A stretch of DNA of 33,527 nt from a virus. The notes under the pieces were generated by a model. The model saw only the letters and a list, made by a program, of their open reading frames with translations. It did not search any database and was not told the DNA's origin. Both the position numbers and the translations under genes were made by a program. Position 1 is the first letter of the stretch; each line of letters starts with the position of its first letter. Positions 1-33,527 of the stretch are shown here, one piece after another. Where the stretch lies: the IMG/VR virus record IMGVR_UViG_3300025520_000130, positions 1 through 33,527 of that record, one strand, 5' to 3'.

Positions 1-20
1 CTGTCCGCCACGCCCCGTCC

Positions 21-111
21 GCTCGACCCGTTCGACCCGCCCGGTCCGCCAATCGATAAAAAAGCCATTCAATTCAATGGCTTGCGCCCGGTCCGCTCCC
101 GCCGGTCGAGC
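21..111. repeat. Nested repeat structure around a hairpin
   Basis: Three elements share one centre. An 8-bp inverted repeat GCTCGACC / GGTCGAGC lies at 21-28 and 104-111. Inside it an 11-bp direct repeat GCCCGGTCCGC lies at 39-49 and 86-96. Inside that is a perfect 8-bp hairpin, AAGCCATT at 62-69 and AATGGCTT at 76-83, with a 6-nt loop. No T-tract follows, so it is not a canonical terminator. It could be a remnant of a small mobile repeat, an attenuator, or a protein-binding site. Confidence 0.5.
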
Positions 112-173
112 CGGTATGCCCGCCCGTCGGATGACGGCAAACGCGAGAAACTATGCAAAATCAATGGGTTGAA

Positions 174-194
174 CGTGAAACATCCGTGAAACAT
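174..194. repeat. Tandem 10-mer with an 11-bp period
   Basis: The decamer CGTGAAACAT occurs at 174-183 and again at 185-194, one base apart. An 11-bp spacing places both copies on the same face of the helix, as in many operators. The function is unknown. It could be a repressor or terminase binding site given its position ahead of the late genes. Confidence 0.4.
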
Positions 195-519
195 ACGGGT
201 CCTTCCCGGGAGGGGGGCCTCCGCGGGGCGGCGGCAGCGCAGTCTTTGAGAGGGTCCGGTCGATTTTATTCACCGGTTCCGATTCCGAAATTCCTGGGAG
301 CGCGCTCAGACGCAGCACCCGGGGCAGAGGCCCCTGCGATCTGGCAGGCGGCCTCCCGATCGAGGCGGCCAGGGGAACGGGACATCCCTTGGTCGCCTCT
401 CGGTTCTCGAGGAAAAAATTCCGCAGACTAGCACGCGCCGATAGAAATCGTTTTGCGCAAACCGCGGTGGACGGTGGCAATCCGTGGAATGAAATTCTGA
501 AACAGGCAGGAGGGCGCCC

Positions 520-1221
520 ATGCGCATCGTGAGAAGCGGCACGAACCTGCACCTGATCATGAAATTCCAGGGCGTCTCGAAGGTGATGGCGACGCACCAG
601 GGACGCATGGAGCTGCACCGAGGCGTGATCGACGCCGGCCGCAGGGTGAAGACCAAGGTGCAGCGCGCGGTGAAGAACCAGATGGCGCTTAAGCCTGGCA
701 ACTACAGCAGCTACGTGGTCGCCGGCACCCGCGGCGTGCCGAAGAAGGCGGACCTGAGCTACGAGATCTACGGCATCAAGGGCGGGTCGAAGATCGAGAA
801 CTACAAGGGGCTCAGCGCCCTGAAGAGCGGCGGCCGCCCGGCGATCCAGCTGAATGCCGGCCGGACGGCGTTCGACACCGGCGTCGTGAAGTCGGGCGTC
901 TGGAACAACCCTCGCGTCTTCAAGCGGTCGTTCGTCGGAACGAACGGCGGCTTCTATGCGCTGCGGCCGGCATCGGCGGGGACATCCGGCCGCGCGCCGA
1001 AGGCATTCTGGACCTTCGGCCGCAAGGTTGGGCAGCCGCGCACCGGTGACGGCAAGTTCGCGCCGTCTGGCGCCCGGTACGGCAAGGTCCGCACGCTGTT
1101 CGGTCCTTCGCTGATGAAGGAAATCCCGAAGGACGATTCGCTCGCCATCTTCCTGGCCGAGGGGCCGAAGCTCCTCGAGATCCACGTCGGGAAGCGTCTC
1201 ACCAAGCTGATGAGGTTCTGA
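520..1221 (+). CDS. Minor tail protein Z-like protein
   Basis: A 233-residue protein. The ATG has a strong ribosome site (AGGAGGG at 508-514). The N-terminal part is basic and helical-looking (residues about 25-60). The C-terminal half carries a pattern typical of phage minor tail protein Z / HK97-gp10-type neck proteins: an FVGTNGGFYALRP-like segment, then an RTLFGPSLMKEI segment near residues 197-208. In lambda, gpZ acts at the head-tail junction and is needed for tail DNA positioning. Here the gene sits before the terminase, away from the other connector genes, which is unusual. Its stop overlaps the next ATG by one base, so it is co-translated with the terminase genes. The family call rests on motif shape only and is moderate. 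Confidence 0.55.
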   Translation: MRIVRSGTNLHLIMKFQGVSKVMATHQGRMELHRGVIDAGRRVKTKVQRAVKNQMALKPGNYSSYVVAGTRGVPKKADLSYEIYGIKGGSKIENYKGLSALKSGGRPAIQLNAGRTAFDTGVVKSGVWNNPRVFKRSFVGTNGGFYALRPASAGTSGRAPKAFWTFGRKVGQPRTGDGKFAPSGARYGKVRTLFGPSLMKEIPKDDSLAIFLAEGPKLLEIHVGKRLTKLMRF

Positions 1222-1766
1222 TGGCCAAGGCCAGCAAGGCGCCGCCGAGGAAGGCGGCCAAGTCGAAGACGCCGCTCGCCGACACGCTGGCATCCACCCA
1301 GGACATGGCGGCGGTGCTCGGCGTGACGCCGCGGTGGCTGAGCAAGATGGTGACCGACGGCATCGTGCCCCAGGTCTCGCGCGGCCGGTTCAAGCTGGGC
1401 GAGGTGGTGCAGGCCTATTCGGTGTTCCTGAAGCAGGGCGCCGAGAAGAACACGGGCTCGATCAGCCTCGATCGCCTGCGCGACGAGAAGGCCAAGGAGA
1501 TCCAGCTCAACAGGCTGCGGAAGGACCGGGCGCTGATCGACCTCGACGAGGCGCTTGGCGTCATCGACCAGGTCACGGGCATGTTCGTGTCGTCGCTCAA
1601 CGGGCTGCCCGCGCAAATCACAGGAGTGCCGCGAGAACGGCAGAGGTTGGATGGCATCTTCGACACCGAGCGCCAGCGGCTCGCCGATCGTTTCGCCGAA
1701 AAGCGCGAAGCTCTACGGACGGGTGGTGCAGCTCTTGACCCCGAGAGCGAGGACGACGCCGCCTGA
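1221..1766 (+). CDS. Terminase small subunit, Nu1-like
   Basis: A 181-residue protein starting within the TGATG overlap with the gene before it. After a Lys/Ala-rich tail, residues about 25-60 look like a winged-helix DNA-binding module (STQDMAAVLGVTPRWLSKMV, then a short beta-hairpin wing), as in lambda Nu1. Residues about 85-165 are highly charged and helical (LRDEKAKEIQLNRLRKDRAL), suiting oligomerisation and contact with the large subunit. Its role would be to recognise the packaging site and recruit the motor. The ribosome site and start of the next gene lie inside its 3' end. The family is clear from motif and position. Confidence 0.85.
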   Translation: MAKASKAPPRKAAKSKTPLADTLASTQDMAAVLGVTPRWLSKMVTDGIVPQVSRGRFKLGEVVQAYSVFLKQGAEKNTGSISLDRLRDEKAKEIQLNRLRKDRALIDLDEALGVIDQVTGMFVSSLNGLPAQITGVPRERQRLDGIFDTERQRLADRFAEKREALRTGGAALDPESEDDAA

Positions 1767-3753
1767 GTGGGCGAAGAAGAACCGCTCGTATCCGAGCACG
1801 GCCGGCCGGCCCGGTCCCCGCAACCCGCACCTGACCCCGTACATGGTGCCGTTCCAGCTGGCGGTGCATGGCCGGACGCACAAGCGGTGCGTGATGGTCG
1901 TGTCGGCGCAGTCCGGCAAGACGGAATCGATCCTCGACATTCTCGGCGAGCGCCTGGACACGTCCCCGGTCCCGACGCTCTTCATCGGTCCCTCGAAGCA
2001 GATGCTCACCGAGCAGCTGGAGCCGCGCATCGACGATCTGCTGACCAGCACGTCGCTGCGGTCGCTGATGGCCCCGGGCTACCTGCAGAAGAAGACCCGC
2101 AAGTTCGTCAACGGCGTCCCCTTGCGCCTGGCGCACGGCGGATCCTCGACGGCGCTGAAGTCGGATCCCGCCGGCCTGGTGCTGACCGACGAGGCCGACG
2201 AGCTGATGTCCAACGTCCGCGGCGCCGGCAGCCCGATCGTCCTGGGCGACGCCCGCGGCGATTCCTATGCCGACTTCGTGCACGCGATCACGTCGACGCC
2301 GAGCGAGGGGGTGGCGGAAGTGGAGAAAGATCCGGAGACCGGGCTCGAGTTCTGGGCCGACAGCGATCCGCAGGAAATCCAGTCCACCATCTGGCGGCTC
2401 TGGCTCACGGGCACCCGGTATCATTGGGCGTGGCCGTGCCCGGAGTGCGAGGAGTATTTCATTCCGCGCTTCGCCTGCCTCGGCTGGGAGAAGCCCCGGG
2501 ATGCCGGCGGACGGGAGCTGCCGTCCAACCCGGTGCTGGCCAAGCGCACCGCCTATGTCGCCTGCCCGAACTGCGGCTCGCTGCTCCACGACACCGACAC
2601 GGTCGAAGGCTCGACCGAGACGGTGAAGGAGTGGATGAACAACCGCGGCGTCTACGTGGCGCCCGGGCAGTCGATCGACAAGGACGGCACGGTGCGCGGT
2701 CTGCCGCCGGAGAGCTGGACGCTCAGCTATTGGGTGTCCGGGCTGTGCTCGCCCTTCGTGTCATGGGGCGAACGCGCCGCGCGGTACGTCGAAGCGGTCC
2801 GGTCGGGCAGCGCCGACGACATCAAGGCGGCCAAGAACCAGGGCTTCGGCGAGCTCTACGCGCCCGCCACCGGCGACCTGCCGGAGTGGTCGGCGATCGT
2901 CGACCTGAAGCTGCCCTACCTGCGCATGGAGCTGCCCGACGGCGTCCTGTTCATCACGGCCGGTGTCGACGTGCAGGCCGATCGCCTGGTCTACGTCGTT
3001 CGCGGCTGGGGCTACCGGCAGGAAAGCTGGCTCCTCGACCACGGCGAGATTTGGGGCGAGACGGAGTACGAGGGGGTCTGGTTCGATCTGGCCGACTACC
3101 TCGAGCAGAAGTTCGGCGGCATGCACATCAAGCGCGTGTTCGTCGACTCCGGCTTCCGCCCGGGCAAGCCTGACACCGTGCCGGTGCACATGGTCTACGA
3201 GTTCTGCCGCCGGTACGCGCGCGTCGCCTATGCCACGAAGGGCAAGGACCAGCGCAAGACGCCGCTGTCGGTCTCGAAGATCGACGTCACCGCCCGCGGC
3301 GGCAAGTCGAAGTACGGCCTCGACCTGGTGCATCTGGACTCGGACTTCTTCAAGTCGTGGGTGCACCAGCGGGTCTCATGGCCCGTCGGCGAGCCCGGCG
3401 CTTGGCACCTGCACCAGGAGGTCGACGAGGACTACTGCCGGCAGATCGTCTCGGAAGTCCGGGTGAAGAAGCCGAACGGCAAGGTGTCGTGGGTGCCGCG
3501 CACCAAGCGGAACCACTACCTCGACGCCGAAGCCCTGGCCTATGCCGCAGCCTACATGCTCGGCGTCCAGCGCCTGGTGAGCCGCCGGGACGAGCGCCCC
3601 GGCTCGAGCAACGAACCCGCGGACGACGAGGAGGACGACGGCCCCGAGCCGCCGCCCGATCGGCCGGCGCCGCAACCGAAGCAGACGATCGCCAAGCAGT
3701 CGGTCGCGTCATCCCTGGCGCGGCTCAACCGGAGACGAGGAGAGGCGCTGTGA
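1651..3753 (+). CDS. Terminase large subunit, GpA family
   Basis: A 700-residue packaging motor and nuclease of the lambda gpA type. The frame is open further upstream, but ATG 1651 follows AGAGG at the right spacing and gives the usual family N-terminus (PPEWAKKNRSYP, about residues 38-49). The ATPase part shows the SAQSGKTE loop at residues 85-92 and the Walker B acids D180/E181. A zinc-ribbon insertion carries two CxxC pairs (C263/C266 and C305/C308). The nuclease part has the acids expected of the family in GVDVQADR (D440), FVDSG (D499) and YLDAEALAYAA (D625). The last 60 residues are acidic and proline-rich. The gene overlaps the small subunit gene by 116 bases in another frame, which could couple their translation. 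All key motifs look intact. Confidence 0.95.
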   Translation: MASSTPSASGSPIVSPKSAKLYGRVVQLLTPRARTTPPEWAKKNRSYPSTAGRPGPRNPHLTPYMVPFQLAVHGRTHKRCVMVVSAQSGKTESILDILGERLDTSPVPTLFIGPSKQMLTEQLEPRIDDLLTSTSLRSLMAPGYLQKKTRKFVNGVPLRLAHGGSSTALKSDPAGLVLTDEADELMSNVRGAGSPIVLGDARGDSYADFVHAITSTPSEGVAEVEKDPETGLEFWADSDPQEIQSTIWRLWLTGTRYHWAWPCPECEEYFIPRFACLGWEKPRDAGGRELPSNPVLAKRTAYVACPNCGSLLHDTDTVEGSTETVKEWMNNRGVYVAPGQSIDKDGTVRGLPPESWTLSYWVSGLCSPFVSWGERAARYVEAVRSGSADDIKAAKNQGFGELYAPATGDLPEWSAIVDLKLPYLRMELPDGVLFITAGVDVQADRLVYVVRGWGYRQESWLLDHGEIWGETEYEGVWFDLADYLEQKFGGMHIKRVFVDSGFRPGKPDTVPVHMVYEFCRRYARVAYATKGKDQRKTPLSVSKIDVTARGGKSKYGLDLVHLDSDFFKSWVHQRVSWPVGEPGAWHLHQEVDEDYCRQIVSEVRVKKPNGKVSWVPRTKRNHYLDAEALAYAAAYMLGVQRLVSRRDERPGSSNEPADDEEDDGPEPPPDRPAPQPKQTIAKQSVASSLARLNRRRGEAL

Positions 3754-3983
3754 GCAGCCTGAAGGCGTTGTACACGGATGACGAGCTCCGGGAACTCCTG
3801 AAGGAGGCCCGGCTCGCCTACCACGTCCTCACGACGCGCGGCACCGTCCAGGAGGTCAGGACCGAGGACAGGCTCACCCGTTTCCACCCCACGGATTCGG
3901 GTGCCCTGCTGAAGTGGATCCAGGAGCTGGAGGCCGCGCTCGGCATCCTGAACCGCGGACGGTCACGCACCGTCTATTTCTGA
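3750..3983 (+). CDS. Head-to-tail joining protein, gpW-like
   Basis: A 77-residue protein that begins with GTG inside the terminase stop (GTGA), preceded by GAGGAGAGG. The pattern is two helices around a short hairpin: a Leu-rich helix, a TVQEVRTEDRLTRF strand pair, and a LLKWIQELEAALG helix. This matches the small gpW fold that joins the portal to the neck in lambda-like phages. Its place between the large terminase and portal genes is the same as that of lambda W. Confidence comes from size, pattern and position together. Confidence 0.75.
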   Translation: MSSLKALYTDDELRELLKEARLAYHVLTTRGTVQEVRTEDRLTRFHPTDSGALLKWIQELEAALGILNRGRSRTVYF

Positions 3984-3991
3984 GAGGTCTC

Positions 3992-5554
3992 ATGAAGACG
4001 CCGACAATCATTGACCGGCATGGCAACCCCATGCTGAGCGCGAGGTCTCGTGCCTTCACGGGAGCATCCGCCAGCCATCCGGATCTCGCCCGGTGGACGC
4101 CGCGGAACTACTCCCCGGCCGAAGCCATCCACGGCAGCCGGCCGGCGCTCGTGTCGCGCATCCACGACCTGGCACGCAACGACGGCTGGGCATCTGCCTC
4201 GCTGTCGCGCAACATCGATTCGGCGATCGGTGCCGGCTGGCGCCTGTCTGCCAAGCCGAACGCCCGCCGGCTCGGCATCGAGCAGTCGGCCGCCGACGAC
4301 CTGGCGGACGAGATCGAGGCGGCGTTCGAGGAATACGCGGAGGACCCGCGCTTCTTCTGCGATCTCCAGCGCCGGCAGTATCTCGGCGGCCTGATCGCGC
4401 TCGGCTACCGCCACCGGCTCGCCGACGGCGAGGCCTTCGCGGTGCTGCACTGGAAGCCGGAACGGCTCTACGCGACGACGATCGAGATCATCCACCCCGA
4501 CCGATGCATGACCCCCATGGGCCGCATCGAGGGACAAGGGGTCCGGTCCGGCGTCGAACTCGGGCCGCACGGCGAGCCGATCGGCTACCACTTCCTGGTG
4601 GCGCATCCCGGCGAGACGCCGATGATGGCGGCGACGCTGACGCGCAAGACCGTCTACGTGCCGAGGGAGACCTCCTTCGGCCGGCCCATCGTGGTCCACG
4701 CCTTCGAGGCCACGGAGGCAGGGCAGGTCAGGGGCGTTCCGCTCCTGGCGCCGGTGGTGAAGAAGCTGCGGATGCTCGGCCGCTACGACGAAGCGGAGCT
4801 GCAGGCTTCGGTTCTCAACGCGGTGCTCGCTGCCTTCATCACCACGCCCTACGACCAGGATCTCGTGGCTGGCGGCGTCGGCAAGATGGACGAGCTGACC
4901 CCGCATCAGCAGATGCGGCTCGACATGTACGGCGAGGCGCCGATCAACCTCGACGGCGTCCAGCTCAACTTCCTGGCGCCCGGCGACAAGGCGGAGTTCC
5001 TGAACCCCCGGCACCCGAACTCGGTGTTCGAGCAGTTCGAACGCACCGCCCTGCGCAACGTCGCGTCGGCGGCGGGTCTGTCCTACGAGCAGCTGTCGAT
5101 GGACTGGTCGCAGTCGAACTATTCGTCTGCCCGGGCCGCGCTGCTCGAGGTTTGGCGCGGCCTCACCGCCCGGAAGGACTACTTCGCCCGCACCTTCATG
5201 CAGCCGATCTACGGCGCCTGGCTGGAGGAGGCGATCGACCGGCGGGTGGTCAAGATCCCGCGGGGCGCCCCGGCGTTCCGCGAGGCTGTCGGCGCCTGGA
5301 CCAAGGCGAAGTGGATCGGCCCGGCCCGCGGCTGGGTGGACCCGGTGAAGGAGGCGAACGCCGCCGTCGCCCGGATCAAGTCCGGCCTGTCGTCCTACGA
5401 GCGCGAGTGCGCGGAGCAGGGCATCGATTACCAGGAGAACTTCCGACAGATCGCCCGCGAACGCGAGGAAATGAAGACGCTCGGCCTGACCTTCGAGGAT
5501 GGCGGAGCACCGGAAGAGCGCGAGCCGCCGGAAGAGAGAAGGAGTGCCGCATGA
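3992..5554 (+). CDS. Portal protein, lambda gpB-like
   Basis: A 520-residue portal protein that forms the dodecameric ring at the capsid vertex through which DNA enters and leaves. The frame is open from 3914, but the upstream part overlaps gpW. ATG 3992 follows GAGAGG and gives a natural N-terminus. Family-typical features are the early WTPRNYSPAEAI segment, the RIHDLARNDGWASASLSRNID segment of the N-terminal helices, a central PGDKAEFLNPRHPN segment, and the ASAAGLSYEQLSMDWSQSNY motif near residues 350-375, which is highly characteristic of lambda-type portals. The stop overlaps the protease ATG (ATGA). Confidence 0.94.
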   Translation: MKTPTIIDRHGNPMLSARSRAFTGASASHPDLARWTPRNYSPAEAIHGSRPALVSRIHDLARNDGWASASLSRNIDSAIGAGWRLSAKPNARRLGIEQSAADDLADEIEAAFEEYAEDPRFFCDLQRRQYLGGLIALGYRHRLADGEAFAVLHWKPERLYATTIEIIHPDRCMTPMGRIEGQGVRSGVELGPHGEPIGYHFLVAHPGETPMMAATLTRKTVYVPRETSFGRPIVVHAFEATEAGQVRGVPLLAPVVKKLRMLGRYDEAELQASVLNAVLAAFITTPYDQDLVAGGVGKMDELTPHQQMRLDMYGEAPINLDGVQLNFLAPGDKAEFLNPRHPNSVFEQFERTALRNVASAAGLSYEQLSMDWSQSNYSSARAALLEVWRGLTARKDYFARTFMQPIYGAWLEEAIDRRVVKIPRGAPAFREAVGAWTKAKWIGPARGWVDPVKEANAAVARIKSGLSSYERECAEQGIDYQENFRQIAREREEMKTLGLTFEDGGAPEEREPPEERRSAA

Positions 5555-6963
5555 GCACCGAAGGCCTGGCTTACGCCAGCGGTGAGCCGATCGAGTTCAT
5601 GGCCGGCGACGACTACCAGTACGTGCGTGTCGCGCAGCATGTGTTCAACACGCCGCTGCTCGTCATGCCGGACGTCGCCGAGACGATCGGCGCCTACGTC
5701 CGATCCCGGATGGAGGGCGTGCGGCCGGAAGCGAACCGCTTCGCCGGCCGCCCGGTCATCGATCCGAACACCGGCGCATACCGCGGCTATCGTCGCGAGG
5801 GCCCGGTCGGGATCATCTCGATCACCGGCGAGCTGGTGAACCGCGGCGCCTGGCTCGGCGCCTCGTCCGGCCTGACCTCCTACGAGGGCATCCTCCAGCA
5901 GGTCAGGGCGGCGGCGTCCGACGGCGATGTCGAGACGATCCTGCTCGACATCAACTCGCCCGGTGGCGAGGCCTTCGGCATGTCGGACACCTCGCGGGGA
6001 ATCCGGGAGGTAGCCGGCGGCAAGAAGATCGTGGCGGTCATCAACTCGATCGGCGCCAGCGCAGCCTACGGGCTCGCAACGTCGGCGAACGAGATCGTCG
6101 TCACGGAATCCGGCATCGCCGGCTCGATCGGCGTCGTCATGGTCCACTTCGACCAGTCGGAGCGCGCGGCCAAGGCCGGCGTGAAGGCGACGGTGATCAC
6201 GAACTCCGACGGTCTGGACAAGGCGAGGGGGCACCCCTTCGCCCCCCTGACCGAAGACGACATCGGCTTCATGCGGGCCAAGGCGGACAAGATCATGGAC
6301 GGCTTCGTCAAGCTCGTCATGGACCACCGCCCGATCCTCACCAGCGAGGCGATCAGGGGCCAGCGTGCCCGCACCTTCATCGGAGAGGACGCTGTCGCTG
6401 CCGGCCTCGCCGATCGCGTCGGCACGTTCGACGCCGTTCTCCGGCAGCTCACCAGCGCCTCACAGCGCACAACCCCCTCGAGGAGGTATTCCATGTCGAC
6501 CGAAACTCAGACGGACCCGAAGGCCAACGACGAGCCCAAGGGCATCCCCCAGGCAACGCACGACGCCGCCGTGAAGGCGGCCCGTGACGAGGGGTTCGCC
6601 GCCGGCAAGGCTGCGGGCCTGGAAGAGGGCAAGGCGCTCGGCGCCGAGGCCGCGAAGGCCGCCGGCATGACCGAGGCGACCACGCGCATCGCCGCCATCC
6701 TCGACCACGAGAACGCCAAGGGCCGCGCGCAGCTGGCTCGCCACCTGGCGTTCAAGACGTCGATGTCGCCGGAAGACGCCGCGGCCGCCATGGCTGTCGC
6801 TGCTCTCGACGGCAGCACGGGCGGTTCGCTCTCTTCGCAGATGAAGAACGAGCCGGCCCCGGGCACCGGTGCGCCGCTGTCGACCACCAAGGATCAGCCG
6901 ACCGACGCGCGGGAGCGCGGCAAGCTGATCGCCCTACAGGCCATGGGCAAGAAGTCGGCCTGA
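5551..6963 (+). CDS. Head maturation protease (S49 family) fused to scaffold
   Basis: A 470-residue lambda gpC-like protein. Residues about 80-300 form a ClpP/SppA-type serine protease: the oxyanion region is at INSPGG, the likely nucleophile is S170 in GASAAYG, and the likely general base is K224 in DKARGHPF, 54 residues later. That spacing fits the Ser-Lys dyad of gpC-type enzymes. Residues about 315-470 are charged and helical, rich in Ala, Glu and Lys, and act as an internal scaffold. That segment is also made separately from an internal start (see 6493). The protein would direct procapsid assembly, process portal or scaffold, and then leave. The ATG overlaps the portal stop. Confidence 0.93.
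   Translation: MSTEGLAYASGEPIEFMAGDDYQYVRVAQHVFNTPLLVMPDVAETIGAYVRSRMEGVRPEANRFAGRPVIDPNTGAYRGYRREGPVGIISITGELVNRGAWLGASSGLTSYEGILQQVRAAASDGDVETILLDINSPGGEAFGMSDTSRGIREVAGGKKIVAVINSIGASAAYGLATSANEIVVTESGIAGSIGVVMVHFDQSERAAKAGVKATVITNSDGLDKARGHPFAPLTEDDIGFMRAKADKIMDGFVKLVMDHRPILTSEAIRGQRARTFIGEDAVAAGLADRVGTFDAVLRQLTSASQRTTPSRRYSMSTETQTDPKANDEPKGIPQATHDAAVKAARDEGFAAGKAAGLEEGKALGAEAAKAAGMTEATTRIAAILDHENAKGRAQLARHLAFKTSMSPEDAAAAMAVAALDGSTGGSLSSQMKNEPAPGTGAPLSTTKDQPTDARERGKLIALQAMGKKSA
6493..6963 (+). CDS. Nested capsid scaffold protein, Nu3-like
   Basis: A 156-residue protein read in the same frame as the 3' third of the protease gene. Its ATG is preceded by AGGAGGT at 6481-6487, a near-perfect ribosome site with 5-nt spacing, deep inside an open coding frame. 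The product would start MSTETQTD and consist of a disordered acidic leader, a long Ala/Glu/Lys helix with a GFAAGKAAGLEEGKALG segment, and a conserved-looking C-terminal helix (RERGKLIALQAMGKK) that may bind the capsid shell. This copies the lambda C/Nu3 arrangement, where an internal start makes the main scaffold in excess over the protease fusion. Independent expression is inferred from the ribosome site. Confidence 0.82.
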   Translation: MSTETQTDPKANDEPKGIPQATHDAAVKAARDEGFAAGKAAGLEEGKALGAEAAKAAGMTEATTRIAAILDHENAKGRAQLARHLAFKTSMSPEDAAAAMAVAALDGSTGGSLSSQMKNEPAPGTGAPLSTTKDQPTDARERGKLIALQAMGKKSA

Positions 6964-7003
6964 CGGCCGGCTCCTCCCCGCAACTCTCATCGGAGCACCG
7001 AAA

Positions 7004-7357
7004 ATGCAGAATGCAACCTACGACCCCAATGGTCTGCTCGCCGGAGACTTCCCGGTGGCGACCCGGACGATCACCCTGAAGTCGGGCCAGAACCTGAAGC
7101 GCGGCGCCGTGATCGGCATGGACGGGAACGACAAGTTCCTGCTCAGCCTCGGTGCGGCCGCGGACGGCTCCGAGGTGCCGACCGCCGTGCTCGCGATCGA
7201 CTGCGATGCGAGCGGCGGCGACAAGGCCACCACGGCCTATTTCACGGGCGAGTTCAACGACGCGAAGCTCACCTACGGCGCCGGCCACAGTGCCGCCTCG
7301 GTGAACGCCGCGTTCCGCGACGCCGCGACGCCGATGTTCGTCCGCGTCCTGCCCTGA
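7004..7357 (+). CDS. Head decoration protein D
   Basis: A 117-residue protein of the lambda gpD family, which binds as trimers on the outside of the expanded capsid and stabilises it. The N-terminal segment (LLAGDFPVATRTITLKSGQNLKRGAVIG, about residues 10-37) and the GSEVPTAVLAIDCDASGGD segment are typical of the family. The C-terminus NAAFRDAATPMFVRV is the usual gpD ending. It lies between the scaffold and major capsid genes as in lambda. The upstream 40-base gap carries CGGAG before the ATG. Confidence 0.9.
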   Translation: MQNATYDPNGLLAGDFPVATRTITLKSGQNLKRGAVIGMDGNDKFLLSLGAAADGSEVPTAVLAIDCDASGGDKATTAYFTGEFNDAKLTYGAGHSAASVNAAFRDAATPMFVRVLP

Positions 7358-7415
7358 TCGGCAGCCCCCTTCAATCCATCGACGGCCTCGGCCATCTCAA
7401 CAGGAGCACTTCACG

Positions 7416-8447
7416 ATGGAACTCTTCGATACCCTTGAACTCGTTGGGATGAGCGAGGCCTTCGACGCCCCCAGCCAGTTCCTGTTCAACCTCTTCTTCG
7501 GCACCTCGCGCATCACGTTCGAGTCCGAGGAGATCATGTTCGACAAGATCAAGTCCTCGCGCCGCATCGCGCCCTACGTCTCGCCGCACATTCCCGGCAA
7601 GGTCCACGCGCTGCGCGGCGGCACGGCGAAGACCTTCCGCCCGGCTTATGTGAAGCCGAAGGCGCCGGTGAACCCGGGTGCGGTGATCAAGCGCCGGCCC
7701 GGCGAGGCGCCGCTCGGCAGCCTCTCCCGCGAGGAGCGCTTCAACCGCATCGTCGTCCAGGAGTTCCAGGACCAGCTCGACATGATCGCCCGCCGCGAGG
7801 AGCAGATGGCGGTCGAGATCCTGCGCACCGGCAAGGTGATCGTGGAGTCGCCGGAGTACCCGCGCATGGAGGTCGACTTCGCCCGGCCGGCCAACCAGAC
7901 CGTGGTGCTCGCCGGCACCGCGCGCTGGGGCGAGACCGGCGTCAACCCGCTCGACGACATCAAGGCGTGGGCGGAGCTCGTGCACGTCAGCTCCGGCACG
8001 CACCCGGGCAGGGTGATCTTCGACCCGAAGGCGGCCGGCCTGTTCCTCGCGAACGAGCAGCTGCAGAAGATCCTCGACAACCGTCGCCAGGTTTCCGGTT
8101 CGTTCGAGCTGGCCGGCCAGGCCACCGGCGGCACGCCCGGCCTCGAGGCGGTGTTCATCGGGTCGATCGGTCAGTTCGAGTTCTGGCAGTACCAGGCCAT
8201 CTATCAGGCCGACAACGGTGCGATGCAGAAGTTCATGCCGGACAACACCGTCATCATGGGCTCGGCCGGTATCGAGGGTCATGCCTGCTACGGCGCGATC
8301 CAGGACCTCGAGGGCCTGCAGGCCATGGAGCGCTTCCCTAAGATGTGGGAGGAGAAGGACCCCTCCGTCGCCATGCTCATGACGCAGTCGGCCCCGCTCC
8401 CGGTGCCGGCCAACATCGAGGCTTCGTTCTGCGCCACCGTGCGCTGA
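7416..8447 (+). CDS. Major capsid protein E
   Basis: A 343-residue lambda gpE-type shell protein with the HK97 fold. Typical signs are the N-terminal LFDTLELVGMSEAFDAPSQFLFNLFF segment, RRIAPYVSPHIPGKV, the MEVDFARPANQTVVL beta segment, AGLFLANEQLQKIL, and a C-terminal KMWEEKDPSVAMLMTQSAPLPVPANIEA stretch. The length is normal for the family. CAGGAG lies upstream of the ATG. A strong intrinsic terminator follows 17 bases after the stop, so the abundant capsid message probably ends here. Confidence 0.95.
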   Translation: MELFDTLELVGMSEAFDAPSQFLFNLFFGTSRITFESEEIMFDKIKSSRRIAPYVSPHIPGKVHALRGGTAKTFRPAYVKPKAPVNPGAVIKRRPGEAPLGSLSREERFNRIVVQEFQDQLDMIARREEQMAVEILRTGKVIVESPEYPRMEVDFARPANQTVVLAGTARWGETGVNPLDDIKAWAELVHVSSGTHPGRVIFDPKAAGLFLANEQLQKILDNRRQVSGSFELAGQATGGTPGLEAVFIGSIGQFEFWQYQAIYQADNGAMQKFMPDNTVIMGSAGIEGHACYGAIQDLEGLQAMERFPKMWEEKDPSVAMLMTQSAPLPVPANIEASFCATVR

Positions 8448-8464
8448 GCGAGCTATCCCGCAGC

Positions 8465-8494
8465 GGGCCGCGCCTTACCAGCGCGGCCCATTTT
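8465..8494 (+). terminator. Intrinsic terminator after the capsid gene
   Basis: A perfect 9-bp GC stem (GGGCCGCGC at 8465-8473 with GCGCGGCCC at 8481-8489) closes a 7-nt loop, CTTACCA, and is followed by ATTTTCATT. The T-tract is short, so read-through into the connector genes is possible. Confidence 0.8.
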
Positions 8495-8514
8495 CATTCG
8501 TGAGGAGAGCCATC

Positions 8515-8763
8515 ATGGCCAGCAAGTTCAAGACCATCGTCGCGCCGATTTCGCTCGTTCTCGAGAAGGGCGGCGAAGCCGTGGAGCCGGGCACGCCCAT
8601 CAAGCTTCCGGCGGAAGAAGCCGACTCGATCATCAAGCGCTTCGGCGCGGTCGAACACGTCCCCGAAACGGCCAAGGAAGTCGTGACCGCCGGCAAGGGC
8701 GGCAGCCAGCCGAAGGAAGGCGAGGGCGGCGACGGCAAGGACCCCAACAACCCCAAGGCCTGA
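8515..8763 (+). CDS. Small FluMu-N-like (DUF7210-like) protein, copy 1
   Basis: An 82-residue protein. ATG 8515 is chosen over an in-frame GTG at 8500 because GAGGAGA at 8502-8508 is correctly spaced from it. Residues about 5-45 show a small beta-barrel-like motif: a hydrophobic strand (TIVAPISLVL), a GEAVEPGTPIKL turn and strand, then a helix (EEADSIIKRFGAVEHV). The same pattern is found in short proteins of Mu-like phages. The tail is Lys/Gly/Glu-rich and probably disordered. It occupies the position of lambda FI, between E and FII, but does not look like FI. Two similar small genes occur at 10544 and 15028. Confidence 0.7.
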   Translation: MASKFKTIVAPISLVLEKGGEAVEPGTPIKLPAEEADSIIKRFGAVEHVPETAKEVVTAGKGGSQPKEGEGGDGKDPNNPKA

Positions 8764-8794
8764 GCCAACCCCGACAACACCAGGAGACACGTCG

Positions 8795-9226
8795 ATGGCT
8801 GTAACCCGCTTCGAGGACTACATGGCGAGGTTGGTTGAGCCGGCCATCGACGAGGTCTTCGCCGAGCCGATCGTCCTGATCCCCTGGCGATCGACCCCGA
8901 ACGGCCGCGGCGGACAGGATCCGGACCGCCAGATCCTGACCGTGAGCGGCGTCTTCACCAACCCGTCGAAGCAGCTCGGCATCCAGCTTGGCGTGCGCAA
9001 ATCCTACCGCGAGGCGAACGACCTGCGAGCGCTGACCTATGCGCGCGAACCCTACATCTCCGTCGACCGCAAGCATTTCGGCGGCCTCGCGAACGAGCCG
9101 CGCCAGTCCGACCGCATCCGCCTGCCGAGGCGTCCCGACCATCCCGAGTACGAGGTGATGAGCGTGGAGCGCGACGGCGTCACGCGGCTGCGGATGAAGC
9201 TCATCCAGCGAGGTCCCCAGGCATGA
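8795..9226 (+). CDS. Head-tail joining protein, FII-like
   Basis: A 143-residue protein whose C-terminal 90 residues follow the layout of lambda FII and related neck proteins: ILTVSGVFTNPS, a variable strand, EPYISVDRKHF, a DRIRLPRR-type segment in place of the usual GD.I.I, then YEVMSVERDGVTRLRMKLIQRG. Such proteins close the portal channel and provide the surface on which the tail docks. AGGAG precedes the ATG. The gene is translationally coupled to the next one through ATGA at 9223. The assignment rests on layout and position. Confidence 0.62.
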   Translation: MAVTRFEDYMARLVEPAIDEVFAEPIVLIPWRSTPNGRGGQDPDRQILTVSGVFTNPSKQLGIQLGVRKSYREANDLRALTYAREPYISVDRKHFGGLANEPRQSDRIRLPRRPDHPEYEVMSVERDGVTRLRMKLIQRGPQA

Positions 9227-9990
9227 GCATGAACCGTCTGCTGACGCGGCTCGCCGCCGTGTCGGCGCTCAACAACTTCCTCGTGGAGCCCTGGCCGACG
9301 ATCGCGGGTCCGAACGTCTTCGACTCCAAGATCGAGCCGGTCGACGACACCAGCTTCGACCGGGCGTTCCCGACCTGCGTCGTCTACACCGACTACGACA
9401 AGGACCACTGGAACAAGGGGAGCAAGGTCCATCAGCCCCGGCTGCTGACCCTGACCCTCGAGCTGCTGGTGGTCACCGCTCAGAAGGTCGGCGGCGACAG
9501 CGCCACCTACCAGCTCGATTGCCCCGAGACCGACAGCGAGATCGAAACCTCGCTCGACGTCTTCGAGACGCAGATCTACCGGGCGCTCGCCGCCGGCAAC
9601 GAGGCGTCCGACTGCTTCTCCTACCTGTGCCCGAGCTATGAGGCGGTGATCAGCCGCCGCGGCGCATCGGTGGAAGGCGGCCTTCGGCTCGCGGCGCGCC
9701 AGATCACGCTGGAAACCAAGGCGCTGCGCGATCCGGTCCTGGGAACGATCCCGACCGAAGTGGCTGCGTTCCTCGATCGCCTCGAGTCCCAGCCCGACTA
9801 TGCGGAGCGGGTCGACGACATCCGGCTGATGCTGACCGAACCTGCCTCATGGCCGCCGGACCGCCAGGTCCGCAACGCCTTCGGCTATCCGCGTCGCGTC
9901 GTCGAAGTGCTGGGCGGGCCGACCTCGCCGCTGACCGTGATCGGTCCGACGCTGACCTTCCTCAACCCGCAGGGAGGGCCGTTCCCGTGA
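9223..9990 (+). CDS. Probable tail completion/terminator protein
   Basis: A 255-residue protein. The first 170 residues look like an alpha/beta tail-terminator domain: an N-terminal helix (NRLLTRLAAVSALNNF), a FPTCVVYTDYDKDHW strand segment, a repeated beta pattern (LLTLTLELLVV), and an acidic EIETSLDVFETQIYRAL helix. The C-terminal 80 residues are extra to that core and not recognised. It lies at the head-tail boundary just before the baseplate genes, where a protein capping the finished tail is expected. The ATG overlaps the preceding stop. The family is uncertain; what is clear is that it is a real, well-coded gene. Confidence 0.5.
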   Translation: MSMNRLLTRLAAVSALNNFLVEPWPTIAGPNVFDSKIEPVDDTSFDRAFPTCVVYTDYDKDHWNKGSKVHQPRLLTLTLELLVVTAQKVGGDSATYQLDCPETDSEIETSLDVFETQIYRALAAGNEASDCFSYLCPSYEAVISRRGASVEGGLRLAARQITLETKALRDPVLGTIPTEVAAFLDRLESQPDYAERVDDIRLMLTEPASWPPDRQVRNAFGYPRRVVEVLGGPTSPLTVIGPTLTFLNPQGGPFP

Positions 9991-10532
9991 CGAACCCCGG
10001 CTACGCGCTCATGCGCTTGATCGATCGCATCGAGGCGCTGGAGCGCAAGGCCGCCCGGCTCGACGCCCGCGTCAACAATGTCGTGCGGGAGGGCAGGATC
10101 GTGGAGGTCGACAATGCCAAGGGCACGGTCCGGGTCGACGCCCACGGCATCGAGACGGGCTACGTGCCGATGATGCAGCAGGCGGGCGAGGTCAACGAAT
10201 GGACGCCCATGGCCGTCGGCCAGCGGGTGGTGCTGATCTCTCCCTCCGGAGACGTGTCGCGCAGCTTCGCGATGCCAGGCGGCTACACCGACGAGGTGTC
10301 GCAGCCGCACGACAAGGGCGCCGAGAAGCGGATCACGATCGGCAGCGCGGTGCTCACCTTCACCGGCGACGGCCTCACGATCGAGACCGGCGGCGCGAAG
10401 TTCGAACTCACGTCCGCCGGCTTCAAGCAGACCGGCGGCCGAATGGAGCACGACGGCCTGGACGTCGGCACGACCCACACCCACGGCGGAATTACCCGCG
10501 GCGGCGCCAATACCGATCCGCCCAATCCCTGA
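9987..10532 (+). CDS. Baseplate assembly protein V (central spike)
   Basis: A 181-residue P2 gpV-like protein that forms the trimeric membrane-piercing spike. It starts at GTG 9987, which overlaps the upstream stop and follows GGGAGGG. Residues 6-35 form a coiled-coil-like helix (LMRLIDRIEALERKAARLDARVNNVV), then an OB-fold segment (VREGRIVEVDNAKGTVRV...GYVPMMQQAG), then a beta-helical stretch (ITIGSAVLTFTGDGLTIETGG). Near the C-terminus H164 and H166 form an HTH (His-Thr-His) motif like the iron-binding tip of P2 gpV. It is therefore probably a complete, functional spike. Confidence 0.92.
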   Translation: MTNPGYALMRLIDRIEALERKAARLDARVNNVVREGRIVEVDNAKGTVRVDAHGIETGYVPMMQQAGEVNEWTPMAVGQRVVLISPSGDVSRSFAMPGGYTDEVSQPHDKGAEKRITIGSAVLTFTGDGLTIETGGAKFELTSAGFKQTGGRMEHDGLDVGTTHTHGGITRGGANTDPPNP

Positions 10533-10543
10533 AGGAGACCAGC

Positions 10544-10750
10544 ATGAAGAAGGCCTATTACGCTCTCGTCGAGGGCTTCATCGAAGGCACCTACCGCGAG
10601 GTGGGCGCGCGGATCGATCTCACCGAAGCCGAGGCGGAGTACCTGCTCCGGGCCGGCCAGATCGGTGAGACCAGGCCGGCCGAGGCTGCCAAGCAGGCGA
10701 AGGCCAAGGTCAAGGAGCGCGCGGCCGCGGCCGGCAAGGACGGCGAGTAA
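10544..10750 (+). CDS. Small FluMu-N-like protein, copy 2
   Basis: A 68-residue protein between V and W. AAGGAG precedes the ATG and the stop overlaps the next start (TAATG). The core (YYALVEGFIEGTYREVGARIDL, then TEAEAEYLLRAGQI) matches the strand-turn-strand-helix pattern of the small genes at 8515 and 15028. The last 25 residues are Ala/Lys-rich. P2 has no gene in this position between V and W, so this is an added element. The function is unknown. Confidence 0.72.
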   Translation: MKKAYYALVEGFIEGTYREVGARIDLTEAEAEYLLRAGQIGETRPAEAAKQAKAKVKERAAAAGKDGE

Positions 10751-11172
10751 TGTCGCGGGTCGGCCTCGACGCAAGGACGGGCCGGCTGCTATACGGCTGG
10801 GAGCACTGCGTCCAGAGCATCACCGAGATCCTGCACACCGAGTTCGGCGAGCGGGTGCAGCGGCGCCTGTTCGGGTCTGACCTGCCGCGGATCATCGACC
10901 GCCCTCAGAACGAGGAGACGGTCATGGACATCTACATGGCGACCGCGCAGGCGCTCGAGCCAAGGATGGTCGAGGGCCGGCAGTATGGCGAGCCCGGGTT
11001 CGTTCTCCTGAGGACGTCCCTGGACGCCGCGACTCCCGGCCGCGTGACGCTGCTGCTCAGCGGCGTCTTCTTCGAGCGCGGGCACCTCGGCGACTACAGC
11101 AACCCGTCCGAACGACAGGTCGCCTACGCTGTGACGCAGGCTGCCGACGGACTCAGCATCGAGAAGTTCTGA
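10750..11172 (+). CDS. Baseplate wedge protein W (gp25-like)
   Basis: A 140-residue protein of the P2 gpW / T4 gp25 family, which links baseplate wedges and starts sheath polymerisation. The family's core appears as ITEILHTEFGERVQRRLFGSDLP (about residues 24-46), where EFGERV matches the lysozyme-like gp25 core motif, followed by MDIYMATAQALEPRM and a C-terminal strand pair around VTLLLSGVFF. The final 35 residues, which include two aromatic-rich turns, are less typical. Its order after V and before J is the same as in P2. Confidence 0.9.
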   Translation: MSRVGLDARTGRLLYGWEHCVQSITEILHTEFGERVQRRLFGSDLPRIIDRPQNEETVMDIYMATAQALEPRMVEGRQYGEPGFVLLRTSLDAATPGRVTLLLSGVFFERGHLGDYSNPSERQVAYAVTQAADGLSIEKF

Positions 11173-12092
11173 TGGACAGCCAGACGACGATCGATCTTTC
11201 TCGCCTGCCGTTCCCGGACGCGATCGAAAAGCTCTCCTTCGAGGAACTGTTCGAGGCATTCCAGGGCCGGTTCGAGGAGTCGTGGAACGCGCTGCGGATC
11301 GCGTTCCCGGACCTCCCGGTCTACAACGTCGGCAGCCTCGAGACCGACCCGGTCGTGGTGCTGGGCGAGGCATGGTCGTTCCTGCGGATGCTCGACCGAG
11401 CCCGCGTCAACGACGCCGTGAAGTCGGTTCTCGCGCCGATGGCGAAGGGTGCCGATCTCGACAACGTCGCTGCGCGGCAGGGCATCCAGCGCCTCACGCT
11501 GGTGCCGGCGACCGAACAGGATCCGGCCGTGATGGAAAGCGACGCCGCGCTGCTGCGGCGCTACCTGCTTTCCTTCGACCGCCCGTCCGCAGGGTCGGTC
11601 GCGCGATACCTCTACGAGGCGTGGACCGCGGCGCCCGGGCTGCATGACATCCGTGTCAATGGCCGCGCCGTGCATGGCCGGGTAGGGGACACCGACGTCG
11701 TCATCCTCGGCGCTGGCGGCGCGGTGGCGACCTCGGAGGAGCTGGCCACCGTGCAGGCGGCCATCACCCAGGCGCACGTCAAGCCGGAGGCCGTGGGTGT
11801 CGCGGCGCTGCCGGCGCAGCGGACCACGTATTCGATCCAGCAGACCATCATCGTCCCGTCGGGACCTGATGCGGAGCTGGTCCGCCAGGAGGCGCTGGCC
11901 CGGGTCAACGCGGTTGCGAAATCGCGCATGCTGATCGGTGCCGGCGTGCCGAGAGACCTGATCGCGGGAGCGGCATTCGGCCCGAGCGTCATCGACGTGG
12001 TGCACATCGCCCCTGCGCAGGACATCCCGGCTGAGCCGTATCGGGCGCCGGTCTGCACCGGTGTCGTCATCAACGTTGAGGTGCAGTCATGA
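11172..12092 (+). CDS. Baseplate assembly protein J
   Basis: A 306-residue P2 gpJ / Mu gp47-type baseplate wedge protein. The N-terminus (TTIDLSRLPFPDAIEKLSFEEL) and the segment RVNDAVKSVLAPMAKGADLDNVAARQGIQR near residues 77-106 are hallmark sequences. A beta-rich middle follows (VNGRAVHGRVGDTDVVILGAGG) and the C-terminal part is alpha/beta. Length matches the P2 protein closely. The ATG overlaps the W stop and its own stop overlaps the gene I start, so V to I form one coupled string. Confidence 0.92.
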   Translation: MDSQTTIDLSRLPFPDAIEKLSFEELFEAFQGRFEESWNALRIAFPDLPVYNVGSLETDPVVVLGEAWSFLRMLDRARVNDAVKSVLAPMAKGADLDNVAARQGIQRLTLVPATEQDPAVMESDAALLRRYLLSFDRPSAGSVARYLYEAWTAAPGLHDIRVNGRAVHGRVGDTDVVILGAGGAVATSEELATVQAAITQAHVKPEAVGVAALPAQRTTYSIQQTIIVPSGPDAELVRQEALARVNAVAKSRMLIGAGVPRDLIAGAAFGPSVIDVVHIAPAQDIPAEPYRAPVCTGVVINVEVQS

Positions 12093-12721
12093 CCGGCGTG
12101 CGCGACATCCTGCCGGGCATCGCCAAGCCGTTCGTCCTGGCCACGGCCGACGCGATGACGGACACGCTGCCGGTGCCGATCGCGGAGATAATCAATCCGG
12201 CTACGTCGCCGCTGGGGTTTCTGCCGTTCCTGGCGGCGCATGAGAGCGTCGACCTGTGGTTCAACGATTGGACGGACGAGCGGAAGCGCGCGATGGTGCA
12301 GCAGGCGGTCGAGCTGGCCGCCCTGAAGGGCACGCGCGAAGGCCTCATCCGGTTCCTCAGCTTCGTCGACGCCGAGATCACCTGGCTGATCGCGCACCCC
12401 GCGCGCTTCGCCATGGGGAGATCGGCGATCGCGGTGCGCCCGATCGGCCACAAGCCGATGACCGCGCACTATCTGGTCAAGGTCCCCCTCGTGGCGCCGG
12501 CCAACCCGTTCCGCATCGGCCGGGCGGCCCTCGGCCGCAGAGCCTTCACCCGCGTGTCGCTCGAGCCCCTGCGGCGCGCCCGCATGACGACCGTCGTCGC
12601 CAAGGCCCCCGAGACGCTGACCAGTCTCAACTTCGCCTGGCGCCGACGCGCCCGGTTCGGTGACGGGCTGCCGTTCGGCTCCATCCGGTTCGGCGAGTTC
12701 ATCGACCGGCCGCGCCTCTAA
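12089..12721 (+). CDS. Tail protein I (baseplate periphery)
   Basis: A 210-residue P2 gpI-like protein that lies at the edge of the baseplate and anchors the fibres. Typical features are an early PLGFLPFLAAHESVDLW helix pair, a WTDERKRAMVQQAVELAALKGTREGLIRFLSFV segment that is the most diagnostic part, and a basic C-terminal half. It follows J as in P2. The ATG lies inside the J stop (ATGA). The fibre-like gene comes next, as H does in P2. Confidence 0.85.
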   Translation: MTGVRDILPGIAKPFVLATADAMTDTLPVPIAEIINPATSPLGFLPFLAAHESVDLWFNDWTDERKRAMVQQAVELAALKGTREGLIRFLSFVDAEITWLIAHPARFAMGRSAIAVRPIGHKPMTAHYLVKVPLVAPANPFRIGRAALGRRAFTRVSLEPLRRARMTTVVAKAPETLTSLNFAWRRRARFGDGLPFGSIRFGEFIDRPRL

Positions 12722-12736
12722 ACCTGAGAGAACACG

Positions 12737-15016
12737 ATGAAGAGAGTCCTTTTCGACGACGCAGAGATCGCGGAGCACGGCGACTTCAACGCCATCGGCG
12801 AGAACAGCCAGCGCGCGCTCGACGCGGTCATCAACGATGCCATCGGCTACCCGGCGCATTGGGCCGCGTTCACGGTCGCGCAGAAGTCGGCACAGGAGGT
12901 CACGATCTCCGCCGGCCGCTACGTGACGCGCGAGAAGATCTTCGGGCAGGACGCTTCGTTCGACCTCAACCTGCAGATCTACATCCCGATCATCTCAAAT
13001 GACGAGCGCTGGGTTGCGCTGGTGCTGCGCGGCGAGGAGGTGACGGTCAATTCCGCCCGGAATTTCGAGACGTCGGAGGACCCGGAAACCAGCGTGGTGG
13101 TGAACCGCCAGACGCCGAAGACGATCGAGCGCCGGGTGAACGTCGTCGTGCAGCAGGGCAACGCGACGCCGGCACCGGCGCTGAAGCCGGTCATCGCCGA
13201 GACCGACGCGGTCATCGCCATGGTGCTGCTCCGGTCCACCGGCGTGACGCTGATCGAGCCGGGCGAAGGCTGGCGCGTTAAGAGCCTCTACGAAGTCGAG
13301 GGCCGGGTCACCGCGCTCGAGATCAACCTCGACTCGCTGTTCCGGCGCACCACGTCGATCGAAACCGACATCGCCAACATCGCGTCGCGCCTGTCGGACA
13401 TCCCGAACCCGACGATCATCCGGCAGATGCAGCGGGACATCGGCGCCACGCGCCGGATCCTGGCGCTGCCGGACGAGCAGCGAGCCTACGTCTTCGACGC
13501 CGGCCTCACCTACGACATCTGGGACACGGCTCATGCGAGCTGGCTGGCCCGCGTCCGCGAGGGGATCCGCTTCTCCTACGCGAACGAGAGCATCCAGCAG
13601 CTGACGGTCCTCAACGAGGACGACCCGAAGATCATGATCAAGGCCGGGCGCCGCATGGTGCCTGCCTATGACGAGGCGCTGCGCATCGCCAACATCGGCA
13701 CCGACGCCACGCTGAACATCTCCCAGCAGGTGCACACCGTGGTGACCGCCACCGAGCGCACCGTGTCGCGGACCGCCATCCGGTACGGGACGGTGAAGAA
13801 GGTCTGCACCAACAGCCGGTATTGGGCTCAGGTGACGGCCGGACTCCGGGTCGGCGAAATGTTCACGCTGGACGGCGAGGAGTTCCAGCTCGTCACCAAG
13901 CATGGCGAGGTCACCGGGCAGCACACGAACAAATGGCGTTATGTCAGGCAGGTGATCCGGGAGGAGTGGACCGAGACCTATTGGGACTACGAGACCAGCG
14001 ACGTGGGCGTGAACGGCTCCGTCTACGGCCAGACGTTTCTGGTCTCCCAGCCCATGGTCATGACGTCGATCGAGCTCAACTTCGCGACGGTCGGCGCCGC
14101 GGGCGACGTGCACCTCTTCGTGTGCGAGACGAACGCCTCCGGCATGCCGGTCTTCGACAAGGTGCTCGGCCACGTCACCGTGGCGCGCAACAGCCTGGTG
14201 GTCGGCTGGAACCGCTTTGAGCTGCCGCTGACGCTCCTGGAGTCCGGCAAGCGGTACGCCTTCTTCACGGTGACGACCGGCAACCACGCGGTCTACGCCA
14301 CGACCGGCAACAAGTTCACCGGCGGGTCGCGCTTCTACGCGACGGACGGCGCCTGGGCACAGGGTGATGCCACGAGCGACATCGCGTTCCGGCTCTACGG
14401 CGCGCGATTCCGGGATGTCCGGACTGTCGTGCCCTTCAACAACCTGACCCTCGAGAACGGCATGACCGACCTCGAGTTCGTCATGAAGGCATGGGCGCCG
14501 GGCGGGACGGCCCTCGAGTGGGAGATCAAGCCGTCGGGCGCAACGGAGTGGACGACGCTCGAGGAGCACCCCGATCTCGGCACGCATCCGCTCGTCGGCC
14601 TGCCGGCGCTGGTGGAGCTGCGGCTGGTCATGGTCGGCACGGTCGACCTGGCGCCCATGGTCATTCTCGACACAGCGCTGCGCGGCCGATGCGGTCGCCA
14701 CCGTGGCAACATGGTCGCGGTGAGCGACAACATCGCGTTCGGCCTGTCCACGACGACCATCGTGACGCAGTTCACGGTCGACGCCTTCAACCCGGCCGAG
14801 CACACGTTCACGCCGAAGCTCATGGTGGGCGCCACGGTGCTGACTGCCGAAGCGACGGTGGTCGAGATCGATCCCGACGAGCCGGAGCGGCGGACGTTCA
14901 CCTCGACCTTCGAGCTTGGCGCCGCCGCCACTGGTGCGCGCATGCGGCCGGAGATGACGGCCTCGAACGTGGTGAGCGTGCCGTTCATCCAGGACTGCTT
15001 CATCGCCGCACTCTGA
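12737..15016 (+). CDS. Large fibre-like baseplate protein (DUF4815-like N-terminus)
   Basis: A 759-residue protein in the slot of the P2 fibre gene H. The N-terminal 170 residues resemble the DUF4815-type module of phage tails (a short start, YPAHWAAFTVAQ, GRYVTREKIF). Residues about 184-222 look like a coiled coil (VEGRVTALEINLDSLFRRTTSIETDI), suggesting a trimer. The middle has a repeating beta pattern, and residues about 430-560 look like a carbohydrate-binding beta sandwich (FLVSQPMVMTSIELNFATVGAAGDVHLFVCE, RYAFFTVTTGNHAVY). This suits a fibre or tail spike stem and receptor-binding unit. GAGAG precedes the ATG. No catalytic motif is visible. Family placement is tentative; the role is inferred from order and shape. 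Confidence 0.6.
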   Translation: MKRVLFDDAEIAEHGDFNAIGENSQRALDAVINDAIGYPAHWAAFTVAQKSAQEVTISAGRYVTREKIFGQDASFDLNLQIYIPIISNDERWVALVLRGEEVTVNSARNFETSEDPETSVVVNRQTPKTIERRVNVVVQQGNATPAPALKPVIAETDAVIAMVLLRSTGVTLIEPGEGWRVKSLYEVEGRVTALEINLDSLFRRTTSIETDIANIASRLSDIPNPTIIRQMQRDIGATRRILALPDEQRAYVFDAGLTYDIWDTAHASWLARVREGIRFSYANESIQQLTVLNEDDPKIMIKAGRRMVPAYDEALRIANIGTDATLNISQQVHTVVTATERTVSRTAIRYGTVKKVCTNSRYWAQVTAGLRVGEMFTLDGEEFQLVTKHGEVTGQHTNKWRYVRQVIREEWTETYWDYETSDVGVNGSVYGQTFLVSQPMVMTSIELNFATVGAAGDVHLFVCETNASGMPVFDKVLGHVTVARNSLVVGWNRFELPLTLLESGKRYAFFTVTTGNHAVYATTGNKFTGGSRFYATDGAWAQGDATSDIAFRLYGARFRDVRTVVPFNNLTLENGMTDLEFVMKAWAPGGTALEWEIKPSGATEWTTLEEHPDLGTHPLVGLPALVELRLVMVGTVDLAPMVILDTALRGRCGRHRGNMVAVSDNIAFGLSTTTIVTQFTVDAFNPAEHTFTPKLMVGATVLTAEATVVEIDPDEPERRTFTSTFELGAAATGARMRPEMTASNVVSVPFIQDCFIAAL

Positions 15017-15027
15017 GGGAGAACCCC

Positions 15028-15195
15028 ATGGCCACCTACGACAACGAGACGATCTACCGGGTGAAGCTGACCAGGGTCGTCGAGCGCGGGCCGATGAAGT
15101 ACCGGCCCGGCAGCGAGATCGAGATGAAGGGCGCCTGGCTGAAGGCGCTCATCGCCGAGCATGGGGAGGGCATCGTTGAATACGCCCACACCTGA
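15028..15195 (+). CDS. Small FluMu-N-like protein, copy 3
   Basis: A 55-residue protein too short for many gene callers. AGGGAG precedes the ATG. Its sequence (IYRVKLTRVVERGPMKYRPGSEIEM, then WLKALIAEHGEGIVEY) follows the same strand, PG turn, strand, helix plan as the small genes at 8515 and 10544. It lacks their charged tail. It overlaps the start of the following fibre gene by about 20 bases, and the ribosome site of that gene lies inside it, so the two are probably co-translated. The function is unknown. Confidence 0.65.
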   Translation: MATYDNETIYRVKLTRVVERGPMKYRPGSEIEMKGAWLKALIAEHGEGIVEYAHT

Positions 15196-16180
15196 CAACG
15201 GCTACACCGTCGACTCCACGATGGAGATGACGCCGACCCTGTTCAACGGCATCTTCGGCTCGATCCACGCGCGGCTCATCGAGCGCGAAAACCTCGAGGC
15301 CAGCTTCGAGTCGTTGATCGAGGAAGGGACGTCGGCGGCGCTCGACATCATCCAGGCGAACATCACGCCGCAGCTGGAGGCTCTTCAGCAGGCGATCGAC
15401 ACCGCCTTCGAGGAGATCTCGCTCATCAGCGAAGGCGTCGCGCCGAACTCGGTGCTGCTGAACGGCCAGAACGGGGCCTACTACCTCAACCCGGCCAACT
15501 TCAGCACGTCGGCGAACGTGAAGGAGTTCATGGCGGCAGCGGACTACGCCGCCATGAGGAGCGCGATGGGCGTGTCGTCCACTGCGGAGATGACGGCGGC
15601 GATCTCGGCTGCGCTGGATGCCTTCGTGAACGGCGCCCCCGGGGCGCTGGACACGCTCAACGAGCTGGCGGCGGCTCTCGGCAACGATCCGAACTTCGCC
15701 GCCAGCATGGCAGCTGCGCTCGCCAACAAGGCCGCGGCCGACCATACCCACCTCTACGCCACCGACGTCATAGCTGGCTTCCTCGAGATCGGAACCATCG
15801 CAGAGTTCCGGAGCAAGGCGGTCGGCTACGCGCTGACCACGGACCGGGTGTGGGACGCTGCGGTGCCGGTCAACCTGGGCAACCTGAGCGGCCTGGTGTC
15901 GCTCAACTTCGGCAACTTCCTGAACGCCCGGGCCACCATGGCGGGGGCCGTCACCTTCAACGCCATTCCTGGCCTGAAGCAGGGGCAGACGGCCGTGCTG
16001 GAGCTTGTGCAGGACGCGACGGGAGGGCGGACGCTCTCGTTGAACTCGGCCTACTTCGTGGCCGGAGGAAGCGGCGGGCTATCGCTGTCGACCGCGCCGA
16101 ACGCGCGGGACGTCATCACCCTGTACGGCCTTTCCACCGGGAAGGTTCTCGTGTCGCTCGTGAGCAAGCTGGCGGCCTGA
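15176..16180 (+). CDS. Tail fibre protein, first copy
   Basis: A 334-residue fibre protein. I choose TTG 15176 because GGGGAGGG at 15163-15170 sits five bases upstream; ATG 15161 is an in-frame alternative with no ribosome site. The N-terminal 100 residues are helical, probably a baseplate-binding trimer stalk. Residues about 155-175 carry the GALDTLNELAAALGNDPNF module common in phage fibres. The last 130 residues (from DHTHLYATD through LNFGNFLNARAT to the end) closely resemble the C-terminus of the protein at 25595. It is followed by an intrinsic terminator. It probably works in host recognition, but no binding partner can be named. Confidence 0.8.
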   Translation: MNTPTPDNGYTVDSTMEMTPTLFNGIFGSIHARLIERENLEASFESLIEEGTSAALDIIQANITPQLEALQQAIDTAFEEISLISEGVAPNSVLLNGQNGAYYLNPANFSTSANVKEFMAAADYAAMRSAMGVSSTAEMTAAISAALDAFVNGAPGALDTLNELAAALGNDPNFAASMAAALANKAAADHTHLYATDVIAGFLEIGTIAEFRSKAVGYALTTDRVWDAAVPVNLGNLSGLVSLNFGNFLNARATMAGAVTFNAIPGLKQGQTAVLELVQDATGGRTLSLNSAYFVAGGSGGLSLSTAPNARDVITLYGLSTGKVLVSLVSKLAA

Positions 16181-16202
16181 GGTCACGGAGCTTGCGAACC
16201 AG

Positions 16203-16227
16203 GGCCGCCCTCACCGGCGGCCTTTTT
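16203..16227 (+). terminator. Intrinsic terminator before the sheath gene
   Basis: The stem GGCCGCC (16203-16209) pairs perfectly with GGCGGCC (16216-16222) across a 6-nt loop, CTCACC, and is followed at once by five T (16223-16227) and a T-rich stretch. This is the strongest terminator in the window. A second short hairpin (GCCCG at 16243-16247 with CGGGC at 16252-16256) lies between it and the sheath ribosome site. Confidence 0.88.
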
Positions 16228-16276
16228 CTTTCCTCCCATCGCGCCCGCAGGCGGGCCAGCTTCATAGGAGAGCAAC

Positions 16277-17752
16277 ATGGACATCTATCTTCACGGCGTG
16301 GAAACGATCGAGCAGAACAACGGGCCGCGCCCGGTCTCGACGATCGACACCGGCGTCATCGGGCTGGTCGGCACCGCGCCGGACGCCAACGACACGCTCT
16401 GGCCGCTCAACACGCCGATCCCGGTCTACGGCAGCAACGGCGCCGTCCAGGGCCTGGGTAACACCGGCACGCTGAAGGACGCGATCGACGGCATCTTCGA
16501 TCAGGCGACCCGCGTCTCGCAGACCATCCTGGTGGTGCGCGTCGAGGAAGGCGAGGACATCACCGAGACGATGGCCAACATCATCGGCAGCTCGACCGGC
16601 TACACCGGCCTGCATGCGCTGCGCCGGGCACCGGATCTGCACAACCTGCGGCCCAAGCTGTTCTGCGCGCCGGGCTTCACCAGCCAGCGGCCCACCGACG
16701 GCATCTCCGGGATCGCGGTCTCCGACGGCGGCTCCGGCTACACCGAGGCTCCGGCGGTCACCATCACCCGCGGCGCGGGCGACACCACCGGGTTCGGAGC
16801 AACGGCGGTCGCGATCATCGACAGCGAGACCGGCAAGGTTTCCGAGGTGGTGCTGACCAACCCGGGTGCCGGCTACACGACCGCGCCGACGATCGCCCTC
16901 ACCGGCGGCGACGGCACCGGGGCGACGGCGACCGCGACCGTGGGCACGGTGGCCAACCCGGTCACGATGGAGCTCCTGACGCTCGCCAACCGCTTCCGCG
17001 GCGGCGTGATCAAGGATGCTCCGGCCACCAGCGCATCGGCCGCCATCACCGACCGCCTGGACTACGACACCGACCGGCTCCTGATCATCGAGCCGATGGT
17101 GAAGGTGTTCAAGGCCGGCGCGGTGGTGTCGCAGCCGGCATCGGCCCGCGTGGCCGGCCTGCAGGCGCGGATCGACTACAGCGAGGGCTTCTGGTTCTCG
17201 CCGTCGAACCACGTCGTCGAGGGCGTGGTCGGGATCTCGCGGACGATCGAGCATTCGATCAACGACCCCGCGGCGGAGTCGCAGCTGCTCAACAAGAACG
17301 CCGTGGCCTGCATCGTCCGCTCGCCGAGCGGCGGCTTCAAGCTGTGGGGTTCGCGGGTTCCGTCGTCGGATTCGCTTCGCCAGTTCTGGTCGGTGCGGCG
17401 CGCGCATGACGCCATCATGGACTCGATCGAACTGGCGTCGGAGGTGTTCATCGACAAGCCGTTCGGCCTGCAGGTGCTCGTCGACATCGCCGAGACGGTC
17501 AACAGCGCGCTGCGCCGCTGGCAGGGGCTCGGCGCCACGCTCGGCGGCCGCGTCTGGTTCGACCCGGTGCTCAACACGAAGGAGACCTGGGCGAGCGGAC
17601 ACCTCTACGTGTCCTACGACGCCGAGGGCCCGGCGCCGATCGAGCACATCACCTTCGTGTTCAACCGCAACACCGGCTACTACGGGCAGCTGGCACAGGA
17701 GGCGATCCGAGAGATCGCGCGCCTGTCGAGCGCAGCTCTGCCCGCGGCCTGA
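16277..17752 (+). CDS. Tail sheath protein FI
   Basis: A 491-residue P2 FI-like contractile sheath protein. The N-terminus (FLHG-type start, GVETIEQNNGPRPVSTIDTGVIGLVGTA) and the C-terminal half (RVAGLQARID, SEGFWFSPSNHVVEGV, LNKNAVACIV, KLWGSRVPSSD, GYYGQLAQEAIREI) are diagnostic. Residues about 145-230 are an insertion relative to a plain sheath: two imperfect repeats of a GSGYTEAP...FGATAVAII / GAGYTTAP...GATATATV type. Such glycine/tyrosine beta repeats should be exposed on the outer face. AGGAGAG precedes the ATG. A terminator lies upstream, so a promoter for the block sheath-tube-E should lie between 16228 and 16260, but I cannot define it. Confidence 0.94.
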   Translation: MDIYLHGVETIEQNNGPRPVSTIDTGVIGLVGTAPDANDTLWPLNTPIPVYGSNGAVQGLGNTGTLKDAIDGIFDQATRVSQTILVVRVEEGEDITETMANIIGSSTGYTGLHALRRAPDLHNLRPKLFCAPGFTSQRPTDGISGIAVSDGGSGYTEAPAVTITRGAGDTTGFGATAVAIIDSETGKVSEVVLTNPGAGYTTAPTIALTGGDGTGATATATVGTVANPVTMELLTLANRFRGGVIKDAPATSASAAITDRLDYDTDRLLIIEPMVKVFKAGAVVSQPASARVAGLQARIDYSEGFWFSPSNHVVEGVVGISRTIEHSINDPAAESQLLNKNAVACIVRSPSGGFKLWGSRVPSSDSLRQFWSVRRAHDAIMDSIELASEVFIDKPFGLQVLVDIAETVNSALRRWQGLGATLGGRVWFDPVLNTKETWASGHLYVSYDAEGPAPIEHITFVFNRNTGYYGQLAQEAIREIARLSSAALPAA

Positions 17753-17780
17753 TCTCACGCACAAATAGGAGACCAAACCC

Positions 17781-18290
17781 ATGCGGCACATTCTGCAGGG
17801 CTTCACCATGTTCCTCGACGGGCTGGACTTCGGCATCGACACCGAAGAGGTGGATCTGCCGATCCCCACCCCCGTCATGCAGGAATACCGCGGCGGCGGC
17901 ATGGACCTCGGCGTCAACCAGCCGATGGCGGCCATCGAAGCGCTCGAGGTCACGGTCAAGATGGCGGGGCACAACCCCGACATCATGGGGCGCCTGGCGC
18001 TCGGACCGGGCCAGACGACCCGCATCACCTTCCGGGGCGCGGTCCTGTCGGAAGGCTCCGGCCTCTACATCCCGCACATCTGCATCGTGGAGGGCAGCCC
18101 GAACGGCGGCTCCCGCGATCGCTGGCAGCGCGGCGAGAAGAGCGGGCTGGAGTTCGTCGTGAATGGCGTCCGCTACTTCCGCTACGAGGCGGACGCGCGG
18201 GTCATCCATGAGCTTCAGGCCTGGCCGCCGAAGCGCATCGTCAACGGCGTCAACCAGCTCGCCGGCATCAACGCAGCGCTCGGCTACTGA
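17781..18290 (+). CDS. Tail tube protein FII
   Basis: A 169-residue P2 FII-like major tail tube protein. It begins with the family-typical MRHILQGFTMFLDGLDFGIDTEEVDLPIP and shows the strand pattern EYRGGGMDLGVNQPMAAIEALEVTVKM. TTRITFRGAV and the C-terminal VRYFRYEADARVIHELQAWPPKRIVNGVNQ are also typical. It polymerises inside the sheath to form the channel for DNA. AGGAG precedes the ATG. Length matches P2 FII. Confidence 0.93.
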   Translation: MRHILQGFTMFLDGLDFGIDTEEVDLPIPTPVMQEYRGGGMDLGVNQPMAAIEALEVTVKMAGHNPDIMGRLALGPGQTTRITFRGAVLSEGSGLYIPHICIVEGSPNGGSRDRWQRGEKSGLEFVVNGVRYFRYEADARVIHELQAWPPKRIVNGVNQLAGINAALGY

Positions 18291-18322
18291 CAGCCGGGCA
18301 AACCCCACAAGGAGAGTGGATC

Positions 18323-18748
18323 ATGAACACAGTCGTGAGGGCCGCGAGGCCCGAGGAGATCGCGAAGGTGGAAGCACAGAAGCAGGCGGAGTCGGAGGTG
18401 GCGAGCAAGCCGACCCCGGCTCCGGCCCGCCTGGTCGAGCGGCCCGGCAAGGAGCGCGAGAGCGTCCTCGAGCTGGAGTACCCCGTCGATTACGACGGCA
18501 CCGTCTACGAAACCCTGACCCTGAAGCGGCTGCGCGGGAGCGACTTCTCCGCGCTGGCGAACATGAAGGGAGACGAGGAAGAGGTGGCGCTCGCCGTGCT
18601 CATGACGGGCGCGCCGCGCGAGGTCATCAAGGCGCTCGACGGCGACGACTTCGTCGAGCTGCAGGAGGCCGTCCAGGCTTTTCTGCCGCGGAAACTGCGG
18701 ATGGCGGCCGGGCAGCTTTCCGAGACTGGCCAGAATACGCAGCGGTAG
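18323..18748 (+). CDS. Tail assembly chaperone E
   Basis: A 141-residue P2 gpE-type tail assembly protein, thought to wrap the tape measure during tail assembly. The first 50 residues are a charged, Ala/Pro-rich leader. The core (residues about 52-120) has YDGTVYETLTLKRLRGSDFSAL, then LMTGAPREVIKALDGDDFVELQEAVQAFL, the usual family layout of strand pair and helices. AAGGAGAG precedes the ATG. The last 20 residues of this frame are probably replaced in a fraction of products by the E' extension through a -1 frameshift near 18680. Confidence 0.85.
   Translation: MNTVVRAARPEEIAKVEAQKQAESEVASKPTPAPARLVERPGKERESVLELEYPVDYDGTVYETLTLKRLRGSDFSALANMKGDEEEVALAVLMTGAPREVIKALDGDDFVELQEAVQAFLPRKLRMAAGQLSETGQNTQR
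18679..18685 (+). promoter_or_regulatory. Candidate -1 frameshift site for E to E'
   Basis: The E codons GCT TTT CTG at 18677-18685 contain four T in a row (18679-18682). A tRNA-Phe on TTT could slip back one base and still pair with TTT, after which reading continues TCT in the E' frame. A short stem, CCGC (18686-18689) with GCGG (18697-18700), and CTGCC (18683-18687) with GGCAG (18711-18715), are possible stimulators. The slip site is weaker than the T-TTT-TTG of P2, so the exact position is uncertain, although a shift somewhere in the overlap is well supported by the missing E' start codon. Confidence 0.45.
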
Positions 18749-18912
18749 TCGCGCACGTCCTGCACTTCAGCAGGGCCGATCTTCTCGACATGGAGTTCCC
18801 CGAACTCGTCGAGGTCTGGTATCCCCAGGCCACGAAGATCTTCGCGCAGACGCAGCAGCAGAGCGTCGAAAACCTAGCGAGGATCCTCCATGTCGGTTTC
18901 AAAGGCCGCTAA
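18682..18912 (+). CDS. Frameshift extension E' (GpE family)
   Basis: About 76 codons in the -1 frame relative to E, joined to E residue 120 if slippage occurs at 18680-18682, giving a protein of about 196 residues. The middle, VVAHVLHFSRADLLDMEFPELVEVWYPQA, matches the short GpE-type tail protein of P2 (an aliphatic/His start, then L..M...EL..W). No ATG, GTG or TTG is suitably placed before this conserved part; the first in-frame ATG is inside it. So it must be made by frameshifting, as with P2 E+E'. It overlaps the tape measure start by 23 bases. No separate gene is likely. Confidence 0.72.
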   Translation, partial: SAAETADGGRAAFRDWPEYAAVVAHVLHFSRADLLDMEFPELVEVWYPQATKIFAQTQQQSVENLARILHVGFKGR

Positions 18913-21664
18913 GCTCATCCTGACCCTGGTCGACCAGGTGTCGGGTCCGGCGCAGGCGATCACCGCAGCCCTGACCGGCGTGAACGCGGCGGTTGGCCTG
19001 GCCGGGAAGGCGGCAATGGCGCCCGTGAACGCGGTGGGCAATGCCGCCCGCGAGTTCCGCCGCAGCGCCGGGGACATCACGGTGGCCGGCGGCGCGATCG
19101 CCATGGGCCTCGGGAAGGCCGGCAAGACCATCTACGACATGGAGGACACCCTCAACGAAATCGAGGGCCGCCGCTTCGGCAAGAACGACGTCTTCAATCT
19201 GGCGGACGGGACGGAGATGACCCGGGAGGCGTTCCGTCAGAACGTCACCGACCTGATCTCGGAAATCAACAAGACCTCGCCGCGTCATGCCGGCGAGATC
19301 GCCAAGGCCTACAACCAGCTCGTCCAGGCGGGTCTCACCCACGAGCAGGTTGAGGGTGTCCTGCCAATCGCGATCGACTTCGCGATCGCCGGCAACTACG
19401 ACACCGAGGAAGCCGCCGACAAGCTGACCAACGTCATGACGGCGATGCGGCTGCCGATGGCCACCATGGCCGAGGCCAATTCGTCGGCGCTGCGCGCGGC
19501 CGATGTCATCGCCTACGCCGCGAACCTGACGAACTCGAACGTGGAGCAGATGACCGAGGCATTCAAGTATGCCGCGCCGTCGGCCTCGGCGCTCGGCATT
19601 TCGATCGAAGAGCTGGCGGCGATGTTCCTCATTCAGGCGCGCCGCGGCATCAAGGCGTCGGAGGCCGGCGTGTCGATCAGGGCGATGATGACCCGGATGA
19701 TCCGGCCCACCAACATGGCGCAGGAGGCGTTGGGCCGGTACAACATCGACCTCGCCGACTACCTCGAGAAGTCGCGCGAGATCTCGGCTGCCGACATTTC
19801 CAACGCCCTGGCATTCAACGGCCTGGACGCCAAGGCTGCGGAGGCGGAGGTCCAGAAGATCCTCGACTCCACCGTAGCCACGAGCGAGAAGGTCAAGACG
19901 ATCACCGCCGAGATCATGAAGGCGGTCGGCGACAACAGCACGATGTCCGCCGATCAGATCTCCACCTCGGTGAGCGATATCCTGTTCGGCTTCGGCGAAT
20001 CGCTGGACGTCGAACGGCTGATCGCCGACATGCAGGCGGCCAACATCGCCATGTCCGACTTCTTCCGGATCTTCGACGTCCGCCAGGGCGCGCGCACGCT
20101 GGCGCTCTTCGGCGACGACTTCTCGAAGTGGACCAGCGAGCTCGAAACGAACTCGCAAGGGTTCGCCCAGGCCCTGCGCGAGACGCGCATGGGAGGCGTC
20201 GTCGGCGCGGTGGCTCGAATGAGCGCCGCCATGATCGACCTCTTCCGGGCGGCGGCCGACTCCGGCGTCCTGGACACGGCAACGCGGGCGATCGAGAACT
20301 TCGCCGCTGCCATCAACCGGCTTGGCGAGGTGAACCCGCTGATCCTGGAGCTGGGCACGTACAGCCTCGCGGCCGTCGCCGGCCTGGCAGCATTCGGGTT
20401 CGCGATGACGGGCGTCAGCGCAGCCGCCTCTCTGCTGGTCAACCCCATCACCGCGGCCGCGGCCGCCGTCGGGTATCTGGCCTACCTCAATTGGGATCAG
20501 ATCACCGGGTACGTGCGCGGCTTCGGCGCGGGTGTGCGCGAGGGCATGGGGCCGGAGACTGCCGCGCTCATCGACCGAGCATCCTCGGCGATCGGCGGGC
20601 TCTTCCAGCGTTTCGAGGGCGACGCGGCGGGCCTTGGGGCCAGTCACGGCGCGGGTCTCATGCGCGGCATCGAAACGACGATCGTGCGCACCAGGGAAAT
20701 GATCGCCTCGCTGAAGGAGATCGTGGCCGCGGTGCAGGCCAACCCGGAGTTTCAGGCGACTGTCGACCTGCTGGCCTCGTTCTTCAACACGATGGCGTCG
20801 GCCGGCGGCGCCGCCTGGCGCGTGATCAAGGGTGTGGCGAGCGGGGTGAAGGAGTTCGCGGCGGCGTTCGCCGAGAACCTGGCGCCCGGCTCTGTCGCGG
20901 GCATGCGTGACGGTCTCGTCAGCCTGCTCAACGCCTTCACGGAGGTGAACAACTTCGTCGGAGGGGTCTTCGACAAGATCTACGTGAACTTCGACGAGTC
21001 CGCTGCACGGGCGGGCGCGGCCGCGGCGCGGATGGTGAACTACCTCACCGGGATCGACTGGAGCGGCCATATCCAGCGCTCGATCGACCTGCTGAAAACC
21101 CTGCCCGGCGTGGTGAGCGCGCTGGCGGCCGACCTGCAGGCGCAGGCGGCAGCCTTCTACGCTGCCGGCGTGAGTATGGTGCAGTCCCTGTGGGACGGCG
21201 CCACGGCGAAGTTCGCCGAGTTCATCGAATGGGTGAGGGGGTTGCCCGGCCGCATCCGTGAGGCCTTCGGCAACCTCAACCTCAGCACCGCGATCGGCTT
21301 CACCGGCACGGGCAATGCCGGCAATGCCGGCGGCGCGGCGGCGGCGGGTGCTGCGCTCGGCTCGATGGTGGGAAAGCCGAAGCCCGACGGCGCGCGCGCC
21401 AGCGGCGGCCCGGTGAAAGCGGGCCTCACCTACAAGGTCGGCGAGAACGGCATCGAGCTGTTCACGCCGGCCGTCAACGGCTCGATCACGCCCAACCACA
21501 AGCTGGGCGGCGGCGCGCCGTCGGTCGTCATCAACAACCGCTTCGTTGTCCAGGGTGGCCAGGCCGAGCAGCAGGCGGCGGAGATCTTCCGCCAGCTGGA
21601 GCGTCAGCTCAACCGCTCGGCTCAGATCATCTTCGGCAGCGGCAACGCCTACGGAGAAGCATGA
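18890..21664 (+). CDS. Tail tape measure protein
   Basis: A 924-residue TP901-type tape measure that sets tail length and later helps DNA entry. The N-terminus (AKLILTLVDQVSGPAQAITAALTG) is typical. Residues about 75-330 form the conserved TP901 core (EAADKLTNVMTAM, ANLTNSNVEQMTEAFKYAAPSASALG, EAGVSIRAMMTRM). Hydrophobic segments occur at about residues 490-530. The 800s have a Gly/Ala-rich spacer with repeated GNAGNAGG, then a C-terminal GLTYKVGENGIELFTPAVNGSI motif common in these proteins. The ATG lies within the E' frame and follows GAGG. Since tail length scales with this protein, the tail should be roughly the length of the P2 tail or slightly longer. Confidence 0.94.
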   Translation: MSVSKAAKLILTLVDQVSGPAQAITAALTGVNAAVGLAGKAAMAPVNAVGNAAREFRRSAGDITVAGGAIAMGLGKAGKTIYDMEDTLNEIEGRRFGKNDVFNLADGTEMTREAFRQNVTDLISEINKTSPRHAGEIAKAYNQLVQAGLTHEQVEGVLPIAIDFAIAGNYDTEEAADKLTNVMTAMRLPMATMAEANSSALRAADVIAYAANLTNSNVEQMTEAFKYAAPSASALGISIEELAAMFLIQARRGIKASEAGVSIRAMMTRMIRPTNMAQEALGRYNIDLADYLEKSREISAADISNALAFNGLDAKAAEAEVQKILDSTVATSEKVKTITAEIMKAVGDNSTMSADQISTSVSDILFGFGESLDVERLIADMQAANIAMSDFFRIFDVRQGARTLALFGDDFSKWTSELETNSQGFAQALRETRMGGVVGAVARMSAAMIDLFRAAADSGVLDTATRAIENFAAAINRLGEVNPLILELGTYSLAAVAGLAAFGFAMTGVSAAASLLVNPITAAAAAVGYLAYLNWDQITGYVRGFGAGVREGMGPETAALIDRASSAIGGLFQRFEGDAAGLGASHGAGLMRGIETTIVRTREMIASLKEIVAAVQANPEFQATVDLLASFFNTMASAGGAAWRVIKGVASGVKEFAAAFAENLAPGSVAGMRDGLVSLLNAFTEVNNFVGGVFDKIYVNFDESAARAGAAAARMVNYLTGIDWSGHIQRSIDLLKTLPGVVSALAADLQAQAAAFYAAGVSMVQSLWDGATAKFAEFIEWVRGLPGRIREAFGNLNLSTAIGFTGTGNAGNAGGAAAAGAALGSMVGKPKPDGARASGGPVKAGLTYKVGENGIELFTPAVNGSITPNHKLGGGAPSVVINNRFVVQGGQAEQQAAEIFRQLERQLNRSAQIIFGSGNAYGEA

Positions 21665-22164
21665 TGCTCATGGCCTGGGGACCGTTCCGGTTCACCGTCC
21701 CGAACTATTCGGTCGAGACGATCCGGCGGACCATCCAGCCGCGTGTCGAGGCTCAGCCGGTCATCCGCGCCACGCCGCCGGTGCACCGGCTGGGACCCGG
21801 CAACGAAGCCATCGTGCTCGAGTCGACCTTCCACCCGCGGCACCTCAACGGCCGCGGGCTGGCGCAGCTGGCGGGCGTGCGCCAGGCGGTGAACGCGCTC
21901 ACGCCGATGATGCTCGCCCATATCAACGGGGCGGGCATCAACATCTTCGGTGTGTGGATCGCCACGTCGATCGAGGACGAGCAGACCCTGCTCGATACCG
22001 CCGGCACGCCGCAGGCGGTCACGACTTCGCTCAACCTCATGCAGTATGGGGGAGGCGGGGCGCGGGGCGCGGCGCTTTCGGCTGTGCTGGGGGCGGCGAA
22101 CTTCGGCGCGTCTCTCACCGCCGGGCCGCTCAGCCTCGGCGTTCGGGTGGGGATCGGTTTCTGA
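21661..22164 (+). CDS. Tail protein U
   Basis: A 167-residue P2 gpU-like tail protein. The N-terminus MAWGPFRFTVPNYSVETI and the central LGPGNEAIVLESTFHPRHLNGRGLAQLAGVRQAV match the family layout, where a WGxFxF start and a G-rich middle segment are usual. The last 30 residues are Gly/Ala-rich and may be a membrane- or tube-contacting tail. Order T-U-D is the same as in P2. The ATG overlaps the tape measure stop. Confidence 0.88.
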   Translation: MMLMAWGPFRFTVPNYSVETIRRTIQPRVEAQPVIRATPPVHRLGPGNEAIVLESTFHPRHLNGRGLAQLAGVRQAVNALTPMMLAHINGAGINIFGVWIATSIEDEQTLLDTAGTPQAVTTSLNLMQYGGGGARGAALSAVLGAANFGASLTAGPLSLGVRVGIGF

Positions 22165-23156
22165 TGCCGGTCCCCGTCTTCTTCCTCAGCGCGAACGGCC
22201 AGGACGTGACGGCCAATTTCGCGGGCATCAACATGTCGATGACGATCACCGACGGCGAGGGGCTGAAGGCTGATACGCTCCAGCTGCAGCTCGACGACGT
22301 CGACGGCTCCATCATCGCCCCGGAGACCGGAGCGATCCTCAACCCGGTCGGCGGCTACGAGGGCAATCTGCGCGACTTCGGCCTGTTCATCGTCGACTCG
22401 GTGGCCTTCGCCGGGTGGCCGCAGACGATCACGGTCAACGCCAAGTCGGTCGCGGCCAAGTCGCTCGCCAAGCAGCGAGAGCCGAAAGCCTACCGCAAGG
22501 AGGAGTACCCCACCTACGGCGACATCTTCGGCGAGGTGGCCGGCAAGGTCGGCCTGCAGCTGGAGATGGCCGGCGAGCTGAAGAGCCTGCCGAACCCCTA
22601 CGAAGCGCAGGCCGAGGAGGACGGGCTCGAGTTCCTGACCCGGCTCGGCGCCAAGATCAACGCGGCCGTCACGGTGAAGAGCCAGCGGCTGGTCGTCGTG
22701 GTGAAGGGCAAGGGGCAGAGCGCCAGCGGCGGCGCACTCGACGTGCTGGTCGTGTCGCCCGGCATCAACCTTATCAGCTACACCGTGACGGAGGCCGACG
22801 AGCCGAAGCACGGCGAGGTCGAGGCCACCTACTACGACCGCGCCAAGAACGAGCGGAAGACGGTCTCCGAGTCGACGGGACTCGAGGGGCCGAAGCTGCT
22901 CCTGCGATCTCCCTTCAGCGAGGAGGGGGAGGCTAAGCGCGCAGCCAGGGCGAAAGCCGAGGAGCTGAAGCGGATCCAGGCGACCGCGTCCTTCGAGATC
23001 GACGGCGCGCCCTTCGCGCAGGCGGAAGCCTATGCCGAGGTCAGCGGGTGCCGGCCGCGTGTCGACGGCCGCTGGCGCATCAAGACCGCGACGCACAATT
23101 TCTCGGCGACCGGTCCCTACACCACGTCGCTCGAGTGCGAGACGCCCACCGAGTGA
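22164..23156 (+). CDS. Tail hub protein D (P2 late control D family)
   Basis: A 330-residue P2 gpD-type protein. In databases it is often called a late control protein, but its structural role is the tail hub to which spike V binds. ATG 22164 overlaps the U stop; the frame is open further upstream but that part overlaps the tape measure and U. Typical parts are FFLSANGQDVTANFAGI, DTLQLQLDD, YPTYGDIFGEVAGKVGLQLEMA, ANAYEAQ-like NPYEAQAEEDGLEFLTRLGAKINA, and the C-terminal RWRIKTATHNFSATGPYTTSLECE. The gene is intact. Confidence 0.92.
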   Translation: MPVPVFFLSANGQDVTANFAGINMSMTITDGEGLKADTLQLQLDDVDGSIIAPETGAILNPVGGYEGNLRDFGLFIVDSVAFAGWPQTITVNAKSVAAKSLAKQREPKAYRKEEYPTYGDIFGEVAGKVGLQLEMAGELKSLPNPYEAQAEEDGLEFLTRLGAKINAAVTVKSQRLVVVVKGKGQSASGGALDVLVVSPGINLISYTVTEADEPKHGEVEATYYDRAKNERKTVSESTGLEGPKLLLRSPFSEEGEAKRAARAKAEELKRIQATASFEIDGAPFAQAEAYAEVSGCRPRVDGRWRIKTATHNFSATGPYTTSLECETPTE

Positions 23157-23163
23157 GGCCACC

Positions 23164-23409
23164 ATGCGAGAACGATACCTGACGGCCGCCGATGGTTCGG
23201 TGGCCTATGTGAGCGTCGACGGCGACATGGTCGACCTCATCGCCCACGTCTACTACGGCAGCCACCTCGGCAATACCGAAAGGGTCTACGACGCGAACCC
23301 GGGCCTGTCGGCCCGCGGCCCTGTCCTGCCCGCGGGTGTCGTCGTCAAGCTCCCCGAACTCCCCGTGAAGGCGGCCACGGCCAAGCCGTTCCGTCGCCTG
23401 TGGGATTGA
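23164..23409 (+). CDS. Tail protein X, LysM-like
   Basis: An 81-residue P2 gpX-like protein with a LysM-like fold: GDMVDLIAHVYYG, then NTERVYDANPGLSARGPVLPAGVVVKLPEL, the usual strand-helix-helix-strand pattern. It is thought to help assemble or stabilise the hub. The order U-D-X differs from P2, where X lies in the head-proximal region near the lysis genes. It is the last conserved tail gene; a large hairpin and the variable fibre cassette follow. Confidence 0.88.
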   Translation: MRERYLTAADGSVAYVSVDGDMVDLIAHVYYGSHLGNTERVYDANPGLSARGPVLPAGVVVKLPELPVKAATAKPFRRLWD

Positions 23410-23419
23410 GACGTCGCGA

Positions 23420-23484
23420 CTGCAGCGCGACCAGCCCGGCCGCTCCAATTCTCCTCCCTGGGGCGGCCGGGCGCACCTCTGCAG
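23420..23484. repeat. Long hairpin at the tail/fibre boundary
   Basis: A 13-bp stem with one G-T pair (23434-23446 with 23460-23472) closes a 13-nt loop. CTGCAG at 23420-23425 and 23479-23484 extends the symmetry. No T-tract follows on the + strand, so it is not a standard terminator. It lies in the only sizeable gap between the conserved tail and the fibre cassette. It may be an mRNA processing or stabilising structure or a site of past recombination. Confidence 0.6.
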
Positions 23485-23517
23485 CAAGAACGAAACCCCA
23501 CATCACCGGAGGCGACC

Positions 23518-23883
23518 TTGCAAATCCGTTTCCCGAACGTCGAGCCGATCCGGCCCGGCTACGAGGGGCCGCCGATCCGCATTCGGTACTCCGCGCCGTT
23601 CTATGCGGCCGAGCAGCTGGCGACCGGCAGGCTGGTCGCTCAGTTCCGCCCCTCGGTCGTGGGCGAGATCCTGTTCGAAGCCGACACCGAGGACGGCTCG
23701 ATCACCCGGGAAGGTGCCGACACGATCGTCATCACGATCCCGGGGGCGACCACCGCGAACTTCGCCAGCCTCTCGACGGTGTTCTTCGACTTCGTCCGGA
23801 TCAGCGACGACGGCCGGCGCCGCGTGGTGCCGGGGCAGTGGTCCTGGCCGGTCAAGATGTCGGTGACGCGCAATGTCGAATGA
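23518..23883 (+). CDS. Conserved phage protein before the fibre genes
   Basis: A 121-residue protein starting at TTG with GGAGG six bases upstream. The sequence is beta-rich (RIRYSAPFYAAEQLATGRLVAQFRPSVVGEILFEAD, then GADTIVITIPGATTANFAS, then VFFDFVRISDDGRRRVVPGQWSWPVKMSVTR), which suits an immunoglobulin-like beta sandwich such as seen in BppU-type upper-baseplate adaptors. I do not recognise the family with certainty. Its position at the head of the fibre cassette supports a link between tail and fibres. The stop overlaps the next start. Confidence 0.6.
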   Translation: MQIRFPNVEPIRPGYEGPPIRIRYSAPFYAAEQLATGRLVAQFRPSVVGEILFEADTEDGSITREGADTIVITIPGATTANFASLSTVFFDFVRISDDGRRRVVPGQWSWPVKMSVTRNVE

Positions 23884-24124
23884 TGGTGTCGCGATCTTCT
23901 TCGAGCCCGTGGTCGAGGCCACGCTCGAGGTCGGCGCGGGCACGGCCATCTTCGCAGGCGCCTCGCCGATCGGGAGCATTCCCCCCACCGTGGTCGATCC
24001 GGCACCAGCGATCGTGCCGGGTCCGCCTGGGCCGCCCGGACAGGGTGGGCCGCCCGGACCTCCGGGCCCTCCGGGGCCTGAAGCTGACCTCTCATCCCTC
24101 GTAATCGATGGTGGATTTTTCTGA
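23873..24124 (+). CDS. Collagen-like fibre protein
   Basis: An 83-residue protein. Residues 50-70 are seven unbroken Gly-X-Y triplets, most of them GPP, which should form a collagen-type triple helix. Before it is a hydrophobic strand region; after it the ending DLSSLVIDGGFF resembles the ending DGVTIDGGTF of the next fibre protein, so the C-terminal tip may be a shared trimer cap. The ATG overlaps the previous stop by 11 bases and its stop overlaps the next ATG. It probably forms a short trimeric rod at or near the baseplate. Collagen-like phage fibres are known, but a free-standing one this small is unusual. Confidence 0.72.
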   Translation: MSNDGVAIFFEPVVEATLEVGAGTAIFAGASPIGSIPPTVVDPAPAIVPGPPGPPGQGGPPGPPGPPGPEADLSSLVIDGGFF

Positions 24125-25365
24125 TGGCAACGATTCTGAAGTTCAAGCGGCGCTCTGCGGGCGGCGCGGCCGGCGCGCCCGCGGCCCTGAAGTCGGGTGA
24201 GGTCGCGCACAACGAGGCCGACAACACGCTCTACATCGGCAAGGGCGATGACGGCTCCGGCAACGCGACGGCGGTCGTTCCGCTCGCGGGCACCGGCGCC
24301 TTCGTCGACAAGGCGACCAGCCAGACGATCGACGGCGTGAAGACGTTCTCGTCTTCGCCGGTGGTGCCGGCGCCGACCACGGACCTGCAGGCAGCGACGA
24401 AGAAGTATGTCGACGACACTGTCGCCGGGGCGGCGGTGGCGGACGGCAGCATCTCGAACGCCAAGCTCGCGGACATGGCCAACGCCACGATCAAGGGCCG
24501 GGCGAGCGCGGGCACCGGCGACCCCGAGGATCTTTCGGCGGCGCAGGTGAAGACGCTGCTGGCTCTGACCAAGAGCGATGTCGGCCTGGCCAATGTCGAC
24601 AACACGTCCGATGCGAACAAGCCGGTCAGCTCCGCGACGCAGACCGCCTTGAACGCCAAGGCGAACCTGGCATCGCCGACGTTCATCGGGACTCCCGCGG
24701 CCCCGACGGCTGCCGGCGGCACCAACACGACGCAGATCGCGACGACGGCTTTCGTCCAGGCAGCCTTCGGCAACAACAGCGTCACGAACGCGAAGCTCGC
24801 CGACATGGCGACCGGCACGATCAAGGGCCGCGCTACGGCGGGGACCGGAGACCCCGAAGACCTCACCGCCGCCGAGGCGAAGGCGCTTCTGGCGCTGACC
24901 AAGAGCGACGTGGGGCTGAACAATGTCGACAACACCAGCGACGCCAGCAAGCCGATCTCGACGGCGACGCAGACGGCGCTGAATGCCAAGGCGAACCTCG
25001 CGTCGCCGGCCCTCACGGGAACGCCGACGGCGCCGACGGCGGCGGCGGGCGTGAACACCACGCAGATCGCGACCACCGCCTTCGTGCAGGCCGCGCTGTC
25101 GGCGCTGATCGACAGCGCGCCCGGCACGCTCGACACGCTCAACGAACTCGCGGCCGCCCTCGGCGACGACCCGAACTTCGCGAGCACCATCACCACCTCG
25201 CTCGCCACCAAGCTCGTCAAGTCGGCGAACCTGTCCGACCTGACCGATGCGGCGGCGGCGCGCGGGAACCTGGGCCTCGGCTCCATGGCGACGCAGGCGG
25301 CCAACGCCGTCGCCATCACCGGCGGCTCGATTGACGGCGTCACGATCGATGGAGGCACCTTCTGA
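24124..25365 (+). CDS. Tail fibre protein with tandem 110-residue repeat
   Basis: A 413-residue fibre protein. Residues 1-50 are a fibre N-terminal module (ILKFKRRSAGGAAGAPAALKSGEVAHNEADNTLYIG) that binds the baseplate or an adaptor. Residues about 60-105 include TIDGVKTFSSSPVVPAPTTDLQAATKKYVD, common in phage fibres. Residues 112-221 and 222-325 are two copies of one unit (NAKLADMA..TIKGRA.AGTGDPEDL ... TTQIATTAFVQAA). Then comes the GTLDTLNELAAALGDDPNF module and a C-terminal end DGVTIDGGTF. It overlaps both neighbours by one or a few bases. It probably sets host binding and can change length by recombination. Confidence 0.85.
   Translation: MATILKFKRRSAGGAAGAPAALKSGEVAHNEADNTLYIGKGDDGSGNATAVVPLAGTGAFVDKATSQTIDGVKTFSSSPVVPAPTTDLQAATKKYVDDTVAGAAVADGSISNAKLADMANATIKGRASAGTGDPEDLSAAQVKTLLALTKSDVGLANVDNTSDANKPVSSATQTALNAKANLASPTFIGTPAAPTAAGGTNTTQIATTAFVQAAFGNNSVTNAKLADMATGTIKGRATAGTGDPEDLTAAEAKALLALTKSDVGLNNVDNTSDASKPISTATQTALNAKANLASPALTGTPTAPTAAAGVNTTQIATTAFVQAALSALIDSAPGTLDTLNELAAALGDDPNFASTITTSLATKLVKSANLSDLTDAAAARGNLGLGSMATQAANAVAITGGSIDGVTIDGGTF
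24457..25095 (+). repeat. Tandem duplication within the fibre gene
   Basis: The unit at 24457-24786 (330 bases) is repeated directly from 24787 to about 25095. Protein identity is high and many codons are the same, but there are third-position differences, so the duplication is not brand-new. Unequal crossing-over between copies could lengthen or shorten the fibre in 110-residue steps. Confidence 0.8.
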
Positions 25366-25598
25366 TGGCAAGCGTGGTCCAGCTCCGTCGGTCGTCGGTG
25401 CCGGGCCACAAGCCCGACACCCCGGATCTCGCCATGGGCGAGGTGGTCGTCAACACGCACGACGGCAAGCTGTTCTTCAAGGTGAACGACGGCACCGACG
25501 CCATCGTGGAGGTGCAGGCCGTGCCGGCGTCGCCGGTCGACTACGGGTCCATCGCCGCCGAAGCCACCTCGTTTCGCGACTACGGGAGCATTGCATGA
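25365..25598 (+). CDS. Short fibre N-terminal-domain protein
   Basis: A 77-residue protein starting inside the previous stop. Residues 1-48 (VVQLRRSSVPGHKPDTPDLAMGEVVVNTHDGKLFFKVNDG) are a standard phage fibre N-terminal domain. The rest has VDYGSIA...FRDYGSIA, a doubled DYGSIA motif like those in some T4-type fibres. There is no distal receptor-binding part. It could be an adaptor cap, or a fibre truncated by recombination and followed by new distal modules. The stop overlaps the next start (ATGA). Confidence 0.68.
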   Translation: MASVVQLRRSSVPGHKPDTPDLAMGEVVVNTHDGKLFFKVNDGTDAIVEVQAVPASPVDYGSIAAEATSFRDYGSIA

Positions 25599-26182
25599 GC
25601 ACGCAGGTACAGAGGCGTCGCGGCACGACCGTCCAGCACGAGTCCTTCACCGGCGCGGCTGGCGAGCTGACCATCGACACAACCAAGCAGACCGTGGTCG
25701 TCCACAACGGCGTTACTCCCGGGGGAACCCCGCTGGCGAAGGAGAGCCACACGCACGCCGAAGGCACCGACACCGCCCCGGGGATGCTCGAGGTGGCGAC
25801 GGACGCGGAGATCCGCAGCAACGCCGTGGCCAACCGGGCGCTCGTGACGGATAAGATCTGGTCCGCGGCAAGCCCGGTCAACCTCGGAAGCGTGACCGGC
25901 AGCATCACCCTCAACTTCGGCAACTTCCTGAATGCGAGGGCAACGCAGACCGGCAACGTCACGCTCAACGCGGTCTCGGGTCTGAAACCCGGGCAGACCG
26001 CCGTGATCGAGTTCTTCCAGGACGGCACCGGCGGCCGGACGATCTCGCTCAACTCGTCGGTGTTCCTGACCGCCGGCTCGATCAGCATCGCGACGACCGC
26101 GAACGCCAGAAACGTCCTCGTCCTCTACGGGCTGTCGGACGGAAAGGCGATGGTCGTCGTATCCGGGAAAGGAATCGCCTGA
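25595..26182 (+). CDS. Tail fibre protein with Mtd-N-like domain
   Basis: A 195-residue protein. Residues 1-50 (VQRRRGTTVQHESFTGAAGELTIDTTKQTVVVHNGVTPGGTPLA) match the N-terminal domain of the major tropism determinant of Bordetella phages. The other 140 residues match the C-terminus of the fibre at 15176, including LNFGNFLNARAT and LYGLSDGKAMVVVS. There is no C-type lectin variable region, and no reverse transcriptase or template repeat is seen, so this is not a diversifying receptor. The ATG at 25595 lies inside the preceding stop. It is likely a host-recognition or fibre tip protein. Confidence 0.8.
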   Translation: MSTQVQRRRGTTVQHESFTGAAGELTIDTTKQTVVVHNGVTPGGTPLAKESHTHAEGTDTAPGMLEVATDAEIRSNAVANRALVTDKIWSAASPVNLGSVTGSITLNFGNFLNARATQTGNVTLNAVSGLKPGQTAVIEFFQDGTGGRTISLNSSVFLTAGSISIATTANARNVLVLYGLSDGKAMVVVSGKGIA

Positions 26183-26841
26183 TGGTCCCTGGAGTTTCCG
26201 GCGCGCCCAACATGGCGTCTGTGGAAAAGCTGCCTTTTCCGACAATTGTTAGCAGCGCGGCCAACGCGAGCACAGCCACGACAGCGAGCGTATCAATGCC
26301 CGCAGGAAATGTCGGCGATCTCATCATCGCCGCGTTCTCGGTCGTCTCGGGCAGCACCCGCACGATATCGACGCCGAGCGGCTTCACGCAGCAGTACAAC
26401 GACATCCCCACAAACGTGAGCCAGCATCGCCGGGCCGCGCTGTACACAAGGGTGGCAAACGGTTCCGAAGGTGCGACGATTTCCGCGGCTCTGTCGGGAA
26501 CTTCGGAATGGGGCGCCGTCGCGCTCCGGATCCGCGGATGGGGTGATCTCGCGATCTCGGCAGCTGCCAACTCGACGACTACCAGCAACCCGAACCCGCC
26601 GGCTCTGACGCCCCCATGGGAGGAAATGCAGACGCTCTGGCTGGCCTTCGTCCACGGCTACAATGCCGCCGGTGATGCGCCTGTCGACTACACCATGATC
26701 CAGCAGATCGGCGACGACAACGGTCGCATGGCGGTCGCGGCGCGGTTCCTCGAAGCCGCTTCAGAAGATCCTGGTCCCTTTGCTGGAACAAACAACTGGT
26801 ACGCGCGGACGCTGGCCATCAAGCCGGCCCCCGCATCCTAG
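26182..26841 (+). CDS. Beta-rich protein of the fibre cassette, unknown family
   Basis: A 219-residue protein that starts inside the preceding stop. It is rich in Ser, Thr and Ala with a beta-strand rhythm (ASVSMPAGNVGDLIIAAFSVVSG, GATISAALSGTSEWGAVALRIRGWG, TLWLAFVHGYNAAGD). This pattern, a GDLL(I)xA strand after PAG, recurs in phage proteins of jelly-roll or lectin-like fold placed after tail fibres. Slightly more AT-rich codons than its neighbours at the start suggest recent exchange. The function is probably receptor binding or tail tip decoration; I cannot name a family. Confidence 0.6.
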   Translation: MVPGVSGAPNMASVEKLPFPTIVSSAANASTATTASVSMPAGNVGDLIIAAFSVVSGSTRTISTPSGFTQQYNDIPTNVSQHRRAALYTRVANGSEGATISAALSGTSEWGAVALRIRGWGDLAISAAANSTTTSNPNPPALTPPWEEMQTLWLAFVHGYNAAGDAPVDYTMIQQIGDDNGRMAVAARFLEAASEDPGPFAGTNNWYARTLAIKPAPAS

Positions 26842-26857
26842 AGAGAGGTTGAGACGA

Positions 26858-27457
26858 ATGCCCGCTTACATCGAGAATGCAGGCACCTTTGCCCTGTGGC
26901 GCGGCGAGGCCATCGACGGAATCCTGCATTCGCTTCAGATCGCAGACCTGTGGTCCGAAGCGGAACTCGCAGAGGTCGGGCTCTATCGCCCGGCCGAAGC
27001 CGACCCCGTACCGGAAGGCCAGCGGATCGTGAGCACTTCCGTCGAACGGGTTGAGGGCGTGGTCAAGTTCGTCCACGAGCTGGCCCCGATCGTTCCGACG
27101 GCCGACGACGTCGACGCCGAGCGAGATCGTCGCATCGCCAGCGACTTCACGTTCGGCGGCGTGGTCTATCAGTCGCGACCGAGCGACCTCGAGAACATCG
27201 CGGGCGCCTCGACGGCGGCGCTCGGCGCCATGATGGCCGGCGCGCAGCCGGGCGATCTCTTCTGGCACGGCGGCGCGTCGGAGTTCACCTGGATCGCCGC
27301 CGACAACAGCACGACGCCGATGGACGCGCAGACGCTGTTCGCCTTTGGGCAGGCGGCCATGGCTCACAAGCAGGCGCACATCTTCGCGGCCCGCGCGCTG
27401 AAGGACATGGACCCGATCCCGTCCGACTACGCCACCAACGAGGGCTACTGGCCGTGA
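26858..27457 (+). CDS. DUF4376-containing fibre-associated protein
   Basis: A 199-residue protein with GAGAGAGG before the ATG. The C-terminal 110 residues fit DUF4376: DVDAERDRRIASDFTFGGVVYQSRPSDLENIAGAS, GDLFWHGGASEFTWIAADNSTTPMDAQTLFAFGQAAM, then an Ala-rich helix. The N-terminal 90 residues resemble the variable leader common to such proteins. They usually lie next to fibre genes, often as tail fibre assembly or tip proteins. The exact function is not established. The stop overlaps the following GTG. Confidence 0.75.
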   Translation: MPAYIENAGTFALWRGEAIDGILHSLQIADLWSEAELAEVGLYRPAEADPVPEGQRIVSTSVERVEGVVKFVHELAPIVPTADDVDAERDRRIASDFTFGGVVYQSRPSDLENIAGASTAALGAMMAGAQPGDLFWHGGASEFTWIAADNSTTPMDAQTLFAFGQAAMAHKQAHIFAARALKDMDPIPSDYATNEGYWP

Positions 27458-27804
27458 GCGCCTTCACCGACAGCCTGGCGGTGACGCCGCGGGCGGATGG
27501 CCCGTGGGTGCTGCTCTCGCCTCTCAGGTGGGAGATCGGCGCAAAGGGGTCGGGCATGATGTGGGTGGTCCCCGCCGGCTACTCCTGCGATATGGCCACC
27601 ATCCCGGCGCTGGCTCGCGCCATCTTCGATCCGAGCGACGGCCGCTTCGCGAAGGCGGCCGTGCTTCACGACCACATGCTCGAGTCCGGCTTCGACCGGC
27701 TAACCGCGGCGGCGGAGTTCCATTCCGCGCTGAGGGCCGACGGTGTCGCCCGATGGCGGCGCCTGGTCATGTTTCTGGCAGTCGCGCTGTGGCGCTACGA
27801 CTGA
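27454..27804 (+). CDS. DUF1353 family protein
   Basis: A 116-residue protein that starts at GTG within the previous stop. It has the DUF1353 layout: a beta-rich N-terminus, VPAGYSCDMATIPALARAIF (about residues 40-59), and AAVLHDHML (about 68-76), where the histidines and aspartate are conserved. The C-terminal segment VMFLAVALWRYD is hydrophobic. Genes of this family are often just before phage lysis genes. The biochemical role is unknown. A terminator follows. Confidence 0.8.
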   Translation: MSAFTDSLAVTPRADGPWVLLSPLRWEIGAKGSGMMWVVPAGYSCDMATIPALARAIFDPSDGRFAKAAVLHDHMLESGFDRLTAAAEFHSALRADGVARWRRLVMFLAVALWRYD

Positions 27805-27810
27805 CCGAGC

Positions 27811-27835
27811 GGCCCGCCTGACCAGCGGGCCTTTT
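27811..27835 (+). terminator. Intrinsic terminator before the lysis cassette
   Basis: The stem GGCCCGC (27811-27817) pairs perfectly with GCGGGCC (27825-27831) across the loop CTGACCA, followed by TTTTCATTT. It is built like the terminator after the capsid gene, including the loop. Confidence 0.82.
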
Positions 27836-27854
27836 CATTTCCGAGGACAATCCG

Positions 27855-28541
27855 ATGACTTTCACCGAGTGGCTGCAGGGCCGCCTGGTCGCGCACGGCT
27901 ATCGAATCCGTGTCGACGGGCAGAACGGCGGCGAGACCAAGGCGGCGCTGATCGCCTTCCAGCAGACGGCCGGCCTGAGGGTCACGGCCGTTGCGGACGA
28001 GAAGACCGTCGCGGCCCTGCGCATGAACCCGCGGCAGGGATCGGCAGCGCCCGCGCCGGAGCAGACCATGCCGCCGTGGATGGCGGAGATGCACCGCCGG
28101 ATGGGCCTGCATGAGGTCCGCGACAATGCCGCGCTCATCGCCTGGCTGAAGATCGGCAGGTTCCTGGGCAACCCGGCCGAGCTGCCGTGGTGCGGCGACG
28201 GCCTCGAGAGCGCCTTCGTCAAGGGGCTGCCGCTCGAGCCGCTGCCGACGAATCCGTTCTTCGCGCAGAACTGGAGCAAGTTCGGCTGGGGCATGGCGGA
28301 CGCCCATGTCGGTGCGGTGGGCGTGATCAGGTGGTCGCCTACGGCCGGGCATGTGGGCATCGTCGCGGATGCGACCCGCACCCACGTGTGCCTCCTCGGC
28401 GCGAACCAGTCGAATGCGGTGACCCTGGCCTGGTTTCCCCGCAGCAAGTTCATCGCCTTCCGCTGGGCGACGACCTTCCCGCTGAAGCCATATCCGCCGC
28501 TGAAAGGCGGGAAGGCCGGAGACATGGCGGGGACGCGGTGA
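27855..28541 (+). CDS. Endolysin with peptidoglycan-binding domain (TIGR02594-like)
   Basis: A 228-residue cell wall hydrolase. Residues about 4-55 form a peptidoglycan-binding domain (WLQGRLVAHGYRIRVDGQNGGETKAALIAFQQTAGL). Residues about 75-205 follow the TIGR02594 peptidase layout: PWMAEMHRRMGLHEVRDN, the likely nucleophile C113 in LPWCGDG, and the histidine H166 in GHVGIV. It has no signal peptide, so it needs a holin for release. CGAGGAC lies upstream of the ATG. The exact bond cleaved (amidase or endopeptidase) is not determined. The stop overlaps the next ATG. Confidence 0.85.
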   Translation: MTFTEWLQGRLVAHGYRIRVDGQNGGETKAALIAFQQTAGLRVTAVADEKTVAALRMNPRQGSAAPAPEQTMPPWMAEMHRRMGLHEVRDNAALIAWLKIGRFLGNPAELPWCGDGLESAFVKGLPLEPLPTNPFFAQNWSKFGWGMADAHVGAVGVIRWSPTAGHVGIVADATRTHVCLLGANQSNAVTLAWFPRSKFIAFRWATTFPLKPYPPLKGGKAGDMAGTR

Positions 28542-28894
28542 TGCGCCCGCCCTGGAAGATCCGGCGCCGGGTCGTGCTCGCCGTCCTCGCGGTGTGCGCG
28601 GTCGCGGTGCTGCGCTTCACGTTCCTGCCGACGGCAGGCGTCGACCCCGAACTGGCGAAGATGATCGTGCTCGGCGCCTACGGCCTCGCCGGCACGACCA
28701 CCGGGGCTTACGTGTTCGGGGCGGCCTGGGATGACCGGAACGTCATGAAGCTGATCGGCAAGGATGCCTACGCGCTGGAGCCGCCCGCCTGGCCGAAGGA
28801 CATCGTGATGCCCGAACCGGCGCATGGGCAAGACAATGCCGCCTACGACGCGCCAAACCCTCCACCCCCCTACGAGTACCGGAACGCTCCATGA
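28541..28894 (+). CDS. Holin-like membrane protein
   Basis: A 117-residue protein with two predicted membrane helices (residues about 10-28, VVLAVLAVCAVAVLRFTFL; and 41-63, MIVLGAYGLAGTTTGAYVFGAAW) after a basic N-terminus (RPPWKIRRR), and a proline-rich soluble C-terminus. Its place directly after the endolysin and before the spanins suits a holin. It has no recognised family motif, so the role is inferred from topology and order. The ATG overlaps the endolysin stop and its own stop overlaps the next ATG. Confidence 0.6.
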   Translation: MRPPWKIRRRVVLAVLAVCAVAVLRFTFLPTAGVDPELAKMIVLGAYGLAGTTTGAYVFGAAWDDRNVMKLIGKDAYALEPPAWPKDIVMPEPAHGQDNAAYDAPNPPPPYEYRNAP

Positions 28895-29295
28895 CGATAC
28901 CCTTGTTGCTCGCATTCTGGCGGACATGGATTCGCCCCGTCCTCGTTCTGGGGATCACGCTGCCGCTCTGGGTGATCCTGGCCGCCATCGTCTGGTGGCA
29001 GGTCGACAAGGGGTCGGCGGTCAAGGCTGCAGTCGAGAGCGCGATCGAGGAACTGGTCGACGGCGCCGAGCTGGAGGCCGAGCGGGCGAGCAACGAGGCG
29101 CTGCGCAAGATCCTCGCCGAACGAAACCGGGTCGCCGAGCGCGATCGCGAGGCGCTGGCCCGCTATGCGGATCTCCTCGCTGCATCTGAAAACGAGAAGG
29201 GAGACCTCATCGATGAACTCGCTGAGCTGGAAGCGATGCCTCCACCTGACGGCTGCACTGTCGATGACGCTCTTCTCGACCGGCTGCGCAACTGA
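28891..29295 (+). CDS. Inner-membrane spanin, Rz-like
   Basis: A 134-residue protein with one N-terminal membrane anchor (about residues 16-38) and a long charged coiled-coil periplasmic domain (EELVDGAELEAERASNEALRKILAERNRVAERDREALARY). This is the layout of Rz-type i-spanins, which pair with an outer membrane lipoprotein to break the outer membrane. It overlaps, in another frame, the lipoprotein gene at 29213. No sequence family match is claimed. The arrangement with the next gene is strong support. Confidence 0.75.
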   Translation: MTIPLLLAFWRTWIRPVLVLGITLPLWVILAAIVWWQVDKGSAVKAAVESAIEELVDGAELEAERASNEALRKILAERNRVAERDREALARYADLLAASENEKGDLIDELAELEAMPPPDGCTVDDALLDRLRN

Positions 29296-29551
29296 CTGGC
29301 AAGGCCGCCTCGAGCGGGCCGAGCGCGAGCAGGCGATGGCGGACCTGGTGGACGAGGCGCTGCAGCAGGCGCCTCTTCCGGAATGGCCGGCCGACTGCCG
29401 CAAGCGGGAGGCCTCCGGCGTGGCGAAAGGCGACCGCCTCGATGTCGCCCTCCTGAAGAGCGAGCGGGCGCTGGGCCGGGCAAACGCCCGCGTCGACAGG
29501 TGCGCCGGCTTCTACGACGACGTGCGGAAGGGAAGGGGGCCGGGCAAATGA
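29213..29551 (+). CDS. Outer-membrane spanin lipoprotein, Rz1-like
   Basis: A 112-residue lipoprotein. ATG 29213 gives a signal peptide with basic N-region (WKR), a hydrophobic core and a lipobox FSTGC with C25 as the lipidation site. The mature part is charged and somewhat proline-containing. The first 83 bases lie inside the 3' end of the Rz-like gene in another frame, as in lambda Rz/Rz1. The mature protein (about 88 residues) is longer than lambda Rz1. The frame is open from 29165 but only the later ATG gives a signal peptide. Confidence 0.75.
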   Translation: MNSLSWKRCLHLTAALSMTLFSTGCATDWQGRLERAEREQAMADLVDEALQQAPLPEWPADCRKREASGVAKGDRLDVALLKSERALGRANARVDRCAGFYDDVRKGRGPGK

Positions 29552-29886
29552 CCATCACCGCAGAGAGCGTCGTGTTCTTCCTCACCATCATCGGCTTCCT
29601 CTCCGGCATCTGGTGGCGGATCGAGGGGCTGGTGAAGGAGGCCAAGCGTGAAGCGACGCTGAAGGCCGACGCGGCCGGTGCCAAGGCCGACCTGGTGAGC
29701 GCGCAACTCGCCGAGTACAAGACGCATGTGGCCGAAAGCTATGTTTCGAAGGCCGGCCTGCGCGAGTTCCGCGACGAGATGTCGGCCGGCTTCAAGGACA
29801 TCAAGACCAGCATCGGAGCCATGAACGAGCGCATGGACCGGGTGATCGAGGCGAGCCACAAGCCGCAGAGGCGGACGCCGGAGTGA
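29548..29886 (+). CDS. Membrane-anchored coiled-coil protein of the lysis block
   Basis: A 112-residue protein with one N-terminal membrane helix (about residues 7-24, VVFFLTIIGFLSGIWWRI) and a charged helical remainder (KEAKREATLKADAAGAKADLVSAQLAEYKTHV, then DIKTSIGAMNERMDRVIEA). It is coupled to the spanin gene by overlap (ATGA). It resembles small phage proteins annotated as holins or holin partners, such as XhlA-type proteins, but could also be an antiholin. It is the last phage gene before the composition change. Confidence 0.55.
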   Translation: MTITAESVVFFLTIIGFLSGIWWRIEGLVKEAKREATLKADAAGAKADLVSAQLAEYKTHVAESYVSKAGLREFRDEMSAGFKDIKTSIGAMNERMDRVIEASHKPQRRTPE

Positions 29887-29964
29887 GGTATAGGCACCGC
29901 GCGAAGAGGGTGAGCGTCCCATCGATCCGGCGGATGTGGCCTCGCGCGAAGGTCGACTCGCCGC

Positions 29965-29991
29965 AAGGAGGAGTTGATCTCCATGAGATAA
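29965..29991 (+). other. Two-codon minigene (ATG AGA TAA) behind a strong ribosome site
   Basis: AAGGAGGAG at 29965-29973 is a near-ideal ribosome site; the next ATG at 29983-29985 is followed by AGA and then TAA. This is a start-Arg-stop minigene like the lambda bar minigenes (ATG ATA TAA), which tie up scarce tRNA when translated. It may equally be the relic of a gene lost when the cargo inserted. Translation is unproven. Confidence 0.3.
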
Positions 29992-30001
29992 ACTGTAGTC
30001 T
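29974..30001 (+). promoter_or_regulatory. Possible sigma70-type promoter ahead of the methyltransferase
   Basis: TTGATC (29974-29979) and TAGTCT (29996-30001) are separated by 16 bases and each matches four of six consensus positions. It is in the only gap before the methyltransferase, where a promoter of its own is expected. Weak match; also overlaps the minigene. Confidence 0.25.
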
Positions 30002-30058
30002 GGGGGTAAGCTTGGCGCATACGATGGCGAATCATTGACTGCCGACAGAGATTATCGG

Positions 30059-31582
30059 ATGAGCCGTGCAGTATCTCGGATTGCGGACGCACCTGACCGA
30101 CAGGCTAGCAAAGCTGTTGCCGGGAAGATGGCGCGGCTTGCCGCTGGCGGACAGCCGCGAGTTCTCGACCTTTTTTCCGGTTGCGGAGGACTATCGCTTG
30201 GCTTTCAGTCCGTCGGATGCAGCATCGCCGCCGCAGTCGAGAATGATGCCGCTGCCGCGCGAACACACGGGTTGAATTTCCACGGCGCGGACGACAAGCA
30301 CTCTCGTCCTCGGGACATTGAGATTGAGACGCCGCAGTCGCTGACTTCTGATCTCGGACTGGGTCCGGTTTCCACAGCATTTGATATCGTCGTAGGAGGA
30401 CCGCCCTGTCAAGCTTTCGCGCGAGTGGGTCGGTCTAAATTGCGTGAGGTCGCCGATCATCCTGAGGCATTCCGGCACGATCCGCGTGCCCGCCTATATA
30501 TCCACTATCTAGACTTTGTGGCTGCCTGCGCTCCGCTCGCGGTCTTAATAGAAAATGTTCCGGATATGCTCAATCATGGCGGGCACAATCTAGCTGAAGA
30601 GATATCGGAAGTCTTGTCCGCACGGGGATACGTCTGTCGCTATACACTGCTCAATGCAGCGTACTATGGCGTTCCCCAGATGCGTGAACGCATGTTCCTG
30701 ATTGCCCTGCGGCGGGAGTTCGCTGCTGACCCCGTTTTTCCGGTTCCGACACACTGGATCGATTTGCCGCCCGGGTATGATGGCTCCCGCGCTGTTGCGC
30801 TCAAGCTGCTCGGCTCCAATGTGAGAGACGGAAAAGGCACACACTACTGCGAACCGCCAGTTCCTTCCGCCGACCAACCACTCGCTGTCACGGCTGCCGA
30901 TGCCATAGGTGACTTGCCGAAGCTTCACGCACGTAATCTGCTTGCGGAGGGAAAACTCCGGCGCGGCATTCACCGGTTCAAGGACGTTATCCCCTATAGC
31001 GAACCAGCGACGCTCAACGACTACGTCGGGCTCATGCGCCGCTGGCCTGGTTTAGAAGCGCCGGGAGCGCTTGCCGATCATGTCATCCGGTTTCTTCCCC
31101 GCGACTATAATCTCTTTGCCCGTCTTCAGCCTGGCGACCAGTACCCCGAGGCGCACAAGCTTGCGCAGGTTATGTTCGCCGAGGCCCTCGAGCGTTCTGC
31201 CGAACGTCCTCGCCAGAATTCCGCAGCATGGAAGGGCCTGCGCGACAGTATTGTCCCGCCGTACGATCCGACAAAGTTCCCAAACAAGTGGCGAAAGATG
31301 GAGGCCAACAGACCAGCACGCACGCTCCTGGCTCATCTTGGCAAGGATAGCTACAGCCATATCCACTATGACAGCGAACAGGCCCGTACGATCTCCGTGC
31401 GCGAGGCAGCCCGGCTTCAGTCGTTTCCAGACGGGTTCAGGTTCGCGGGGACGATGAATTCGGCTTTCCGCCAGATCGGAAACGCTGTCCCTCCGCTCAT
31501 GGCCCGGCGGCTGGCAGAGAGCATTCTTCAGTCCATTTCGGCCGGCCGGCAGTCAGCCCTGGCGGCGACCGGAGGGCTCTGA
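30059..31582 (+). CDS. C5 cytosine DNA methyltransferase
   Basis: A 507-residue DNA (cytosine-5) methyltransferase that transfers methyl from S-adenosylmethionine. ATG 30059 is chosen; an in-frame TTG at 30035 is the alternative. All main motifs are present in order: I DLFSGCGG (residues 37-44), IV GGPPCQAF with catalytic C117, VI ENV (165-167), VIII QMRER (207-211), IX RTISVREAARLQSFP (from 443) and X NSAFRQIGNAVPP (from 467). The target recognition region is long (about 215-440), so the site cannot be predicted. It is only four bases from the NurA gene. Base composition is lower in GC than the phage core, and codons TTA and ATA appear (30545-30550), pointing to transfer. It could protect DNA from a linked nuclease or from host restriction. 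Confidence 0.95.
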   Translation: MSRAVSRIADAPDRQASKAVAGKMARLAAGGQPRVLDLFSGCGGLSLGFQSVGCSIAAAVENDAAAARTHGLNFHGADDKHSRPRDIEIETPQSLTSDLGLGPVSTAFDIVVGGPPCQAFARVGRSKLREVADHPEAFRHDPRARLYIHYLDFVAACAPLAVLIENVPDMLNHGGHNLAEEISEVLSARGYVCRYTLLNAAYYGVPQMRERMFLIALRREFAADPVFPVPTHWIDLPPGYDGSRAVALKLLGSNVRDGKGTHYCEPPVPSADQPLAVTAADAIGDLPKLHARNLLAEGKLRRGIHRFKDVIPYSEPATLNDYVGLMRRWPGLEAPGALADHVIRFLPRDYNLFARLQPGDQYPEAHKLAQVMFAEALERSAERPRQNSAAWKGLRDSIVPPYDPTKFPNKWRKMEANRPARTLLAHLGKDSYSHIHYDSEQARTISVREAARLQSFPDGFRFAGTMNSAFRQIGNAVPPLMARRLAESILQSISAGRQSALAATGGL

Positions 31583-31586
31583 ATCG

Positions 31587-33527
31587 ATGGCAGCCGGAAG
31601 CGAAGTTATCGTCGTCCGTTCGTTGAAAGATTCAGATCTCGGCCTTTTTGCCGTTCACCGAGCGGCCATACGCAGCAAGCAGCGCGCTATTAACATCAAT
31701 GCACAGATCGCGGCCAAACTTGTAGCTCCTTCGATATTCGCAGCTGAGGGAGCTGACTTTGACTGCGTCTGCGTCTTCGGCGAGACGGTCGTCTTGGGCA
31801 AGCGGCACTTTGGGAAAGCTGGGAAGAACTGGCGGATCGGCGGCAAGAAGATCGAGGGGGACACCTTCGCCAGCCTAGATAGCGCAGACTTCGCACTGAT
31901 CCGCTCGCCGGAGCACAATGACGGTTCGGCCCCGATTACGATCACCTTTATCAGCCGCAAGAAGGATCGCATCACCCATGCAGGCTTGGCGGCCATCGTT
32001 GGTCGCGTCATGAAAGATAGCATGGCGCTGTACGATTCAGAGACAGACGGCTTTTCAGATCTCATTCCCTACTGCACCTCCGCCGACACTGCGCAGCCGG
32101 CCCTGTCCTCACTTGGGCGTCGGTCTGTTCTTTCAGCGCTCGTCCCGCCGATCCCGCGGGACAATCCGACGGGCGCGCCAGAACGACCGCGAACTATCCA
32201 CGAAAAGATTCGCAGTTCTTACATGATGGAACGGATGCTGAAGGCGGCGGCCGATTTGTCCGCCCCGGCACAGCTCCGATTTATCGAAACAGTGGAGCGG
32301 CTGGCTTCGCAACTGCGGGAAATTCTTCTGGCAACGGGCAGCATCGTTACGATCCGGCACGACCATCAAGATTTCTGGAAGTCAGTCTCCGGCCAAACCG
32401 TTGGATTTGTTGATGGGGGACTTGCCAATCTGTCCATGCTCGGCTCCGCACCAATTGCGGCGCGCGTCGGCGGCTACCTCGTGACGCCTGGCGATAGAAC
32501 GCCGGGGCGCGAGCAGTTCACGATGCTCAAGCATCTGATTGACGATCTCTACGCCCACGCTGAGGGTGGGGTGTACGATGACGTGTTTCCTGATATCGGC
32601 GCTCTGCGCGATGCTGCGCGCATCAGCATCGAGGCAGCCGGCGTAGTCCAGATGCTACAACAGGCCCCTGGTGTGAAATGGGCGCTGCTACACGGCTCAC
32701 TCGTCAATCCCGTATCCCGTTACACCGACGTTATGGAAGGCGGCCAGGTGCGGCACCGTTTTCCCCATTTCTCGGATACGGCGCTGCGCGAGCTGTTGCG
32801 TCCGGAAGACCTGCCGCGCAATGGCCGGGAGGCCAATTTCATCAGTGTTCACTTGCGCCAGCTTGAGATCATGCGAGACGCTGATGCCATTGTCTGCGGC
32901 GTCGTGGAGCGCGAAGGCACTACCTCGACTGTTTGCCGGGCGCTTGTCAACGGACTGGACGATCAGCTTATTGCTCCGCTGCTTCCTGATCCTCCCGCAC
33001 AATGGAAAAAGTGGTTCCTGAAAGCGCTGGACCCGACCGACGACCCTGAAGGCGAGGGTCAGCGCATTACCGACTCCCTACTCTTTCGCTGCGTCCTTCA
33101 GCCGGGAGAAGCGTTGTCCCCGGTTGTGATCGAGCGCAATGAAATGCGGCGCGCGCCGAAGGCGTGGGCCGATCTGATCGTGCAGTACCCGAAGCCGCAC
33201 GTTTCCTACGTCCAGGTATCGGAATGGAGCGCCCCTTTCCGCCTCGAAATGTTTGAGAACAAGCTGCCGGCATTCGAACGGACGGCGGCATTGGTCAGCC
33301 ATTGCTCGTTGCTTCTCCCCCGCTACGCATTCCCGGTTGGCCTCGATATTGCTGACAAGTTTGCGAAGGTTCCCAACTGGATGACGCGCCCGGTGAACAC
33401 GCACGCGACCGTGCAGGCACTCAAGGGCGCCCTTGAATCGGGCGATACGCGATCATTCGACGCCCTGCGGCGCCTTCTTTGCGGTTCGGGGAGGGAGTGG
33501 CTTCTGCGGCCGGGCATTCATCGTTGA
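31587..33527 (+). CDS. NurA-domain nuclease with unassigned N-terminal region
   Basis: A 646-residue protein; GGAGGG lies before ATG 31587 and TGA ends at the last base. Residues about 260-646 fit a bacterial NurA-type nuclease (an RNase H-like fold that works with HerA ATPases in DNA end resection). It has VGFVDGG with D276, a later WALLHGSLVNPVSRY segment (H369, where many NurA proteins have aspartate), AIVCGVVERE near 438, and YAFPVGLDIADKFAKVPNW near 580. Residues 1-190 (SDLGLFAVHRAAIRSKQRAININ, then NWRIGGKKIEGDTF) match no family I can name. Residues about 195-260 are a helical linker. It is cotranscribed with the methyltransferase and shares its base composition. Plausible roles are defence restriction or recombination; neither is shown. 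Confidence 0.72.
   Translation: MAAGSEVIVVRSLKDSDLGLFAVHRAAIRSKQRAININAQIAAKLVAPSIFAAEGADFDCVCVFGETVVLGKRHFGKAGKNWRIGGKKIEGDTFASLDSADFALIRSPEHNDGSAPITITFISRKKDRITHAGLAAIVGRVMKDSMALYDSETDGFSDLIPYCTSADTAQPALSSLGRRSVLSALVPPIPRDNPTGAPERPRTIHEKIRSSYMMERMLKAAADLSAPAQLRFIETVERLASQLREILLATGSIVTIRHDHQDFWKSVSGQTVGFVDGGLANLSMLGSAPIAARVGGYLVTPGDRTPGREQFTMLKHLIDDLYAHAEGGVYDDVFPDIGALRDAARISIEAAGVVQMLQQAPGVKWALLHGSLVNPVSRYTDVMEGGQVRHRFPHFSDTALRELLRPEDLPRNGREANFISVHLRQLEIMRDADAIVCGVVEREGTTSTVCRALVNGLDDQLIAPLLPDPPAQWKKWFLKALDPTDDPEGEGQRITDSLLFRCVLQPGEALSPVVIERNEMRRAPKAWADLIVQYPKPHVSYVQVSEWSAPFRLEMFENKLPAFERTAALVSHCSLLLPRYAFPVGLDIADKFAKVPNWMTRPVNTHATVQALKGALESGDTRSFDALRRLLCGSGREWLLRPGIHR

Follow-up and report, generated by a model that had tools for sequence, protein, structure and literature searches.

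Extra domains on phage tail sheaths are common, yet unexplained. In T4, domain I of the sheath protein gp18 (PF22639, residues 98-188) is a six-stranded beta domain inserted in the tail sheath. This domain protrudes outward, makes no inter-subunit contacts, and binds both the baseplate and the retracted long fibres, with mutations in it blocking retraction; domain III of gp18 is described as a mostly parallel alpha/beta sheet (PMC3004832). Two-domain ('type 2') sheaths include those of Jilinvirus ep3 (475 aa) and Arya (477 aa) (Evseev et al. 2022, PMC9230969), and all Foxunavirus sheaths have an additional beta-barrel domain according to the paper on Murka (PMC10892653). In Vibrio phage XM1, whose tail measures 35 Å per ring, the sheath protein gp6 also carries an extra domain, which is inserted in the N-terminal domain and lies horizontal in the extended tail (PMC10457771).

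The sheath considered here is encoded in a viral DNA stretch of 33,527 nucleotides (IMG/VR record IMGVR_UViG_3300025520_000130, positions 1 to 33,527), referred to below as the window. The 491-aa open reading frame matched phrog_23 in profile searches (E 2.2e-88), and its matches to PF22671, PF04984 and PF17482 were all above the Pfam cut-offs. Fibre-like genes, sheath, tube and tape measure stand in a P2-like tail order. The relevant features are as follows.

12737..15016, + strand: 759-aa protein in tail fibre position; phrog_17470 (unknown function), E 5.4e-291
15161..16180, + strand: tail-fibre-like protein preceding the sheath gene; matches to several tail and tail fibre families of PHROG
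16277..17752, + strand: contractile tail sheath protein, 491 aa; open reading frame with phrog_23 and Pfam matches and the R2 pyocin sheath fold
16277..16699, + strand: sheath core, N-terminal part, residues 1-141; alignment to the R2 pyocin sheath, PF22671 at residues 25-89
16700..16957, + strand: inserted beta domain, residues 142-227, two repeats and six predicted strands; missing in insertless sheaths, strands from AlphaFold2
16700..16834, + strand: repeat 1, residues 142-186, motif GSGYTEAP, three strands; internal alignment and AlphaFold2
16835..16945, + strand: repeat 2, residues 187-223, motif GAGYTTAP, three strands; internal alignment and AlphaFold2
16958..17749, + strand: sheath core, C-terminal part, residues 228-491; alignment to the R2 pyocin sheath, PF04984 and PF17482
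17781..18290, + strand: tail tube protein, directly downstream of the sheath; PF04985, E 2.2e-26
18890..21664, + strand: tape measure protein, 924 aa, which sets tail length; PF10145 and phrog_28

Elsewhere in the window, a further tail-fibre-like gene is found at 24124-25365, downstream of the tape measure gene, and a DNA methyltransferase-like gene at 30035-31582 (phrog_116, E 3.3e-69). The second half of a 956-aa open frame at 4093-6963 matches the head maturation protease family phrog_53; the first 509 residues of this frame have no listed match, so that the gene may in fact begin further inside the frame.

A sequence-only reading of the window had claimed two imperfect repeats at about sheath residues 145-230. 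Both motifs lie where they were claimed, GSGYTEAP at residue 152 (window position 16730) and GAGYTTAP at residue 197 (window position 16865). Alignment of the halves 142-186 and 187-229 gave a BLOSUM62 score of 72. When both halves were shuffled (n = 5000), scores averaged 29.9 and did not exceed 65, and shuffling of the whole insert likewise yielded no score of 72 in 5000 trials, which rules out a chance repeat of low complexity. Within the sheath protein, the top-scoring segment pairs all fall inside the repeat stretch. Gly, Ala and Thr together make up 55% of the insert versus 26% of the remaining sheath, and the G+C content is 0.73 across the repeat stretch versus about 0.66-0.69 in most of the sheath gene. 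As such a rise is expected from the Gly/Ala/Thr content, it is by itself no sign of recent arrival.

The sheath of R2 pyocin, which has no insert, matched this sheath in sequence with an E of 6.6e-37. Its residues 3-139 aligned to residues 4-140 and its residues 145-367 to residues 235-457. No pyocin residues align to the repeats, so that both flanks are the standard sheath segments that had been supposed and the insert can be ruled out as part of the sheath core. The match to PF04984 runs from sheath residue 241, at profile position 54. Comparison with insertless sheaths placed the borders of the insert at residues ~142-227, close to the 145-230 originally given.

An AlphaFold2 model of the full sheath, built from 48 sequences of the window and related loci, had a mean pLDDT of 89.7 and a pTM of 0.83. 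In this model the insert has strands at residues 142-153, 160-164, 176-182, 187-195, 205-209 and 214-223 (block pLDDT about 92-95), which form two groups of three and are flanked by strand 128-130 and helix 228-240. Six strands were again predicted when the insert was folded alone from 35 sequences (pLDDT 86.7, pTM 0.72). The full model matched the R2 pyocin sheath (3j9q/3j9r) with Z scores of 42-44.5. The best match (Z 44.5) covered 375 of the 383 pyocin residues; the whole core fold is thus shared and the insert residues lie outside it. Compared with the R2 pyocin sheath, the model is ~116 residues longer, and ~86 of these residues constitute the insert. Packing of the segment into the sheath core had been named as the outcome that would speak against an outward insertion; in this prediction of a single subunit, the insert is a separate domain. 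The two three-strand repeats together are thus predicted to form one six-stranded beta domain that is distinct from the sheath core.

A Foldseek search with the insert returned no PDB match at E <= 0.001, and fold-search rows that name no relative were not counted as a sign of a new fold. Column entropies gave the conserved G, Y, P and T positions a structural appearance, and no clear binding site stood out among them. Neither a lectin fold nor a binding site was recognised for the insert in fold and Pfam searches. Kinship with legume lectins was rejected, as phmmer matches to Favin and related lectins were at chance level (E 0.33-1). With Pfam, none of the 11 families that 35 inserts matched at E <= 1 had an Ig name, and CARDB appeared in two of the 35, at best with E 0.064.

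Related sheaths were compared next to this one. From 112 sheath sequences, five short and five duplicate ones were dropped, which left 102 distinct proteins of more than 330 aa. The insert is present in 54 of these 102 and the other 48 have 6-20 residues at the site, a fraction that does not equal a population frequency because the sample was drawn with insert-bearing queries from the best 80 of one scan. The insert-bearing site is 83-101 aa long in 51 proteins and 169-187 aa long in three (L006, L058 and KA2-1); no site length between 20 and 83 aa occurs among the 102. Whole two-repeat units hence come and go among sheaths. Constancy of the segment in all related sheaths, which had also been held to count against the proposed insertion, is ruled out by its absence from nearly half of the sample.

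On a tree of the sheath core computed without the insert, presence requires at least nine changes, seven of which are forced by well-supported branches, a minimum of 7-9 gains or losses; the tree was made by a quick method and some of its long branches meet. The three four-repeat sheaths sit apart on this tree. Pairing of the repeats was scored in L006 and KA2-1, with L058 left out. In L006 the closest pairs are repeats 1 and 3 (17/37 identities) and repeats 2 and 4 (22/37), with 12-16 identities in the other pairs, the pattern that duplicating a two-repeat unit would produce. The picture is mixed in KA2-1, where repeats 1 and 3 are closest (27/43), followed by 3 and 4 (23/36).

Identity of the inserts is only loosely coupled to that of the cores (r 0.57 for 1275 pairs of 51 two-repeat proteins). 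Some pairs of sheaths have cores that are 76-77% alike and inserts that are 30-33% alike, among them L091 and L101 (76% and 30%), while the cores of L005 and PT1 are 40% alike and their inserts 63%. Judged from these identities, inserts appear to be exchanged between sheaths or to turn over fast. A megablast search of the region against a plasmid collection gave no match.

Nineteen of the 48 insertless sheaths carry extra residues at other sites of the core: (i) after residue 37 in five proteins (L027, L029, L080, L107 and L109; 114-193 aa); (ii) after residue 63 in three proteins (L068, L084 and L104; 57-75 aa, rich in Ala, Glu and Lys); (iii) after residues 89-97 in 11 proteins (73-97 aa). 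None of the 54 insert-bearing sheaths has an extra stretch of at least 15 aa at any of these three sites; most of the proteins with extra residues at 89-97 form one clade, and no significance is claimed for this pattern of one decoration per sheath. Seventeen extra residues before the start of one insert-bearing sheath are likely a matter of annotation. Three of the four insertion sites, including that of the insert itself, lie between a predicted strand and the following helix. T4 domains I and II are inserted between PF22671 and PF04984, which corresponds to the 89-97 site of this sheath. Strand-to-helix loops lie together on one edge of a mostly parallel alpha/beta sheet; given that the T4 domains at that edge are exposed, the insert should be exposed too.

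Profile searches further indicated that the repeats occur outside sheath proteins. The insert of the window matched virion protein profiles with E values of 2.4e-15 to 0.00062 (PHROG 701, 5342, 19630, 460, 708 and others). Within a set of 35 inserts, the head closure family Hc2 (phrog_460) was matched by 33, the tail fibre family phrog_5342 by 32 and the structural protein family phrog_701, which gave the E of 2.4e-15 for the window's own insert, by 30. Insert profiles also matched the baseplate wedge families phrog_708, 438, 2885 and 32294. A search of phage genomes with the insert gave 15 matching records in all at E 0.001; identities of the insert were 47% to a stretch of a hypothetical protein of a Shewanella phage, 44% to a stretch of a cyanophage gp8 baseplate wedge structural protein and 41% to related sheaths, and thus about equal. 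In BFVD, 37 structure matches were obtained at E <= 0.001, many of them to large phage structural proteins. By these matches the insert is a module that recurs across phage neck, baseplate and fibre proteins. A second copy in a fibre or baseplate protein of the same phage was also looked for; when the insert HMM was run against the 404 six-frame open reading frames of the window, only the sheath was above the inclusion threshold.

Structural comparison of the insert with 234 PDB chains (VIA-align 2) placed T4 gp18 in the top three positions (3j2m, 3foa and 3fo8; residues 99-188), with Z scores of 5.8-6.0 over 76 residues at 2.8-2.9 Å; a Z of 6.0 is in the range where perhaps only a common beta arrangement is shared. 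The next unrelated chain, a fragment of a Bacillus S-layer protein, followed at Z 3.2. In a profile comparison with 41 gp18 domain I sequences, which were chosen by eye from 80, a score of 22.98 was obtained over 48 columns (E 0.0016, hhalign probability 16%), and module position 6 came to lie opposite gp18 residue 99, as in the structural match. By comparison, 300 column shuffles peaked at 18.8 and the reversed alignment scored 10.7. Among 21 windows along gp18, the three that contain residues 99-136 in full scored 21.5-23.6 and the other 18 at most 16.5. With T4's own sequence alone, hhalign gave an E of 0.022 and a probability of 2.2%. None of the 35 inserts matched PF22639 (Gp18_dom_I) at E <= 1, while T4 gp18 and the T4-like sheath L157 do, and gp18 was not listed when the insert profile was compared with PDB chains up to E 10. 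The motif is openly visible in some T4-like sheaths, e.g. in L157 with VTITTEGQGYTVGDTVSI. Taken together, the insert is probably a distant homologue of T4 gp18 domain I, without being filed as PF22639. The two differ in that T4 domain I sits inside domain II, before PF04984 position 1, while the insert here lies inside PF04984 at about position 30-50. T4 domain I moreover contains an alpha helix, and the GxGYT motif, doubled in the insert, is not visible a second time in it.

At many loci between L169 and L211, distant T4-like gp18 proteins often differ strongly in sequence at the place of domain I, which suggests that domain I may also be swapped among T4-like phages.

The interpretation that we favour, and consider probable, is that the insert is a self-contained, dispensable and mobile decoration domain directed outward, distantly akin to T4 domain I and serving contacts on the tail surface; its outward orientation, dispensability, T4 kinship and contact function are what we infer, and the computations show the repeat, the clean insertion, the presence or absence among relatives, the predicted separate domain and the recurrence in other virion proteins. 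The module would occupy a loop between a strand and a helix at the outward-facing edge of the core, would have no part in the contraction core, and would have been acquired and lost repeatedly as a mobile unit of the virion surface. An outward orientation is expected by analogy, as the best fold match, T4 domain I, protrudes and as the loop is at an edge of the core comparable to that of the T4 insertion. The module would be shown once per subunit, or twice in the four-repeat forms, along the whole tail. Phage tails are about 0.15 nm long per tape measure residue. For a tape measure of 924 aa and the ring height of XM1, roughly 200-240 copies are expected along the tail, and display in hundreds of copies, as predicted from the sequence at the outset, is therefore plausible. 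The likeliest job of the module would be contacts on the tail exterior, either the docking of folded-back fibres or baseplate parts, or weak adhesion to host surfaces.

Adhesion would make the insert a weak glycan- or surface-binding module which, akin to the Ig-like accessory domains of structural proteins in phages, keeps the virion near its host. Such a role has been proposed by Evseev et al. for extra sheath domains (PMC9230969), and it is in line with the presence of the module in tail fibre and baseplate families and with a weak profile match to the tailspike depolymerase Dpo31 (E 0.0094). However, the searches revealed neither a lectin fold nor a binding site, and the neck and head proteins that contain the module are less obviously adhesive; we regard this role as a tentative possibility. 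Docking, by which the insert would be the place where the phage's own fibres rest when folded back, or a baseplate contact, as in T4 domain I, is favoured by the fold match to that domain, whose mutants fail in fibre retraction (PMC3004832), and by the fibres of A-1(L), which follow a groove of the sheath (PMC10966104). Homologues of the 759-aa protein in fibre position are found beside seven of 41 insert-bearing sheaths and none of 41 insertless ones, an association confounded by kinship and unequal flanks (nine loci matched in all, two of which were not classified). Docking would, however, require that these phages have retractable fibres, and it would have to work differently in sheaths with four repeats and in those without the insert. 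Taken singly, docking appears somewhat unlikely. Host adhesion and fibre docking are nearly even, and the evidence does not decide between them; a role in stability stands behind both.

In the latter case the module would brace neighbouring subunits or protect the sheath against proteases, salts or shear. In favour are the compactness of the domain and its repetition along the tail, and also a cementing role proposed by Evseev et al., who cite the contacts of domain II in phage 812 (PMC9230969). That T4 domain I is free of inter-subunit contacts (PMC3004832) and that nearly half of the sampled related sheaths do without the module make such a role unlikely. Least probable, and in our view distinctly improbable, is a neutral passenger, i.e. 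a mobile repeat that is tolerated with little function. The repeated gains and losses and the low-complexity Gly/Ala/Thr composition could be so explained; on the other hand, the module is kept in frame in 54 of the 102 sheaths, its Gly and Tyr positions are (nearly) invariant over deep divergence, and it is reused in many virion proteins.

As phages that are otherwise similar share this core without the module, with two repeats or with four, removal of one cleanly bounded unit makes it testable how a sheath decoration affects adsorption, stability and the position of the fibres. The insertion loop is also a place in the sheath that tolerates about 85-170 extra residues in nature.

In comparison with published sheaths, the insert is not new as a kind, since related two-domain sheaths are already in print. 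The sheaths of ep3, Arya, Murka and the FoX phages align over 93-97% of the length of this sheath; the insert is present in FoX5 and in the Jilinvirus PT1, and that of ep3 matches the window's insert directly. In its AlphaFold2 model, the sheath described here has the conserved main domain and the one additional, mostly beta, domain by which type 2 is defined; that this domain points away from the tube, as in type 2, is expected from the position of the loop and from T4. The extra domain of XM1 gp6 is of a different sort and resembles domain D3 of the flagellar cap protein FliD (PMC10457771). The accessible text of the two type 2 papers (PMC9230969, PMC10892653) contains no mention that we could find of the GxGYT duplication, its recurrence in virion proteins, its gain and loss or a kinship with T4 domain I, and the motif string GYTSAP was not found in the literature searched. 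Within that literature, we found no description of the repeats as such, of how they turn over, of their occurrence in other virion proteins or of the T4 link; for the last of these, the search lacked most subscription journals. It is conceivable, though we would not put it at even chances, that phage particles use the doubled GxGYT repeat as a mobile surface plug-in, of which T4 domain I is an old, worn copy without the second motif but with an added helix. Each sheath would then bear a single decoration of this kind, set by different phage lineages into different outward-facing loops of the core, so that the tail exterior has a docking or adhesion face. If true, the T4 link ties a widespread, uncharacterised virion repeat to the one sheath domain for which mutants and a known position are available.
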